Below, in pieces: positions 1-64,000 of a stretch of 64,000 nucleotides of DNA (the stretch's first letter is position 1; each line of letters opens with the position of its first letter). Under the pieces are notes generated by a model that was not told where the DNA came from, made no database searches, and worked only from the letters and a program-made list of their open reading frames with translations. Origin of the DNA: an uncultured Pseudomonadota bacterium (lineage in GTDB: Bacteria > Myxococcota_A > UBA796 > GCA-2862545). The stretch is taken from positions 248,001 to 312,000 of the forward strand of contig CAJXTB010000002.1 in the NCBI GenBank assembly GCA_913061235.1. The letters run 5' to 3'. A program made the position numbers and the translations under genes.

Positions 1-510
1 ACGCCATTCGACGCGAACCTCGGCAGCGCGGAAGACCTGATGGGCACGCGCATTGGAAAGGAGTTCCTGCTCCGGGATGCCCTGCGTGTGACCCGAACGC
101 ACTACGACTTCATCGTCATTGACTGCCCACCCAATCTGGGCAACCTGACGCTGAACGGCCTGTGTGCTGCGGACCAGGTACTCATTCCCTGCGACCCATC
201 GCCGCTTGCGGTCAAGGGAGTGGACGCTGTGGTGCAGACCATCACCCGCATTGCCAGTCGCCTCAACCCCGACATCGACGTTCTCGGCATTCTGATGACG
301 CGGGTGGACGGTCGTAATCGCAAGCTCAATGACACCGTCACCGACAAGATTCGTGAGACCTATGGTGATGTCATGTTGCCTGTCAGCATTGGCATCGACA
401 CTCAGCTCGCCAAGGCACAAGTGGATGGCCAGGACATCTTCACCTTCGCGCCGACAAGCCGGGCAGCCAAGCAGTACCGCGAGCTCGCAGACCTCATCGT
501 CGCGTCGTGA
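1..510 (+). CDS. parA: ParA/Soj-family ATPase, 3' part
   Basis: The reading frame is open from base 1, so the 5' end with the Walker A loop lies outside the window. The visible 169 residues hold the ParA core: the Walker B-type segment FIVIDCPP, then the strand and loop VLIPCDPSPLAVKGV typical of ParA/MinD P-loop ATPases, and a C-terminal half with the LGILMTRVDGR stretch. ParA proteins bind DNA non-specifically in the ATP state and position chromosomes, plasmids or large complexes. Family membership is clear. The cargo is unknown because no parB or parS is visible. The gene ends in front of a convergent hairpin and a minus-strand tail-tube gene. An orphan ParA that positions another cargo is possible. 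Confidence 0.9.
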   Translation, partial: TPFDANLGSAEDLMGTRIGKEFLLRDALRVTRTHYDFIVIDCPPNLGNLTLNGLCAADQVLIPCDPSPLAVKGVDAVVQTITRIASRLNPDIDVLGILMTRVDGRNRKLNDTVTDKIRETYGDVMLPVSIGIDTQLAKAQVDGQDIFTFAPTSRAAKQYRELADLIVAS

Positions 511-539
511 GAATCATCGCGTCTTGAGCTCAAACGGAC

Positions 540-571
540 AATGCCCGCGACACTTGCGTGACGCGGGCATT
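540..571. terminator. Bidirectional hairpin between parA and the tail-tube gene
   Basis: A perfect 10-bp inverted repeat AATGCCCGCG / CGCGGGCATT occupies 540-549 and 562-571. It can extend past an A-A mismatch by CAC/GTG around a TTGC loop. It lies between two convergent genes, where a shared terminator is expected. There is no strong T-run on either side, so termination strength is uncertain. Confidence 0.5.
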
Positions 572-614
572 GAAGACAGACGACGCGAACGCCGTCTGCA
601 AGATGCGAGTGGCC

Positions 615-1061
615 TTATTCGACCATGATGCAGCGCTCACAAGAGAGCGTGATCTTCTCGGTTGCGCCGTTCGAACCGGTAGCGTCGAGCTCAGGAAGTT
701 CCCAAGCAGACGGGTACGCGGAGAGGAGGTCGTACTTACGAACAACTTCCGTTCCGTTGTGGCGGAGGAAGGTGATGGAGACGGTCTTGCGGCTGATGTT
801 GCCAGCAATGATTTCTTCCCACCAGTTGTGGAGCTCGTCACGGCCCGAGTAGATGCGCTCGAGGGTGATGTCTTCCCACTCGGTACGACCTGGTGCCTTA
901 CGCACGTACATGTCGGTTCCGTTCTTCCAGTTGATGGTTTCCACTTTTGCCTTGATGGCTGAACACTTGGTAAAGCCTTCGAGGTCGTGGGTCATGCCCG
1001 CAACCTTGACGATAAAGTTAAAGGAACCAATGAAATCATTTGTAGGAGTATTAAACGGCAT
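615..1061 (-). CDS. Phage-type tail-tube protein (gp19/TIGR02241-like)
   Basis: The product has 148 residues, the usual size of the T4 gp19-like tail-tube family found in contractile tails and extracellular contractile injection systems. Recognisable family elements in order are an N-terminal FNFIVKVAG strand, FTKCSAIKAKVETINWKNG, KAPGRTEWEDITLERIYSG, a W-rich helix (HNWWEEI) and a closing PELDATGSNGATEKITLSCE. These proteins stack as hexameric rings to form the inner tube. No sheath, baseplate, spike or AAA+ gene is present in the window, so this is an orphan copy or a remote tube paralogue. The ATG is preceded by a purine-rich AAGAGAG. Homology to Hcp of type VI secretion is distant, and the TIGR02241-like assignment fits better. 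Confidence 0.75.
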   Translation of the reverse strand: MPFNTPTNDFIGSFNFIVKVAGMTHDLEGFTKCSAIKAKVETINWKNGTDMYVRKAPGRTEWEDITLERIYSGRDELHNWWEEIIAGNISRKTVSITFLRHNGTEVVRKYDLLSAYPSAWELPELDATGSNGATEKITLSCERCIMVE

Positions 1062-1123
1062 AGTTCACTCTCTTGGATAATGTGGTGAATGACGCGGCCA
1101 GCGTACCTGGACGCCTCGGTCTC

Positions 1124-1152
1124 AAAATGTCCGGGTCCGGTATCGAACCCGG
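1124..1152 (-). terminator. Possible terminator after the barrel gene
   Basis: CCGGGT at 1131-1136 pairs with ACCCGG at 1147-1152 around a 10-base loop. On the minus strand the hairpin is followed within a few bases by TTTT (1124-1127). It lies downstream of the minus-strand barrel gene and upstream of the tail-tube gene, so the two are probably separate transcripts. The stem is short, hence modest confidence. Confidence 0.4.
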
Positions 1153-1199
1153 TGGCAATCTAGACCACAGGAGCCCAGCGACAAGGGGTAAGGCTAAAC

Positions 1200-1817
1200 T
1201 TATTGATTATTTTCGGAATTACCCCGTGTGGAGCCCGGCCAGCGCCACAAGAGCGAGGCGCCGATCCAAAGCTCGCCAACACCGTTGGGTGTGCCATTGA
1301 GGCGTTCGCGTCGGGCGACGTGCATCAGGTGAAAGCGCGCACCCCACACGCGCCACTGCACGTCCGCATCAATACCCACGTGCCAGGTCGGGACCCACTG
1401 CACGGGGGCCATGAGCTCTTCGCTGGCAATCTCGTCACCGAGTACGGCATCCGCTGTGCGCGAGACGCCGCCGCCTAGGATGGCTCCGAGGGAGGTGCTT
1501 AGGGTCTCGGTCTCAAAGCGAATGGGGGCTAGGCGCGCGGTGACCTCGTTTCGAATCGTGGTCCGCGACACTAAGGGCCCTACTTCCTCTTCTTCGATGA
1601 GAATCCGTGTGAAGGCGGTGTGGTCGGCCTCACCCAGGTTGGGAAAGAACCCGATGGACGCGCGAGCCGCGAGCCACGGCCGCGCTGTGTAGCCGGCCCC
1701 TAAGGTGACGCCTCGGCGCTCGACGAACGGGTCGTCGATGACCGCTTCTCCCGACAGTGACAGCGTCACATCTCCGGGTGCGGCGTTCGCCAATAGAGTC
1801 AACAACAGGGCGAACAC
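1200..1817 (-). CDS. Putative outer-membrane beta-barrel protein
   Basis: The protein has 205 residues, starts at a GTG with a good GGAGG four bases upstream, and opens with a short cleavable signal (FALLLTLLANA). The mature part alternates amphipathic strands such as GVTLGAGYTARPWLAARASIG, and it ends with a strand-like GELWIGASLLWRWP followed by a polar tail. This is the pattern of a small outer-membrane barrel. No specific family was recognised. It lies 95 bases after the FecR-like gene on the same strand and may be the target or output of that sigma/FecR module, which is an inference from position only. Confidence 0.6.
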   Translation of the reverse strand: MFALLLTLLANAAPGDVTLSLSGEAVIDDPFVERRGVTLGAGYTARPWLAARASIGFFPNLGEADHTAFTRILIEEEEVGPLVSRTTIRNEVTARLAPIRFETETLSTSLGAILGGGVSRTADAVLGDEIASEELMAPVQWVPTWHVGIDADVQWRVWGARFHLMHVARRERLNGTPNGVGELWIGASLLWRWPGSTRGNSENNQ

Positions 1818-1912
1818 AGGGCCTCCGAGCCCGCGCAGTGTGCGGGACGCGAATCTAAACGTCGATGTTGCGTCGGGTCTTCCATCCAGCGAGGTGGGTA
1901 ATGGGACTCTTG

Positions 1913-3214
1913 CTACTGCTGCTCAAGTAGGGCCTGCGCCGCCATCACGTCGGTGGTAAGGGACGCATCAACACCCAGCTCGACAGCTCTGGCCAGAGCC
2001 GTCCGGGCTTCTTCACGATTGCCGATCTCGAGCGCGCACAGTCCACGAAGCGCTTCGGCTCGTGCGGCAAGCGTCACAGGCGCCTCGAGTGCCAAGGCTC
2101 TGTACGGCGGCAGCGCCAGCTCGCAGTCTTGTAGTTGGTCTCGGGCCAGCGTCGCTTGCAGCTCCAGCAAGGCGAGGCGTCTGGGGTGTTCGAGGTTGGC
2201 GCGAAGCCACAGATCCAAGTCGGCCACAACCACGCGCGGTGGCTCCAGCTCTGCGGCCAGCTCAAGTCTTAGAGCTGCGGCCTCTGGCGCCATGGAGGAG
2301 GTGGGGTGTAGGCGAAGGAAAGCATCCAATGCGCGCGCGATTGAGGCCGGAGGCTCCGAGCTGTCCAGGGCATCGAGAATCTGCGCGAAGGCTTCCCCAG
2401 AAGTCCGAACGACGGGTTCGGTTGGCGCCACAGGCGGCGTGGCCGAGGCGGCGGCGACAGGTTGTTGCGTCGGCGCCGCAGTGACGGTGGATGCAGGGGG
2501 AGACACAGCGGTTGGGGCCACGCTGGCAATCGCGGGGATGTCAGGTCCCGTCTGGGGGGCGACGGTCAGGGCCGCAACAACTCCGCGATGGGTCCAGGTA
2601 TCCCCGGCCGCCAAGATGGAGAATGCGCCATCGCGCTCGATCTCTACGCTACCGCGCAGCACATCGACATGAACGGAGTCGTAGAGCCGGTGCACGATGA
2701 ACTGGGTTCCGGTGACGCGTACTGCAGTATCTGCAGCCAGAACCGTCAACGCCCGGTGTGCGCCGGTTGGGTCAATGTCGAACCGAGCAGAACCGCGATG
2801 CAGCCGGACCTGGGTGCCGCTCTCATCGGCTTGTTCGACAGTGAGTTCTCCAAGACCAGAGACTTGGATGGATGGCCCCAACTCCAAGGTCTGGAATTGG
2901 CTCATAGACGCTGTCTGGTACAGCGGAACCGCAATCTCGCCGTAGGCCGGAGGGGCGTCATTGAGACTGAACCGTGTTGCAATGAGCACGGCTGCCACGG
3001 CCATTGCTACTGGAACTAGCCAGATCAGCGGGTTGTGACGAACGGCAGGGGGTGCCTGACGCAGACGTCGGACGAGTAGGTCCACGGCTTCCTGGGGCTG
3101 TTCCGAAGCGGCTGCCAGCAAGCGCAAGTCCGCAGTTGGCAGACCCGGCCGCACGCGGTCCACTTCTTTCGGACCCAAGCGAAGGGCATCGTGAATCCAG
3201 GCAGGCCACCTCAT
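1913..3214 (-). CDS. FecR-like transmembrane regulator with TPR tail
   Basis: The ATG start overlaps the sigma-factor stop (ATGA, 3211-3214), so translation is probably coupled. The 433 residues contain a cytoplasmic N-terminal segment (1-60), one membrane helix (about 62-80), and a FecR-type periplasmic domain (about 105-206) with the typical GSARFDI, VTGTQFIVH and DVLRGSVEI strands. A Pro/Ala/Thr-rich linker (about 215-262) leads to a helical TPR-like C-terminus. FecR proteins control a partner ECF sigma factor by contact across the membrane. The usual TonB receptor with a signalling domain is absent here, and the TPR tail is unusual, so the signal is likely different from classical FecAR. 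Family call is confident; the regulatory sign is unknown. Confidence 0.8.
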   Translation of the reverse strand: MRWPAWIHDALRLGPKEVDRVRPGLPTADLRLLAAASEQPQEAVDLLVRRLRQAPPAVRHNPLIWLVPVAMAVAAVLIATRFSLNDAPPAYGEIAVPLYQTASMSQFQTLELGPSIQVSGLGELTVEQADESGTQVRLHRGSARFDIDPTGAHRALTVLAADTAVRVTGTQFIVHRLYDSVHVDVLRGSVEIERDGAFSILAAGDTWTHRGVVAALTVAPQTGPDIPAIASVAPTAVSPPASTVTAAPTQQPVAAASATPPVAPTEPVVRTSGEAFAQILDALDSSEPPASIARALDAFLRLHPTSSMAPEAAALRLELAAELEPPRVVVADLDLWLRANLEHPRRLALLELQATLARDQLQDCELALPPYRALALEAPVTLAARAEALRGLCALEIGNREEARTALARAVELGVDASLTTDVMAAQALLEQQ

Positions 3215-3807
3215 GAGGTCACCTCGGTTGCAGGAGTCAGAAGTCCGTGGCGGATTTCGCCCATTTCTCGGCGCACGGCCACTCCGAACTGCTTGCGTGC
3301 ATAGTGAAGCCGGCTGTACACGGTACCGACAGAGCAACCGAGAATTAGCGCGGTTTCTGGCGCGGTACGCTCTTCCAGGTCCATCAGAACGATGACCTCG
3401 CGGTGCTTGAGGGAGAGGCGATCGAGAGCAGAGATGACCTTGCGGCGGCGCCACATTGCGCCGACTTGTTCGTCGACGTCAGGGCCTGGATGCGGCGGCT
3501 CACGGACATCACCGAGACCGACCATGCGGCGTAGAGCGGCACGTCGGCGAGCATTGGCAACGACGCGCCGGGTGATGCCGTACAGCCAGCCTGTCAGTGC
3601 GCCGGCTTCCGGGCGGTATCGGTCGACGCGGGTCAACGCAACGGCGAAGACGTCGTGGGCGACATCCTCGGGGTCGATATTCGGGCCACCCAACCGCGTG
3701 GTCCAGTTCAAGACCTTTCGCGCATGGTCTCGGTAGAACTGGTCGAGGGTATTGCGGTCGCCACGTTTCAGGGCGTCGATGTCGATGTCGAGGTCAGAGG
3801 CAGCCAC
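3211..3807 (-). CDS. ECF-type RNA polymerase sigma factor
   Basis: The product has 198 residues from the preferred GTG at 3807, which has GGAG five bases upstream. A TTG at 3855 would add 16 residues but has a weak ribosome site. Region 2 includes DQFYRDHARKVLNW, IDPEDVAHDVFAVAL and TGWLYGITRRVVANARR. Region 4 includes the helix-turn-helix TAPETALILGCSVGTVYSRL. There is no sigma region 3, so it is an ECF sigma factor. It directs RNA polymerase to envelope-stress or surface-signal promoters and is probably held by the FecR-like protein encoded by the overlapping next gene. Confidence 0.9.
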   Translation of the reverse strand: MAASDLDIDIDALKRGDRNTLDQFYRDHARKVLNWTTRLGGPNIDPEDVAHDVFAVALTRVDRYRPEAGALTGWLYGITRRVVANARRRAALRRMVGLGDVREPPHPGPDVDEQVGAMWRRRKVISALDRLSLKHREVIVLMDLEERTAPETALILGCSVGTVYSRLHYARKQFGVAVRREMGEIRHGLLTPATEVTS

Positions 3808-3861
3808 GTTCTCTCCTGCACCGGACTCTTGTGCGGGTGTCGTGCTGTCCTTCAATCTTCG

Positions 3862-4833
3862 TCACAACAAAACGAGGACGTCGGCCATCAGTGCGTAGTC
3901 ATGGACCCAACGTTGGGCGCTGTCTTGGTTGCGCCGCCGGTAGCGAACGCGGTCTACGCCAGATGCGCGCAGGCGGACGCTGGGGGTCACCCAGAGGTCT
4001 AGGCCTACACCGGCAACAGGTCCGATGTCGTACTGAACATCAGCGGGGTCAAGGATGACGATGGACTGGTCCTCGAACTGACTCGGTGTCAGCTTTCGTA
4101 GGACGCCGCGCCGAAGCTCCACGCCGCCGAGGAGAAGTGGGCCGCTCTGCCACTTGCGTGTTTTCGGTGCAGGCATGCCGAGCTCGCCCATGAGCGACAC
4201 GGTGAACACGTCCAAGTAGGTGTCGTAGCCCTCAAAGTTCTCGTCTGTGAAGACGCCGACGAGTTTGCGGTCAATGGACGACTCGCGCAGGTAGCTGCCC
4301 GCCGCGAAGAACACGTCCAGCTCAACAGCTACAGGGCCGCTGCGTAGTCCGGCGATGAGCCGGGGGCCGTCAAGTCCATACCCGTTGACGGGGGCAATGC
4401 GCATTCCGAGACCCGCGGTCAGACGAGGTGGAGGAAGCGTGATTAGCGGTGACTTGTCCGGCTCGGGTGGAGGGGACGTGGGCTCGAGTACCACGGCTGT
4501 CCGGACCTCTTGAGGCAGCTCGGGAATCCAGCCGCCGTCGGCAACGCGCAGGCTGCGCAGCCAGGTTCGCGCCAGCAGTACAGCGGTCTCGGTTCGGCCG
4601 TCCCACTCGCGCTCGTAGCGGTGGTCTCTCGCGTACAGCACGAGGTCGCCGGCCTCGAATGTGAGCCGGTCTCCCTCCGTTAAGACTTGGGTTGTGACCT
4701 GCATGTCGTGTGCGGACCACAAGCGGTCGAGGTCGGACTGCAGGGCGGTGGCGGTGTCTGTCTCGGGCACCACCCAGGGCAGCGCCCATGCGGTGTTGAC
4801 GGTCAGGACGAGTAGCAGACAGATTCGTGACAT
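3862..4833 (-). CDS. Secreted or outer-membrane hypothetical protein
   Basis: The ATG at 4833 begins a clear signal peptide (MSRICLLLVLTVNTAWA). An in-frame TTG at 4851 would put six extra residues before it and is less likely. About residues 20-110 form a small soluble domain. Then comes a proline-rich hinge (PTSPPPEPDKSPLITLPPPR) and a C-terminal half rich in alternating strands (LTAGLGMRIAPVNGYG, GPVAVELDVFFAAGSY, GPVAGVGLDLWVTP) that reads like a beta-barrel. No named family was recognised. It ends a few bases before the sigma-factor region and could be in the same transcription unit. Confidence 0.6.
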   Translation of the reverse strand: MSRICLLLVLTVNTAWALPWVVPETDTATALQSDLDRLWSAHDMQVTTQVLTEGDRLTFEAGDLVLYARDHRYEREWDGRTETAVLLARTWLRSLRVADGGWIPELPQEVRTAVVLEPTSPPPEPDKSPLITLPPPRLTAGLGMRIAPVNGYGLDGPRLIAGLRSGPVAVELDVFFAAGSYLRESSIDRKLVGVFTDENFEGYDTYLDVFTVSLMGELGMPAPKTRKWQSGPLLLGGVELRRGVLRKLTPSQFEDQSIVILDPADVQYDIGPVAGVGLDLWVTPSVRLRASGVDRVRYRRRNQDSAQRWVHDYALMADVLVLL

Positions 4834-4857
4834 TTCGCCAGGGTGCAGCAACGCCGT

Positions 4858-5874
4858 CTAGATGTCGAGGGCAGATTTCCCACACAAGGTCAGTGCTTCG
4901 TCTACAGCAACACGGATATCACGTGGCCAAGCCTCTCTTTGGTGTGTGCGAAGTAAATGCATCAACACGCCTGCGGCCTCCGCCGGATGGGTGTGTTGTA
5001 GATCCGCATCGGTTGGCGTGACGCCAAGCTCGGACATCAGAATACGCGATGGTGTCGCTATGCGGAGTGCGCCGAGGTCGAGGACTGCCAAGGATAGACG
5101 GTCGGCGGCGAAGGTGTCGTTCAGCCCCTTGTTCGCGTGCAACAGCACGGCGACTCGCTCGCTACGCGTGCCGGTCACCCACTCAATGTGATGCGTCTGT
5201 CCGTCGAACCGCATGTCGCGCCCGTCCAAAACGACGAAGGTGCTCTCATCTCCGTGGTAGTGGCCGAGAAGGTCCAGCTCTGGTGCGTGACCCGTCCACA
5301 ATCGGGCGGCTGACCGTTCCCAAACGTTCGCCGGAATGTGGTTGCGCATCCAGTCGATAGCGTCTGCCGAGGTGTCGACGCGTTGGCGTGCCAAGCGGTA
5401 CCCAGGAGCCAATGCGCGCAAGCTGCCGTAGTCGCCGCCAACCACGTGGTCCATAAGGTCTGCGTCAACCTCTCCAGGCAGGCTCGGCGTGTTGGCCGGA
5501 ACGCGGAACCACACAGCCGCCAAGACTTCTGTGTCGCTCGTCAGCACCACACGCATGTCGGCATATTCATCGGACTGGCGGCGATGAGCAGTGGCTGTAG
5601 TGACTCGGCTTGGGTCGACGTCGATGGTCAGCTTGCGCTTGCGGTCGCGGATGATCAGGTGCTCGCCCAGCTCGACCACAACGGGCCGGTCGCCACGCAC
5701 CCAGAACAAGAACTCATAGACGAAGAATGAGCCGGCGAGGGGAAGGGGCATCCACCACCACAAACCGAGAAACGCGAGAATGGCGGAAGCTGTTCCGCCC
5801 ACCACGACTTGGGCTACCCGAACCATGGGTCGAAGTACGGCATCGAGGACTTGCGGTGTTCCGTGCATTTTCAT
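4858..5874 (-). CDS. Uncharacterised membrane protein
   Basis: The ATG at 5874 overlaps the stop of the upstream methyltransferase-like gene (ATGA). The 338-residue protein begins with a short soluble stretch and then two closely spaced membrane helices (about residues 17-60, including VVVGGTASAILAFLGLWWW and PLAGSFFVYEFLFWV). A long soluble region follows, with no recognised motif. A possible pleckstrin-like or immunity-type membrane anchor architecture (two helices plus beta-rich cytosolic domain) is only a resemblance. It is the last gene of a three-gene minus-strand operon with a pseudo-rhomboid and a homocysteine methyltransferase-like protein. Confidence 0.65.
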   Translation of the reverse strand: MKMHGTPQVLDAVLRPMVRVAQVVVGGTASAILAFLGLWWWMPLPLAGSFFVYEFLFWVRGDRPVVVELGEHLIIRDRKRKLTIDVDPSRVTTATAHRRQSDEYADMRVVLTSDTEVLAAVWFRVPANTPSLPGEVDADLMDHVVGGDYGSLRALAPGYRLARQRVDTSADAIDWMRNHIPANVWERSAARLWTGHAPELDLLGHYHGDESTFVVLDGRDMRFDGQTHHIEWVTGTRSERVAVLLHANKGLNDTFAADRLSLAVLDLGALRIATPSRILMSELGVTPTDADLQHTHPAEAAGVLMHLLRTHQREAWPRDIRVAVDEALTLCGKSALDI

Positions 5875-6578
5875 GGCGCGGCCCATAGCGCGGCAAGGTC
5901 GCTCGGTGAAACGCCACAGCAACCGCCAAGCCACTCGCAGCGCTCGCGAAGCGGTTCTGTACGACGCGCCCAGTCGTCAACATGACTCGGTTTGGCCCAG
6001 AACGGAGCATCACCTGCGGAGTCGCAGGCGGTCAGGACTTGCTCCGGTGTAGCGCAGTTAGCGCCGACCCCGCGCGCGCCTGCGGTCATCAGCGCGTCGT
6101 AAACACCAACGAGGGGAGTTGAGCATCCGAGCACCCGACCGTCACTCGGAACAAGACTGACCACGACAGCCATGCTGGGCTCTGCACGTCGTACCGCGTT
6201 GAGTGCGTCAATGGCCTGCTGTGCTGTGGTGAACGTCTCTAAGATGAGGTCCACAACACCGTTGTTGTGCAGTTCCGCCGCGAGTGCACCATACCCATCG
6301 GGGTGTGGCGCGACGGGACCGCTGCATCCCCAGACGGGCACTCCACAGGTTCGTGCGATGGCCACGGCTTGCGCGACAACGTGAGCGACGGTTTCGGGAG
6401 TTGCCGCTGCCATAAACGTGGCGGTCAACACAGCTTGAGCACCGGCGTCCACGAACTCTTGGTGTGCAGCCCGGACCCTCTGCGGATGTTCACGCAGCCA
6501 AGGTTCTACCGGTGAGAATGCGGGCAGGCCGAGTTCTTGAAGACGTGTCGCCAGACCGCCGTCGAGACGCGTTGTCAA
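5871..6578 (-). CDS. Homocysteine S-methyltransferase-like protein
   Basis: The 235-residue product has the family's N-terminal LDGGLATRLQ, a TIM-barrel pattern (VDAGAQAVLTATF, VVDLILETFTTAQQAI), and the three zinc-ligand cysteines in GANC (C175) and GGCCG (C220, C221). These enzymes move a methyl group from S-methylmethionine, betaine or another donor to homocysteine. It is shorter than the usual 290-330 residues, mainly in the loops of the barrel. The start is a TTG that overlaps the TGA of the upstream pseudo-rhomboid (ATTGA), so translation is probably coupled. The family assignment is good; the donor is unknown. Confidence 0.8.
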   Translation of the reverse strand: MTTRLDGGLATRLQELGLPAFSPVEPWLREHPQRVRAAHQEFVDAGAQAVLTATFMAAATPETVAHVVAQAVAIARTCGVPVWGCSGPVAPHPDGYGALAAELHNNGVVDLILETFTTAQQAIDALNAVRRAEPSMAVVVSLVPSDGRVLGCSTPLVGVYDALMTAGARGVGANCATPEQVLTACDSAGDAPFWAKPSHVDDWARRTEPLRERCEWLGGCCGVSPSDLAALWAAP

Positions 6579-7261
6579 TGGACAACGTCGTCTTTACCGC
6601 CTTGATAGACGGTGAATCGCGGCTTTTCGGGCTGGCGCTTTGGGCTGGCAATGCGAATCCGAGCACGGGGCCCCAGCAAGAACCACCAGGCAATGGCTGC
6701 TAGCCACGTGAAGAACCCAACGGCGGCCATCATGTGCATGGTGCCCAGCAGCAGGACACCGGAGAGGATTCCAGTTCCCCAGGCGACGTACTTTGCCGGC
6801 ACCGGAATCACAAAAAGCAGGGAAATCGTAGCGTCTGGGCTGTGCAGGCCGAACATCACCAGCATGACCGCCAACAGCGGACTGAGTCCGTAGGCCGCCC
6901 CGCCGAGCAGGCCTGTCAGGTCAAAGGCGAAGGCGAGAGCTGAACCCACTACTGCCGAAAATAAAACTGCGCGGACGATTATTGCGTCAGGGAAGGAGCG
7001 GCGCAGTGCAGGCAGAATGAAGTAAATGGCCGCCGCACTCGTCAGCAGGCCCATGATGTCTCGCTGAAGGAACCAGCGAGTGAGCACCTGCCATGGCTGA
7101 AATCCGTTTTCCAGAGACAGCCACAGAAGCGGGACGAGGTTCACGCCCAGAATGCTTCCGACGACGACTTCGACAACGTACAGTCCCACCAAGCCGAATA
7201 GCAGGCGTTTGGTGAGGGGCGAGGGCGGGGGAAAGTACAGTCCACCGGCAACTTGGCTCAT
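6575..7261 (-). CDS. Rhomboid-like membrane protein lacking the catalytic serine
   Basis: The 228-residue protein has five to six membrane helices. Rhomboid landmarks are visible: the PWQVLTRWFLQRD segment (compare PWQLxTxxFLH), LLFVIPVPAKYVA, and a late histidine (TMHMM, about residue 176). In the helix that normally carries GASG, the sequence reads GGAAYGLSP (about 120-128), so the nucleophilic serine position is alanine. It is therefore probably an inactive rhomboid that binds or guides membrane proteins, as in iRhoms and derlins; this is inferred. The ATG at 7261 faces the FHA gene across a 102-base divergent gap. Its stop overlaps the next gene. Confidence 0.7.
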   Translation of the reverse strand: MSQVAGGLYFPPPSPLTKRLLFGLVGLYVVEVVVGSILGVNLVPLLWLSLENGFQPWQVLTRWFLQRDIMGLLTSAAAIYFILPALRRSFPDAIIVRAVLFSAVVGSALAFAFDLTGLLGGAAYGLSPLLAVMLVMFGLHSPDATISLLFVIPVPAKYVAWGTGILSGVLLLGTMHMMAAVGFFTWLAAIAWWFLLGPRARIRIASPKRQPEKPRFTVYQGGKDDVVH

Positions 7262-7312
7262 GGCGTCTCCAACAACGTTTCGCTAACCCAAGCGCCGTCT
7301 GGTGGTGGGCGC

Positions 7313-7340
7313 TTCCCTCCTGCATCGGCTTCGGTATGAT
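7313..7340 (+). promoter_or_regulatory. Possible promoter of the FHA gene
   Basis: TATGAT at 7335-7340 matches five of six bases of a -10 box and lies 24 bases before the GTG start. A weak -35 candidate, TTCCCT, lies 16 bases upstream at 7313-7318. The gap also must hold the promoter of the divergent pseudo-rhomboid operon, which I could not identify. Confidence 0.3.
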
Positions 7341-7363
7341 GCGCTGCGGAGACTGACTGGCGC

Positions 7364-9001
7364 GTGGCGTACATTTACGAATTGGTGGTGACAGAGGGTC
7401 CTCTCATGGGACGGTCCTTTCGCGTGGAGACACACGCCACTCTTAAGATTGGCCGGACGTGTCGGGACATTCCCTTGTTCCAAGACGAGCGCGCAAGCCT
7501 GGAACATGCCGAGCTTTCGTGGACCGCCAACGGTTTTTGGGTGCGCGATTTGGCGAGCGAGGGCGGGACCTTTGTCGATGGTCTGCCGATTCCGACTGAG
7601 GGAAAGTCGCTCCACATCGACTCATCCCTTCGAGTTGGCCAGACCGTCTTTCGGCTCGAAGAGCGTCGGTCAGTTCCCGCGTGGGCTGGCTGGTCCGCTG
7701 CCGTCGGTATCCCTCTGAGTGCGGTGATCATTGGGCTGATTGTCTTAGCTGTACGGGGCGTTTCTTACGAGCCAGAGATCCGCTTTGCCGCTCCCATTGC
7801 ACAGGGAGAGCTCACCAGTGATCAGGTTGCGGTTCCGCTGTCATTCATGCGGCGATTTGGCGTGGACCACCGGGACTTGCGCAGTCGGCGGGTGACGGAC
7901 TTTGATGCGGACGGGCACAGTGAGCTGTGGTTTCCACTGGCGGACTCCGAGGTCGTTGTGGAGCTGCACGGGGACGATTGGACGGTGGTTGCCGAGCTGC
8001 CTGTTGATTGCTCCGACCGGCCCGGTCTTGTTTTTCCCGACCAAGAGTGCGGTGGGCGACGCTTTCGGATGGTTGAGGGCACCTACGTTGCCGTGCAACT
8101 CGCAAGTCCGGTGGCTTGGATTGCACCCCTGGTCGATCTAGAGCCGGACGATGATCCTCTCCTTGAGCGACAGCCGGGCGAGCCACGCCCCTTCCGAGTT
8201 TCCGTAGCCCAGATGCCACGACTGACCGGGTTCTTGCGTGAACGCGGCATTGATGAGCCTATCCACTATCTGGCCTGCGAAGGCGTCTTCCCAGGTGTTC
8301 GCGCGCAGGTGCTGACGCAGGCGGGGCAGATCCATCGGCTGGAGCCTGGTTGTTTGGGGGCGATGAGCACGTCTGGACCAGGCTTGAACCAGTCCATGTC
8401 ACGCGAAGACCCGGTTGCCATTGCGTTTACCGCAAACGGGTTTGATGCACTGCGCCGTGATGCGCTGACCTACCGCTTGGGTGACCCTGATGGGTTGTTT
8501 CGCCAGCAAGGAGACGACCCTCGATTGGACGCCTTCTTGGGAGTGCCCGACAGCCGGGCGATTCGGGTGTCCTTTGACTCGGACCCTGTCGCGCAGGTGG
8601 CTGTCGCAGATGAGGCGCGGCTCACCGGCCTTCGCGAGTGGGTTCACACCGAGGACAGTCCTGGGGCGGCTCCGATGTTGATGGCGTCCATTGACTCCCA
8701 GGGAACGGCCCGATTTGAGCTACCGGGTTGCGCTGTGGTTGAGGTTCAAACCGAAGCGTGGCATTGCCTGCTGCGTCGATGGTGCCGACCGACGACCGGC
8801 TTCCTCACCGCACAAGAAGTCGGCTGCACCGATCAACCTAGACCTCTGATGGGCGCGCCATACTTGGGCGGGGTGCATGTCAGTGGAGTCGATGGACTGG
8901 AGATGTGGACAGACATCGATGTCTACGGATTTGCCGGTCAGATAGACGTCAATCGGGTGCGTGTAGGCTTCCGAGATACCAGTGGTGTGCCAGCACCTTG
9001 A
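7364..9001 (+). CDS. FHA-domain membrane protein with large external region
   Basis: The 545-residue product starts at GTG. Residues about 28-98 are a forkhead-associated domain: KIGR, SLEHAEL, WVRDLASEGGTFVDG. The usual Ser-Arg-x-His is SLEH, so one phosphate-contact arginine is missing. A single membrane helix spans about 107-131. The remaining 410 residues would be outside the cytoplasm and include a DFDADGHSELWF segment (about 179-190), like the calcium-binding loop of FG-GAP beta-propellers, plus several Cys pairs. FHA domains bind phosphothreonine, so this looks like a protein linking kinase signalling to an external sensor or adhesin. No kinase lies in the window. Confidence 0.75.
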   Translation: MAYIYELVVTEGPLMGRSFRVETHATLKIGRTCRDIPLFQDERASLEHAELSWTANGFWVRDLASEGGTFVDGLPIPTEGKSLHIDSSLRVGQTVFRLEERRSVPAWAGWSAAVGIPLSAVIIGLIVLAVRGVSYEPEIRFAAPIAQGELTSDQVAVPLSFMRRFGVDHRDLRSRRVTDFDADGHSELWFPLADSEVVVELHGDDWTVVAELPVDCSDRPGLVFPDQECGGRRFRMVEGTYVAVQLASPVAWIAPLVDLEPDDDPLLERQPGEPRPFRVSVAQMPRLTGFLRERGIDEPIHYLACEGVFPGVRAQVLTQAGQIHRLEPGCLGAMSTSGPGLNQSMSREDPVAIAFTANGFDALRRDALTYRLGDPDGLFRQQGDDPRLDAFLGVPDSRAIRVSFDSDPVAQVAVADEARLTGLREWVHTEDSPGAAPMLMASIDSQGTARFELPGCAVVEVQTEAWHCLLRRWCRPTTGFLTAQEVGCTDQPRPLMGAPYLGGVHVSGVDGLEMWTDIDVYGFAGQIDVNRVRVGFRDTSGVPAP

Positions 9002-9023
9002 CGGGACCGCCGGCATCCGGTAC

Positions 9024-9052
9024 TGAACACGTGTTGCGTGAACACCTGTGCA
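9024..9052 (+). promoter_or_regulatory. Two tandem LexA-operator-like sites before lexA
   Basis: TGAACACGTGTTGC (9024-9037) closely fits the Gram-positive/deltaproteobacterial GAAC-N4-GTT operator form. A second copy, TGAACACCTGTGCA (9039-9052), starts 15 bases later with one arm degenerate. Both lie 14-42 bases before the lexA ATG, where autoregulatory operators are expected. Assignment rests on sequence and position. Confidence 0.6.
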
Positions 9053-9065
9053 GAGGCGAGCCCAC

Positions 9066-9704
9066 ATGGAAGACCTATCCCCACGGCAAAAAGAGGTCCT
9101 TGAGTACCTCGCGGCCATCATCTCGAAGCGCGGCGTCCCGCCGACCTTTCGCGAGATCGGGACCGCCATGGGAATCGGCTCGACCAACGGCGTCAGTGAG
9201 CACATCCGTAACCTCGAAAAGAAAGGCTACATCGAACGCATTGGTGGTCGTGGTGCCCCTCGCTCCATGCGCCTGATGGAGAAGTGCGGTTCGCTGATTG
9301 AAGAAGAGGTCGGAGAGACCGTGGGCATTCCCGTGCTCGGGCGAGTCGCGGCTGGCAACCCGCTTCACGCCGTTGAGAACCATGACGACACACTGCAGAT
9401 CGATGCGGCGCTGGTTCCTGCTGGCGGCAAGGTGTTCGCACTGGTTGTGACCGGTGAGTCCATGATTGAAGACGGCATCCTTGACGGCGACTACCTGTTC
9501 GTTCGCCAAAAGACCGAGGCACGGAACGGGGAGATTGCGGTTGCGATGGTAGACGGTGAAGCGACGGTGAAGCGTTTCTACCGCGAAGGCGACAAGATTC
9601 GATTGCAGCCGGCAAACAGCGCCATGCAGCCCATCATGGTCGACCGCAATGCAGGGGATTTCTCCATTCTCGGCGTCGCGGTAGGTGTGTACCGCCAGCT
9701 CTAA
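9066..9704 (+). CDS. lexA: LexA SOS repressor
   Basis: The product of 212 residues has an N-terminal winged helix (SPRQKEVLEYLAAIISKRG, PTFREIG, STNGVSEHIRNLEKKGYIER) and a C-terminal S24 self-cleavage domain. The scissile Ala-Gly is A96-G97 in GRVAAGNP. The catalytic serine is S132 (VTGESMIEDG) and lysine K169 (EATVKRFY), with the same spacing as in E. coli LexA (A84, S119, K156). On DNA damage RecA filaments stimulate cleavage and derepress SOS genes. The ATG at 9066 is chosen because the helix begins there. Two operator-like sites lie just upstream. Confidence 0.97.
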   Translation: MEDLSPRQKEVLEYLAAIISKRGVPPTFREIGTAMGIGSTNGVSEHIRNLEKKGYIERIGGRGAPRSMRLMEKCGSLIEEEVGETVGIPVLGRVAAGNPLHAVENHDDTLQIDAALVPAGGKVFALVVTGESMIEDGILDGDYLFVRQKTEARNGEIAVAMVDGEATVKRFYREGDKIRLQPANSAMQPIMVDRNAGDFSILGVAVGVYRQL

Positions 9705-9812
9705 GCGTGTGTGGGCTCGTCACTGCTCAGTAAAGGAGCGTCATCGGAACAGCACGGTTGCTGTGGTGTCGTTACCGTGGCTGCATAGGTTTGAACGCCG
9801 CACCGGACGGGA

Positions 9813-12800
9813 ATGAATCCAGAGCTCGATAGACTCCGCGCGTTTGTACGGTCCTTGGCTCGCCGGGAGCGGGGGCTCGTCCTCGTGCGCGTTGTATTGA
9901 ATGCCGCCGTGGTTGCCGCCGGACTGGTGACCTTGCTGGCGATTGCTGCTGCGGCTCGATGGCACACGTCCACAACGGGGGCACTGACCGTATTGTGGCT
10001 TGGAGTCAGTGGGTGGTTTGCCGCCGTTGTACCCGTGTTGCGCTACTGGCCAGCCCAGGGCGACATGGTTCGGCAGGCGCGATTGGTCGAAGCCATGGAT
10101 CCGGCTCTCCGTGGCCGCTTGATCACCAGCGTAGACTACGCCGAAGACGCCCGTGGAGGAAGCGAGACGCTCATCGCCTTGGTGGCGAGCCGCGCGGCTC
10201 GTCGCATTGAGGGCATCACGCCAGCGCAGGTACATCCTGCAGGTTCGACCAACTGGCGAGCAGCGATTGCTATGGGTGCGGGCATGTGTGCCCTGTTGGC
10301 GCTGCTCGTTGTACCCGGCGGGCCTCTTGGTTTGCTCGCGTATTGGCAGGACTCGGGGCAGGCGTCCGCTGCGGTCACTGATTTAGAAATGACCGACGAT
10401 ATGGGCGCAGCAAGAGTCGGAGACATCGAACTTCGCTACGTCTACCCTGACTACATGGGACTAGAACCCGTCACGATTCCGAACAGCACTGGCGATGTTC
10501 ACGGGCCCCCGGGCACAGTGGTCTACATCGCCCTTCGCGCTGCGGATACCGTCAACTCGGCTGCACTCGTGGTGTATGAGGCCGCTCCACTAGAGGCTGA
10601 AGTGCTGGATGGGCGTGCCATTCGCGGGTCGTTCACCATTGCCGCAGAGCCTGGGCAGTGGCAGATGGTGTTGGACGTTGGCGGAGAGCCGCGCACATCG
10701 GCCGCCTTCGAGATTGTTCCTGAAGGCGATGCACCGCCTGACGTGACCGTTGAGGGCGAAGATGGCTACGAGCTAGCGATTGACGGGGCTATTGGCCTAG
10801 GCTGGCTTGCTAGAGACGACTTCGGACTGCGCAGGGTGACCCTCGAGGTCGACGGCCGGGAAGTGCAGTTGCTAAGCGAGCCCCAAGGGCGCGCTATGGA
10901 ACGCAGTGACTCCGTCACGCTGTCGCCAATCGATCTTGGATTGTCAGAAGGAGACGTCGTCGACGTTGCGATTGTGGCCTGGGACAACGATTCCTTCGCC
11001 GGATCCAAAGCCGGTCGCTCGCGTCCGATCCGCATTGAAGTACTAGGTGAGGGTGCACGTGATCGCCGGCGAACAGAGCGGCTTTCCGCGCTCGCAGATG
11101 CCATGATCTTTGCCCTGGCGGACCACCTGGTTGAGCCATGGCCTGTCGCCGATACCAGTGGCGGCCTGGCGCGCTGGGGAGAGACGTTGAGCGAGCGCTA
11201 CGCTCCCATCAACGACATCATTGACGAATACTGGGATGACGTGCCGGAGTGGGCACCCGATCGCCCACTCGTGGAAGCCGTCGTCGACAGCGCACGCGAG
11301 CTCATTCGCTACACGCAGGTCAGCTACACGCCTGGGTCATCCGAAATCCCGGCAGATGCGAGCTTCATTACAACCTCCGGCCTTCGTGATGACGCCATCG
11401 TCGCTCTGGAAGACGCCATTCTGTTCTTGGATTCGCTGCGGGATGCCGCCGCCTTCTCCGAGGTCATGAAGCGCACCCAGGAAGCATCGACTTTGGCCGA
11501 GAACTTGGCTGAGATGCTTCAAGAGGAAGACGTGGACCCGCTGGCAATGGCGGCACAGCTCGACCAGCTAGAAGCGGTTCTTCGCGAGATGATGTCCAAG
11601 CTGTCCGAGCTTCAGCGCGGTCCACTCAAAGAACTCCTAAATCAGCGCACACAAGAGCTGTCGAGCTTGCTTGAGCAAGCACGTGAGGCAATCGCCAACG
11701 GGGATATGGACGAGGCTCGCGAGCTGATGGAGCGCATTGCTCGTCAGCTTGAGCAGATGGCGGAGAGTGTGGCCGAGCAGCAGGCGCGTCAGCAAGACGC
11801 GGACGGTGACGCCATGGCCGAAGCGCGAGACCTGCGCGATGAGCTTCAGCGTCTGGAAGACACCCAACGCGAGCTTCAAGAGGAAGTTCAGGAGATTCGC
11901 GAGTCCGCTGATGGTGAGCGATTTAGCGACAACATGCAGCTGTGGGAGGAACTCGATGTCGTGGTTGCACGACTCGCCGAGAACTCCGGTACCTACCGGG
12001 AGGGCTTGGACACGGCTCGGCGGTCGTTTAACGAACGCGAGCGCTCTGCCGCCTTGGAAGAAGCCTTCAAACAGCTTCAACAATCCGCGGAAGCGCGCGA
12101 CATCAATGGCGCCATGCAGGAAGCGTATCGGTCGCGCTCCAGCCTTCAGTCTTCCCAGATGTCGCACCGTATGGCCGAGCGACAACGTGGAGGCAATCTC
12201 CCGGGGCCAGGAGCGCCAGCACTCAGCGTCTTGCAGGGCGACTTGGACGAAGCAGACCGTATCTTGCAGCAGATTGCTCAGAATGATGCCGCGTCCAGCC
12301 CAGAGATGTCGGAGCAACTCCAACAGTTGAGTGAGCGTCAGCAGCAACTGCAACAAGAAACCGAGGCTGCCCAACAACAGATGGAGCAGCTGGGTCAAGA
12401 GACCGGTATGCAGCCCAAGGGCGGTAGCGAGTCCCTAGAGCAGGCCGGTGAGCGCATGGGGCAAGCGGGACAGGGCTTACGACAAGGCCAGGCGATGAGT
12501 GCTGAGGGGTCGCAGGGGGCTGCGGCACAGCGCATTGCCGAGGCACGTCAGGCGCTCGAACAGTCCATGCGGCAAGCCGCTGAGCGGTCGCGTCAACAAC
12601 GGGGCGGCGAGCAAGGTGAGGGTCAAGGCCAAGGCGAAGGCCAAGGCGGTGAACAAGAGGGTCAAGGAGACCAACCGGGTGGGCAGGACCGTCAAGGCAC
12701 CGAGCCCAGCGGCCGAAAGATTGAGATTCCGGGGCCCGAAGAGTTCCGCACGCCGGAAGAATACCGTCGCGCATTGCTCGAAGGCATGGAAGGCGACGTC

Positions 12801-12857
12801 CCAGAGGAGTACCGGGCGCTCAAGCGTCGGTACTACGAAGAATTGGTGAACCAGTAG
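9813..12857 (+). CDS. DUF4175-family membrane protein with long coiled coil
   Basis: The 1014-residue protein has two N-terminal membrane helices (about 25-50 and 57-75), a third near 150-170, then a beta-rich external region with repeated strands to about residue 400. A long acidic coiled coil follows (about 530-900) with heptads rich in Glu, Gln, Ala and Leu. A Gln/Gly-rich low-complexity tail (around 860-965) contains GEGQGQGEGQGGEQEG. The last 45 residues (PEEFRTPEEYRRALLEGM, YRALKRRYYEELV) are conserved-looking. This matches DUF4175-type proteins next to MoxR/Bat genes. It heads the operon and lies 18 bases before moxR. Function in the family is not established; a scaffold at the inner membrane is a reasonable inference. 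Confidence 0.75.
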   Translation: MNPELDRLRAFVRSLARRERGLVLVRVVLNAAVVAAGLVTLLAIAAAARWHTSTTGALTVLWLGVSGWFAAVVPVLRYWPAQGDMVRQARLVEAMDPALRGRLITSVDYAEDARGGSETLIALVASRAARRIEGITPAQVHPAGSTNWRAAIAMGAGMCALLALLVVPGGPLGLLAYWQDSGQASAAVTDLEMTDDMGAARVGDIELRYVYPDYMGLEPVTIPNSTGDVHGPPGTVVYIALRAADTVNSAALVVYEAAPLEAEVLDGRAIRGSFTIAAEPGQWQMVLDVGGEPRTSAAFEIVPEGDAPPDVTVEGEDGYELAIDGAIGLGWLARDDFGLRRVTLEVDGREVQLLSEPQGRAMERSDSVTLSPIDLGLSEGDVVDVAIVAWDNDSFAGSKAGRSRPIRIEVLGEGARDRRRTERLSALADAMIFALADHLVEPWPVADTSGGLARWGETLSERYAPINDIIDEYWDDVPEWAPDRPLVEAVVDSARELIRYTQVSYTPGSSEIPADASFITTSGLRDDAIVALEDAILFLDSLRDAAAFSEVMKRTQEASTLAENLAEMLQEEDVDPLAMAAQLDQLEAVLREMMSKLSELQRGPLKELLNQRTQELSSLLEQAREAIANGDMDEARELMERIARQLEQMAESVAEQQARQQDADGDAMAEARDLRDELQRLEDTQRELQEEVQEIRESADGERFSDNMQLWEELDVVVARLAENSGTYREGLDTARRSFNERERSAALEEAFKQLQQSAEARDINGAMQEAYRSRSSLQSSQMSHRMAERQRGGNLPGPGAPALSVLQGDLDEADRILQQIAQNDAASSPEMSEQLQQLSERQQQLQQETEAAQQQMEQLGQETGMQPKGGSESLEQAGERMGQAGQGLRQGQAMSAEGSQGAAAQRIAEARQALEQSMRQAAERSRQQRGGEQGEGQGQGEGQGGEQEGQGDQPGGQDRQGTEPSGRKIEIPGPEEFRTPEEYRRALLEGMEGDVPEEYRALKRRYYEELVNQ

Positions 12858-12875
12858 CCGCAAGGCGGAGGAAGA

Positions 12876-13850
12876 ATGGACAACGATGTGGCGCTCTTTG
12901 AAGCGCTCGCGCCAACGCGGCAGGCCCTTCTAGAGAGTATTGGGAAGGTAGTGGTCGGTCAGCAGCACGTCGTCGACTTGATGCTCACTGCACTGTTCGC
13001 CAACGGACATTGCTTGTTTGTGGGTGTGCCAGGACTCGCCAAGACCTTGCTCGTCAACACCGTCGCCCATGCGGTCGGCGTGCAGCACGGACGCATCCAG
13101 TTCACCCCCGACCTGATGCCAGCGGACATCACCGGCAGTGAGATCTTGGAAGAAGACAAGATGACTGGCGCGCGAAAGCTACGCTTCGTCAAAGGCCCGA
13201 TCTTCTCCAACTTGCTGCTGGCAGACGAGATCAACCGAACGCCCCCAAAGACGCAAGCGGCACTGTTGCAAGCCATGCAAGAGCGTGAGGTCACCGCGGC
13301 GGGTCATACTTACCCCCTTGACAAGCCGTTTTTGGTCTTCGCAACCCAAAACCCGATCGAACAGGAAGGCACGTACCCACTGCCTGAAGCCCAGCAAGAC
13401 CGCTTCATGTTCTCCATTAAGGTTGGCTACCCAAGCATGGCCGAAGAAGAGGAGATCGTGCGGCGAACCACGGTTGGCGTCATGCCGGAGGCCAAGCAGG
13501 TACTCGACCGCGACCGACTGCTCGCCCTACAAGGCGTGCTCGGCCGTCTGCCAGCGAACCCGGATGTTGTGAAGTACGCGGTGAAGCTCGCGACCATGAC
13601 GCGGCCCGAGCACAAGGCCAACGCGGCTCAGTGGATTCGCTGGGGAGCGGGTCCTCGTGCCAGTCAATACCTGGCCATTGGGGCACGCTCCTGGGCGGCT
13701 CTCCGCGGGCATGAGGTGCCGAGCATTGATGATGTCAAGGCCATTGCTTCGGCCGTATTGAGCCACCGGATTGTGCTGAACTTCGAAGCGGAAGCGGCTG
13801 GAATGACGCCACATTCGGTCATTGCACAACTCATCGAGGAGCTCGGCTAG
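12876..13850 (+). CDS. MoxR-family AAA+ ATPase
   Basis: The 324-residue product has Walker A GVPGLAKT (50-57), Walker B LLLADEIN (about 113-120), the sensor 1 region VFATQNPIEQEGTYPLPEAQQDRF, and a C-terminal lid ending in the helical MoxR tail. MoxR ATPases act as chaperones that insert metal cofactors or remodel complexes together with VWA proteins. The strong GGAGGA before the ATG and the tight spacing place it in the Bat-type operon with DUF58 and VWA proteins. The exact client is unknown. Confidence 0.95.
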   Translation: MDNDVALFEALAPTRQALLESIGKVVVGQQHVVDLMLTALFANGHCLFVGVPGLAKTLLVNTVAHAVGVQHGRIQFTPDLMPADITGSEILEEDKMTGARKLRFVKGPIFSNLLLADEINRTPPKTQAALLQAMQEREVTAAGHTYPLDKPFLVFATQNPIEQEGTYPLPEAQQDRFMFSIKVGYPSMAEEEEIVRRTTVGVMPEAKQVLDRDRLLALQGVLGRLPANPDVVKYAVKLATMTRPEHKANAAQWIRWGAGPRASQYLAIGARSWAALRGHEVPSIDDVKAIASAVLSHRIVLNFEAEAAGMTPHSVIAQLIEELG

Positions 13851-13854
13851 CCCC

Positions 13855-14775
13855 ATGAATTGGGACCCCACCGTCCTGTCGCGAGTGCGGCACTTGCATC
13901 TTCGCGCGCGCGTCCTCACAGATGCGTTGCTGGTCGGAGAACACCGGTCCCGACGTGTCGGGAGTGCGGTGGAGTTCGCCGACTACCTGGAATATCGCGG
14001 TGGAATGGACCTTCGTCACCTGGACTGGCGGGTCATGGGGCGGTCGGACAAGCTCGTGGTGAAGCGGTTTGAGACCGAGACCGAGCTTGCTTGCACCGTT
14101 GTGGTCGACTTGTCGGCCGATATGGGAACCGGAGGTACTGGAGTCGGAGGCTACCCGGACTTAGACAAGTCGAAGGCTGGGTACGCGCTGACAATGGCGG
14201 CCACGCTTCTGTTCTTTCTGCACCGCCATGGCGAGCCGATTGGGCTGGAGATTGTTGGCGGTGAGGGCATGGCGCATGTTTCGCTGCCACCGCGCTCAAG
14301 CAAGAACCACCTTCAGTTGTTGTTTATGCAGTTGGCCAGTGTGCAACCCGCCGGCCGAGCTGAGCTGTCTCCGGCGTTGGCGCGCATTGGCCAGCGAGTG
14401 CGGCGACGCAGCTTATGCATCGTCATCACAGACGGCATGGAGGAGCCCAGCGAGTGGCTGCCGTCCATGAAAGCGCTCACCCGACGCAAGACCGACCTTC
14501 GCTTGGTCCACTTGTTCGACCGCGGCGAGTGGACGCTCAACTTCAAGCAGCCGGGCCTGTTCTTTAGTCCTGAGGGTGGGGAGGCCCTGCCGATTGATCC
14601 GGGGGGGGCCAGAGAATTGTTTGGTGAGGTGGTTGACGAGTACGTCGCTGAGGTTCGCGCGGGTGTGGTCGCAGTAGGCGGTAAACACATCCTTGCCGCC
14701 ACAGACGAAGACATGGCCGTTGCCCTTCGCAGCGTCATTTTCGGCAATGTAGCTTCGGAGCCCACATGGCGCTGA
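13855..14775 (+). CDS. DUF58 protein (BatA-operon partner of MoxR)
   Basis: The 306-residue protein begins at the ATG at 13855. It shows the DUF58 block GSAVEFADYLEYRGGMDLRH followed by LDWRVMGRSDKLVVKRFE, then a VWA-like fold (VVVDLSADMG, CIVITDGMEEP). The metal-site serines are degenerate: DLSADMG replaces DxSxS. DUF58 proteins accompany MoxR in most bacteria and are thought to act in the same chaperone complex. Its stop overlaps the next start by ten bases. Confidence 0.9.
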   Translation: MNWDPTVLSRVRHLHLRARVLTDALLVGEHRSRRVGSAVEFADYLEYRGGMDLRHLDWRVMGRSDKLVVKRFETETELACTVVVDLSADMGTGGTGVGGYPDLDKSKAGYALTMAATLLFFLHRHGEPIGLEIVGGEGMAHVSLPPRSSKNHLQLLFMQLASVQPAGRAELSPALARIGQRVRRRSLCIVITDGMEEPSEWLPSMKALTRRKTDLRLVHLFDRGEWTLNFKQPGLFFSPEGGEALPIDPGGARELFGEVVDEYVAEVRAGVVAVGGKHILAATDEDMAVALRSVIFGNVASEPTWR

Positions 14776-16799
14776 CCGCACTGCTGCCATGGGCACTGGG
14801 GCTTGCCGCTCTCGCGATTCTTCCCATTCTGGCTCACTTGTCAAAGCAGGTTCCCAAGTCCAAGCGCGAATTTGGCGCCATGTTGCTCGCGAAGCGGCTG
14901 AGCAAGCGTCTTCGACGCCGCCGGCGGATGAAGGACTGGTTGCTGTTGTTGCTGCGTCTCTTGGTCGTGGCGTTGCTCGCGCTGACCGCTGCAGGCCTTG
15001 AGTTTAGCTACCAGGGAGGCATTCCTACATACGCGGGCTCTGGGCGCGTGGTTGTGGTGCTCGACCAGTCGTTGAGCATGTCGCTGACGGACACAGGGTC
15101 GTCATTGTTGTCCCGCGCTCGTGCCGAGGCCATTGCGGAGATTGCGGAGATGCCGCCGGGTACACAGCTCGGCCTTGTGGTCTACGGCACTGAGGCCCGT
15201 CGCGTCACACCTGAGCTGACCGAAGACCTCGAGAGCGTGAGCGCGCGCGTTGCTGCTGTTGAGCTGCAAGGTGGGGCGTCCAACCTGCGTGATGCCCTGC
15301 ATGAAGCTCGTGAGTTGCTGGCGGGTGAGCCGGGTGCTGTCTTGCTGTTTAGTGACGAGGCCGGTCCCGACCATGTGACGGGGGCTGAGTCTGAACTGGC
15401 GTTGCTCGTCGCCGGTGGTGGTGTGGTGATTCCAAAGCCCGTCGCCGCAGATCCACCGCGCAATGTCGCCGTTCTACAGGCGGAGTACGGCGAGGGAATT
15501 GAGGGCGGTCAAGTCACCATCACTGTGGCCAACTACGGAACGGAGCCGACCGAGACCGCGTGTGAAGTCACCCTGCCGGATGGTGCAGCGGTGCCCATCT
15601 TTATTGACGTGCCTGCCGGTGGTGAGGCGACCGAGCGGGTCACCGTGCCGCGGGAAGCGCTCGGCGGTGTCGGTCGGGTCGACTGTGAAGACCCAGACCT
15701 ACCCTTCGACAACTCTGCCTACTTCCACTTGCCTCGGGTCGGCGCGAGCCGCGTGTTGGTGGTTGACGGCGACCCAGGCGACACCCCAACTCGGTCCGAG
15801 GTGTACTTCCTAGAGCGTGCGTTGGCGCCGTGGGGCGGGGCCCGCACGGGTGTGCGTCCTGACGTAATTACGCCTGCGGGCCTGACCACACTCGACCCTG
15901 ACATTCACCGCGTGGTCTTTCTGGCCAACGTCGCTGACCCGCGTCCGTTTGCAGCCGAGCTGATGGCCTTTGTTCGCAACGGCGGGAATCTCGTAATTAC
16001 CGGCGGCACCAACATTACCGCTGAGCGCTACGAGGCCGCTCTTGGCCCGTTGCTACCGGCTCAGATTCGTCGGCCACGGTCGCTCGCAGCGGCAGATGAA
16101 CCGGGGGTTCCGCTGGAGCTACCTGACCTGTCGCACGAAATCTTCGCGCCATTTGCGCGGTCAGGTCGGGGCCTGTTTACCCGCGTTCGCTCGCGTCGAG
16201 TCCTGACGCTTGAGCCGTACGTAGACAACGATGATGTCACCACATTGCTCAACTGGGAGGGCGGTCTTCCAGCGATGGTCGAGCGCAAAGTTGGGGCTGG
16301 ACGCGTGGTCTTATGGACCGGAAGCATTGACCTGTCATGGGGAGACTTTCCGCTTCAGACGGCATTCATGCCCATGATGCAGCGGCTCGTCGCCTACTTG
16401 GGTGGCGAGAGCGGCGGCACTGCAGCTCGCTTTGACGGACGTGTTGGGGAGTCACTGGTCATTCCGTTGCCGGACATCGCCCTTGAGCCAGATGTAATTG
16501 GACCGGATGGCGCCTTGGTTCGCGCTCGTATTGATGGTGCAACTATCGTCTTCACCCCAGAAGCTGCGGGTGCGTACCAGATGAAGCTTCCAGATGCGCC
16601 GCCGATAGCGTGGATTGCCGTCAATGTTCCTCCGAACGAGAGTGATGTGCGCGTATACAAGAGCGTACGTGCCTCAGAAGAGGAACTGGAGCCAGAGCTG
16701 TTTACCCGACGCATTGACCTGACCCCAGGCTTCTTGGGTCTGTCCATCTTCATGCTGCTTGCGCAGGCCCTGTTGGCCGTCCGGGGGAGCTCCACATGA
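14766..16799 (+). CDS. BatA-like VWA membrane protein
   Basis: The 677-residue protein has two N-terminal membrane helices (about 4-24 and 57-78) separated by a very basic linker (KRLSKRLRRRRRMKDW), which is the BatA N-terminal domain. A VWA domain follows with intact metal site D100-x-S102-x-S104 (VVVVLDQSLSMS). The middle has beta-rich regions, then a region resembling class I glutamine-amidotransferase folds (LVITGGTNI), and a final helix near 650-672. It is probably an inner-membrane partner of MoxR with its VWA domain in the periplasm. It overlaps the DUF58 stop by ten bases and the next start by four. Confidence 0.85.
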   Translation: MALTALLPWALGLAALAILPILAHLSKQVPKSKREFGAMLLAKRLSKRLRRRRRMKDWLLLLLRLLVVALLALTAAGLEFSYQGGIPTYAGSGRVVVVLDQSLSMSLTDTGSSLLSRARAEAIAEIAEMPPGTQLGLVVYGTEARRVTPELTEDLESVSARVAAVELQGGASNLRDALHEARELLAGEPGAVLLFSDEAGPDHVTGAESELALLVAGGGVVIPKPVAADPPRNVAVLQAEYGEGIEGGQVTITVANYGTEPTETACEVTLPDGAAVPIFIDVPAGGEATERVTVPREALGGVGRVDCEDPDLPFDNSAYFHLPRVGASRVLVVDGDPGDTPTRSEVYFLERALAPWGGARTGVRPDVITPAGLTTLDPDIHRVVFLANVADPRPFAAELMAFVRNGGNLVITGGTNITAERYEAALGPLLPAQIRRPRSLAAADEPGVPLELPDLSHEIFAPFARSGRGLFTRVRSRRVLTLEPYVDNDDVTTLLNWEGGLPAMVERKVGAGRVVLWTGSIDLSWGDFPLQTAFMPMMQRLVAYLGGESGGTAARFDGRVGESLVIPLPDIALEPDVIGPDGALVRARIDGATIVFTPEAAGAYQMKLPDAPPIAWIAVNVPPNESDVRVYKSVRASEEELEPELFTRRIDLTPGFLGLSIFMLLAQALLAVRGSST

Positions 16800-17545
16800 A
16801 CCGTCGCACCTTTTTAGCGGCACTGTCTGCGCTCACTGCTGTGGGCTTGTCGCCGCAGGCCTTCGCATTTGGAGACAGCAGTGACGTCGACATTGCCGAG
16901 CTGGACATCCCAGGCACGGTGAGTCGGCCCAATGCGTGGAAGCGCCTGTTGTACGACGTCGTCAACACCACCTCCGTCGCCTGCAAGACTGAGGTGCCGC
17001 GTGTGGACCCCAGTGACATCGCGTTGTTCGACCATCCATTCGCAGTGATTGCCGGCGCCGACCGCTTTGACTTGCCGTCGAGTGAGGGGCTGCAGCAGCT
17101 GTCTCGCTACCTGTCATACGGCGGCTTCCTTCTGTTTGATGACACCAGCGGTGCGGAGACCAGCGGGTTCGACGCGTCGGTTCGCGAGCTGTGCGCGGCG
17201 ATTTTCCCAACGCGTCCGCTGTCACCGATTCCGGCTGACCACTCGGTGTTTCGGGCGTTCTTCTTGCTTGACCGTCCCCTTGGACGTGTCGACCTGCACA
17301 GCTTCTTGGAGGGTGTCACCGTGGGTAATGTTGCCCCGGTGTTGTACTCGCGCAATGACCTGTCGGGTGCGCTTGAGCGCGGACCGGATGGCCGCCACGT
17401 GCGACCCGTGGTCCCCGGTGGTGAACGTCAGCGACGTGAAGCGCTTAAGTTGGGGATCAACCTTGTGATGTATTCGCTCACTGCGAACTACAAGCGCGAC
17501 CAAGTGCATGTGCGCCAACTCTTGATGGAGCGGCGACTCGAGTGA
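16796..17545 (+). CDS. DUF4159-family secreted protein
   Basis: The 249-residue product has an N-terminal secretion signal with twin-arginine-like start (MNRRTFLAALSALTAVG) ending near PQAFA. The body resembles DUF4159 proteins, with the segments LSRYLSYGGFLLFDD and FFLLDRPLGRVD and a closing KLGINLVMYSLTANYK, which are typical of the family. The RRTF motif may direct Tat export. DUF4159 proteins are commonly found in the Bat/MoxR operon, and their role is unknown. The gene overlaps both neighbours by four and one bases. Confidence 0.75.
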   Translation: MNRRTFLAALSALTAVGLSPQAFAFGDSSDVDIAELDIPGTVSRPNAWKRLLYDVVNTTSVACKTEVPRVDPSDIALFDHPFAVIAGADRFDLPSSEGLQQLSRYLSYGGFLLFDDTSGAETSGFDASVRELCAAIFPTRPLSPIPADHSVFRAFFLLDRPLGRVDLHSFLEGVTVGNVAPVLYSRNDLSGALERGPDGRHVRPVVPGGERQRREALKLGINLVMYSLTANYKRDQVHVRQLLMERRLE

Positions 17546-19779
17546 TGAACTTCTGGCTAGGCGGAGAGCTTGGGTCTGGTGGCTCACTGGTGTGGACTGC
17601 TCCACAGTGGATGGTGCTGTGCGCGGTTGCAGCGACCATCTTGGTGTGGGTGGTGTCGCTGTTTGGTGACCGTCCACTGCGCATAAAGATCATCGACAGC
17701 ACGCTGTTCGGGCTGGCCTTGCTGGCACTGATTGTCGCGTCAGCACGTCCTGTGTGGCTCGAAGAAGAGGGCCGAACGGAGCCGGGTCGACTTGCGGTCT
17801 TAGTCGATGGCTCGTCGTCCATGTCCACGCGCGAAGAAGGTGTGGAGCGCTCCATCGAGGCCCTGTCCATCTTGGAGCGGATCGATGGAACAGATGTCGA
17901 CGTGTACACCTTCGGCAACGACATGCTGTTGGGCGCCCCGTCCGAGTTCAATCTGTCCGGCACCGATATTGAAGGCGCGCTGTTGTCCCTTCGTGAGCGG
18001 GTCGCGGGCGAGAAGCTGGCCGGTGTTGTCCTCATCAGCGATGGCATTGACCGCGGACTACTGCGTCGCCGTTTCCGAGACGACGGTGACAACGCACTAC
18101 CGCCAGAACTACCCGGTCCGCTGAGTGTCTACGCGGTGGGCTCTGATGTTGGGCTGGTCGATTTGTCGGTGCGCAGCATTGATTCGGGTGGGTTTGCGTT
18201 CTTGCGCAACGACTTCACCCTGACCGCCGAGATTGAAGGGCTCGGCTTTGCGGGCCGCACTGTGCCAGCGTCGCTGTTGCGGAATGGGGCGGTGGTCACC
18301 GAACAGACCGTCACATTAGACGATGAAGGGCGCGGGAACGTGTCGTTCACCATCCGCCCCGAGTCCGCAGGTCGCTTCAGCTATGCGGTAAAGGTACCCG
18401 TCTTCGAGGGCGACGCTGTTCCCGCGAACAACTCGCTTCCCGTGGTTGTACGCGTTGTGCGTGACCGCATTCGTGTCTTGCAGGTAGCGGGGTCTCCGAG
18501 CTGGGATGTGAAGTTCCTACGCCGCTTTCTCAAGGGTGACCCGTCGGTGGACCTGGTCAGCTTCTTCATTCTGCGTACACGCCAGGATGTGGCGGCGCCG
18601 TATACCGACCGCGAGCTGTCGCTGATTGAGTTTCCGTACCACGACCTGTTCAGCACAGACCTGAATGATTTCGATCTGGTCGTCCTACAAAACTTCGACC
18701 CCGAGCCCTATTTCGGCATGCAGAATGACCGTCTGCTGGGGAACATTCGTGATTATGTGGCCGAGAATGGCCATGCTCTGGTGATGGTCGGTGGTGCCAA
18801 GAGCTTCGACAACGGCGGCTACCGTGGCTCGCCAATTGAAGGCATTCTCCCACTGCGCTTAGGCGTTGCAGGCGAGCCGATTGACGAAGGTCTGTTCCAC
18901 CCCACGCTGACCGAAGACGGCGCTCGTCACCCCATCACTCGTTTGGTTCCTGACGCCGCAGAGAACGCGATTTGGTGGGACCGCCTTCCCGAACTTCCGG
19001 GAACCAATCGGGTTGTTGGCGCGCACAATGATGCGACAGTTCTGCTCGAGCATCCCACTCTGCGCGGGGCCGATGGCGCTGCCATGCCAATCCTGGCGGT
19101 GCGAGAGGCGGGACGGGGCCGCACAATGGCTCTGACCATCGACGCGAGCTGGCAGTGGACCTTCGACGAGGCCGCAGAGGGGCGTGGAAATCAGGCCTAT
19201 CTACGCTTCTGGAAGAACAGCTTCCGCTGGCTCATGGCGGACCCAAGCAGCCAGCGCATCACGGTGGACACGCCGAAGGAAAACTACCGCCAAGGCGACA
19301 CCGTGCGCATCATCGTGCGTGCACGGGACACGGGATTTGAAGCCTTGGCCGATTCCCCCGTAAAAGTCATTGTCACCAACGGCCCAACGGTCATTGAGCG
19401 GACCTACACGACGGACCGGGACGGCGAATACGTTCTCGAGCTGCCTGCAGACCGCAACGGTGCCCATCAGGTCGACGTGACAGTGGGCGGGCCGAACGAG
19501 GAGTTGAGTGCCAGCACGGTGTACGCCGTCAGCGCTCGCGACCCCGAGCTGGACGAGCTCAAGCCTGACCCTGCCTTTCTTCAGTGGCTCGCGTCGCGCA
19601 CCGAAGGGCAGTTCCATGCCAGCGGTGACTTTGCGGCTCCGCTGCGAGATGTCGAAGCGGGTCGGACGGTGTGGGACCGTCAGGAAATACCGGTGTGGCG
19701 TGCGCCGATTCTTATGGCTTGGGCAATGCTTTTCGCCGGCTTGGCATGGTTAGTTCGTCGTCGTGGAGGCGGGCGGTAG
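17545..19779 (+). CDS. VWA membrane protein of the Bat operon, second copy
   Basis: The 744-residue protein has two membrane helices near the N-terminus (about 22-42 and 52-70) and a VWA domain with metal site D88-G-S90-S-S92 (LAVLVDGSSSMST), which is intact. Later segments (ALVMVGGAKSFDNGGYRGS) resemble the glutamine-amidotransferase-like domain seen in large Bat proteins. A last membrane helix is at about 716-736. I take the ATG at 17545, with TGATG overlapping the previous stop; a GTG at 17542 is also possible. Together with the preceding VWA protein it forms a pair of related but diverged paralogues. Confidence 0.85.
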   Translation: MNFWLGGELGSGGSLVWTAPQWMVLCAVAATILVWVVSLFGDRPLRIKIIDSTLFGLALLALIVASARPVWLEEEGRTEPGRLAVLVDGSSSMSTREEGVERSIEALSILERIDGTDVDVYTFGNDMLLGAPSEFNLSGTDIEGALLSLRERVAGEKLAGVVLISDGIDRGLLRRRFRDDGDNALPPELPGPLSVYAVGSDVGLVDLSVRSIDSGGFAFLRNDFTLTAEIEGLGFAGRTVPASLLRNGAVVTEQTVTLDDEGRGNVSFTIRPESAGRFSYAVKVPVFEGDAVPANNSLPVVVRVVRDRIRVLQVAGSPSWDVKFLRRFLKGDPSVDLVSFFILRTRQDVAAPYTDRELSLIEFPYHDLFSTDLNDFDLVVLQNFDPEPYFGMQNDRLLGNIRDYVAENGHALVMVGGAKSFDNGGYRGSPIEGILPLRLGVAGEPIDEGLFHPTLTEDGARHPITRLVPDAAENAIWWDRLPELPGTNRVVGAHNDATVLLEHPTLRGADGAAMPILAVREAGRGRTMALTIDASWQWTFDEAAEGRGNQAYLRFWKNSFRWLMADPSSQRITVDTPKENYRQGDTVRIIVRARDTGFEALADSPVKVIVTNGPTVIERTYTTDRDGEYVLELPADRNGAHQVDVTVGGPNEELSASTVYAVSARDPELDELKPDPAFLQWLASRTEGQFHASGDFAAPLRDVEAGRTVWDRQEIPVWRAPILMAWAMLFAGLAWLVRRRGGGR

Positions 19780-19835
19780 CGCTTTTCGGAGGAGGCGGTG
19801 TCTTAGCCATTGAACCGCCCAATCCGGAGCCCACC

Positions 19836-20591
19836 ATGCGCTTTGCACCTCTCTTTGCTCTCTTGTCTCTCGTCGCCTGTGATGTTCAAATCAATGCGGG
19901 TGAAGTCACCCGTGAAGACCGCACAGTCGACGCGTTCAGCCGCGTAGATACGTCCGGCATGTTCGACGTAGAGATTGATGTTGGCGGACCAGAAGCGGTG
20001 TCGATTGTGTGTGGTGAGCGCCTGATCGAGGACATCATCACTGAAGTCGACAGCAACGACACGCTCAACATCTCCGTGCGCGAGGGGACCCAGTGGACCG
20101 GCGTTGGTCAGTGTGAGGTCCACGTTCGTGTGCCGGAGCTGACCTACGCCAGCACCCAGGGCAGCGGAGACCTAGACATCGACGGCGCCACAGCGGCTCT
20201 GACCACGGTCTTCAACGAAGGAAGCGGCGATGTCCTCGCGACCGGGACAGCCATGGCACTCGAACAGATCCGCACCGAGGGCAGTGGTGGAATCACCATT
20301 GAAGGCATTGACACAGACGCTGTTGTCGTCGCTTTGGAGGGCTCTGGGGGCCTGGACCTAAGTGGACGGGCGAACTTTGTGGATGTGAGCGTAGAGGGGT
20401 CCGGTGATGCTGACGCTGAGGACCTCATCACGGTGGATGCGGACGTGCGACTGCTTGGAAGCGGGTCCGTCTCACTGACCGTCACCGGCTCAGCGGACGT
20501 CGCGCTGATGGGCTCTGGCGACGTTGAACTGCACGGTAATCCGCAGGTCACGAGCGATGTGTCTGGCTCGGGTGAAGTGCGTGTCGACTAG
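19836..20591 (+). CDS. DUF2807 (GIN-domain) lipoprotein
   Basis: The 251-residue product begins with a signal ending in LLSLVAC, a lipobox. The mature part is the DUF2807/GIN domain, a right-handed beta-helix in which repeated Gly-Ser-Gly turns recur (QGSGDLDIDG, EGSGDVLATG, EGSGGITIEG, GSGGLDLSG, EGSGDADAE). Family members are predicted auto-transporter adhesin heads or surface proteins of unknown function. It stands 56 bases after the Bat operon on the same strand; no connection can be shown. Confidence 0.85.
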   Translation: MRFAPLFALLSLVACDVQINAGEVTREDRTVDAFSRVDTSGMFDVEIDVGGPEAVSIVCGERLIEDIITEVDSNDTLNISVREGTQWTGVGQCEVHVRVPELTYASTQGSGDLDIDGATAALTTVFNEGSGDVLATGTAMALEQIRTEGSGGITIEGIDTDAVVVALEGSGGLDLSGRANFVDVSVEGSGDADAEDLITVDADVRLLGSGSVSLTVTGSADVALMGSGDVELHGNPQVTSDVSGSGEVRVD

Positions 20592-20716
20592 GGCTTTCGC
20601 TCGGTTCACCTCTTGTGGACTGGGAAGGCGCGGATCCAATTTCATTGAAGCCGTCAGATGGCATGGCCGCCGAGCGAGAACGCTAGTAGATTCCGCCGAT
20701 CGGCAGGGGCCCCCCG

Positions 20717-21229
20717 ATGAATCGTACATTCTTACTGCCGCTTTCTGCACTCGCTCTGGGAGCGACTGCACACGCAGAAGAGCCCACCACCAGCAGTGAT
20801 AGAGCGGAACCTACTGAGGCGAACACGGAGTCTGAGCGGAACATTGTGGGTGAGTGGACCGCCACTTCACTGGCCGACTTCGCGGACCAGACCTACACGA
20901 TGCCGTTCGTCTCTCTGGATACCTACCGCAGGGTTTCCTACGTTGAGACCTGGAGTATGGCTCTGAATGTTGGCGTGGATAGCGTGGCACTGACATCGAC
21001 CTATGAGTACGCCAACACACGGGATGATGTGACTGACACGTCGGTGGCCAGGTTGACGTATAGCGGGGCCTGGAATGAGGTCTCGGCAGCTGTGCACACG
21101 ATTGCGTTCCGAAGCGGTGATCTGAACATGGATTGTACGCTCGCTGGTGACGCTCTGGACTGCACGGGAACAGCGGATTCACCACAGCACAGGAGCATTT
21201 CTTTTGTTCGAGACGTGACGAATCAGTAG
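20717..21229 (+). CDS. Secreted hypothetical protein
   Basis: The 170-residue protein has a signal peptide (MNRTFLLPLSALALGATAHA) and a short acidic/polar spacer, then a small beta-rich domain beginning NIVGEWTATSLADF. GEW plus the alternating strands and a Cys pair (DCTLAGDALDC) are typical of lipocalin-like small beta proteins. No named family is recognised. It lies 125 bases downstream of the DUF2807 gene, with no recognisable promoter or terminator in the gap. Confidence 0.6.
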   Translation: MNRTFLLPLSALALGATAHAEEPTTSSDRAEPTEANTESERNIVGEWTATSLADFADQTYTMPFVSLDTYRRVSYVETWSMALNVGVDSVALTSTYEYANTRDDVTDTSVARLTYSGAWNEVSAAVHTIAFRSGDLNMDCTLAGDALDCTGTADSPQHRSISFVRDVTNQ

Positions 21230-21245
21230 CGAGGACGGGCGCGCC

Positions 21246-22100
21246 TTACTGGGCGCCTTCACGAACCTGACTCCACCACGAGTCACCGTCCCAGCAGGTC
21301 CCCTGAAACGGCTCTTCAAGGACGACGCTCAGCCGCTCTTGGTCGCTCAACCAGAGCGAATCACTGGGGCCTAGCTTTACGGCTTTCTTCCATTGTTTGC
21401 GGGCCTTCTTGGCTAGCTTGGTCTCGCCGAGAACGTCGTAGGTTCGAGCCAGGTCATCCCACAAGAGGGTGCGGTCGAGGGTCGGAGCGCGCTGCACCCG
21501 CTTGGCATCCGGGTCGTAGACGTCGCGGGCTGCGAGCAGCAAGGGAAGGGCGGCTGCTGCGTCGCCCTGCTTGAGCAAGAGCTGGCCGTGCAGGTGTTGG
21601 ACGACGGCGATGTCGTACGGGTGGCTGTACTGACTGTCTAGGCCCGACAGCACATCCAAGGCGAGTTCGTGCTCTCCAGTCTCGAAGCGTGCGCGGACTG
21701 CGCGAAGCTCAATGCACAAGGCACGAGGGTCGCGCCCCAAGGCAGTGACGGCTTGGGCCAGTGCTTCACGGTAGGTGGCGCCCATCTCTAGGCTCTGGGC
21801 GTCGTATGCACGGCGCAGCGGCATGCGTCGCACGAGCTGGGCGCGGATGTCGTCGTCGACAACCGACACGTCGTGTCCCTCTGCCTCAACCGCCGTGACG
21901 GCGAGTGCAAGGGCTGCGGCAGCTTCGTGGTTGAGCGGAGTGGGGCCGTCCTCGGGATTGGCGACGTCATCGACTCCGGTCACAAAGGCAGTCCAGTGCG
22001 TGGTCCAGTCCTCCTGTCCGACGGTATCGGTGAAGGCGTGCGCATCCGCCATGGGTGAGACGTCTTGAGCGAGGGCAGCGGCGATGATGAGGGTCAGCAT
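21246..22100 (-). CDS. TPR-like secreted hypothetical protein
   Basis: The ATG at 22100 opens a short signal sequence (MLTLIIAAALAQDVS); longer upstream frames are not supported. The 284 residues are mostly helical, with TPR-like alternation (LGRDPRALCIELRAVRARFE, TLLWDDLARTYDVLGETKLA) and a basic helix (KKARKQWKKAVKLG). It ends with a Trp/Cys-rich tail (TCWDGDSWW). Family not assigned. It faces the next TPR protein across an 80-base divergent region, which probably holds both promoters. Confidence 0.6.
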   Translation of the reverse strand: MLTLIIAAALAQDVSPMADAHAFTDTVGQEDWTTHWTAFVTGVDDVANPEDGPTPLNHEAAAALALAVTAVEAEGHDVSVVDDDIRAQLVRRMPLRRAYDAQSLEMGATYREALAQAVTALGRDPRALCIELRAVRARFETGEHELALDVLSGLDSQYSHPYDIAVVQHLHGQLLLKQGDAAAALPLLLAARDVYDPDAKRVQRAPTLDRTLLWDDLARTYDVLGETKLAKKARKQWKKAVKLGPSDSLWLSDQERLSVVLEEPFQGTCWDGDSWWSQVREGAQ

Positions 22101-22180
22101 GCGTGCTGTGTAGCCTTGATGGAGGGACGACGTCCACCAGAGCGCTGTGTAGGGTAGGGTGCGCTGCATGGAGGGGCCCG

Positions 22181-23512
22181 GTGGACCTACGAAACGAAGC
22201 GGCAAAGCGCATTGCGGACTTGTTTGGCGACGGCGGTCACGGCGTTCTCGCCGAAGGACAGCTCGGGGATTCCTGGGTGCTTGCCTTGGCAGCGGTTCCG
22301 GAGCAGCGGTTCTTGTTGCCAACACAGTCGCTCCATCCGGTCGGGGAACGTCTGTTGTCCCGTGTTCGCGACTACTGGGCGGCGTCTCAAGAGCTGCGCA
22401 AGGCGGTGGCGGCGACGCGTGGCTTGGTTCGTGTACGCACGGTTCGTCTTGGAGCGAGTCATCCGGACACCTTGATTGAACTCGGAGCACTTGGCGCTCT
22501 GGCAGACCGGGCCGGGCGCAATGAAGACGCTGGGCGAATGTTGTCTCAAGCCTTCCAAGGACTGCGCGAGACTCTTGGCGGTCGCGACATGCGGGTGGCG
22601 ATTGTTGCTGGCAACTTGGCCCTTCACTTCATGCGCAATGGAGAGCCTGAACAAGCGGAGCAGCTGCTTATTCTTGCCCATCGAATCCGACGGGACCTCG
22701 CGCCAAAGACCACCGGTGTGGTTGCGGCCCAGCTGGCCGATCTGTACCTGCGCAGCGACCGTGCAGAGCAGGCGGTTCCGCTGCTTGTAGAGGCCCACAC
22801 GCTCACACGCGACCGGTTTGGACCCCTGCATGCTCGAACGGTCCCCAAAGCGCGTGTACTCGCCGCAGTGCTCACCCAGCTCACACGGTACGGGCAGGCA
22901 GAACCGGTGCTGCGCGACCTGCATCAGCATGCGCAGGCGACTGGAACAGAGGAGCAAAAGGCGGAGGCGAGCTTTGACCTGGGCATGGCTCTGCGCCGTA
23001 TCGAGCGGTACGAAGAAGCGTACCGCTTACTTGAGCAGGCGGTTGCCAGCACCAAGCGAGCTGGAGACCCTCATCCAGCGTTGCCAGAGCGCCTGACTGC
23101 TTGGTCGCGCATCACGTTGGAGCGTCGGCGTCCGGATGAAGCGGAAGGACTGCTCAAGGAAGCGCTGGAAGCCGAGGTTCGACTGCATGGCGAGGGAAGC
23201 GTTGAGGTCGCTGTTCGCTATGCGGAGCTCGGCAAGTTCGTTGCAGACCGCGGTCGGTTTGCTGAAGCGATGGGTTGGCTGGACCCGGCAGCGAGCTTGC
23301 TGAAAGGAAAGCTGGGCCCAGAACACCCGATTACCGTGCTCGCCGCCGAGAATTTGGTGGAGCTGCTCGTGTTGCAGGCCCGAGAGGTCTTCGCCCGCGG
23401 TGGGCGGGCTGAAGCCAAGGAACTGCTTGGTCACGCCGAGCAGTGGGGCAAGTTACTCGACAAGAAGCACCCGCTCAACCGGCAGCTCACTGACGCACAG
23501 CGACAGCGGTGA
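22181..23512 (+). CDS. Tetratricopeptide-repeat protein (TPR_12 type)
   Basis: The GTG at 22181 has GGAGGGG five bases upstream and is preferred to an upstream GTG at 22103. The 443-residue product has about eight helical repeats of roughly 42 residues, many with the kinesin-light-chain-like LGxxHP (LGASHPDTLIELG, GPEHPITVLAAENL). No signal peptide or membrane helix is visible, so it is probably cytosolic. TPRs scaffold protein complexes; the partner is unknown. Confidence 0.8.
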   Translation: MDLRNEAAKRIADLFGDGGHGVLAEGQLGDSWVLALAAVPEQRFLLPTQSLHPVGERLLSRVRDYWAASQELRKAVAATRGLVRVRTVRLGASHPDTLIELGALGALADRAGRNEDAGRMLSQAFQGLRETLGGRDMRVAIVAGNLALHFMRNGEPEQAEQLLILAHRIRRDLAPKTTGVVAAQLADLYLRSDRAEQAVPLLVEAHTLTRDRFGPLHARTVPKARVLAAVLTQLTRYGQAEPVLRDLHQHAQATGTEEQKAEASFDLGMALRRIERYEEAYRLLEQAVASTKRAGDPHPALPERLTAWSRITLERRRPDEAEGLLKEALEAEVRLHGEGSVEVAVRYAELGKFVADRGRFAEAMGWLDPAASLLKGKLGPEHPITVLAAENLVELLVLQAREVFARGGRAEAKELLGHAEQWGKLLDKKHPLNRQLTDAQRQR

Positions 23513-23563
23513 TTTGGCCGCGGGTCGCTCACACGGTTAGCCGCGGGCACCCGGGAGACGACC

Positions 23564-25621
23564 ATGGCCAAGCCCAAAACAGGTACCGACTTTGAGCTGA
23601 CACAAGTGCGCAACGTCGGCATTGCCGCGCACGTGGACGCCGGCAAGACAACGCTGACAGAGCGCGTGCTTTTTTATACCGGTGCATCCCACCGAATTGG
23701 GGAAGTGCATGACGGAACGGCCCACATGGACTGGATGGCCGAGGAACAGGCACACGGCATCACCATCACCAGTGCGGTCACCCAGTGTCCGTGGAATGAC
23801 CACCTCATTCAAATCGTGGACACGCCGGGCCATGTGGACTTCACTATTGAGGTAGAACGGTCCATGCGCGTGTTGGATGGCGCCGTCATCGTCATGGACG
23901 GCGTTCGTGGCGTGGAGCCGCAGACCGAGACCGTGTGGCGCCAAGCCAACAAGTTTGATGTTCCCCGCTTCGTCTTCATCAACAAGATGGACCGCCCGGG
24001 AGCAGATTTCGACCGCGCCCTAGAGAGCATTCGGCGTCGGTTGAAGGAGAATCCCGTTCCCGTCTGCGTGCCGATTGCGGACGAAGAGACGGTGCTGCAT
24101 CTCATCGAAGAGCAGGCCTACATGTTCAGTGGAAACAAGGGCATTGACGTCACCACCCGCCCGTTCAAGCCGCACGAAGCAGAGATGGCTGCCGAGTACC
24201 GGGAGACCATGCTCATGGCCTTGGCCGAGCATGACGAAGACCTGGCGGACAAGGTGGTGATGGAAGAGGACGTGAGCCAAGATGAGATCTGGTCCGTCAT
24301 GACCCGCCTGACGCGCGCTGGTGTGATTCGCCCGTGTTTCAGCGGATCAGCATTGCGAAACTGGGGAGTCCAGCCAGTATTGGACGCCATCCTCCGGGTC
24401 ATGCCAAACCCCTTGGAGCGCCCTTCGTCCATGGGCCTCAACGAAGCTGAAGAGCCCGTTGAAATCGGTATGGACAAGGACGAACCGCTTGTCGCTCTCG
24501 CCTTCAAGGTGCAGTTGTTCGATGGTCGCCGCCACGTGTTCGCGCGGTTGTACCGTGGCACGCTTGAGCCCGGTGACAAGGTGCTGCTCGCCGGACGTGG
24601 AGAGGTCGAACGTGTGGCGCGTGTCTTCGGCATTGACGCCAACAAGAAGAACCGCATCGAGAAGGCCGTCGCAGGGCAGATTGTGCTGCTCGCTGGCCTA
24701 CGTCATGCCTCCACCGGAGACACACTCTGCGCCCCGGACACGCCCGTTCTTCTCGAACGCATCGACGCCCGTGCGCCCGTGTTGGGATTGGCCATTGAGG
24801 TGGAGTCCAGCAAGGACGAAGAGAAGCTTCTAGAGGCACTGCGCAAGATCACCGAAGAAGACCCTACGCTTCTGTACGCAGATGACCCCGAGACGGGCCA
24901 GCGCGTACTCAAGGGAATGGGTGAGCTTCACCTGCAGATTGCCTTTGAGCGGATGCAGCGCGAGTTCAACGTCGCAGTTCGTTCCGGTAAGCCACGGGTT
25001 GTCCATCGCGAGAGTATCGCTGGTTCTGCCACGGTGACGGGCGGTGTTGACCGTACGATTGACGCCCCTGGCGGAGCTATTCTGCTCAAGGCGGACGTCC
25101 GCGTCACGGTGTCTCCGTTGGAACGCGCTAGCGGCCTTCAGGTCACCTGTACACCCACCTGGGAACCAGCCGACTTCACGCCGAGTGCCGAACAATTGGC
25201 AGCGGTTGAGCAGGGAGCCAATGACTCGCTCGCCGGTGGCCCTATCGAAGGTGCCGCCCTCGAAGACGTCGCCCTGAACGTAGAACACGTGACCACATTT
25301 ACGCCTGGCAGCAGTCCACAGGCCCTACGAATCGCCGCTGCAAGCGCTGTTCGTGATGCCTTGCGTGCTGCCGGTGGCGTGCTTCTTCAGCCCATCATGG
25401 CGGTCGAGGTTGTGTGTCCAGACGAGAACACGGGTGGCGTGTTGGGGGACCTTCAGGCACGTGGGGCGACCATTCTTGGTCACGAAGCGGATGACGGGAC
25501 GACCAGCATCACCGCCGAGTGCGGCCTGTCCGAGCTGATTGGCTACACCACACACCTTCGTAGTTCTACGAAGGGCCGTGGTCAGTTCACCATGGAATTC
25601 AGCCGCTTCGACGCAATTTAA
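23564..25621 (+). CDS. fusA: Elongation factor G paralogue
   Basis: The 685-residue protein has all the GTPase motifs: P-loop AHVDAGKT (22-29), switch II DTPGH (86-90), NKMD (140-143), and domains II to V. The switch I region reads [12 protein letters not shown] where ribosomal EF-G usually has EQERGITITSA. The tip of domain IV lacks the usual HxVDS loop and reads [13 protein letters not shown] instead. That suggests a second EF-G (EF-G2-like) rather than the main translocase, and there is no rpsL, rpsG or tuf nearby. The start ATG follows GGGAG. Confidence 0.88.
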
Positions 25622-25632
25622 TCGGTTGTCGT

Positions 25633-25657
25633 GCTCGCAGTCGCATGGCGACGGAGC
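25633..25657. terminator. Possible terminator between fusA and the lipoprotein
   Basis: A GTCGC-ATG-GCGAC hairpin (25640-25652) lies inside an outer GCTC/GAGC pair (25633-25636, 25654-25657). It lies in the 39-base gap between convergent genes. There is no T-run. Weak support. Confidence 0.3.
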
Positions 25658-25660
25658 GCT

Positions 25661-26119
25661 CTACTCGGGCAGCAGGAGCTGCAGCTCGATCTCGCCTACT
25701 CGCCGACCTATGGGAGGCGCACGTCCGCTCAAGATGACGTCCGCTTCCACGTCAACGCTGTTCGGTGGGTCATCGCTCGACAGGACAACGCGCACTCGGG
25801 TCACGCACATCTGATCATCTTCGCAGGGCTCCAGAATGCCCCGTAGGTTGGCGGCGCCCGCGCGTTGGGGATTCACGTCGAGGTTCGGCCGGTCCGAGTA
25901 GTGGATGTCCACTAGAGGCTCTGTGCTGATGCGCAGGGCGTTGGACACTGGCACGCGTGGCCAAACACTGGGCTCCTGTCGGATGACTGCGTCGATTTCA
26001 AGCCGCGTCTCACCCTCGGTCCATGACAAAGCCGTTGTGTTTCCCCCTCCGAGCGCCCAGTCGTATTCGTTCTGACAAGCACTCACGGCGAGTAGGGCAG
26101 TGACAAACGCAGTCTTCAT
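25661..26119 (-). CDS. Small lipoprotein
   Basis: The 152-residue product has a signal ending in LLAVSAC, a clear lipobox. The mature chain is beta-rich and contains one further Cys pair (EPCEDDQMC). No family was recognised. It converges with fusA and is transcribed away from the permease gene. Confidence 0.65.
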   Translation of the reverse strand: MKTAFVTALLAVSACQNEYDWALGGGNTTALSWTEGETRLEIDAVIRQEPSVWPRVPVSNALRISTEPLVDIHYSDRPNLDVNPQRAGAANLRGILEPCEDDQMCVTRVRVVLSSDDPPNSVDVEADVILSGRAPPIGRRVGEIELQLLLPE

Positions 26120-26207
26120 GCGGTCTTAGCTATGCGCCCCTCATTGCCAGTGCCACATCGCTGCACGCCAGCGGGCACGTGTGGTACACACCCCGGCCGG
26201 AGAGAAC

Positions 26208-27683
26208 GTGCTCAACAACCCAGACGCAAACCTCATCAACGACGACATCCGCCCAACCACTGACGCTGAGCGTCATTGGTCGGTGTTCAACATGGCCGCC
26301 TTGTGGGTTGGCATGGTCGTCTGTGTGCCCACGTACACCCTCGCTGGCGGCCTCGTGGCTGAGGGAATGAGCGCTTGGCAAGCCATCTTCACCATCACCT
26401 TGGGCAATGCCATCGTGTTGGTTCCCATGGTGCTCAACGGGCACCCAGGCACCAAGTATGGCATTCCATTCCCAGTGCTCGCGCGCGCCAGCTTCGGCAT
26501 TCATGGGGCGCACATTCCGTCGATTCTACGGGCCCTTGTGGCGTGTGGCTGGTTCGGAATCAACACGTGGTTTGGCGGCGTTAGCATCTACCACCTGATG
26601 AACGTTCTTACGGGCGGACTGCTGGAAGGGGCTGACCTGCCTCTGCTCGGTATCAACGCCGGTGAGTTCTCGTGCTTCTTGTTGTTCTGGACCATTCAGG
26701 TTGGAGTTGTGTACGCAGGTATCGAGTCCATCCGCATCCTAGAGACGTACGCAGCTCCGTTTCTCATCGCCATGGGACTGGCACTGTTGGCTTGGGCGTA
26801 TGTCCAAGCTGGTGGCTTTGGTGAGACCTTTAGCCGTCCCTCCGACTTTGCCGTTGGTGGCCCCCGGGAGGGCCAGTTCTTCACCGTCTTCTTCCCGTCG
26901 CTCACTGCGATGGTGGGGTTCTGGGCCACGCTCTCACTGAATATTCCGGACTTCACCCGCTACGCGAAGTCCCAGCGCGACCAACTCTTGGGGCAAGCCA
27001 TTGGCCTGCCGTTGACCATGACGTTGTTTGCGTTCATTGCCGTTGCGGTCACCGGGTCCACCTTTACGATTTTTGGCGAGACGATTGCGGACCCGACCAA
27101 GCTGTTGGGCCGTATGGGTGAAGAGAGTTCAGGCTGGATGTCCGGCGTAACTGTCGTCATCAGCCTGTTCGTTTTGGCTGTTGCGACCTTGTCTACTAAC
27201 ATTGCTGCGAACCTGGTGTCTCCCGCCAACGCCTTCATCAACGTCAAGCCGAAGCGCATTGGCTTTCAGCTCGGCGGCTACATCACCGCGGCCATTGGCT
27301 TGGTCATCTTGCCGTGGAAGCTGCTTGAGAACACTGGCGACTACCTGTTTGTCTGGCTTGTTGGCTATTCGGCATTGCTCGGCCCGATTGGCGGAATCCT
27401 CATCGTCGACTATTTCCTGCTTCGCGGCACAAAGTTCGACATTGAAGCGCTGTATCAGGCACGCGGCAAGTACTTTTACTCTGGCGGATTCAACATCATT
27501 GCGGTGCTGGCGCTCGTGCTTGGCGCAGCCCCCAACCTTCCGGGCTTCCTGCATAAAGCAGGTGTTGTGGGGGACGGCGTCTTTCCCGTGTTCTTCGACT
27601 CGCTGTACACATACGCTTGGTTCATCGGATTCGGTATTGCCGGTGCCTTCTACGGACTCGCCACAAAGGTCATGAAGCGATGA
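26208..27683 (+). CDS. codB: NCS1-family nucleobase:cation symporter
   Basis: The protein of about 491 residues has twelve predicted membrane helices. NCS1 (Mhp1/CodB) signatures include AERHWSVFNMAALWVGM, AWQAIFTITLGNAIVL, GIPFPVLARASFGIHGA and GWFGINTWFG. These carriers import cytosine, hydantoins, allantoin or similar with Na+ or H+. I chose the GTG at 26208, which has GGAG five bases upstream; a GTG at 26181 adds nine residues but has no visible ribosome site. The ATGA overlap with the cytosine deaminase gene supports cytosine as the substrate, by analogy with codBA. Confidence 0.9.
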   Translation: MLNNPDANLINDDIRPTTDAERHWSVFNMAALWVGMVVCVPTYTLAGGLVAEGMSAWQAIFTITLGNAIVLVPMVLNGHPGTKYGIPFPVLARASFGIHGAHIPSILRALVACGWFGINTWFGGVSIYHLMNVLTGGLLEGADLPLLGINAGEFSCFLLFWTIQVGVVYAGIESIRILETYAAPFLIAMGLALLAWAYVQAGGFGETFSRPSDFAVGGPREGQFFTVFFPSLTAMVGFWATLSLNIPDFTRYAKSQRDQLLGQAIGLPLTMTLFAFIAVAVTGSTFTIFGETIADPTKLLGRMGEESSGWMSGVTVVISLFVLAVATLSTNIAANLVSPANAFINVKPKRIGFQLGGYITAAIGLVILPWKLLENTGDYLFVWLVGYSALLGPIGGILIVDYFLLRGTKFDIEALYQARGKYFYSGGFNIIAVLALVLGAAPNLPGFLHKAGVVGDGVFPVFFDSLYTYAWFIGFGIAGAFYGLATKVMKR

Positions 27684-28867
27684 GTAGCTGCCTGTTTTCC
27701 AACGTCCGCCTCGGAGAGGACACCGTTGATGTGCGTGTCAGCAACGGCGTCATTGCGAAGATTGCCTCGGCCAAGACGTTGGCGGCTCTACCCGGCGAAG
27801 ACCACATTCAGGATGGCTGGCTGACCCCGCCACTGGCCGAGCCTCACTGCCACCTAGACGCAGCATTGCTGGCCGACCGTGCGCCTAACCACAGTGGAAC
27901 GCTTGTTGAGGGCATCGCAAACTGGGCTGCAATCGCGCCTTCTCTCACCGTTCAGGACGTTCGCGACCGCGCACTGACGACTGCGAAGATGTACAAGTCT
28001 TGGGGCTGCCTGCGCATTCGAAGCCATGTCGACACCGAGTGTCCGGTGGCGGTGGAAGCATTGGTCTCGCTCAAGCCGGACCTGGCCGAGCTGGGTATGG
28101 ACCTGCAGCTCGTCGCCTTTCCCCAGCGCGGGATTCTACGGGCTCCAGGCCGGCAAGACGCTTGGCGGGCTGCGATTGACGCTGGGTGTGATGTTGTGGG
28201 AGCGATTCCGCACTACGAGCGTACACATGACGAAGGGAATGCGTCGCTCAAGCTGGCGTTTGACCTGGCAGAGGCCAGAGGACTCATGGTCGATGTTCAC
28301 TGTGATGAGACCGACGACCCCTCGAGTCGCCACCTCGAGCGCATGTGTGCTGAGACGATTGACCGCGCCATGGCGGGTCGTGTCGTAGCCGGGCACTGCA
28401 CCGCGATGCACAGCTACCCCAATCCCCACGCAGCGAAGGTGGTCGCGCTCGTTGTTGAATCGGGTGTTCAGATTGTCACCAACCCGCTCGACAACAGCGT
28501 CCTGCAGGGCCGCTACGACAACGGCCCCGTCCGTCGAGGCCACACCCGGGTCAAGGCGCTGTGGGCTGCCGGTGCCAGCGTTGGCATTGGACACGATTCC
28601 GTCCAAGACCCTTGGTATCCACTAGGTACCGCGAATCTCGTGGACGCGGCCTACGTTCTCGTGCACTACGCGCAGTGCTCAGGTCTGGCAGAGATGGAGC
28701 GCGTGTTCCGGACATTGTGGGATGAAAATCACCGGCCATTTGGCGGTGCCCCCGTGTTGGCCGAAGGCAAGGTCGCGACGATGTGCTGGTGGCCGCAGTC
28801 AGATGCGCGAATGCTGTTGGTCCATCGCCCCCGTCCGACCATCTACATTGCTGGAGAAGTCACTTAG
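27680..28867 (+). CDS. codA: Cytosine deaminase (CodA-like amidohydrolase)
   Basis: The 395-residue enzyme matches E. coli CodA along its length: metal ligands H56 and H58 (EPHCHLD), catalytic region H207 to E210 (DVHCDE), H239 (AGHCTAMHSY) and D306 (GHDSVQDPWYPLGTANL), and the substrate-side Q149 (AFPQRG). It converts cytosine to uracil plus ammonia. The residue equivalent to E. coli D314, next to the metal-binding aspartate, is S307. Substitutions there are known to alter substrate preference, so cytosine specificity should not be assumed. The ATGA overlap couples it to the permease. Confidence 0.93.
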   Translation: MSSCLFSNVRLGEDTVDVRVSNGVIAKIASAKTLAALPGEDHIQDGWLTPPLAEPHCHLDAALLADRAPNHSGTLVEGIANWAAIAPSLTVQDVRDRALTTAKMYKSWGCLRIRSHVDTECPVAVEALVSLKPDLAELGMDLQLVAFPQRGILRAPGRQDAWRAAIDAGCDVVGAIPHYERTHDEGNASLKLAFDLAEARGLMVDVHCDETDDPSSRHLERMCAETIDRAMAGRVVAGHCTAMHSYPNPHAAKVVALVVESGVQIVTNPLDNSVLQGRYDNGPVRRGHTRVKALWAAGASVGIGHDSVQDPWYPLGTANLVDAAYVLVHYAQCSGLAEMERVFRTLWDENHRPFGGAPVLAEGKVATMCWWPQSDARMLLVHRPRPTIYIAGEVT

Positions 28868-28947
28868 TAGGTAGTGTCTGCCGGCCCGTGTCTTCGTGGT
28901 CGCACGTTGTGACGTAAACAGGTACTCTGCGGCACTCTGGGGAGTAC

Positions 28948-31900
28948 ATGTCACGTTTGCTAGCGGCCCTGTTTGTGGTCTTGATGGTTGGGTGCCCGCT
29001 TCCGCCAGAGATCTGCGGAAACAACATCGATGACAACGGCAACGGGCTGTTCGACTGCGAAGATGAAGGCTGCGACTGCGCTGAAGTCTGTGACGATGAG
29101 AGCGACAATGACGGCGACGGTCGCACGGATTGTGAAGACCCCGATTGCTTTGGTGAAGAGTGCCTAGAAGTCTGCGGAGACGGCCAAGACAACGACGGTG
29201 ACGCGCTCATTGACTGCAGTGACAACAACTGTTTTGGCCCGAACTGTGCCGAAATCTGCGGTGATGGCATCGACAATGATGCGAACGGGGACCTTGACTG
29301 CAACGACATCAGCTGCGCCTCCGAGTGCTCCGAAGTCTGCAACAACGGCGTTGATGACGACAATGATGGCGGCGTGGACTGTGAAGACCCCGACTGCTTT
29401 GGCATCTGCAACGAGATCTGCGGAGATGGCCTCGACAACGACGCAGATAGCCTGACCGACTGCTTCGACCCCGACTGCTCCTCCGTCTGCGATGACATCG
29501 AGCTGTGCACCAACGGGCTGGATGACGACGGCGACAACCTCGTTGACTGTGACGATGACGACTGCGAGTGCGGACCGCGCGAGAACTGCACGAATGGCAT
29601 CGATGATGACGCTGACGGTCGCGTAGACTGTGACGACGGCGAGTGCGTTGCTGTGTGCACCGCGGAGATCTGTCATGACGGCATCGACAACGACGGCGAC
29701 CTGTTTGTCGACTGTGCCGATCCAGAGTGCTTTGACGCCGACTGCGATGAGATTTGTGATGACCGCTTCGACAACGACCTCGACCTACGCGCAGACTGCA
29801 GCGACCCCGATTGTTTCGCTACTACCTGCACTGAGATCTGCTTTGACCGCGGCGATAACGACCTCGATGGCCTTCTTGACTGCCGAGACCCCGACTGCGC
29901 TGGCAATCCCGCCTGTGTCGAGACGGCGTGTGGAGACGGGGGAGATGACGACCAAGATGGTCTGATCGACTGCTTTGATCCGGACTGCCGGGTAGACGCG
30001 CTGTGTCGCGAGCAAGACTGCCAAGATGGCGAAGACAGCGACCAAGACGGACTGACGGACTGTGCTGACCCTGACTGCGAAGCCACCGACCAGTGCGTCG
30101 AACTCAACTGCCAAGATGGCGAAGACAGCGACCAGGACGGACTTACAGACTGCCGCGACGACGACTGTATCGATTTGGCCGTGTGTGTTGAGACCCTGTG
30201 CGACGATGACGTCGACAACAACGACAACGACCTTGTTGACTGTGCCGACCCCGACTGTGAAGGCGCTCCCGCCTGCGTGGAGTCTGACTGTAGCGACGAG
30301 ACGGACAACGACGGTGACTTGGCTGTCGACTGCGACGACGATGACTGTGCCGTGGACCCCGCATGCGTCGAGATCGATTGCCTAGACGGTGAAGACAGTG
30401 ATGATGACGGCCTCATCGACTGCGACGACCCAGACTGTCAGACCTCCACTGACTGCGGCGAGCAAGACTGCAATGACGGCATCGACGACGACGAAGACGG
30501 CGCGACCGACTGCGATGATGATGACTGTGCGACCGGCCGAGACTGTGTTGAGTTTGCCTGCGCAACCGGCGGAGACAGCGATGGCGACGGCCTGTTCGGA
30601 TGTACAGATGACGACTGCCTGAGCGAGCCCGTGTGCTTCGAACAAGACTGCGAAGACGGCCTCAACTCTGACTCCGCCTTCGACGGACTGACCGACTGCG
30701 ACGACCCGGACTGCGATGACGACCCGGTCTGTCGCGAGCAAGACTGCTCGGATGGACTGAACTCAGATGCAGACCAAGACGACCTGACCGACTGCGAAGA
30801 CCCCGACTGCGCCAATGACCCCGCCTGCCGGGACCTGGTGTGCGACGACGGCATCGATAGTGACAACGACGGCCTCATCGACTGCGTAGACCCCGACTGC
30901 TCCTTCATCAACAACCAGACGGAAGCGTGCTTCGAGCGCATCTGCCAGGACGGTCAAGACGGCGACCGTGACGGATTAGTGGACTGTGCGGACCCCGACT
31001 GTGACCGGTCCATCTTGTGCGTTGAGCAGGTGTGCTTTGACGGCGGCGACTCCGACCAAGACGGCCTGGTGGACTGCGCGGACCCCGACTGTGATGAGGC
31101 TCCGAACTGTATCGAGAGCGACTGCACAGACGGTATAGACCAAGACAACAACGGCCTGATCGACTGCGAGGACCCCGACTGTGACGCGGACATCGCGTGT
31201 ATCGAAGTCGACTGTGCAGATGACACAGACAACGACGACAACGGCCTGACGGACTGCGAAGACCCCGACTGCTCTGACACCTCGGCGTGCCTTGAAATCG
31301 ACTGTACAGATGGCGTAGATGACGACAACAGCGGCTTGACCGACTGTATGGACCCCGACTGCGCAGGGGACCCCGCCTGTGTCGAGACCGTGTGCGATGA
31401 CGGCGTAGATGACGACGGCAACGGCGAGACCGACTGCGCGGACCCCGACTGTGCAGCCGACCCTGCCTGCATTGAGGCCGACTGCGATGACAGTCTGGAC
31501 AATGACGGCGACCTTGCCACGGACTGCGCGGACTCAGACTGCGCGACCGATGCCGCATGCATCGAGACGAGCTGCGCAGACGGCCAAGACAATGACGGCG
31601 ACTTCTTCATCGACTGCAGGGACAGCGACTGTCAGTCAGATGTCGCGTGCCAGTCCGAGGTCTGTGACAACAACTTTGATGACGACGCCGATACCCTCGT
31701 TGACTGCGACGACCCCGGTTGCTTCGGCGCCATTGGCCTGTGCGAGACCGAGCTGAACTGCACGGACAGCGAAGACAACGACGGCGACGGGTTCATCGAC
31801 TGCCTCGACATCGATGACTGTGGCGCCGACCCCGCCTGTGCGGTCGAGATCTGCGACAGCACCACGGACGATGACGGCGACACGCTCGTCGACTGCGACG

Positions 31901-32700
31901 ACCCGGACTGCTTCGGCGCCATTGGCCTGTGCGAGGCCGAACTCAACTGTACGGACGGCGGAGACAACGACGACGACGGTCTATTGGACTGCGAAGATGC
32001 GGATTGCTCGGCGGATCCGAGCTGTGTTGAAGTCTGTGACAACTCCACCGACGACGACGGCGACACCCTCGTGGACTGCGACGACGACGATTGTTGGGGC
32101 CCAGCCTGTTCCCTCACAGGCACGCGTGCCTGGGTCACCGGCGGCAGTGTGCAGATCGATGAGCTGGCAGCAGACACTGCCAATGTGTCCACATCGCTAC
32201 AAGGCCCGAGCTGCGACTCCAGCGACGCGATTACCCTCGGAACACCAGCACGACGCATGACTGCGCGCAGTGTCACCGGTCAGGTTCAGGTCAGCCGCTT
32301 GGTCTCGGGCAGCACCGTCACCGAGACCTGTTCGTGGGCTGCGACCGAGGTCAGCGGATTCGATATTGCCGGCACCGGTCAGGTGACCCTGAGCCGCCAA
32401 GGCTTCACGCTGAGCGAGCCCGAGCGCTGCCAGTTGGCAGGCAGCTCGTTCTTGCCGACCCTGCTGTCAGTCGCGCAGAGCGCAGCGAGATTGCCGGGTG
32501 GTGGAACCTCTACAGCAGGCAACTCAAGTTGGTACGGGGGCAACTTCCAGGCCTCGACAATGGGGACTGTGACGCTGTCGACGTCTGTTCAGGTCGACGA
32601 CAGCTGCACGGTTCTCCTGTTGGGCGCACCCGTCAACTCCACGCAGCGTAGCTACGACAACGTCGATGACATGGAGCCAGTGTTTGGGATTGCTCCCTAG
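28948..32700 (+). CDS. Giant lipoprotein with about 35 Asp/Cys repeats
   Basis: The 1250-residue product has a signal ending at MVGC (C16), so it is a lipoprotein. Residues 21-1055 hold about 35 tandem repeats of roughly 27-31 residues with the pattern C-x-D-G-x-D-N-D-x-D-G-L-x-D-C-x-D-P-D-C, then C and E at the join. Each repeat has EF-hand-like Asp spacing and three or four cysteines, which suggests calcium binding and disulfide-linked loops, like thrombospondin type 3 or MopE-like motifs. The repeats drift in order along the gene. The last 195 residues (1056-1250) are different, Thr/Ser-rich and beta-like, and may be the surface domain. The gene stands alone, with GGGGAG before its ATG. 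Confidence 0.85.
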   Translation: MSRLLAALFVVLMVGCPLPPEICGNNIDDNGNGLFDCEDEGCDCAEVCDDESDNDGDGRTDCEDPDCFGEECLEVCGDGQDNDGDALIDCSDNNCFGPNCAEICGDGIDNDANGDLDCNDISCASECSEVCNNGVDDDNDGGVDCEDPDCFGICNEICGDGLDNDADSLTDCFDPDCSSVCDDIELCTNGLDDDGDNLVDCDDDDCECGPRENCTNGIDDDADGRVDCDDGECVAVCTAEICHDGIDNDGDLFVDCADPECFDADCDEICDDRFDNDLDLRADCSDPDCFATTCTEICFDRGDNDLDGLLDCRDPDCAGNPACVETACGDGGDDDQDGLIDCFDPDCRVDALCREQDCQDGEDSDQDGLTDCADPDCEATDQCVELNCQDGEDSDQDGLTDCRDDDCIDLAVCVETLCDDDVDNNDNDLVDCADPDCEGAPACVESDCSDETDNDGDLAVDCDDDDCAVDPACVEIDCLDGEDSDDDGLIDCDDPDCQTSTDCGEQDCNDGIDDDEDGATDCDDDDCATGRDCVEFACATGGDSDGDGLFGCTDDDCLSEPVCFEQDCEDGLNSDSAFDGLTDCDDPDCDDDPVCREQDCSDGLNSDADQDDLTDCEDPDCANDPACRDLVCDDGIDSDNDGLIDCVDPDCSFINNQTEACFERICQDGQDGDRDGLVDCADPDCDRSILCVEQVCFDGGDSDQDGLVDCADPDCDEAPNCIESDCTDGIDQDNNGLIDCEDPDCDADIACIEVDCADDTDNDDNGLTDCEDPDCSDTSACLEIDCTDGVDDDNSGLTDCMDPDCAGDPACVETVCDDGVDDDGNGETDCADPDCAADPACIEADCDDSLDNDGDLATDCADSDCATDAACIETSCADGQDNDGDFFIDCRDSDCQSDVACQSEVCDNNFDDDADTLVDCDDPGCFGAIGLCETELNCTDSEDNDGDGFIDCLDIDDCGADPACAVEICDSTTDDDGDTLVDCDDPDCFGAIGLCEAELNCTDGGDNDDDGLLDCEDADCSADPSCVEVCDNSTDDDGDTLVDCDDDDCWGPACSLTGTRAWVTGGSVQIDELAADTANVSTSLQGPSCDSSDAITLGTPARRMTARSVTGQVQVSRLVSGSTVTETCSWAATEVSGFDIAGTGQVTLSRQGFTLSEPERCQLAGSSFLPTLLSVAQSAARLPGGGTSTAGNSSWYGGNFQASTMGTVTLSTSVQVDDSCTVLLLGAPVNSTQRSYDNVDDMEPVFGIAP
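29008..32112 (+). repeat. About 35 tandem coding repeats of roughly 81-93 bp
   Basis: The bases encoding residues 21-1055 of the lipoprotein are a tandem array of units averaging about 88 bp, each with the codon pattern for GAYAAYGAY-GGY and TGC-GAY-GAY. Units differ by point changes and a few indels (for example a three-base insert in the unit near 30650-30740). The array is protein-coding and in frame throughout, which argues against a CRISPR or a non-coding satellite. Confidence 0.85.
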
Positions 32701-32707
32701 GGCTGAC

Positions 32708-33511
32708 CTAGTTGCCTTGGAATGTTGGTTCGCGCTTCTCTAGGAATGCGGCCACCGCTTCATCGTGGTCGGCGGTGTTCTGGGAGATTCCTTGGTAGGT
32801 TGCAGCGAGCTGAAGCGCTTGGTCTATAGGCAGGTCCCATGAGCGCACAGCCGCAGACTTGGTGAGACGGAGGGCGAGTGGTGGCAGTGCACAGAGAACG
32901 GCTGCACGAGTCCGCACAGCGTCGTGAAGTGCGTCGGCGTCGACCACTTCGTTGACCAAGGACCACGACAGTGCGGTTGCGCTGTCGATCAGCTGGCCAG
33001 TGAGCATCATCTCAAGCGCCCGCGGGTAGCCGATGGTGCGCGATAGGAAATAGGCACCCCCGTCTCCGGGGACCAAGCCAACCTTCACGAATGTGGAGCC
33101 GAAGCGAGCCCGCGTTGTCGCTACACGAAAGTCTGCCATGCACGTCAGGTCGAGGCCGGCGCCAATCGCAGCACCATTGACAGCCGCAATGACCGGCTTG
33201 TCGAAGCGGGCCAAACGGCGGGGGATTTGTTGAATGCCCCGAAAGTATCTGGCTCTTAGCGCAACAGCGTCGCCTTCAAACATGCCAGAATGTGCCTGCA
33301 TTTTCTTGAGGTCTCCACCCGCAGAGAAGGACTTTCCGGCGCCCGTGAGAGCCACCACGCGAACCTTATCGTCGGCTTCGGCTGCGTCGAAGGCATCTAC
33401 AAGGCCCTGAACCATCGCATCTGAGTAGGCATTGCGCGCTTCTGGGCGGTTGAGAGTGACCCAGCGGAGCCCTGGGACAGTGGGGTCATCGTGAGTGAGC
33501 AGGTCGGACAT
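32708..33511 (-). CDS. Enoyl-CoA hydratase/isomerase family protein
   Basis: The 267-residue protein has the crotonase fold: RPEARNAYSDAM, TGAGKSFSAGGDL (oxyanion-hole loop), NGAAIGAGLDLTCMADF, and FVKVGLVPGDGGAYFLSR. The two acid residues of rat crotonase are not both kept: the E144 position reads D within GLDL, and the E164 position is F. A D lies in PGDGG instead. The exact reaction (hydratase, isomerase or hydrolase) is therefore open. It starts at ATG 33511, divergent from the symporter gene. Confidence 0.85.
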   Translation of the reverse strand: MSDLLTHDDPTVPGLRWVTLNRPEARNAYSDAMVQGLVDAFDAAEADDKVRVVALTGAGKSFSAGGDLKKMQAHSGMFEGDAVALRARYFRGIQQIPRRLARFDKPVIAAVNGAAIGAGLDLTCMADFRVATTRARFGSTFVKVGLVPGDGGAYFLSRTIGYPRALEMMLTGQLIDSATALSWSLVNEVVDADALHDAVRTRAAVLCALPPLALRLTKSAAVRSWDLPIDQALQLAATYQGISQNTADHDEAVAAFLEKREPTFQGN

Positions 33512-33565
33512 AGGGGCTCCAGGAGTTTGAGGCGTCTGGTGTAGGGTGCCGCCCCGGAGGGCGAC

Positions 33566-35056
33566 ATGGAAGCGGTCGAGCTGTATAAATTGGTGGGCGT
33601 CGTTGTCTACTTGGCCGTGTTGTTGGCGATTGGAGTGGTGGCGTCTCGGAAGATGACCGACGTTGGCGACTACTTTGCCGCAGGCAAGAAGCTAGGCTTC
33701 TGGAGCGTCGCTTTCTCCGCACGGGCCACAGGCGAGAGCGGCTGGCTGCTCATTGGCCTGACCGGTATGGCTGCGATGGTCGGCGTGAAGGCGTTCTGGG
33801 TCGTTGGTGGTGAGGTTCTCGGAGTGGGGCTGGCCTGGTTGCTGCTCGCTGGACCCTTCAACAAGCTGACCCACAAATACGACTCGCTCACCATGCCGGA
33901 CTACCTGGAGAGCCGACTCGGGGATAAATCGAACGTTATCCGCTTAGTCTCTGCTTTTTGCTTAGCAGTGTTCGTGACCATTTATGTGGCCGCACAGATC
34001 TATGCGACCGGCCAAGCCTTCCAGGATTTCCTGGGTTGGAATTGGTATGTTGGCGTTGCTGTTGGGTTTGCAGTTGTGGTCGCCTACAGTACGACCGGTG
34101 GCTTTGTTGCGGTTGTCTGGTCCGACGTCTTTCAAGGCGCGCTGATGTTCTTGGGATTGGTCGCGCTTCCAATCGTTGGGGTCATCTACGCGGGCGGTAT
34201 TGGCCCGGTTGTTGACGGCTTGGCAGCCATTGATCCGAGTCTTCTCGACCCGATGGCCGGCGACGGTTTCACCCTCGTAAGCATCGCAGGTTGTGTCGGC
34301 CTGCTGCTCATTGGCTTGGGGTTCCTGGGTTCACCCCAGATTTTCGTCCGCTTCTTGGCGCTCAAGAGCCACAAAGAGGTGCCGAAAGGCGCTGCCGTTG
34401 CCATTGTGTGGACGCTTCTGGCGGACAGTGGTGCGGTTCTTACCGGTCTTGTCGGACGCCACCTGATGACGATGCCCGGCCAAGACCCTGAAGCGCTACT
34501 CGGCGTTGGCGCTGAACAGGTGCTGCCTCAAGTGGTGGAGATGGTTCTACCGGCCGTGCTTGTTGGCCTGATGATTGCCATTGTTCTGTCGGCCATCATG
34601 TCGACCGTCGACAGCTTGCTCGTGTTGGCGAGTAGTGCGGTGGTGCGAGACGTCTACCAGAAGGTGCTCTACTCAGACATCCCAGATGACAAACTGGTGG
34701 GCTTGTCCCGCATAGCAACCGTTGCACTCGCGTTCGTCGCTCTTGGCATCGCGCTTGCTGTGACAGGGCCCAATCAGACTGTGTTCTGGTTCGTCATCTT
34801 CGGATGGTCCGGTATCGCTGCGACCTTCTGCCCAACGGTCATCCTGTCCATCTTCTGGCGGCGGTTCAACACCGCTGGCGCGGTGGCTGCCATGGTCACA
34901 GGCTTCGTTGCCGTACCGCTGTTCAAGTTCATCGACATGGGTGAGGCAATGACGGCACTCGGTGAGCTACCGCCTAGCTTCCTGCTGTCTGCGGCTGTAG
35001 GCATAACCATCAGCCTGGTCGCCGGTCCTGGCGCCCAGACTGCCCGCGCCAGCTAG
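33566..35056 (+). CDS. putP: Sodium:solute symporter (PutP-like)
   Basis: The 496-residue protein has 13 predicted helices of the SSS family. SARATGESGWLLIGLTG matches the PutP helix near the sodium site, and the VALPIVGVIYAGG stretch is typical. PutP takes up proline with sodium; here the neighbours (aminotransferase, semialdehyde dehydrogenase) suggest another amino or organic acid, an inference. The start is at the ATG preceded by GGAGGG. Its stop shares a CTAG tetramer with the convergent aminotransferase. Confidence 0.88.
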   Translation: MEAVELYKLVGVVVYLAVLLAIGVVASRKMTDVGDYFAAGKKLGFWSVAFSARATGESGWLLIGLTGMAAMVGVKAFWVVGGEVLGVGLAWLLLAGPFNKLTHKYDSLTMPDYLESRLGDKSNVIRLVSAFCLAVFVTIYVAAQIYATGQAFQDFLGWNWYVGVAVGFAVVVAYSTTGGFVAVVWSDVFQGALMFLGLVALPIVGVIYAGGIGPVVDGLAAIDPSLLDPMAGDGFTLVSIAGCVGLLLIGLGFLGSPQIFVRFLALKSHKEVPKGAAVAIVWTLLADSGAVLTGLVGRHLMTMPGQDPEALLGVGAEQVLPQVVEMVLPAVLVGLMIAIVLSAIMSTVDSLLVLASSAVVRDVYQKVLYSDIPDDKLVGLSRIATVALAFVALGIALAVTGPNQTVFWFVIFGWSGIAATFCPTVILSIFWRRFNTAGAVAAMVTGFVAVPLFKFIDMGEAMTALGELPPSFLLSAAVGITISLVAGPGAQTARAS

Positions 35057-36375
35057 CCCTCAAACGCCTCATCGGTCACGTCCAAGCACTTGTCGATGAT
35101 GGCGAACCCTTCCATCAGCTGCTCCTCGGTGATGCACAGCGGCGGATTGTTCATGAACGACCCCCAGCGGATGAACGTGAACAGCCCGTTGTCCATGAAC
35201 GCTTTTCCGAGCTGATTCATGACGGGGTGGCTGCCATTGTAGGGCGCGAAGGGCTCGCCTTTACTGTTCTTCTGTACGTCGATCATGCCGAACAAACCGA
35301 TGTTGCGCCCGACCTTCACCGATGGGTGCTTTTCCGTCAGGCGGTCCATCTCACTACGCATCACGGCACCGAGGGTTGCCGAGTTTTCGACGAGCTTCTC
35401 GTCACGCATGACCTCGATATTGGCGACGGCAGTGGCACAGCACAATGCATGGGCCGAGTAGGTGAGTCCACCCCAGAACACGTTGTCCTTGAAGTGGGCT
35501 GCGATGCGGTCGCTGACGCCCATTGCGCCCAGAGGAATGTACGAGCTGGTGAGTCCCTTGGCCATTGTGACAATGTCCGGAACAATGTCTCCGTGCTCAA
35601 AGGCGAACAGCTTCCCGGTACGTCCGAATCCGGCCATGACCTCGTCACAAACTAGCAGAATGCCGTACTTCTCAAGCAGCGCTTTCAGGCGTTTGAGGTA
35701 GCCCTTGGGGGGCGGCAGGATGCCGTTGGTTCCGGTGACCGTCTCAATGAACATGGCCGCGATGGTGTCGGGACCTTCGTAGTGAATGACCTCTTCCAAG
35801 TAGGTGAGGTTCGCATCTACGATTGACGCGTCGTCGTCTCCCCACTTCCAGGTGAGCGGCCATGGGTCCATGATGCGCACTACGCCAGGCATACCTGGCT
35901 CATTGGCTAGGCGTCGCGGGTCCCCAGTCAGCTGCATCGTGGCGTTTGTGGCACCATGGTAGCTCCGGTACCGCGACAGGATCTTGTGCCGACCGGTGAA
36001 GCCACGTGCTGCTTTGATGGCGTTCTCGTTGGCTTCTGCACCGCTCAGGGTGAAGAAGAACGTATTGATATCGCCGGGGACAATCTCGGCTAGAAGTGAC
36101 GACAAGCGGGCGCGAGGTTCGGTCGCGGTACCTGGCCACGTGTACAAGAGCTGCTTGTCCAGCTGAGCCTTCATCGCCGCAATCACCTTTGGGTGGGAGT
36201 GGCCAATATTGACGCTCATTAGCTGGCTATTCCAGTCCAGGATGCGCTTTCCATCGGGCTGGTAGAGGTAGATGCCTTCGGCTCGCTCGATGGGAACCGG
36301 ATTGACTGCTCCCTGGGCGGACCAGGTGTACATGGAGTGCTGCTTGCACAGGTCAATCATCTCTTGGGTTTCCAT
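35053..36375 (-). CDS. Class III aminotransferase
   Basis: The 440-residue product has the PLP lysine K273 (TMAKGLTSSYIPLGAMG), the D244 pyridine contact (LLVCDEVMAGFGRTG) and the class III signature SGAEANENAIKAAR. Closest in pattern to omega-amino acid:pyruvate, beta-alanine or taurine aminotransferases. It starts at ATG 36375 with GGAG upstream. It is on the same strand as the semialdehyde dehydrogenase but a strong terminator lies between them. Together they could feed beta-alanine or beta-aminoisobutyrate into malonate- or methylmalonate-semialdehyde, which is a pathway inference. Confidence 0.88.
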   Translation of the reverse strand: METQEMIDLCKQHSMYTWSAQGAVNPVPIERAEGIYLYQPDGKRILDWNSQLMSVNIGHSHPKVIAAMKAQLDKQLLYTWPGTATEPRARLSSLLAEIVPGDINTFFFTLSGAEANENAIKAARGFTGRHKILSRYRSYHGATNATMQLTGDPRRLANEPGMPGVVRIMDPWPLTWKWGDDDASIVDANLTYLEEVIHYEGPDTIAAMFIETVTGTNGILPPPKGYLKRLKALLEKYGILLVCDEVMAGFGRTGKLFAFEHGDIVPDIVTMAKGLTSSYIPLGAMGVSDRIAAHFKDNVFWGGLTYSAHALCCATAVANIEVMRDEKLVENSATLGAVMRSEMDRLTEKHPSVKVGRNIGLFGMIDVQKNSKGEPFAPYNGSHPVMNQLGKAFMDNGLFTFIRWGSFMNNPPLCITEEQLMEGFAIIDKCLDVTDEAFEG

Positions 36376-36559
36376 CTCGTCTCCGGAACAGGCAGAATGG
36401 CCGAGTGTATCCAGAGTCGCAGGCTGACAACCATCACCGGATGGCAACGAGATCGTTGCTTGTGAAACGAGCACTTTGTTCCGCGATTTTGGCGGAGGTT
36501 GGCCTGGTGTGCTTGTTGGCCACTGTGTGCAAGGCGAACGAGGTGTGTGCGCATTCTCA

Positions 36560-36597
36560 CGAAATACAACGGCCGTCGTGGAACTCCACGACGGCCG
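36560..36597 (-). terminator. Strong intrinsic terminator after mmsA
   Basis: A perfect 12-bp stem, CGGCCGTCGTGG (36570-36581) with CCACGACGGCCG (36586-36597), closes on a four-base AACT loop. On the minus strand it is followed by TTGTATTT, a T-rich tail. This is a good intrinsic terminator for mmsA. The rest of the 270-base gap (36376-36645) holds no other feature I can support. Confidence 0.75.
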
Positions 36598-36645
36598 GTT
36601 GCTCGATTCATCTACGATGGCGGATGGGCATGGGCCCAGGGCCGG

Positions 36646-38145
36646 CTAGCTCATCCAGGTGGCGTCTTTCTGCAGGGCCCACTTCGTTGTGATCTTGCGT
36701 GCACGGGTCCAGAAACGGAAGCCGTCCCAGCCGGTGATGTTGCCCGAGCCAAACTTGCTGTGGTTCCAGCCACCGAAGCCAAACGGCTCGCGGGGAACAG
36801 GCACACCGATGTTTACGCCAATCATGCCGGCTTCGAGCTTGCGAGTGACGTAGCGAGCGACCTCACCGCTGCTGGTGTAGATGCTGGAGGCGTTGCCGTA
36901 GGGGTTGCTGTTCTCCAGGGCGATGGCCTCATCCACGGTGTCGACGCGGATGATGGAGAGGACGGGGCCGAAGATTTCTTCGTGGCCCGCGGGCATGTCA
37001 GCGCTGACGTTGTCGAGCAGTGTCGGGCCAATCCAGTAGCCGCCGGCGTCAGCGGTCTGGCCGCGACCATCGACGAGAACCTTGGCACCGCGCTTCTCAG
37101 CGTCGTCGATGAAGCTGTTGATGCGGTCGAGTGATGCTTGGGTGGTGATGGGGCCGAGGTCCTGGCCAATCTTCATGGATGCGGCGCGCTCAGCGACTGC
37201 GTCGATGAGGTGCTGAACGTCGCCAACGGCCACCAGAACAGACGCTGCCATACAGCGTTGGCCTGCACAGCCGGTGAAGCTGGCGACAACGTTCTCAGTG
37301 GTCACGCTGGGGTCGGCATCGGGTACAACGATGAGGTGATTCTTCGCACCACCCAGGCACAATACGCGCTTGCCCGAAGCGGCGGCACGACCGTACACGA
37401 GCTTAGCGACGCGAGTGCTACCCACGAAGGCGAGGGCATCGATACCTTCGTCATCACACAGCGCTTCGACGACGTCTTTGCCGCCATTGACGATGTTGAA
37501 CACACCGTCCGGGAGGCCCGCTTCGCGGAACAGCTCTGCCATGCGAATCATGGACAGGGGAACCTGCTCACTGGGCTTGAGGATGAAGGCGTTTCCACCC
37601 ACGATGGCCTGCGGGAGCATCCACAGTGGAACCATGCTCGGGAAGTTGAAGGGGGCCACGCCCGCCACCACACCAATCGGCTCGTAGACCTGCTGACAGG
37701 TGACACCGCGAGAGACCTCAAGGCCGCTACCGCCGGCCATCTGCGGCAGGCTACACCCGTACTCCACGCACTCGATGCCCTTGAGAACTTCCGCTTTGCT
37801 CTCGCCGAAGGTCTTGCCGTTTTCGTGAGAGACCAGCCAAGCGAGCTCGTCGACGTCACGTTCCATGAGCACCTTGAGACGGTAGAAGACCTGGGCCCGT
37901 TCACGGATAGGCTCTTGCGACCAGGTCTTGAAGGCTTCCTTTGCCGCAGCGACTGCGTTGGCCACATCTTGCGCGCCAGACATCGCGACCCGAGCCATGG
38001 CCTTGCCGTGACGTGGGTTGATGACGTCCATGAAGGTGTCGGCTACTGGGGCCGTCCACTCGCCGCCAATGTAGTTGACAGCGTCAATGTAGGTCGCGAA
38101 GTCGTTGGATTTAGCACCAAAAGTGGGGACGGCTGCGGCGTTCAT
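36646..38145 (-). CDS. mmsA: Methylmalonate-semialdehyde dehydrogenase (CoA-acylating)
   Basis: The 499-residue protein is a CoA-acylating aldehyde dehydrogenase. Catalytic cysteine C298 lies in CAGQRCMAAS. The region that in ordinary aldehyde dehydrogenases carries the general-base glutamate reads LGGAKNH (264-270), typical of MmsA/IolA. PFNFPSMVPLWMLP is also typical. It converts methylmalonate- or malonate-semialdehyde with CoA and NAD+ to propionyl- or acetyl-CoA, as in valine, thymine or myo-inositol breakdown. A good TATAAT promoter lies upstream, and a strong terminator downstream. Confidence 0.93.
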   Translation of the reverse strand: MNAAAVPTFGAKSNDFATYIDAVNYIGGEWTAPVADTFMDVINPRHGKAMARVAMSGAQDVANAVAAAKEAFKTWSQEPIRERAQVFYRLKVLMERDVDELAWLVSHENGKTFGESKAEVLKGIECVEYGCSLPQMAGGSGLEVSRGVTCQQVYEPIGVVAGVAPFNFPSMVPLWMLPQAIVGGNAFILKPSEQVPLSMIRMAELFREAGLPDGVFNIVNGGKDVVEALCDDEGIDALAFVGSTRVAKLVYGRAAASGKRVLCLGGAKNHLIVVPDADPSVTTENVVASFTGCAGQRCMAASVLVAVGDVQHLIDAVAERAASMKIGQDLGPITTQASLDRINSFIDDAEKRGAKVLVDGRGQTADAGGYWIGPTLLDNVSADMPAGHEEIFGPVLSIIRVDTVDEAIALENSNPYGNASSIYTSSGEVARYVTRKLEAGMIGVNIGVPVPREPFGFGGWNHSKFGSGNITGWDGFRFWTRARKITTKWALQKDATWMS

Positions 38146-38169
38146 CGCGGCTCCTAGGACAAGTGGGAA

Positions 38170-38199
38170 ATTATAGGTCGGCGGGTCATAACGCTTCCA
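38170..38199 (-). promoter_or_regulatory. Promoter of mmsA
   Basis: On the minus strand a perfect TATAAT (38170-38175) lies 24 bases before the mmsA ATG, with a weak -35 TGGAAG at 38194-38199, 18 bases further upstream. An AGGAG follows before the start. The perfect -10 in this GC-rich DNA is unusual and gives fair confidence. Confidence 0.55.
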
Positions 38200-38217
38200 C
38201 TAGGGTGGCGGCGTTCC

Positions 38218-38895
38218 CTATTCAGAGCTTTCAGCAACTTGAATGAGCAGCTGCAGCCAGTCTTCGAATTCGTGCGCCATGGGGTCGCTTGTGCAGCGTT
38301 CAACCGACGTCTCAGAGTCCGCACTGTCCAGGCATTGGGCGATGTTCGCGTAGGTAGACAGCTGGTCATTTGCGGTACAAGCCCGCTCGAAGGCGGGCAT
38401 GCTGGCGTCAATGTCGGCGTGCGCCGCCGCAAGTTCGTCACCCTCCAACCCGGAGACGTCGTCCAACTCTAAGTGCCGCAGGCGAGCCAAGGAATCCGAG
38501 AACGCCGAACAGGTCGGCACTTCCACCTCAGTGCTGGCGGCAAGGTCCATGATTTGGCCCATGTACGTTGAAAACGCATCGTTTTCGTCGAGCTGCTGGC
38601 ACACCATCAACCCGTCCATTGTCTCGCTGTCCATGAGGCACCGGACCACAGGAGCAAAGTCAGCAAGCCGATTGTTGAGCCCACACCCGGCCTTCATCTT
38701 TTGAGCCTCGCTGCGTCGGAGCTCTGCTTCATCGTCGTCGTCCGCGTCTGCCACCGCGAGCGCGCCTACGTGGTCGGCGAGCTCGTCGCAGGTTGCTAGG
38801 CTGGGTTGTGCTGGCGCTACAGGGCGCTTTCCTCCGCACGCCGACAAGGTGAGCGTGGAGGCGACGACGATGGACAGACGACTCAGCGTTGTCAT
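38218..38895 (-). CDS. Lipoprotein with two copies of a four-Cys domain
   Basis: The 225-residue product has a lipobox (LTLSACGG). The mature chain has two similar units of about 90 residues, each with four cysteines: TCDELADH... GC... RCLM... VC (about 35-127) and TCSAFSD... AC... QCLD... RC (about 128-222). Each unit is helical and acidic. It overlaps the upstream one-unit lipoprotein gene by four bases (ATGA). No known family was recognised; function unknown. Confidence 0.75.
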   Translation of the reverse strand: MTTLSRLSIVVASTLTLSACGGKRPVAPAQPSLATCDELADHVGALAVADADDDDEAELRRSEAQKMKAGCGLNNRLADFAPVVRCLMDSETMDGLMVCQQLDENDAFSTYMGQIMDLAASTEVEVPTCSAFSDSLARLRHLELDDVSGLEGDELAAAHADIDASMPAFERACTANDQLSTYANIAQCLDSADSETSVERCTSDPMAHEFEDWLQLLIQVAESSE

Positions 38896-39332
38896 TCAGG
38901 CACTCCGGCTTCCAAGCGGATGGATGCTGCGAGCAGACCCGTCACGTAGGCATTGAATTCTTCGCCACCTTCCGCCGAGCGACAGGCCTCCCATGCCGCG
39001 TCATCGTTGCCGGCCATGTAGCACTGAACGTGAGGGACAAACTCGCTCAGGCGGTCGTTCGACTTGCAGCCGGACCGGAGCCCTTCCACCATCGCCGTGC
39101 CAAACTCTAGGGCTTGGGCGGGGGTCAAGACATCCGACTCGGAAGCAGTGCGCTCCACGCTCTCCATCATGTGGTCAGCGAAATCATCGCATGTGACGGT
39201 GCCTTCTGGGGACGGCGCTTCGACCACAGCGGGCGCGGGTTCCGTTGCCGATAGGCTGGGAGCCGGGGAGGCAGCGGGTGTCTCGGCACCACCGCAAGCA
39301 GCAAGGACCAACAGGACGGGAAGGGTACGCAT
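38892..39332 (-). CDS. Lipoprotein with one copy of the four-Cys domain
   Basis: The 146-residue product has a lipobox (VLLVLAACGG), an Ala/Pro/Ser-rich linker, and one unit (TCDDFADHMMES, GCKSNDRLSEFVPHVQC, EACRS) homologous to those in the next gene. The common pattern TC-x3-DH ... GC-x2-N-x-LS-x-F ... QC ... C is clear by eye. It lies first in a two-gene operon, so the downstream protein probably arose by duplication and fusion of this domain. Confidence 0.75.
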   Translation of the reverse strand: MRTLPVLLVLAACGGAETPAASPAPSLSATEPAPAVVEAPSPEGTVTCDDFADHMMESVERTASESDVLTPAQALEFGTAMVEGLRSGCKSNDRLSEFVPHVQCYMAGNDDAAWEACRSAEGGEEFNAYVTGLLAASIRLEAGVPE

Positions 39333-39367
39333 GAAGACTCCGTAAATCAGGCGAGGTGAAGCGGTAA

Positions 39368-39386
39368 CGCACTTAAACCAAGTGCG
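39368..39386 (-). terminator. Weak hairpin after pheT
   Basis: CGCACTT (39368-39374) and AAGTGCG (39380-39386) form a perfect 7-bp stem around an AAACC loop. It lies between pheT and the lipoprotein gene on the same strand. No clear T-run follows on the minus strand, so its strength is uncertain. Confidence 0.35.
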
Positions 39387-39410
39387 AGAGGCGAGCTGCT
39401 ACAGCGCTAA

Positions 39411-41537
39411 TCAGGCGCGCAATTCAACGCCGCGGTCGCCGTACTTCGCTGCCACAGTGCCGATCAGACCCTCGGTCACTGCGTTGACTTCGTCGGCGCT
39501 GCGAGCGCCTTCGTCTGAGCTGTACGACAGCGCAAAGGTCACGGCGCGACCGCGGTCCAACACAAACTCGTCGACGATATCGACCGAGTCGAGCCAGGTA
39601 GGACTCGTTGTACGTAGGTGCTCAGCAAGCTCGTCCGCATACACGCCGGTTGGCAGCAAGAAGGCCAGACTGCGCAAGATTGGATGGTTTGCGCTGGGCT
39701 CGACATAGGTGGGACGGGCGCCCGAGACGGCAAGAGCGTCTGTACAGAGTTCCATGTACACAGGTCGTGCGCGCTTGATCTTGTGACCACGCAGCACGGT
39801 TGGATGGACCTCTCCCAGACAGCCAACCACCCGGCCGTTCAGCCGGATGCTGGCTTGGCGATGAGGGTGGAGCAAGCTTGCCAGGGGTTCGTCTTCAGAT
39901 GCGTGCTCGATTGTGAGCGGCAACCGTAGGGTCTCGGCCATGTTTGCCACAAGGCCCTTCATGAAGAAGGCGTCTGCTGGGCGACCCTTGCCGTCCCAGC
40001 TCGGCGTGCTGGCGTTGCCGCTGCAGATGGCCCACAAGATGTGCCGCTCATCGCAGCCACCGTCGGTCGTGGGGTGGAATGTACGGGTCCACTCGTAGGC
40101 TTTGACCTGGTCTGTGCGCATGCGCAGGTTCACGCCAATCGCTTCGACGGCCTGGTATAGACCGTTGTTCTTGAGCAATGAGTAGCCACGGTCCATGGCA
40201 TTTTCGGTCTCGACGTGTGCGGCAAGAGGGTGCCCTTCTTCAACGCCGGCCTTTTCTGCGAGTTCGCGTCCGTGGAAGCCGTCGGTGAACACTTCGAAGA
40301 AGCCGCCTGCGAGCAGAACCTCTTCCACTCGTTCCATGTTTTGTTGGCGTTCGGTGGGCACACCACCCAGGTCGATGGGCGGCAAGTGCTCGGGCATCTC
40401 GTTGTAGCCAATGGACTTCGCCAGGTCTTCGTACAGGTCAGCGGCGAACTCTACGTCCCACACGCGGTGTGGAGGAACGCGTACCAGAAGCGTGTTCCGG
40501 TTTCTGTCCGACGAGCGCTCTTGTGTGCTCTGTGGCGCTATCCAGCCGTCTTCAGCGGCCCACTCCGGGTAGTTCGGCGAGACGGCGAAGGCGTAGCGAC
40601 CCAGGCGGTCTCGGACCGTGTCGGGGGTCAGCGGGTACTCTAGAAAAGCCGCCGCATGTGGGATGTCCAAGGCAATCGTGCGACGTTCGTCGCTCCAGTC
40701 GCCTACCTGTCCGGTTGTTCCGCGAACGTCCCAGCCGGCACTCGCCATCAACTGGGCAACACGACCGGCCCCAGTGAGCACGAGCGAGGCATCTGAGCCA
40801 CGCTCGAATCGCGCCGAGCTGTCGGTGTGCACGCTGAGGGAGCGCGCTCCCTTGCGAACAGCAATCGGGTCAAACGCGGCGGACTCTAGGTAGATTCGCG
40901 TAGTGGACGCGGTGCTCTTGGACTCTTCGCACCCAATGACGCCAGCGACAGCCAGCACCTTGGCGTCATCTGCGATGATGAGCGTGCCTTCGGGCAGCTC
41001 GGTCGGCTCTTCGGTGAACAGTAGCCATGCGGTCTCGCCGGCGATGGATTCACGAACCGTAATGCTGCCAACAATGGTGTCGGCGTCGAACGCGTGGGTG
41101 GGCTGCCCGAGCTCGGCATTGGCTACGTTCGTTGCGTCCACCGGTGGCGTGACGCTGTTTAGACCCGCTGCGGTCAACACAGCCTTGGCCTGTGCATCCA
41201 AGTCGCCGTCTGCGGTCCTCACGAGCTCTGTGATGCTGTACAGCGAACACTTGTCCGACTGGATGGACAGCGGCACCGGCGAGGTTCCAAGGCTGAGAAG
41301 GGTGCTCTGTGGAAGCCGGACGCCGGCATTCGTGCGTCCGTTCAGCTCACGGGCGATTCCGGCGTAGCAGTAGTGGTCGCCACGGTTGGCCAGCAATTCG
41401 ACTGTGAACACGTCGCCAACGTCCGATGTCTCGGTTCGCTTGACCTCGACACCAACGTCATCGAGCAAGTATCGAAGATCTTGCGTCGCTTCCGGTAGGT
41501 CGGTGAAACGCTTTAGGATGTTCTTGCCAATTTTCAT
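39411..41537 (-). CDS. pheT: Phenylalanyl-tRNA synthetase beta subunit, short form
   Basis: The 708-residue subunit lacks about 100 residues compared with the usual 780-820. The N-terminal B1 core (MKIGKNILKRFTDLP ... DVGVEVKRTE) runs directly into the ELLANRGDHYCYAGIARELNG segment, which in E. coli follows the EMAP-type tRNA-binding domain. That OB-fold domain is therefore missing. B3/B4, B5, the catalytic-like core and the C-terminal anticodon-binding domain (residues about 615-708) are all present. It overlaps pheS by four bases (ATGA). Confidence 0.93.
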   Translation of the reverse strand: MKIGKNILKRFTDLPEATQDLRYLLDDVGVEVKRTETSDVGDVFTVELLANRGDHYCYAGIARELNGRTNAGVRLPQSTLLSLGTSPVPLSIQSDKCSLYSITELVRTADGDLDAQAKAVLTAAGLNSVTPPVDATNVANAELGQPTHAFDADTIVGSITVRESIAGETAWLLFTEEPTELPEGTLIIADDAKVLAVAGVIGCEESKSTASTTRIYLESAAFDPIAVRKGARSLSVHTDSSARFERGSDASLVLTGAGRVAQLMASAGWDVRGTTGQVGDWSDERRTIALDIPHAAAFLEYPLTPDTVRDRLGRYAFAVSPNYPEWAAEDGWIAPQSTQERSSDRNRNTLLVRVPPHRVWDVEFAADLYEDLAKSIGYNEMPEHLPPIDLGGVPTERQQNMERVEEVLLAGGFFEVFTDGFHGRELAEKAGVEEGHPLAAHVETENAMDRGYSLLKNNGLYQAVEAIGVNLRMRTDQVKAYEWTRTFHPTTDGGCDERHILWAICSGNASTPSWDGKGRPADAFFMKGLVANMAETLRLPLTIEHASEDEPLASLLHPHRQASIRLNGRVVGCLGEVHPTVLRGHKIKRARPVYMELCTDALAVSGARPTYVEPSANHPILRSLAFLLPTGVYADELAEHLRTTSPTWLDSVDIVDEFVLDRGRAVTFALSYSSDEGARSADEVNAVTEGLIGTVAAKYGDRGVELRA

Positions 41538-42574
41538 GCTGCACCTCCGGTGAGTGCGCGATGCACACGTAGATCGGTCTCATACAGGCTGCGAATCTTC
41601 TTTACGCCCGTCCACTGGCCAGCCATCCGAGTGGTTCCTAGGCCGAAAGCGATTCCAGAGACCTTGTCTGGGTCGTAGCCAAACTGGGTGAAGACCTTTG
41701 GATGGACCATTCCGGCTCCCAAGATGGTGACCCAGCCCGCGCCGTGGCACGACTCACAGCCGGCGCCGGCACACGAACCGCACTGAAGGTCCACGCCGAT
41801 GCTGGGCTCGGTGTAGGGGTAGAACTTGGGCTTGAAGCGGATTGGGCGCTCCTCGCCGTACAGTGAGCGCGCGATGAAGCCCAGCAGGCCCTTGAGGTGA
41901 GCAAAGGTCAGCCCCTTGTCTACCCAGATGCCCTCGAGCTGGTGGAACATGGCCAAGTGTGTCGCGTCGACTGCTTCGTTTCGGTACACACGACCGGCAG
42001 AGGCCACTCGAATCGGCAGGCTGGGCCTGGACTCAAGAACGCGGGCTTGGACGGTGGTGGTGTGGGAGCGAAGCAGGCTTCCGCCCTTGACCCAGAAGGT
42101 GTCTTGCATGTCCCGCGCGGGGTGGTGCTCGGGAATGTTGAGAGCGTCAAAGTTGTAGAAGGCGGTCTCGACCTCTGGGCCGTCGACCAAAGAAAAGCCG
42201 AGGCGCCGGAGCAGCTCTAGGCACTCCCGTTCGACCACGGTCAGGGGATGACGTGCACCGCGCTCGGTACCAACGCCGGGCATGGTCATGTCCGTCCATT
42301 CACGGTCCAAGGCATCGGTGATGGCCTGTTGCTCGACGCGTTCGACGGCTGCGGCGACGTCAGTCTCGATCTGGTCTCGCGCGCTGTTCAGAGCAGCGGC
42401 GACCTCAGAGCGTTGATCCGCAGGGACCTCTCGCAGATCTTTGAAAGCGAGCTTGAGTGGGCTCTTCTTTCCTGTGTGTTTCCGACGCAGCTCATCGAGT
42501 GCTTTGGGGTCAGAAACGGCGTCAAGTTCGGCGCGAAACGCCGACAATATGGCGTTGACATCTGGTGCGGCCAT
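41534..42574 (-). CDS. pheS: Phenylalanyl-tRNA synthetase alpha subunit
   Basis: The 346-residue product has an N-terminal coiled region and the class II catalytic core: HPARDMQDTFWV, LRSHTTTVQARVL, VYRNEAVDATHLAMFHQLEG, a segment FYPYTEPSIGVDLQC, GAGMVHPKVF and FGLGTTRMAG. An insert with four cysteines (CGSCAGAGCESCHGAGW) is seen in many bacterial PheS. With PheT it charges tRNA-Phe. The ATG starts upstream of a 268-base gap. Confidence 0.96.
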   Translation of the reverse strand: MAAPDVNAILSAFRAELDAVSDPKALDELRRKHTGKKSPLKLAFKDLREVPADQRSEVAAALNSARDQIETDVAAAVERVEQQAITDALDREWTDMTMPGVGTERGARHPLTVVERECLELLRRLGFSLVDGPEVETAFYNFDALNIPEHHPARDMQDTFWVKGGSLLRSHTTTVQARVLESRPSLPIRVASAGRVYRNEAVDATHLAMFHQLEGIWVDKGLTFAHLKGLLGFIARSLYGEERPIRFKPKFYPYTEPSIGVDLQCGSCAGAGCESCHGAGWVTILGAGMVHPKVFTQFGYDPDKVSGIAFGLGTTRMAGQWTGVKKIRSLYETDLRVHRALTGGAA

Positions 42575-42730
42575 GCGTCCCTCTCGTGGTCGGCACGCTT
42601 AACCCAAAAGGGGCTGAGAGCCGCCGTGACAGCGTCTGACATTGTTGGGGGGCCCTGTTCTGAAGAAATGTGTCCATGTAGACGTAAAGCAAACACACCG
42701 ATGCACCGATGACCGGAGCGGGAGGCAAGG

Positions 42731-42826
42731 ATGACACTTACAACCACAGACGTGATGACTCGCATGGCTGGCGTTTTCGCCGTTTGGGCCCTGATTGCTG
42801 GCGCTGTCATGGTGTCGGTCGCGTAG
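42731..42826 (+). CDS. Possible 31-residue single-pass membrane peptide
   Basis: In the gap between pheS and the methyltransferase, GGAGG at 42721-42725 lies five bases before an ATG. It opens a 31-codon frame ending in TAG: an N-terminal polar part (MTLTTTDVMTR) and a 20-residue hydrophobic helix (MAGVFAVWALIAGAVMVSVA). The ribosome-binding site is among the best in the window, and the predicted product resembles small membrane peptides. No homologue is recognised and it may still be spurious. Confidence 0.45.
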   Translation: MTLTTTDVMTRMAGVFAVWALIAGAVMVSVA

Positions 42827-42842
42827 CGAGTCGGCCACGGCT

Positions 42843-43580
42843 CTAGCGCTGTGCGACGGCCACAAGTCGACGCGGGCTTGGATGTAGCGGTTGCCCGTTC
42901 AGTCCACCCAAGAGCGACACGGATGAAAATCCGACCTGCTCCGTCATTCGGCGTACTTCGCTCCCCGCGTATAGCCGATGATGCTGGTTGAACTTCCGAA
43001 TGCGGCCCGTCTCTACGATCGACAGCTTTGTGTGCAGACGCGAGCCATCTTCTTCGATGTTTTGCTCTTGCAATAGCAACACGCCTGGCCGCAACCATTG
43101 CCAGTCCTTGCGCTCGGTGCCGATTAGCGTGGACTCTTGGCAGGCCGTCGACAGAACGAGACTCCCGCCACCCACAATGCTGGCGTTGAGATTGCGCAGG
43201 GTCAGAATGTCGTCGTCTTCGTCATCAAAGACACCAAAGGCATCGATACACAGGGCCACATCGTAGGCCTCTGGACGTCGGAAGTCGCGCATATCCCTAC
43301 GCACAACTTCAACTTCTACGTTCATCCGCCGCGCGGCAGCAGCGACGTGGGTGAGGTAGCTTGGAGTGCGGTCCACGCAGGTGACGTCGAATCCGCGTCG
43401 CGCCAGAGGCAGAGCATAGCGGCCTGGGCCAGAGCCCATGTCCAGCACTCGCGCCCCTGGAGTCAGCTTGGCCAATGCAATGAGCGCATCGACCTCGGCT
43501 TCTGCGGCATCTAGCGCCTCGGGACCCCGCAGAGTGGGAGCCAGGGCAATCCACAGGTCATCGTCATCAAACCAGGACAA
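42843..43580 (-). CDS. Class I SAM-dependent methyltransferase
   Basis: The 245-residue product has motif I VLDMGSGPGRYAL, motif II VTCVDRTPSY, and motif IV VALCIDAFGVF. Later LSTACQESTL and QEQNIEEDG follow the usual Rossmann-like order. The substrate is unknown; the sequence downstream of the fold suggests a small-molecule or protein methyltransferase. The start is a TTG immediately following the TAG of the preceding zinc-ribbon gene, so it is probably translated with it. Confidence 0.85.
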   Translation of the reverse strand: MSWFDDDDLWIALAPTLRGPEALDAAEAEVDALIALAKLTPGARVLDMGSGPGRYALPLARRGFDVTCVDRTPSYLTHVAAAARRMNVEVEVVRRDMRDFRRPEAYDVALCIDAFGVFDDEDDDILTLRNLNASIVGGGSLVLSTACQESTLIGTERKDWQWLRPGVLLLQEQNIEEDGSRLHTKLSIVETGRIRKFNQHHRLYAGSEVRRMTEQVGFSSVSLLGGLNGQPLHPSPRRLVAVAQR

Positions 43581-44429
43581 CTAGCCCCCCACAATCGCGG
43601 CGCCGCCTGTACAGATGGACAAGCACAGGATGGCACCCAGAATGACCGCGATGATGGCCAAGGCCACACCCAGCATCTTCCACATACTCTTGGGGGCGTC
43701 GCCAATGAACTCCCCGGTCTGGCCGTTGACTAGGAATCGGTACACCTTGTCGCCGTAGCGGTAGGCGCCAATCCACACCGGCACTAGTACTGGCTTGCCG
43801 TCTACTTGCTCAATGGTTGAGTGGGCGTTGAGCTTGGTGGCGCTCAGTTCCGACTGGATGTCGGCCCGGTGCCGTCGCTCCATTTCTGCAAGTGCTGCTT
43901 TGCGGGCCACACTCCGGGTCATGTCGCTGATCTCGTACGGGTCGCTGTCGTTGGGCTCGAAGGGCTTGAGCGTCGACTCGTCGTACCGACCCAGGCGGGC
44001 CATCTCGCTGATGGTGAGTGTCTCGGAGCTAGGCACCAATACTTGGTCGAAGTAGCCGGTGTCCGAACCTGCCACCGGACGCTTTCCGCTCTGCGTGTTC
44101 GCCTTGACCAAAGCCGCCCAGTGCGTCTCAATGTCACCGGACCACGCCCAAGCCGGAAGCAGCAGCTTGCGCAGCTCTAGCGAGGCGTCTTTCAGGTCGT
44201 TTGGGTACCAGAAGCTGGAGTTCGCAAACTCGCGAAATGCGTTGTCCGCTCGCGGCTTGATGACGTCGAAGGGAATGAACCCTTCAGGGTCTTCGATGGT
44301 CTCGTCTTTGGTGTACACGGCGAGGTCGGATGCCGGCGCGCCACAAAAGAGGCACTCGGGAAGTTCCTTGCCGGGTGTGGCTGCAATGGCACCACCACAC
44401 TGCTTGCACTGGACGGCTTCACCACTCAT
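43581..44429 (-). CDS. Zinc-ribbon, tail-anchored protein (copy 2)
   Basis: The 282-residue protein has an N-terminal zinc ribbon (CKQCGG at 8-13, ECLFCGAP) and a C-terminal membrane helix (ALAIIAVILGAILCLSI). The middle carries a family segment (VPVWIGAYRYGDKVYRFLVN, then GQTGE) shared with the next protein. The helix and the C-terminal position suggest a tail-anchored membrane protein. It overlaps the paralogue by four bases (ATGA). Function unknown; likely a family of uncharacterised zinc-ribbon membrane proteins. Confidence 0.75.
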   Translation of the reverse strand: MSGEAVQCKQCGGAIAATPGKELPECLFCGAPASDLAVYTKDETIEDPEGFIPFDVIKPRADNAFREFANSSFWYPNDLKDASLELRKLLLPAWAWSGDIETHWAALVKANTQSGKRPVAGSDTGYFDQVLVPSSETLTISEMARLGRYDESTLKPFEPNDSDPYEISDMTRSVARKAALAEMERRHRADIQSELSATKLNAHSTIEQVDGKPVLVPVWIGAYRYGDKVYRFLVNGQTGEFIGDAPKSMWKMLGVALAIIAVILGAILCLSICTGGAAIVGG

Positions 44430-45349
44430 AGCGAACCTCCAACGATGCCCAGACAGGCCGTTCCACCCAACAACATGGAGAGCACTAAGCCTATGATGAC
44501 GACAATCGCGACGACCATGACCATCACCTTGAATCCGCTGCGTGGCACCTTGCCCACCACTTCGCCGGTCTGGCCGTTGACCAGTAAGCGTATGGTTCCT
44601 TTCGGCCCTTGAACCGCGGCAATCCAGACAGGCAGGAGCACCAGGCGCACCGCCTCTACGTCGACCGATGTTGACGACTGGAGGGACTGGTACTTGTCTC
44701 CCGGCAGCAGGTTGTTGGCAATCGCACGCTTCTCGAGGGCGGCCAGTTCATTACTGGCGACATCGTGTGCCTGCTGGTGAGCAATGGTGGGGTGCTCCGC
44801 AATCAGTCCCGCCGTCAGCTCCGGGGCAAATGGCTTGGCTCGGCCCAAGTCGAAGGGCTCAAGCTCGTTCGCTTCCGCCTCGGGGAGTCCCTTGGACGCA
44901 CTCACCAAGTGGTCCTTCCACTCGCGCTTGTGGGTGCCAGACAGCGGGAACCACTCGGTCTCGGTCACTTGTCGGGTCTTGGTGACAGCCTTGCCGTCCT
45001 CGTACGCCACGTACGTCTCGGTGCGTGTCCAGTTGACGCCAACCTGGGCGCTGTACTGGGACCGAGCCATGGCGTCGTAGGCGTAGAAGGGAACCAACAC
45101 GGCGTCAATTTCGTCGGGCTCGGCAGCCTTGCGAATGGACTTTGGCGCCATGCGTTGGGACTGTAGGAATCCCTTGAGCAGCGACACGGCGCGCTCTTTA
45201 GGGACGCTGAATGAGGCGACGGCATCGACGGGCTCTGAGGCGTGGTCGCTGTCCACCAGAGGCGAATCGCAGAACGCGCACTTCGTCGACAGGACGGTCG
45301 CATCAGCCTCTACAGAGGCCCCGCAGGTAGGGCATTGGCGAATCGCCAT
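44426..45349 (-). CDS. Zinc-ribbon, tail-anchored protein (copy 1)
   Basis: The 307-residue protein has a zinc ribbon (CPTCGASVEADATVL, KCAFCDSPL) and a C-terminal helix (VMVVAIVVIIGLVLSMLLGG). It shares with copy 2 the middle motif VLLPVWIAA and LLVNGQTGEVVGKVPRSG, so the two are paralogues, though the rest of the body is diverged. The first of three genes on the minus strand, ending with the methyltransferase. No function is known. Confidence 0.75.
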   Translation of the reverse strand: MAIRQCPTCGASVEADATVLSTKCAFCDSPLVDSDHASEPVDAVASFSVPKERAVSLLKGFLQSQRMAPKSIRKAAEPDEIDAVLVPFYAYDAMARSQYSAQVGVNWTRTETYVAYEDGKAVTKTRQVTETEWFPLSGTHKREWKDHLVSASKGLPEAEANELEPFDLGRAKPFAPELTAGLIAEHPTIAHQQAHDVASNELAALEKRAIANNLLPGDKYQSLQSSTSVDVEAVRLVLLPVWIAAVQGPKGTIRLLVNGQTGEVVGKVPRSGFKVMVMVVAIVVIIGLVLSMLLGGTACLGIVGGSL

Positions 45350-45361
45350 GGCATGTCTCCA

Positions 45362-46051
45362 CTAGGAAGTGCTGCGTAGCACACTTGCAACGTGTTGTGC
45401 TGCGCGCTGGAAGGACCATCCGGTGCTCTGACGGACAACATCTACGGCAGATGCGAGCCCGCGCGACGGGTCGTTCGCGATCTCGAGGAGGATGGCAGGT
45501 TCGGGAAGTCCATCGTGTGCAGTTGGTGCTGACGGCTTCGGTGTCGCACGCCGGGCCTGTTGAGGTTCGGCTGGCTGCTGGCGTTGCGGCTTGGGCTGCG
45601 GGCGGGCACGCTTGGGTTGTGCTCGTGATCTTGGCCGCGCAGCTTGTTTTGGCTGGCTCTTGGCGGCTGGGACAACAGCCTGGCGTTGCGCATTGGCAAG
45701 CGGCGTACTCTGTGGGCTCTGTGAACGGGGCGGTCTGTCGACCAGCTGCTTAGCGATGGCTGCAGACGCAGGGAAGGGATTGTCCTCCCACAGCTCTGAA
45801 GGCCAGGGTGGCATCACGAGCGGCGTGCGCCGGTCAGGAACTTCAGAAGGCCATTTCTGACCACTGTCTGGCATCTCGAGGGGCCTGAATGCGGGGCCCA
45901 TTGCTAACAGCGCAGCTTGGTCTCGAACCGATGCTGGGCGTCGACGACGGGGCAGGCGTGCGCTGCCGACCTTGTCGATGATGGGAAGGGCTACGGCCAT
46001 TCCTGCGAAGAAGAACGTGGTCATGAGCAGAGCAGTTACGAACGAGGGCAC
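45362..46051 (-). CDS. Proline-rich single-pass membrane protein
   Basis: The GTG at 46051 has GGAGG five bases upstream; an earlier GTG at 46069 is less likely. The 229-residue product has one membrane helix (about 2-24, PSFVTALLMTTFFFAGMAVA) and then a proline, arginine and glutamine-rich disordered region with AQPKRARPQPKPQRQQPAE. It ends with a short helical domain (AIAKQLV... VDVVRQSTGWSFQRAAQHVA). No known family. It lies upstream of the zinc-ribbon genes. Confidence 0.6.
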   Translation of the reverse strand: MPSFVTALLMTTFFFAGMAVALPIIDKVGSARLPRRRRPASVRDQAALLAMGPAFRPLEMPDSGQKWPSEVPDRRTPLVMPPWPSELWEDNPFPASAAIAKQLVDRPPRSQSPQSTPLANAQRQAVVPAAKSQPKQAARPRSRAQPKRARPQPKPQRQQPAEPQQARRATPKPSAPTAHDGLPEPAILLEIANDPSRGLASAVDVVRQSTGWSFQRAAQHVASVLRSTS

Positions 46052-46130
46052 AGTCGCCTCCTGGAACACCGTACACCGCTAGCTACGCAACGCCGAGCCA
46101 GTGTGTTTCAATGCCGCTCCTTAAGGGGCC

Positions 46131-47741
46131 ATGATGCATCGTTTCGCCATCGTACTCGCTTTGTTCGTGCCCGGTATCGCCATGGCGCAGGACGGAGATG
46201 TCAACTCCGGCGCATGGTCGTTACTGGCTCCGTTCGTCGCCATTGGTGCGGCCGTTATCTCCAGACGGGTTGTCCCATCGCTGGCGCTGGGCGTTGTTGT
46301 CGCGGCTCTTGTCGCGGCTGCCGGGGCTCCTCTGGTGGCTCTGCAATCGGTCGGTGCACTACTCGTTGGGGCCGCAACGGACCTCGGGCATCTCCAAGTG
46401 GCGCTGTTTACGCTCACCGTTGCAGCGACTGTGGGACTGCTCACAGCTTCCGAAGCTATGCGCGCCATGGTCGAGCGCATTGAAGGGCTTGCGCGCAACC
46501 GTCGAGGCGCCATGGTGGTCAGCTGGCTCGCTGGGGGTGTCATCTTCTTTGACGACTACGCCAACTGCTTGGTCGTTGGCAACACCATGCAGTCCGTCGT
46601 CGACCGGTTCAAAGTGTCCAGAGCAAAACTGGCGTACATTGTTGATGCGACCGCAGCACCAGTGGCATCACTGGCTGTTGTGTCCACATGGGTGGCGTTT
46701 CAGGTGGATGAGATCGGCAAGGGTCTCGCGTCACAAGACCTGGACTCCGGCGGCGCTTTCGCCATCTTCCTGGCCTCTGTGCCGTACAGCTTTTACTGCT
46801 GGTTTACCCTGGTTTTTGTGGGTGCGATTGCCATCACCGGGCGAGATTTCGGGCCGATGTTCAGAGCAGAGCAGGCAGCCATGCGGACCGAACACACGGT
46901 GGACGACAGCAAATCCTCAGTTCCGGCATGGATTGCGCCCATCACCATCGTGGTGCTGGTCGCAACTACGTTTGTGGTGATGTTGACGACAGGCCTCAAC
47001 GGTCTTGGCGACGACGCTGCAGGCGCTCGGTTGTTCGAGATCATCGGCGCGGCAGACGCGTACATCGCAATGGTCGCTGGCGGCCTCGTTGCCTTGGTCG
47101 TGGCGGTTTTCTTGGTGGTCCTCACCCGAGTGGTGACGCTGCAGGCCATCCCGGCATCCATGTGGGTAGGGGTCAAGCCGGTCCTGCATGCACTCGTCAT
47201 CTTGTTGCTTGCCTGGACTCTCTCGGCAGGAATCGCAGCGACGGGTACCGGTGGGTACCTAGAGACGCTCGTGACTGGAAACCTCGCCACTCACTGGCTT
47301 CCCGCTGTGTCCTTCCTCGTTGCAGCCATCACCGCTTTCGCGACAGGGTCGTCGTTCTCGGCCATGGGCATCTTGGTCCCGGTAGTCGTCAGCATTGCGA
47401 TTGCGGTGACGGGTGACGCGATGTCTGGCGTGGCCTTAGCGTGCACCGCTTCCATCCTGTCCGGTGCTTGTTTGGGGGACCATGCGTCGCCCATCTCCGA
47501 CACCACTGTCTTGTCGTCGATTGGTTCGGGCGTCGACCTCGTCACTCACGTCCGCACGCAGCTTCCGTACGTGCTGTGCGTTGGAGCCGTGAGCGTCTTC
47601 GTCGGCTACATCCCGGCCGGTTTCGGGGTCTCACCGCTGCTGCTATTGCCGCTAGGAGGGGTCATCTGTGTCGGCATTGTGATGGGCGTCGGACGCGTGC
47701 CGACTGCCGCACCCGCCGAACTACTTGCCAGCAGCAGCTAG
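46131..47741 (+). CDS. NhaC-family Na+/H+ antiporter-like protein
   Basis: The 536-residue protein has about 12 membrane helices. Landmarks include GGVIFFDDYANCLVVGNTMQ, DATAAPVASLAVVSTWVAFQ, ATGSSFSAMGILVPVVV and LGDHASPISDTTVLSS, as in the NhaC/ArsB-like ion-transporter superfamily. The first helix has signal-like residues (MMHRFAIVLALFVPGIAMAQ), so the N-terminus may be cleaved or outside. The family exchanges Na+ or other cations for protons, or imports dicarboxylates. Its 3' end overlaps fabZ by 21 bases in convergent orientation. Confidence 0.85.
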   Translation: MMHRFAIVLALFVPGIAMAQDGDVNSGAWSLLAPFVAIGAAVISRRVVPSLALGVVVAALVAAAGAPLVALQSVGALLVGAATDLGHLQVALFTLTVAATVGLLTASEAMRAMVERIEGLARNRRGAMVVSWLAGGVIFFDDYANCLVVGNTMQSVVDRFKVSRAKLAYIVDATAAPVASLAVVSTWVAFQVDEIGKGLASQDLDSGGAFAIFLASVPYSFYCWFTLVFVGAIAITGRDFGPMFRAEQAAMRTEHTVDDSKSSVPAWIAPITIVVLVATTFVVMLTTGLNGLGDDAAGARLFEIIGAADAYIAMVAGGLVALVVAVFLVVLTRVVTLQAIPASMWVGVKPVLHALVILLLAWTLSAGIAATGTGGYLETLVTGNLATHWLPAVSFLVAAITAFATGSSFSAMGILVPVVVSIAIAVTGDAMSGVALACTASILSGACLGDHASPISDTTVLSSIGSGVDLVTHVRTQLPYVLCVGAVSVFVGYIPAGFGVSPLLLLPLGGVICVGIVMGVGRVPTAAPAELLASSS

Positions 47742-48146
47742 AATTGAGCCTGTGGCCACTCGTGCGCCATCGACCTTCGCTGTACCGGTGAAGGTCAGCA
47801 TGCGACGGGAATCGGTCAGCGTGACCTCAAGCTGCAGAACATCTCCTGGCTTGACCATCTTGCGAAATCGCATCTTGTCGGTGCCGAGCAGGTAGACCGG
47901 TTTGCCAGCCGCCTCTGTGTTGGCGGACAGCGCGATGACTGCAGCGAGCTGGGCCATGGCCTCAGTGATCAACACGCCGGGCATGACGGGATGGCCAGGG
48001 AAGTGCCCCTTGCACATTTCGTCAGTGACGTCTTTTTCCCCAATGGCGCGTTCACCGGGGACCAGCTCCGTCACTCGGTCGAGCATCAGGAACGGGTCGC
48101 GGTGAGGGAGCAGGGCTTCGATACCGGCCCGGTCAAGCGTGCTCAT
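47721..48146 (-). CDS. fabZ: FabZ-like beta-hydroxyacyl-ACP dehydratase
   Basis: The 141-residue product has the hot-dog fold with H48 (CKGHFPGHPVMPG) and E62 (GVLITEAMAQLA) as the catalytic pair, 14 residues apart as in FabZ. It dehydrates 3-hydroxyacyl-ACP in fatty-acid elongation. It follows skp by four bases, as in the bamA-skp-lpxD-fabZ group, though lpxD and lpxA are not here. The 3' end overlaps the convergent antiporter. Confidence 0.9.
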   Translation of the reverse strand: MSTLDRAGIEALLPHRDPFLMLDRVTELVPGERAIGEKDVTDEMCKGHFPGHPVMPGVLITEAMAQLAAVIALSANTEAAGKPVYLLGTDKMRFRKMVKPGDVLQLEVTLTDSRRMLTFTGTAKVDGARVATGSILAAAGK

Positions 48147-48150
48147 GGCG

Positions 48151-48657
48151 CTACTGTGCGTTGTAGCGGGTGATGAGCTCGTCCGTCATGTCGGTGGCTC
48201 CTGCGCCAACGTAGACGACAGCCGCACGGTCTAGGACGACGTCGTACGAGTGCTCTGCAGCGATGGTCTCGGTGAGGCGACGCATCTTCTCATCGAGGTC
48301 CTGAAGCAGCGTCATGTAGGTCGACTGCATCTCGGTCTCGAAGGTCTGAGCGGTCTGCTGGAGCTCAGCCTGCTTGGTCATCAGGGTGCGTTCTTCTTCG
48401 GCACGGGCGGCGTCTGACAGAACGATGCCGCGGGCTTCGTAGTCTTCGTAGGCCGTCTGGAAAGTGGCCTGCATACGCTGAAGCTCGTCACGACGGGTGG
48501 CGAACATGGTGTCCAGACGAGTCTGTGCCTCACGGCCTTCGTCTGTCTCGTTGACGGCTCGTTCAAAGTCGACGACAGCCACGCCCTGGGCGAAGGCGGA
48601 GACTGGCGCTGAGAGAGCAGCGGTTGAAAGGGCAGCAAGTAAGAGGAGGTGACGCAT
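48151..48657 (-). CDS. skp: Skp/OmpH periplasmic chaperone
   Basis: The ATG at 48657 has AGGAG seven bases upstream and starts a signal peptide (MRHLLLLAALSTAALSA...). The 168-residue product is largely a coiled coil (VVDFERAVNETDEGREAQ, and later MTKQAELQQTAQTFETEM) with a C-terminal beta part (YDVVLDRAAVVYVGAG). The Skp family holds unfolded outer-membrane proteins in the periplasm. It precedes fabZ in one operon. Confidence 0.88.
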   Translation of the reverse strand: MRHLLLLAALSTAALSAPVSAFAQGVAVVDFERAVNETDEGREAQTRLDTMFATRRDELQRMQATFQTAYEDYEARGIVLSDAARAEEERTLMTKQAELQQTAQTFETEMQSTYMTLLQDLDEKMRRLTETIAAEHSYDVVLDRAAVVYVGAGATDMTDELITRYNAQ

Positions 48658-48810
48658 GGATGAGCTCCTGGGGGTCCGGTACGGAAGGCTGGCCGCATAT
48701 CGCTCAGCCCGTGACGTCGCCACAACGGTTGGTTGGGGTCAGACATTCCAATTGGACTGCAATCCGACGTTGTTAACGTCTGACGCGCACCACCCCCGCG
48801 TGAGGTGTGC

Positions 48811-49443
48811 CTACCCTGCGTGCTTGCGCATCTTGCGGACGACTTCCCAGGCGCACCACTCCGCGACCTTGTCGAAGGCAGTCTGAATCTGTGCGTCGCT
48901 CATTTCTTCTAGCTGACGTACATTATTGACAGTTCCGAATGCGACCGAGACATCTCTTGGAGCCCCAGCAGCGTTTGAGCAACTGACCCGGGCCTTGTAC
49001 ACCTGCCTGCCATCCGCTCGGTACGCGCGGACCCGAATGCGGTACTCGAAGATACCCTGGGCGCCAATGTACGGAACTTCCATTCCGTAGCTCAACACCT
49101 CCATTTGAAGGGTTGCATCTGCCGTAGGCTGTGACGTGTAGGCAAACGGAGGTCCTGAGCCGAGTGCGTCTCCGAAGCTGGTCGTGAGTGCGGTGGTCAC
49201 GCCTTCGGGACGTAGGCCGTCGCGAATGCGCCGCTCAGCACGGTTCTCTTGCACGCCCTGATAGGTGTTCACGGCCATGGAAATCAGGTCGTTTTGGTAC
49301 AGGTTGCCCAGGTTGACATGCGGTGCGGTCGTGGTGAACGCCTGGGCATTGAGCGTGTCGATTGTCGGTGCGTTGTGTCGGAAGGTTGCGTGGCATCCGC
49401 CAAACAGCGACATGCCTAGGCATAGCGTGAGTAGAGTCTTCAC
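48811..49443 (-). CDS. Hypothetical lipoprotein
   Basis: The GTG at 49443 has GGAGAG just upstream and gives a signal ending in LFGGC, a lipobox; a longer start lies beyond a basic lead. The 210-residue product has a soluble domain with strands such as TLQMEVLSYGMEVPYIG and EYRIRVRAYRADGR. No known family. Downstream lies a 153-base gap with a weak stem-loop and palindromic sequences before skp. Confidence 0.65.
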   Translation of the reverse strand: MKTLLTLCLGMSLFGGCHATFRHNAPTIDTLNAQAFTTTAPHVNLGNLYQNDLISMAVNTYQGVQENRAERRIRDGLRPEGVTTALTTSFGDALGSGPPFAYTSQPTADATLQMEVLSYGMEVPYIGAQGIFEYRIRVRAYRADGRQVYKARVSCSNAAGAPRDVSVAFGTVNNVRQLEEMSDAQIQTAFDKVAEWCAWEVVRKMRKHAG

Positions 49444-49456
49444 AAGCTCTCCAAAA

Positions 49457-50077
49457 TCAGTCAGACGGGCAGTGTAGCGCCCCATCAACGACCGAGCAGG
49501 CCACTGGCGCCGAGTTGTTGCACACGACAGCGCCGCCGACCGCTACACACATGCCGGTGGCCTCGGATGCACAGTTGACTTGGCCTCCGGAGGCGGTGCA
49601 GTGGTAGCCGCAGGCTGTTTGGCCGTAGGCAGAGAGGCACTCGGCTTCCGAGAGGCTGGGGACGCCCTGGCCAGGCACGCCCACCAATACAGGCACTATC
49701 GGAGGGTCAAAGCAGGTGATTTCGCCGTTTGCGACCGTACAGCTACCCGCAGGGGTGTTGGCACACTTCACTTGGCCGACCGCCGCAATGCAGCCGTAGC
49801 CGCACGCGATAGAGCCAGACGCTGTCATACACTCCGCTTTAGGGGGTGTCGTTCCAAGCGCGCTGCGCCAGCCCGGAGTAGGCTCGGGGCCGCAAATCAC
49901 CTGGCCATACGCCGCTTCGCAGTTCGCTCCTGGCCAATGACCGCAGTGAACTTGGCCGTAGCCGGCAGCACAACTCCAGCCGCACTCTGTCTGCCCGAAC
50001 GCGCTCATGCAGGACGAGTCATCCGCGGACGCGGGAGCTGCGACAAACAGGGTGAGGGCGGCGAGTAGGGTCTTCAC
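49457..50077 (-). CDS. Secreted protein with three Cys-rich repeats
   Basis: The 206-residue product starts at a GTG at 50077 with GGAGAC upstream; it overlaps the TGA of the upstream gene. A signal peptide ends near LFVAAPASA. The mature chain has three similar units of about 50 residues, each with the pattern C-x2-AxG-Q-x-xCG-xx-C-x-A-xx-GQV-x-C and then C-x-xx-G-x-xxC: CMSAFGQTECGWSCAAGYGQ, CMTASGSIACGYGCIAAVGQ and CLSAYGQTACGYHCTASGGQ. All six cysteines per unit are conserved. Probably a disulfide-rich envelope protein; function unknown. Confidence 0.75.
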   Translation of the reverse strand: MKTLLAALTLFVAAPASADDSSCMSAFGQTECGWSCAAGYGQVHCGHWPGANCEAAYGQVICGPEPTPGWRSALGTTPPKAECMTASGSIACGYGCIAAVGQVKCANTPAGSCTVANGEITCFDPPIVPVLVGVPGQGVPSLSEAECLSAYGQTACGYHCTASGGQVNCASEATGMCVAVGGAVVCNNSAPVACSVVDGALHCPSD

Positions 50078-50970
50078 GGAGTCTCCGAGGGTGGCAAGGT
50101 GCGACCATGACGGCAGACCGTCCGGATGACACAGGCCGAGCATACCGGGACATCGAGCACACCGTGGCATCCGCTGGAAATTCCGGTGTGCGCAAGTGCA
50201 AAATCATAGCGGACAGGGTCCGTTGGCGAATACTCGGCGAGGGCATCGGTGATGGCTTGGGCGGTTCGCCACGACCCGTCGGCACGGTCGACTAGGCCGA
50301 GCAGAGGCGCGATGCGTTGAACGTGTCGGTCGATTGGCATGACCAAGTCGGCTGGTCGTAGATGCGTCCACACTCCGAGGTCCACGCCGTCACCGGAGCG
50401 AATCATCCAGCGCAGGAACAAGTTGCCGCGCTTGCAGCCGGATCCTGTAGCGGGCGATGGCACAAAGTACTTCAACCCGCGCGGCAGCTCGGCGACGGTT
50501 TGTGCGTTGTGCCCGACCTCATCAGCAGTCGAAACTGCAGCGGCGAGAAGGATGTTGTGGGCTCGGCCAAGCGCCGCTTTCGCACTGTCGCCACCAAAGA
50601 CCGCAGCGAGGGTTCCGTGCTCATTGAGGGCGTAACGAAGGGCTGCCATGAACCACATAAGGTCCGTGTCGCGCGTCCAACGGTAGCCCATACCCGAGAG
50701 TAGAGGGCCATGGACTGCGGCGTCATAGTTACGTACGAACGCTTGAGGTCCGCCGTGGGCGTCCATGACGGCATGGATACGCTCGAGTACGCCAAGAAAC
50801 AGGTCCACTTTGCCGTACGCATAGGCTGCGGCGAGCAGAGCAGAGACTTCAATGTCTTCGACGCGCTTGTAGCGATGCGGCAACCGAATGGGGTCATTCT
50901 GGATGCGTGCGGAGACGTCTTGGGTGTGCAAGAGTGCGTCGAGGTGCGCTCGTAGTTGTTCGTCGGCCAT
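50074..50970 (-). CDS. TIGR02757-family (DUF2400) protein
   Basis: The 298-residue product has the family landmarks DPIRLPHRYKRVEDIEVSAL, the AYAYGKV segment, KRGNLFLRWMIRSGDGVDLG, VMPIDRHVQRIAPLLGL and DPVRYDFALAHTGI. It resembles HhH-GPD DNA glycosylase folds, and its end has closely spaced cysteines (PVCSACVIRTVC) that could bind a cluster or zinc. Function is not established. It starts at ATG 50970, back-to-back with the plus-strand gene, and its stop overlaps the following gene's GTG (GTGA). Confidence 0.85.
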   Translation of the reverse strand: MADEQLRAHLDALLHTQDVSARIQNDPIRLPHRYKRVEDIEVSALLAAAYAYGKVDLFLGVLERIHAVMDAHGGPQAFVRNYDAAVHGPLLSGMGYRWTRDTDLMWFMAALRYALNEHGTLAAVFGGDSAKAALGRAHNILLAAAVSTADEVGHNAQTVAELPRGLKYFVPSPATGSGCKRGNLFLRWMIRSGDGVDLGVWTHLRPADLVMPIDRHVQRIAPLLGLVDRADGSWRTAQAITDALAEYSPTDPVRYDFALAHTGISSGCHGVLDVPVCSACVIRTVCRHGRTLPPSETP

Positions 50971-51007
50971 GGCCGAGGTCGTATCGTGGCCAACGCAGGA
51001 GGCGGAG

Positions 51008-51394
51008 TTGAAGGTTGTCGAAACGCTAGACGGAACCACCTACGAGTTGACCGTTATGGACGCGTACAGCGGCGTCCCCAGCGCTCGTCGTCTGATTCTA
51101 CGACGCGACGGTGTGCATCTTCACCACACCAGCGGCCGCCTCGTGTGGTCGCATCCGTGGAGTAAAGTACGGGGGGCGAGACACGACGCCACCAATGTGT
51201 GGCTCGTGGGACCGAATGACGGCTTTGTGGTCTCGGTGGACGCAATGGGCCTAAGCGTGCAAGACAATCGAGCCATATGTGCTGAGTTGGCAAGGTTTCA
51301 GGAGCGCTATGGGCAGCTCGGTTCCGGCGGTGAGACGGAGGTTGACCCCCGTATTTTGTTTCTCCGCGACCAGGCTCGGGCTCGCAACAGCTGA
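51008..51394 (+). CDS. Small conserved-looking hypothetical protein
   Basis: The TTG at 51008 has AGGAGG five bases upstream and gives a 128-residue protein. An ATG at 50969 would overlap the divergent ATG of the TIGR02757 gene on the same six bases (CCATGG) and lacks a good ribosome site. The chain is beta-rich with a conspicuous LILRRDGVHLHHTSGRLVWS and VWLVGPNDGFVVSVD. No family was recognised. It may be a short PH-like domain protein, a guess from the strand pattern. Confidence 0.6.
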   Translation: MKVVETLDGTTYELTVMDAYSGVPSARRLILRRDGVHLHHTSGRLVWSHPWSKVRGARHDATNVWLVGPNDGFVVSVDAMGLSVQDNRAICAELARFQERYGQLGSGGETEVDPRILFLRDQARARNS

Positions 51395-51480
51395 TGGACT
51401 GCGACGCTGACGGGGGATGACACATGCACACCACCGGTGTTGGGGGTGCGCGGGATAGGCCGCTTTCCGGAGGTTCCAGT

Positions 51481-52452
51481 ATGTCCAGTCTTCTTGCTCT
51501 CGCCTGGCTCGTGTCTGGGGCCGCTGTCGCTGCAGACGCTGAAATGCAGTGGTCGTGGGGAGAGGGGGTACATCACCGCTACTACATAGAGAGCGAGGTT
51601 CACCTGCCGGTCCCCATCATGTTGGTGGCGGAGCTGAACACCGAAGCTCGAATGATTGCTGTGCAGACCCAGCTGGTGATTGACTGTACGCAAGCACGCG
51701 AAGGCCGAAAGGACTGGGACCTTGAGTGCGACATCAACGACATCTCGCTGATCGGAGCCGGAATGACCGGCGACCAGGGCAACCTTGCCGTGGTGTTGCA
51801 GGAGATCGACGAGCGTCTCACCAGTGCCCGTCTTCAGGTCACTCTTAAGCGCGACGGCCGAATTGGCGCGGTAGACCTTGAAGACATTGACCGTCGGAAC
51901 CGGCGTCTGTCGCAGAATGCTGAGCATCTCCGCTTGCTCTTGGTCCGAGCGTTGTCCGGGCTCGACTTCCGCTTTGCCAACAACGCAACGGACGAAGGTA
52001 CTGGGTGGCCGCAGTTCGATGGTCAGCTGATGAAAGTGCCCTACAGCCGTGGAAGTCAAGGCTCGGGACAGATGGTGCATAAGGTACGGCGCAAAGAAGG
52101 AAACAACTGGCTCATCGATACCGAGGGGCGTGGCAGTGCCGCACCCGCAAGCGGTCAAGCGTCAGGCGCGCCCAACACCTACATCATGGAGATGACCGCT
52201 GTGGGTCGCTTTGATGTGGAACGGGGTGTCTGGACGCAACGCAAGTGGACCGTCATTGGCGAGCCCACCGCCGGAAGTGCCGTGAATGCAGGCTTTGACG
52301 GTGCCAGCTACTTGCAAGCGGGCAGCTTTGTGTACCTCCCAGAAGGCGAAGCACCTCCAACGCTCAACGAGTCGGGTCAGTCGAACGCGCCAGGTGTTGA
52401 AGGGCCAAGCTCGCTTCAGCAGTGGGTACCTATTCAATCCCTGGGAATGTAG
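51481..52452 (+). CDS. Secreted hypothetical protein
   Basis: The ATG at 51481 has GGAGG eight bases upstream and opens a signal peptide (MSSLLALAWLVSGAAVAADA). The 323-residue product is beta-rich with charged loops (LDFRFANNATDEGTGWPQFD, VHKVRRKEGNNWLIDTEGRG). No family was recognised. It lies just before the Trm112-like gene (52455), which starts 2 bases after its stop. Confidence 0.65.
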   Translation: MSSLLALAWLVSGAAVAADAEMQWSWGEGVHHRYYIESEVHLPVPIMLVAELNTEARMIAVQTQLVIDCTQAREGRKDWDLECDINDISLIGAGMTGDQGNLAVVLQEIDERLTSARLQVTLKRDGRIGAVDLEDIDRRNRRLSQNAEHLRLLLVRALSGLDFRFANNATDEGTGWPQFDGQLMKVPYSRGSQGSGQMVHKVRRKEGNNWLIDTEGRGSAAPASGQASGAPNTYIMEMTAVGRFDVERGVWTQRKWTVIGEPTAGSAVNAGFDGASYLQAGSFVYLPEGEAPPTLNESGQSNAPGVEGPSSLQQWVPIQSLGM

Positions 52453-52454
52453 AG

Positions 52455-52649
52455 ATGACAAGCCGCGCCATTCCTAACCGCGTTCGTGCACTATTGGTCT
52501 GTCCAAGCTGCCGAGGTGAGCTTCGTGACGAGCCTGGTGCCTTGATCTGCGACGCAGAACAGTTGACCTACGCCGTTGTGGATGGTGTTCCGCACTTGGT
52601 GAAAGAGCTCGCCAAGCGCTACCGCGGCTCGAAGAGTGGTCGCGCATGA
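52455..52649 (+). CDS. Trm112/UPF0434-like zinc-ribbon protein
   Basis: The 64-residue product has CPSCRGEL and later LICDAEQLTYAVVDGVPHLV, the pattern of the Trm112/UPF0434 family. Trm112 proteins activate several methyltransferases by binding them; the bacterial copies are less well studied. One of the usual cysteines appears as the single C of LICDA. It overlaps the RNHCP gene by four bases (ATGA). Confidence 0.75.
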   Translation: MTSRAIPNRVRALLVCPSCRGELRDEPGALICDAEQLTYAVVDGVPHLVKELAKRYRGSKSGRA

Positions 52650-53185
52650 CCCGTGAAGTGGAAGACCTGTTGAAGCGGGCACGAGGGGCACGAGGTCGCC
52701 TCAAGAGGGAAGCCGCGTGGCTCAACACGCAGTCGCCGGAGTTCGTTCAGGCTGTCGTGGACTACAGCCGAAAGCGAGGCATTGACCTGCCGGAAGATGT
52801 CGACACGTGGTCCTCCAAGAAGCTTCTTCGGGCCTGTCTCAATCGTAGTGTTGCTGCGCAGGTGCGCTTAAATCCCATTGTTCGGGACGAGTCGTTCGAC
52901 TGCACCCATTGTGGAGCCGCAGTTCCCATTCACGGTCGAACAGCTCGGGACCACTGCCCATATTGCCTGCGCTCCCTACACGTAGATGATGTACCCGGAG
53001 ACCGTGCATCGGACTGCGGTGGATTGCTCGACCCAACATCGTGCGAGAGCAAGAGCGGGGGGTGGATGATTCGCTACCGCTGCCGTACCTGTGGTGCAGA
53101 GAAGACAAACCGCGCGTTGTTGGATGGAGACCCGGCAGATGACGTCCGCGTACTCGCGAAGCTGTCGTCGGGAACAGCAGTTTGA
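52646..53185 (+). CDS. RNHCP-domain protein
   Basis: The 179-residue product has a C-terminal zinc-finger region with CTHCGAA, RDHCPYCLRSLHVDD, GDRASDCGG and YRCRTCGAEKTNRALLD, matching the RNHCP domain (DHCPxCLxSxHVD followed by GDR). The N-terminal 80 residues are helical and basic. The RNHCP family has no firm function. It is positioned between a Trm112-like protein and TilS, with four-base overlaps on both sides (ATGA, TTGA). Confidence 0.8.
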   Translation: MTREVEDLLKRARGARGRLKREAAWLNTQSPEFVQAVVDYSRKRGIDLPEDVDTWSSKKLLRACLNRSVAAQVRLNPIVRDESFDCTHCGAAVPIHGRTARDHCPYCLRSLHVDDVPGDRASDCGGLLDPTSCESKSGGWMIRYRCRTCGAEKTNRALLDGDPADDVRVLAKLSSGTAV

Positions 53186-54107
53186 GACGGCTTCGTGAGC
53201 ACGTCGTCGCCTACATTCGGACCCATGCGTTGTGGCAGCCGGGCGAACGGGTGGCGCTGGCGGTCAGTGGCGGCCGCGACAGCGTCGTACTCCTGGATGT
53301 ATTGGCCGCAACACGTGGCATTCATGGTGCGGTTTTGTCGGTGGTTACCGTCGACCATGGCACCCGGTCTGGCTCGGCGGATGACGCTGTCTTTGTTGAA
53401 GAGTTGGCCAACTCCTATGGCCTGCCGTGTTCCGTTCACACGGTCGCTCTGGGCCCCAATGCATCGGAACAGGCGTGCCGAGATGCCCGCCAGAGCGCGT
53501 TCTTGACGCTCGACGTGGACTGGGTGGCAACAGGCCATCATGCGCGCGACCACGCTGAGACCTTGCTCATTCGTTTGCTGCGCGGAACCGGTCCACGCGG
53601 ACTTGGCGGGCTGCGGCCGAAGCGTGACCACTTGGTACGGCCTCTTCTGGACGTTCCTCATGAGGACGTTGCTCACTACGCGAATCAGGCCAAGCTCGCT
53701 TTTCGCGAGGACCCAACCAACGTCTCGCCGGCCTTTCTTCGCAACCGAGTTCGCCACGAGCTGTTGCCGCTTCTCGAGTCTCTTCGGCCAGGAAGTGTGG
53801 CTGCTGTCGCGCGGACTGCGCGATTGGCGTCTGAAGAGTCGGAGTGGCTTGACGCCTTAGTAGACGACGTTGACGATGTGTGGTCGTGCGAGTTCTTGGG
53901 CCACGGGCCCATGCCTGCGGTTCGGCGTGCAGTGTTGAAGCATGAGCCATCTCTGCGACACGTTCACGTGGACGCTATACGCGCCCTGGCGCAGCGTGGT
54001 GTAGGACACATCCAGTTGCCCAATGGTCGTCTGGCCATTGCGGATTCTGGCCGTGTGCGCACCTGTACAAAACTGTTGAATTCTTCCTCTCTGGGCACAG
54101 GTGGTGC

Positions 54108-54120
<13 letters not shown>
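53182..54120 (+). CDS. tilS: tRNA(Ile)-lysidine synthase
   Basis: The 312-residue product has the PP-loop SGGRDS (29-34), the ATP-dependent lysidine-forming motif, then VDHGTRSGSADDA, ATGHHARDHAETLLIRLLRG and FREDPTNVSPAFLRNRVRHELLP. The enzyme converts C34 of the AUA-reading tRNA-Ile to lysidine. It is shorter than E. coli TilS (about 430) and appears to lack the C-terminal domains. It begins with a TTG overlapping the TGA of the RNHCP gene, and ends overlapping ftsH by 13 bases. Confidence 0.92.
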
Positions 54121-55934
<1,814 letters not shown>

Positions 55935-55938
55935 GCAA

Positions 55939-55965
55939 GGCGTCGGACGGTCTGAGTCCGTCGCC
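55939..55965 (+). terminator. Hairpin downstream of ftsH
   Basis: GGCGTCGGAC (55939-55948) pairs with GTCCGTCGCC (55956-55965) with one T-T mismatch around a seven-base loop. No T-run follows closely; the tail is AGCTGGTGGGTTTAAG. It may terminate or attenuate ftsH transcription before the 112-base gap to cdaA. Termination is not certain. Confidence 0.4.
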
Positions 55966-56046
55966 AGCTGGTGGGTTTAAGCAGGGTTTGAGCACAGGCT
56001 TACACAACCCTAAGGCCGCGGGGTGATGCGTACGCTATAGCGGCGC

Positions 56047-56847
56047 ATGCCCTCATGGTTGGCCGACAGCGCTTTCGCGACCGCGACATGGGTCGACGTC
56101 TTCGACATCTGCATCTTGGCCTGGCTTATCTACCGCGGCCTGCTGCTGATTCGCGGCACCCGTGCGCTGTTGTCCTTGGTCGGGCTGCTGATTGCCACGC
56201 TTCTGTACGGCATCAGTGGGTATGTTGGGCTCAACGCGCTGCACTGGCTTCTGGACAACCTGTTTGTCTACGCCTTCCTCGGCTTGCTCATCCTGTTTCA
56301 GGAAGACATTCGGCGTGCCCTTGCGCGTGCGGGTGGCGTGTTCACTCGGTCGAGCATGCCGAGTGAGGCTGCCCGCGTAGAGTCCGTCATTCAGGCCGTC
56401 TTCGTCCTGGCAGAGCGCAAGATTGGCGCCATTGTGGTGATGGAGCGCAGCGGCTCACTTGAGGCCTACGTGGAGGGAAGTCAGCGGCTGGACGCACGCA
56501 TCTCTAGCGAGCTGATTCAGTCTATTTTCCACCCGACAAGCCCCATCCATGACGGGGCCATCGTCATCCGTAACGACCGCATTGTTGCCGCGGGCGTGTT
56601 CCTGCCGCTGTCGCTGTCCAAGGACCTGTCCAAGGCCTTTGGCACGCGACACCGCGCCGCGATTGGCCTGTCCGACGCCACTGACGCACTGGTGCTGGTG
56701 GTCAGCGAAGAGCGGGGAACGGTCACCCTGGTCCAGGACGGAAAGCTGACCGCAATTGTCGACAGCAACGACCTGCGACAAGCCATCTCGGTGGGCCTGG
56801 ACGCCCCAGAGCGCTCCAACGACACACCAGAAGAGACGGCATCATGA
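56047..56847 (+). CDS. cdaA: CdaA diadenylate cyclase
   Basis: The 266-residue protein has three N-terminal membrane helices and a DisA_N cyclase domain with DGA (169-171, in PIHDGAIVI) and RHR (201-203, in GTRHRAAIGLS), the two motifs that condense two ATP into c-di-AMP. This messenger controls potassium and osmolyte balance and cell-wall homeostasis. It overlaps cdaR by four bases. This gene, the YbbR protein and glmM form the classical cdaA-cdaR-glmM operon. Confidence 0.95.
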   Translation: MPSWLADSAFATATWVDVFDICILAWLIYRGLLLIRGTRALLSLVGLLIATLLYGISGYVGLNALHWLLDNLFVYAFLGLLILFQEDIRRALARAGGVFTRSSMPSEAARVESVIQAVFVLAERKIGAIVVMERSGSLEAYVEGSQRLDARISSELIQSIFHPTSPIHDGAIVIRNDRIVAAGVFLPLSLSKDLSKAFGTRHRAAIGLSDATDALVLVVSEERGTVTLVQDGKLTAIVDSNDLRQAISVGLDAPERSNDTPEETAS

Positions 56848-57797
56848 GCATTGGCCGTCTATTTCGCGTGATTTTCTCGAACCCACACTACAAGTTCGTG
56901 TCCGTGTTGGTGGCCGTCTTGTTGTGGCTGTACGTTCAAGGCCAGCAGTCTGTAGACGGCAGTATTCGCGCCGATATTGTGTGGCAGCTGCCGCCAGGCC
57001 TCGTTGCTACCGAGCCGCTGCCCGTGAAGGTGACCATGTCCGTCACCGGCTCGCGTGCTGCGGTGCGGCGTGTCGAGCGGTCGACGACCTCTGTGCGCAT
57101 TGATCTGTCAGAGCTGGAGACGGGGGCTCACTTGGTCGACACCTCTGCCTACCCGGTGGAGGGTCTTCAGACGCTGACGCTGAACAGCTTGTCGCCGTCA
57201 ACAGTGGCGTTCTCACTCGATGAGCTGACGTCGCGCAAAGTGGTCGTTGACCCTGTCTTGGTCGGTACTCCACGTGAGGGCTATCGTGTGTCCTCTGCCT
57301 TGCCGGACCCGCTTGTGGTGACGGTCCGCGGTGCACAATCAGCGGTACAGGACCGCATTGAAGTGTCGACCCGCCCGATAGACGTCAGCGGTCTACAAAA
57401 CGACGCAGCCCTGCTCGCCGCCTTAGACCTGCCAACCGGCGTCGAGCGCGTAGGTGACGAGGTCCTAGAGGTGTTCGTCACGGTAGAAGCCGAGTCGGAT
57501 TCCCGCCGGTACAGCGATGTCCCTGTGGTGGTTTGGCCGCTGAGCGCCGCGTCTGAGTGGCGTGCTGACCCTGAGTTTGTCACCGTCCAGCTCGAGGGCG
57601 CGTCTTCCGCACTTCGTGGCGTTCGCGGTGAGGACATCCTGGTCTTCGCCCACTTGCCGGAATCACCCGACCGACCTCGCTACACCGTGGCCCTGGGCCC
57701 TGCCGAAGGGCAGCGATTGCGTGTGCTTCATGGTGGCGGTGAGCTGGTTCGGGTCATCGATGTCTCTCCTCAAGCCGTTCGGATAGTGCGACAATGA
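56844..57797 (+). CDS. cdaR: CdaR regulator with YbbR domains
   Basis: The 317-residue product has one N-terminal membrane helix (about 19-34) and three to four YbbR-type domains, recognisable by repeated strands such as RKVVVDPVLVGTPREGYRV and the final DVSPQAVRIVRQ. In Firmicutes CdaR binds CdaA and adjusts its activity. It overlaps both neighbours by four bases (ATGA), consistent with tight co-expression. Confidence 0.9.
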   Translation: MSIGRLFRVIFSNPHYKFVSVLVAVLLWLYVQGQQSVDGSIRADIVWQLPPGLVATEPLPVKVTMSVTGSRAAVRRVERSTTSVRIDLSELETGAHLVDTSAYPVEGLQTLTLNSLSPSTVAFSLDELTSRKVVVDPVLVGTPREGYRVSSALPDPLVVTVRGAQSAVQDRIEVSTRPIDVSGLQNDAALLAALDLPTGVERVGDEVLEVFVTVEAESDSRRYSDVPVVVWPLSAASEWRADPEFVTVQLEGASSALRGVRGEDILVFAHLPESPDRPRYTVALGPAEGQRLRVLHGGGELVRVIDVSPQAVRIVRQ

Positions 57798-59068
57798 AGT
57801 TTGGAACAGATGGTGTGCGCGGTCCTGCAGGTGTGTGGCCAATCGATGAAGCCGGTGCTGCGCGCATTGGTGCTGCAGCAACGCGTCTAGGCGGGCAGGG
57901 CGCTCGTGTGGTTGTCGCCCGGGACACACGTCCGTCGGGTCCGGGTCTGATGGCAGCGGTCTGTGCGGCCATCCAAGCGAGTGGTGGACAGGCTCTTGAT
58001 GCCGGCGTCTTGCCAACTCCTGCTGTTTCGTTGGCCGTTCAGCGTGGCCTCGCCGACGTTGGCGTCATGATCACTGCGTCCCACAATGACGCGCCGGACA
58101 ATGGCTTCAAGCTGTTCACCGTTGGTGGACGCAAGCTGACCGCGGACGAGACCGCACAGGTCGAGACGTGGTTGGTTCAGCCCTTGGTTCCGGCCGACGG
58201 TGGCTCGGTCTCTCCAGCTCCCCAAGTGCGTGAGCAGTACCTGTCGGCGCTGAAGGATGCGCTGGACGTTGACCTTAGCGGCAAGAGCATCGCTGTCGAC
58301 ATGGCCAATGGAGCGGCCATGGCGCTCGCCGGGGACCTCGCCTCACTGTGTGGTGCGACCGTCGTACAGGTGGCTGCTGGAGACGGACCGATCAACGCTG
58401 GCTGTGGTGCCGTGCATCCCGAACGCCTAGCCGAGACGGTTCGCCTGCAAGAGCTCGATGGCGGATTTGCCGTAGACGGTGATGCAGACCGCTGCACGCT
58501 CGTCACTGAACAAGGCGAGGTCGTTCCAGGAGATGCGTTGATCTTGCGCCTGGCTCAAGCACGTCAGGTGACGGGCCTTGCGGTGACCGTGATGAGCAAT
58601 GCGGCGCTCGAGTCACAGCTTCCTGGCGTACAAGTGGTACGGACTCCTGTGGGTGACAAACACCTTCAACGAGCCATGGCCAGCCAGGGGCTGCCCCTCG
58701 GCGGCGAAGAGTCTGGGCATGTGTTGTTTGACGACTGGCCAGGTGGAGACGGCCTATTGACGGGCTTTCGCGCGCTGGCTGCATGCTTTGCGGGTGCCGA
58801 CACGGTCTCGCAGGCCATGGCCTCGTATGTCGCTTTCCCGCGAGACTTGAGCAAGCTCACTGTGGGTAACAAGCCACCTCTGGCCGAGGTCGAGGGGCTC
58901 ACAAAGATGCTGGCGCAGTGGGAGTCGGAGCTCAACGGCGGACGGGTGTTCATCCGCTATAGCGGAACCGAGTCTGTGGTCCGAATTCTCGTTGAAGGCC
59001 CGGAAGACGACGCTGTTCAGCGCATCGCACATGCCTCGCGGGAGTGGTTGGCGCAGGCGCTCGCATGA
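57794..59068 (+). CDS. glmM: Phosphoglucosamine mutase
   Basis: The 424-residue product has the phosphoserine loop TASHND (94-99, S96), the metal loop DGDADRC, and the substrate loop GGEESGH, with GTDGVRG at the start. It interconverts glucosamine-6-phosphate and glucosamine-1-phosphate for peptidoglycan and LPS precursors. In other bacteria GlmM binds CdaA and inhibits it. It is about 20 residues shorter than E. coli GlmM. It overlaps both neighbours by four bases. Confidence 0.95.
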   Translation: MKFGTDGVRGPAGVWPIDEAGAARIGAAATRLGGQGARVVVARDTRPSGPGLMAAVCAAIQASGGQALDAGVLPTPAVSLAVQRGLADVGVMITASHNDAPDNGFKLFTVGGRKLTADETAQVETWLVQPLVPADGGSVSPAPQVREQYLSALKDALDVDLSGKSIAVDMANGAAMALAGDLASLCGATVVQVAAGDGPINAGCGAVHPERLAETVRLQELDGGFAVDGDADRCTLVTEQGEVVPGDALILRLAQARQVTGLAVTVMSNAALESQLPGVQVVRTPVGDKHLQRAMASQGLPLGGEESGHVLFDDWPGGDGLLTGFRALAACFAGADTVSQAMASYVAFPRDLSKLTVGNKPPLAEVEGLTKMLAQWESELNGGRVFIRYSGTESVVRILVEGPEDDAVQRIAHASREWLAQALA

Positions 59069-60516
59069 TTCCGTTAGCGACTGCAGAGCAGACCCGTTCC
59101 CTCGACCGCTACGCCGCGGAAGTACTGGGACTGTCGGGCTCGGTGCTGATGGAGGTGGCGTCGCTTCGGGTCGCAGAAGCGGTGCGTGAACGCTTGTGTG
59201 CGAAGGGTCGGGTGGCGGTTGTCACAGGTCCCGGAAACAACGGTGGAGACGGCTGGGGCGCCGCTCGCTGGCTTCACAGCTGGGGCATCGATGTTTGGGT
59301 GTGGCCGGCGCAAGACCCGACGAGTGGGGATGCCGTCGGTCATAGGCGGGCCGCCTTGGCTGCTGGCGTTGTACAGGCTGCCCACGTGGATGCCGACGTC
59401 ATCGTCGATGCACTCTTTGGAACCGGCTTGTCCCGCGACATTACTGGCCTCCTCGCGGACGTCATCCACACCGTCAATGACACTGCGGTCCCAGTGTTGT
59501 CGGTTGATCTGCCCTCTGGACTTCAGGCGGAGACCGGCGCTGTGCTGGGGTGCGCTGTCCGACCCACCTGGACCCTATCTCTCGCAACGGCCAAGCCCGT
59601 TCTGTTCGCTGGACACGGCATCGTGGGAGAGTGGGCCGTCGCTGATCTTGGCCTACGGGGGCTTCCAGTGGCCCGGTTGGGAGATGTTGTGGAGATGATG
59701 GATGTGGCTGAACTCTGGCCCACACGCGCGTCTACGTCACACAAGACACGAAGCGGGCACTTGTTGGTGATTGCGGGCTGTCAGAGCATGGCCGGTGCTG
59801 CGGTGCTGACCTGTCGCGCTGCACTGCGCTCGGGGGTTGGCTTGGTGACGCTGCTGACTCCGTCGTCGTCCCTCATTCGCTTGGTCAGTCTGCCGCCTGA
59901 GGTCATGGTTGAGACCTGTGGCGACGACTCTCTGGGAGACGTCCGCACGGTAGACCTGACGCGGTACAGCGCTATCGCAGCAGGACCTGGGCTCGGAACG
60001 CTCGCAGAGTCTGCGATGAACGGGCTTCGGCACCTGTGGCGGTCGAGCGAACTGCCGGTTGTGTTCGACGCCGACGCACTGATATGCGCCGCGGACGCCG
60101 GACCGGGTCAACGCGTCATGACACCGCACCCAGGCGAGGCATCGCGGATGTTGGGCGTGTCGGTTTCGGACCTTCAAGCAGATCGATTCACCAGTGTGCG
60201 TCAGCTCGCGACCACGGCAACCGCACTCCTGAAAGGTCCTCACACTCTGGTCGCTACACCCGGCCAGCACATCCGTGTCAACCCGACCGGCAACGCGGTC
60301 TTGGGCACAGCAGGCACAGGAGACGTGCTCACTGGCGTGGTTGGTGCGTTGCTCGCGCGTGGACTGTCTGGGCAGGATGCGGCGAGCGCAGGTGCGTTCG
60401 TCCACGGTCTGGCCGCAGACGGACTTCGCTCACGCCGTGCTCAAGGCTGGACAGCCGGCGACGTAGCCGACGCGATTCCAGCCGCCGTGGCATCCCTACA
60501 GGGCGAGGCCTGCTGA
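59065..60516 (+). CDS. nnrD: Bifunctional NAD(P)H-hydrate epimerase/dehydratase
   Basis: The 483-residue protein combines an N-terminal epimerase (NnrE, YjeF_N: VVTGPGNNGGDG, DALFGTG, DLPSGL) and a C-terminal dehydratase (NnrD: VIAGCQSMAGAAVLT, FDADALI, TPHPGEASRMLG, GTAGTGDVLTGVVGALLARG). It repairs hydrated NADH and NADPH. Start ATG 59065 overlaps glmM stop (ATGA). Its last 21 bases overlap a convergent barrel gene. Confidence 0.93.
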   Translation: MIPLATAEQTRSLDRYAAEVLGLSGSVLMEVASLRVAEAVRERLCAKGRVAVVTGPGNNGGDGWGAARWLHSWGIDVWVWPAQDPTSGDAVGHRRAALAAGVVQAAHVDADVIVDALFGTGLSRDITGLLADVIHTVNDTAVPVLSVDLPSGLQAETGAVLGCAVRPTWTLSLATAKPVLFAGHGIVGEWAVADLGLRGLPVARLGDVVEMMDVAELWPTRASTSHKTRSGHLLVIAGCQSMAGAAVLTCRAALRSGVGLVTLLTPSSSLIRLVSLPPEVMVETCGDDSLGDVRTVDLTRYSAIAAGPGLGTLAESAMNGLRHLWRSSELPVVFDADALICAADAGPGQRVMTPHPGEASRMLGVSVSDLQADRFTSVRQLATTATALLKGPHTLVATPGQHIRVNPTGNAVLGTAGTGDVLTGVVGALLARGLSGQDAASAGAFVHGLAADGLRSRRAQGWTAGDVADAIPAAVASLQGEAC

Positions 60517-61275
60517 CAAGAACAGGGTGGCCTCGCGAATGCCCGCTGGACGGTCTGCTGGTGTGGCGCCGGCCCAGGTGGCGATGGGAAACAGGATGCC
60601 ACCGCGCATACGCAGACCAGTGACAATGTCAGCGCGGCCAGCAACGCTCATCTCGATGGGAGTGGTGTCCCAGTACTGCATGTCTAGAGAGCCCGTCACA
60701 CCGAAGCGATTGCCAAGGTCACGGTCGAGCACAGCGCTCGCTCCAGCCCGAACCCAGCGGTCCTGGAATGGGGCGAAGTCCACGCTCTCGTGGATGCCGA
60801 GCGAGCCTTGCAGAAGCAGGGTTGTGCCATTGGTACCGAATCGGCCTTGCCACAACAGGTCCAGGCCTGAACCAGGCCACAGCTCTTCCGGGGAGTTCTG
60901 CCAGGCGTAGGCGCGTTCTCCTGCGGGGAGGTGTACCTTCAGGCCCATGCTGTGGTTGAGACCGAAGTACGGAAGGTCATACCAAGCGGACAGCCCGATG
61001 TTGCCCAGATCGATGTCCTGGCCCAATCCGGTTGGGTAGCTGGCGACAGGGACGCTCGCGCTGATGTGAACTTGGTCGAGAGTCACTCGAGCGCGGGTGG
61101 TCCACACGTTCACACCGCGGTCAGAGCCGACCATGCCCGCGTACTGGACCTCAAGACCCGAGCCGCCGACGGCTTCGACACGTGGGGCTTGAACGGCGTT
61201 GCCGCCAGCGAGATCACCAGCGGAGGCGGTTGCGGCGAACAGAATGGCGGCGAGGCCGATGGTGAGGCGGCTCAT
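60496..61275 (-). CDS. Putative outer-membrane barrel protein
   Basis: The 259-residue product has a signal peptide (MSRLTIGLAAILFAATASAG) and a barrel-like body with repeated amphipathic strands (RARVTLDQVHISASVPVASY, GLNHSMGLKVHLPAGERAYA) and a C-terminal strand ending in GLAL. No named family. It overlaps the lipoprotein gene upstream (ATGA) and nnrD downstream by 21 bases. Confidence 0.65.
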   Translation of the reverse strand: MSRLTIGLAAILFAATASAGDLAGGNAVQAPRVEAVGGSGLEVQYAGMVGSDRGVNVWTTRARVTLDQVHISASVPVASYPTGLGQDIDLGNIGLSAWYDLPYFGLNHSMGLKVHLPAGERAYAWQNSPEELWPGSGLDLLWQGRFGTNGTTLLLQGSLGIHESVDFAPFQDRWVRAGASAVLDRDLGNRFGVTGSLDMQYWDTTPIEMSVAGRADIVTGLRMRGGILFPIATWAGATPADRPAGIREATLFLSAGLAL

Positions 61276-61988
61276 TGGGCACTCCGGTACAAGGCGGCGA
61301 CCAGTTGTTCTGGGGAGTCGGAGCTGATCTCGACAAGCGATGAGTCCGAATCTGACGTGTACAGGCGAGCGAAGTCGGCGTCACCCGCGTCTGTGCACAC
61401 CACGCCTAGGCCGGGGTCACCATCGCTCCGTCCGGGCAGCTCGGGTTCCCACAGTTCCGGATCAATGCGCTCGAACAGGGCACCTGCACTGGCTTCGTCG
61501 TCAAGGTCGAGAGTTAGACCTCGTAGCTCTTGATCATCGGGCGTTCGCGACATCACAAAGCACAGCTGGTTGTCTAGCCGACCTGCTGTCAGTGCGCTCA
61601 GGCTGTCTGATGTGTCGAATATGGCGGCGTCTTCAATGCCTTCGTCTGCTTCGAACTGTGGACCATGTGGCAAGGACTCTGGGACATCAACGGTCCATGC
61701 GTAGCGTGCATTGCGCCGCCAGCGGGTGCTTGGCGTGAAGGTCAACAGAACGCCGTCTGTGGCGACTGTGCCGTCTACGAACCCGTCTGTCTGTAGGTCG
61801 ACAACGCGGATGGCCTGGGGGGTGGGGTAGTCGACAGGCACCGCCAGCAAGGGCGCGCTGACCACCAATGTTCCGTCACGGTCAAAGGCAGACTGGCCAT
61901 CCGCCGGAGAGGCGAACACCGCTCCGGTAGGGGGTTCGGACGTACATGCCGTCAGTGCGACGAACAACAGAGAAAACTTGGCAGACAT
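61272..61988 (-). CDS. Hypothetical lipoprotein
   Basis: The ATG at 61988 gives a signal ending in FVALTAC, a lipobox. The 238-residue mature part is beta-rich with an Ig-like look (RNARYAWTVDVPESLPHGP) and a few cysteines. It overlaps the barrel gene by four bases, so the two are probably one operon. No family was recognised. Confidence 0.65.
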   Translation of the reverse strand: MSAKFSLLFVALTACTSEPPTGAVFASPADGQSAFDRDGTLVVSAPLLAVPVDYPTPQAIRVVDLQTDGFVDGTVATDGVLLTFTPSTRWRRNARYAWTVDVPESLPHGPQFEADEGIEDAAIFDTSDSLSALTAGRLDNQLCFVMSRTPDDQELRGLTLDLDDEASAGALFERIDPELWEPELPGRSDGDPGLGVVCTDAGDADFARLYTSDSDSSLVEISSDSPEQLVAALYRSAQ

Positions 61989-62041
61989 ACACAACCCCGC
62001 GACAGCGGCAGCCTAGCCCGCAACGGGCAGGCATGACAGAT

Positions 62042-63274
62042 TCAGGTTTTGGAGGCGAGGCGCTCTAGGATTGCGTTCGCACGCTCCCGGAAGGGCGCAT
62101 TCTTCTTGGACTTGTCCAGGTAGGCACCGGCAGCCAGACAGGCAGCCACCGTGTCCTCCTGGTCTTCCGCGACCTTGGCAAGGAAGTAGAACAGCGCGTG
62201 CTGTGGGCGTCCCTTGGCTGTCAGGGCATCAAGACCCGAACGGGCTTGTTCGAGATCACCCGTGGCCCACGCCCACAATGCTCTGGCGCGGGGCACGGTG
62301 GTGCCCTCCAGGCCTTCGGTGGGGTCCGGCATCTGCTCGGGTAGCTTCGGCAGGGACTCCGGGTCTTCCGTGAGCATGGCCAGGATTTCAGCCGGTGAGG
62401 TCTCCCAGTAGGAGCGGCCTTCGGACTGAATCACCCGTCGCTTGTCGTCCGGCGAGCCGAGCGGTGGTGCGAAGACCAGTCGAGCCGCGTGTTTCCCCAG
62501 CTTGCCGGGGGCCACCTTCAAGCGCTTGCCGTTGCGCGTTGCTTTGCTTGTGCGACCCATGGCGAGCCACGTTGGCGCGCTGGCGGCATCAGTTGTTGGC
62601 AGTTCGAACACATCCAGATCGATGTCCCGGTACAGACCGGCCCATCCATCAATGGTCACACGCTGGTCCAATCTTTCGAGGGCCAGTTCGACGGCTTCGC
62701 TGTGTTTGGGGGACAGGTGGCTGTAGTCGGGCAACATCTCTGTCAGCTCGGACCAGCCGATTTCACCCGTGATGTTGATCAGGTCCAACACAGCGTCGGG
62801 CTGAATCTTCGGGTGCTTGAGCCACTCATCAACGCGCTCCGACAGGTCAGTGCGGTCGGCGGCTGAGTGTGACAAGGCCATGCGCCTAAGGGTAGCTGCT
62901 GCGCCAGCCCGCACGCCGTTGCGCGGGTCGCGTAGAAAGCGCCCGATTCGGTCGAGCGCTTTGCCGTCCTTCACGGCCGACATCAGCATCAACAATCCCG
63001 CCGACAGGTCGGGGTTCGCTGAACTCACCCAAGCGAGGATCTGATGTTCGCGCTGGCGATCGATCCCACCGGCCAATCGTTCGCGGTGGACAATGTCCGA
63101 CGCTGCAGCCGCGGCATACAGGCGTACTGCCGCGCTTTTGCTCGTTGTGGCTTTGCCAACCAAGAGCTCCATGTCCGACCATGTGCCGCCGCGAGCGAGA
63201 TCGCGCGCACCTGCAGCTTGGTCCTTCACTTGCTTACTGGCTAGCGCCTCGTAAGGATCCGAGGTCTCGGGCAT
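62042..63274 (-). CDS. HEAT-like repeat protein
   Basis: The ATG at 63274 has GGAGG four bases upstream. The 410-residue protein has several helical repeats in its first half (SKSAAVRLYAAAAASDIV, RNGVRAGAAATLRRMALSHS, PDAVLDLINITGEIGW), which look like HEAT repeats. Its second half has VPRARALWAWATGDLEQARS and a tail of TPR-like helices. No signal peptide. Probably a soluble scaffold; function unknown. Confidence 0.7.
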   Translation of the reverse strand: MPETSDPYEALASKQVKDQAAGARDLARGGTWSDMELLVGKATTSKSAAVRLYAAAAASDIVHRERLAGGIDRQREHQILAWVSSANPDLSAGLLMLMSAVKDGKALDRIGRFLRDPRNGVRAGAAATLRRMALSHSAADRTDLSERVDEWLKHPKIQPDAVLDLINITGEIGWSELTEMLPDYSHLSPKHSEAVELALERLDQRVTIDGWAGLYRDIDLDVFELPTTDAASAPTWLAMGRTSKATRNGKRLKVAPGKLGKHAARLVFAPPLGSPDDKRRVIQSEGRSYWETSPAEILAMLTEDPESLPKLPEQMPDPTEGLEGTTVPRARALWAWATGDLEQARSGLDALTAKGRPQHALFYFLAKVAEDQEDTVAACLAAGAYLDKSKKNAPFRERANAILERLASKT

Positions 63275-63335
63275 CGCACCTCCACGCGGGCACGGTAACG
63301 TAGGCGGAGGCCGATTGACTCGGCAGGGAGATGAG

Positions 63336-64000
63336 ATGACACGTGCGATTTTGGTTGGGTTGTGCTTAATGAGCGGCTGCGGCAGCAATGAGATTGCCCA
63401 AGAGTTCGAGGCAGCGCGCATCCGCGCCACAACGGATCCGGGCCCAGCTCCGGAAGGATGGGCGCCGGATGGTGCACTTCATATGTCGCCCGCACTCGTG
63501 GATGACCTGATGAAAGTGGGCATAGAAACCTACGGAGCGATGGCTGGGCAAACCGAAGCCCGCGGTCCTCTCGGCGTGCGCGGTAGCGTGGACTACGACC
63601 TGTCGGTGCGTCGGCTGGACGTTTCTGGAACCACACGGTGCGAGCGATGCGTTGCGGTGACCACGCGTGTAGGCGGAGACGTCAACTACCAGTTCGGCCC
63701 CGTCCGCGGCACCACTCCGGTGACTGTGGATGTCGAGGTAGATGTACGGTTTGACGTCACACCCGGCTCAGATTCGAGCTTCGAAGTCTTCATGGTGACT
63801 CAGGAAGTGCGCGACGTTCAGGTCAGCGTGCGCAACCTCGGCGGCGGCATTCGCGGCGTCGTCGAAAAAGAGCTGTCTGCATTTGGGCAGGAGGCGTTGC
63901 TCTCGCGCATGCAACCCATCAGCATGGGAACTTTTGGCGGGGCAGACTTTCCGATCCGCGCGCTCGCTGTGGACGGAACGGAAGATGGCGGTGCGACGAT
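63336..64000 (+). CDS. Lipoprotein, 5' part (runs off the window)
   Basis: An ATG at 63336 with GGGAG upstream opens a frame that stays open to the last base, at least 221 codons. The signal ends in CLMSGC, a lipobox. The visible chain is beta-rich with a CERC pair (TTRCERCVAVTTRVGGDV) and an amphipathic helix near the end (GVVEKELSAFGQEALLSRM). The gene continues past the edge, so size and family are unknown. Confidence 0.65.
   Translation, partial: MTRAILVGLCLMSGCGSNEIAQEFEAARIRATTDPGPAPEGWAPDGALHMSPALVDDLMKVGIETYGAMAGQTEARGPLGVRGSVDYDLSVRRLDVSGTTRCERCVAVTTRVGGDVNYQFGPVRGTTPVTVDVEVDVRFDVTPGSDSSFEVFMVTQEVRDVQVSVRNLGGGIRGVVEKELSAFGQEALLSRMQPISMGTFGGADFPIRALAVDGTEDGGAT

Follow-up and report, generated by a model that had tools for sequence, protein, structure and literature searches.

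The window, the 64,000-nucleotide stretch of DNA analysed here, carries an open reading frame that encodes a lipoprotein-type start, a long array of acidic, cysteine-rich units and a separate C-terminal domain (Table 1). The N-terminus reads as a predicted lipoprotein-type signal, as the preliminary description had proposed; read by eye, MVGC at residues 13-16 of the translation resembles a lipobox, and similar hydrophobic starts ending in Cys occur in the paralogs L026, L028, L035, L037 and L042. The residue at position -3 of the motif is Met, which is not the commonest residue there. Upstream, on the same strand, lies a pair of genes for a cytosine/purine permease and an amidohydrolase, and downstream is a convergent gene for an enoyl-CoA hydratase; nothing in this neighbourhood points to the function of the array protein. 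A promoter scan at the gene found none, and terminator-like sites were no more frequent than expected by chance. Long antisense reading frames (up to 266 aa) are present on the minus strand opposite the array, at 28860-32276, and are most simply explained by the codon composition of the array.

Table 1. Features of the array gene, in positions of the window.
Feature	Position	Strand	Basis or remark
Open reading frame, 1250 aa	28948-32700	+	
Predicted signal peptide with lipobox (MSRLLAALFVVLMVGC; Cys at residue 16 as the predicted lipidation site)	28948-28995	+	Translation read by eye
Thirty-five acidic double-disulfide units in tandem, each with four Cys and 25-34 aa long (mode 30 aa)	29014-32109 (aa 23-1054)	+	NF033662, 35 stretches; unit table
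Units 12-19, regular 30-aa form E-x2-C-x13-C-x4-C-x5-C	29917-30636	+	Unit table
Units 24-27, segment modelled with AlphaFold2, mean pLDDT 86.9	31021-31380	+	
C-terminal domain ("tip"), 196 aa (residues 1055-1250), beta-rich according to a low-confidence model	32110-32697	+	Common to paralogs and a few other genomes

The preliminary description had placed about 35 tandem units at 29008-32112, with three or four Cys in each; exactly 35 were found, and every one of them (35/35) holds four Cys, never three, for a total of 140 in the array. The strict spacing C-x13-C-x4-C is kept in 32 of the 35 units. Also in agreement with that description is the strongly negative net charge, which amounts to -349 over 1032 residues (303 Asp, 63 Glu, 17 Arg and zero Lys); His occurs once. 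A short form of the unit, in which C4 lies two to five residues past C3 and the Glu usually two before C1, makes up units 1-10 and unit 35, units 11-30 are mostly of the 30-residue form, and units 31-35 are a mixture of both.

By profile match, the array is a long example of an already catalogued repeat family, NF033662 (acid_disulf_rpt, the acidic double-disulfide repeat of NCBIfam), which covers it in 35 stretches with an E-value of 1.6e-176 and 571.6 bits, the cut-off being 41 bits. The preliminary description had held that the unit belonged to no family it could name, a claim to be given up if a known repeat family covered the consensus, and NF033662 does so. It had also pointed to thrombospondin type 3 and MopE-type repeats, and proposed a comparison with both profiles; a Pfam search of the 1250-aa protein up to E 1 matched no family, these two included. 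The profile of the MopE-type Cu-binding repeat, PF11617, does match a second locus of the same genome, L045 (18 stretches, E 4.2e-142), which served as a positive control. The likeness to MopE lies in an Asp/Cys-rich unit of about 30 residues and in occurrence in the same genome, with 18 PF11617 stretches on L045 and zero on the array protein.

In L045 (G000:C49:3000-11966; frame 3756-7466), the 18 PF11617 repeats share a single polypeptide with one acidic double-disulfide unit. Moreover, 32 of 197 units from other genomes (L046-L083) have a Cys at +8 and so a DDDCDG-like motif, which we take to be a feature of the MopE repeat. Because of this Cys, the first halves of the two repeats may be related or intergrading.

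A phmmer search of the PDB with the whole protein returned teneurins as the best matches. A 30-column profile of 19 units, to which units 12-19 contributed as they did to the model alignment described below, retrieved teneurins only, with 7plp_A as the best match (E 2.3e-10, 30/30 positions aligned). As a control, a reversed array segment was searched against the PDB and gave zero matches; composition alone is therefore not the cause of the teneurin match. The matched structure, the C-rich domain of teneurin-4, was solved at 1.5 Å with three calcium ions, whose ligands are E835, D840, D843, N844, D845, D847, D851, D854 and D856 together with three backbone carbonyls; its disulfides are C838-C857, C852-C863 and C858-C869 (PMC9058538).

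We mapped the ligand columns onto the repeat by setting C1 of the unit equal to C838. Asp, Glu or Asn occupies these columns at a frequency of 0.91 in the array, against 0.21 at the other columns, and the corresponding values are 0.87 and 0.26 for 108 paralogous units of the same genome and 0.90 and 0.24 for 197 units from other genomes (permutation over positions, p ~1e-4). The complete ligand set is kept in 26 of 32 regular units, and a Glu stands at -3 or -2 in 34 of the 35 units. The calcium-type spacing of Asp residues that had been suggested for the array is thus borne out at the level of individual ligand positions. The Cys residues of two teneurin disulfides, C838-C857 and C852-C863, are present in every regular unit, and the disulfide potential claimed earlier is upheld, the four Cys of each unit being placed as these two 7plp disulfides. 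The Cys directly after C3, which in teneurin-4 belongs to the third disulfide (C858-C869), is absent in the regular units; identity with the full teneurin C-rich domain was therefore excluded, and we describe the unit as teneurin-like. This absence fits the "double-disulfide" name of the family.

Units 24-27 were modelled with AlphaFold2 without templates, on an alignment to which eight further stretches of four units were added. The resulting model (pLDDT in Table 1) has a pTM of 0.56, and the relative placement of the units, and hence the rod shape, is therefore uncertain. Foldseek placed 7plp as its top PDB match, at 0.4 Å over 24 columns (probability 0.91, E 0.068), and VIA-align superposed 42/42 residues of the model and 7plp at 2.6 Å with a Z of 4.2, a value that is weak by itself. 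These modest scores reflect the tiny size of the unit, an E of 0.068 being expected for a 30-residue match. The predicted fold of the unit agrees with the teneurin C-rich calcium module, and the structure and sequence searches give the same top protein.

Tandem Repeats Finder detected a repeat at the DNA level only at 31061-31599 (period 90, 71-73% matches), as the units share only about 63% nucleotide identity. Recent expansion of the array was considered and excluded; the nucleotide identity is 0.67 between adjacent units and 0.63 between distant ones (permutation p 0.056), and codons agree at only 60% of identical residues between units. The sole pair that looks duplicated is units 31-32 and 33-34. 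Since the identity between units stays near 0.63 almost regardless of how far apart they lie, the array is old, and we infer that selection on the Cys and ligand residues has kept it.

The distinct C-terminal tip of 195 residues noted in the preliminary description corresponds to a separate tail of 196 aa. The tail matched no Pfam or NCBIfam family, and its model (pLDDT 46.5) is beta-rich and too poor for a fold search. It is related to the tails of L026, L028, L029, L030 and L034 in the same genome (BLAST and leave-one-out profiles, E 1e-5 to 1e-15), which stand behind 22 (24 by regular expression), 14, 5, 14 and 2 units, respectively, as counted with the unit profile, compared with 35 in the array protein. 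Membership of L035 and L032 is borderline, and L040 and L041 were excluded with scores no better than those of shuffled sequences. A profile of six tails also found L061 (2 units, E 2.8e-8), from another metagenomic genome, and gave weaker matches to L064, L057 and L077 (2 units each); these four loci come from deltaproteobacterial or unclassified proteobacterial metagenomic genomes. No clear match to the tail was found in 37 other genomes of the order, two hits being marginal (E 0.003-0.006). The common tail thus follows spacers that differ greatly in length among these proteins, from 2 to 35 units.

The repeat itself is widespread. About 25 reading frames with acidic double-disulfide units were counted in the genome of the array protein, and the family was found in 38/38 searched genomes of the order and in 0/14 control genomes. 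Named records with the repeat include Myxococcota and other deltaproteobacterial MAGs, Saprospiraceae (among them Lewinella cohaerens), Nitrospira, Acidobacteria, Peregrinibacteria and several archaeal MAGs, with the reservation that MAG labels may be wrong, one match being labelled Klebsiella pneumoniae. The unit also occurs in other settings. The locus L037 (G000:C20:23000-35500) comprises three lipoprotein genes in a row (884-1238 aa), whose products have Thr/Asp-rich linkers past the lipobox, and acidic units are scattered between other domains without tandem arrangement. L067, L074 and L082 (Nitrospira, Lewinella) are large proteins in which one or two copies of the unit accompany peptidase domains (subtilase, reprolysin-like, M43).

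Because the sequence and the predicted fold of the unit match a teneurin calcium-binding domain, the array is probably a calcium-stiffened stalk of an ordinary kind and of unusual length. In the mechanism that we favour and consider fairly probable, the gene product would be an outer-membrane lipoprotein in which 35 independently folded modules of about 30 residues, each with the architecture of the initial three quarters of the teneurin C-rich domain, form a spacer stiffened by calcium and disulfides. In each unit, C1-C3 and C2-C4 disulfides would close a loop, and Asp, Asn and Glu side chains would hold approximately three calcium ions. Joined end to end by short linkers (three to five residues), the units would form an extended spacer that holds the beta-rich, lineage-specific C-terminal domain away from the membrane. 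The number of units, which varies between 2 and 35 in proteins that share this kind of tail, would set the length of the spacer.

The proposed exposure at the cell surface could be questioned, as the only signal seen is of the lipoprotein type and a surface-sorting tag was not identified; the same spacer might then face inward, into the periplasm. Nothing direct speaks against such an orientation, and we regard it as unlikely on the general argument that disulfide-rich calcium modules suit an oxidising, calcium-containing exterior. The very high Asp content, with about a hundred potential sites, would also suit an envelope store or buffer for Ca2+ or a transition metal, as proposed for MopE-type proteins, with the tail as an incidental part. 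This reading appears quite improbable: PF11617 finds no match, the ligands are arranged as in the teneurin calcium site, which uses oxygen only, the Cys occupy the positions of the 7plp disulfides and there is a single His. In addition, the presence of a conserved tail domain in proteins with anything from 2 to 35 units suggests display over storage. A flexible acidic or mineral-interacting coat without a fixed unit fold, which would contact calcium minerals, polysaccharide or surfaces through the bulk charge of the array, is very unlikely given the strict Cys and ligand spacing that persists despite the divergence of the units at the nucleotide level, and given the confident repeated fold in the prediction.

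The calcium- and disulfide-stiffened spacer is of interest beyond this gene. NF033662 is a named repeat with no assigned function, and no mention of it was found in the open-access literature searched. Its link to a calcium-bound structure at 1.5 Å gives every member a testable mechanism, in which each unit would bind about three Ca2+ and form two disulfides. This teneurin link is the useful part of the analysis, the array itself being a long member of a known family. Such proteins are numerous in the lineage, as the counts above indicate, and a large class of putative surface proteins is concerned.

The unit of the array protein does not differ from that of NF033662, whose model states no function; the array is a long example. 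For thrombospondin type 3 repeats, the earlier hint holds in part. Two of the three calcium ions in the teneurin-4 C-rich domain are coordinated as in these repeats, the site of the third being of the kind seen in LDL-receptor A modules (PMC9058538), whereas thrombospondin type 3 is absent from the Pfam and PDB sequence matches and the array has the Cys pattern C-x13-C-x4-C-x5-C.

The match to teneurin could reflect either common descent or convergence onto a short calcium loop. It is conceivable, if somewhat doubtful, that the teneurin C-rich module and the bacterial and archaeal repeat share ancestry, that teneurins obtained this module plus the YD-shell from a prokaryotic surface protein, and that bacteria repeat it many times over to make tunable, calcium-stiffened stalks. 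In none of five long proteins from other phyla was the repeat accompanied by teneurin-like YD/RHS domains. The likeness extends to all the calcium-ligand positions, to C838, C852, C857 and C863, to 30/30 profile positions and to the predicted superposition at 0.4 Å over 24 residues. In contrast, teneurin has one copy of the module, which has C858-C869 as an additional disulfide and is connected by a linker to a TTR domain, and the array protein has 35 copies, with two predicted disulfides each, within a putative lipoprotein.
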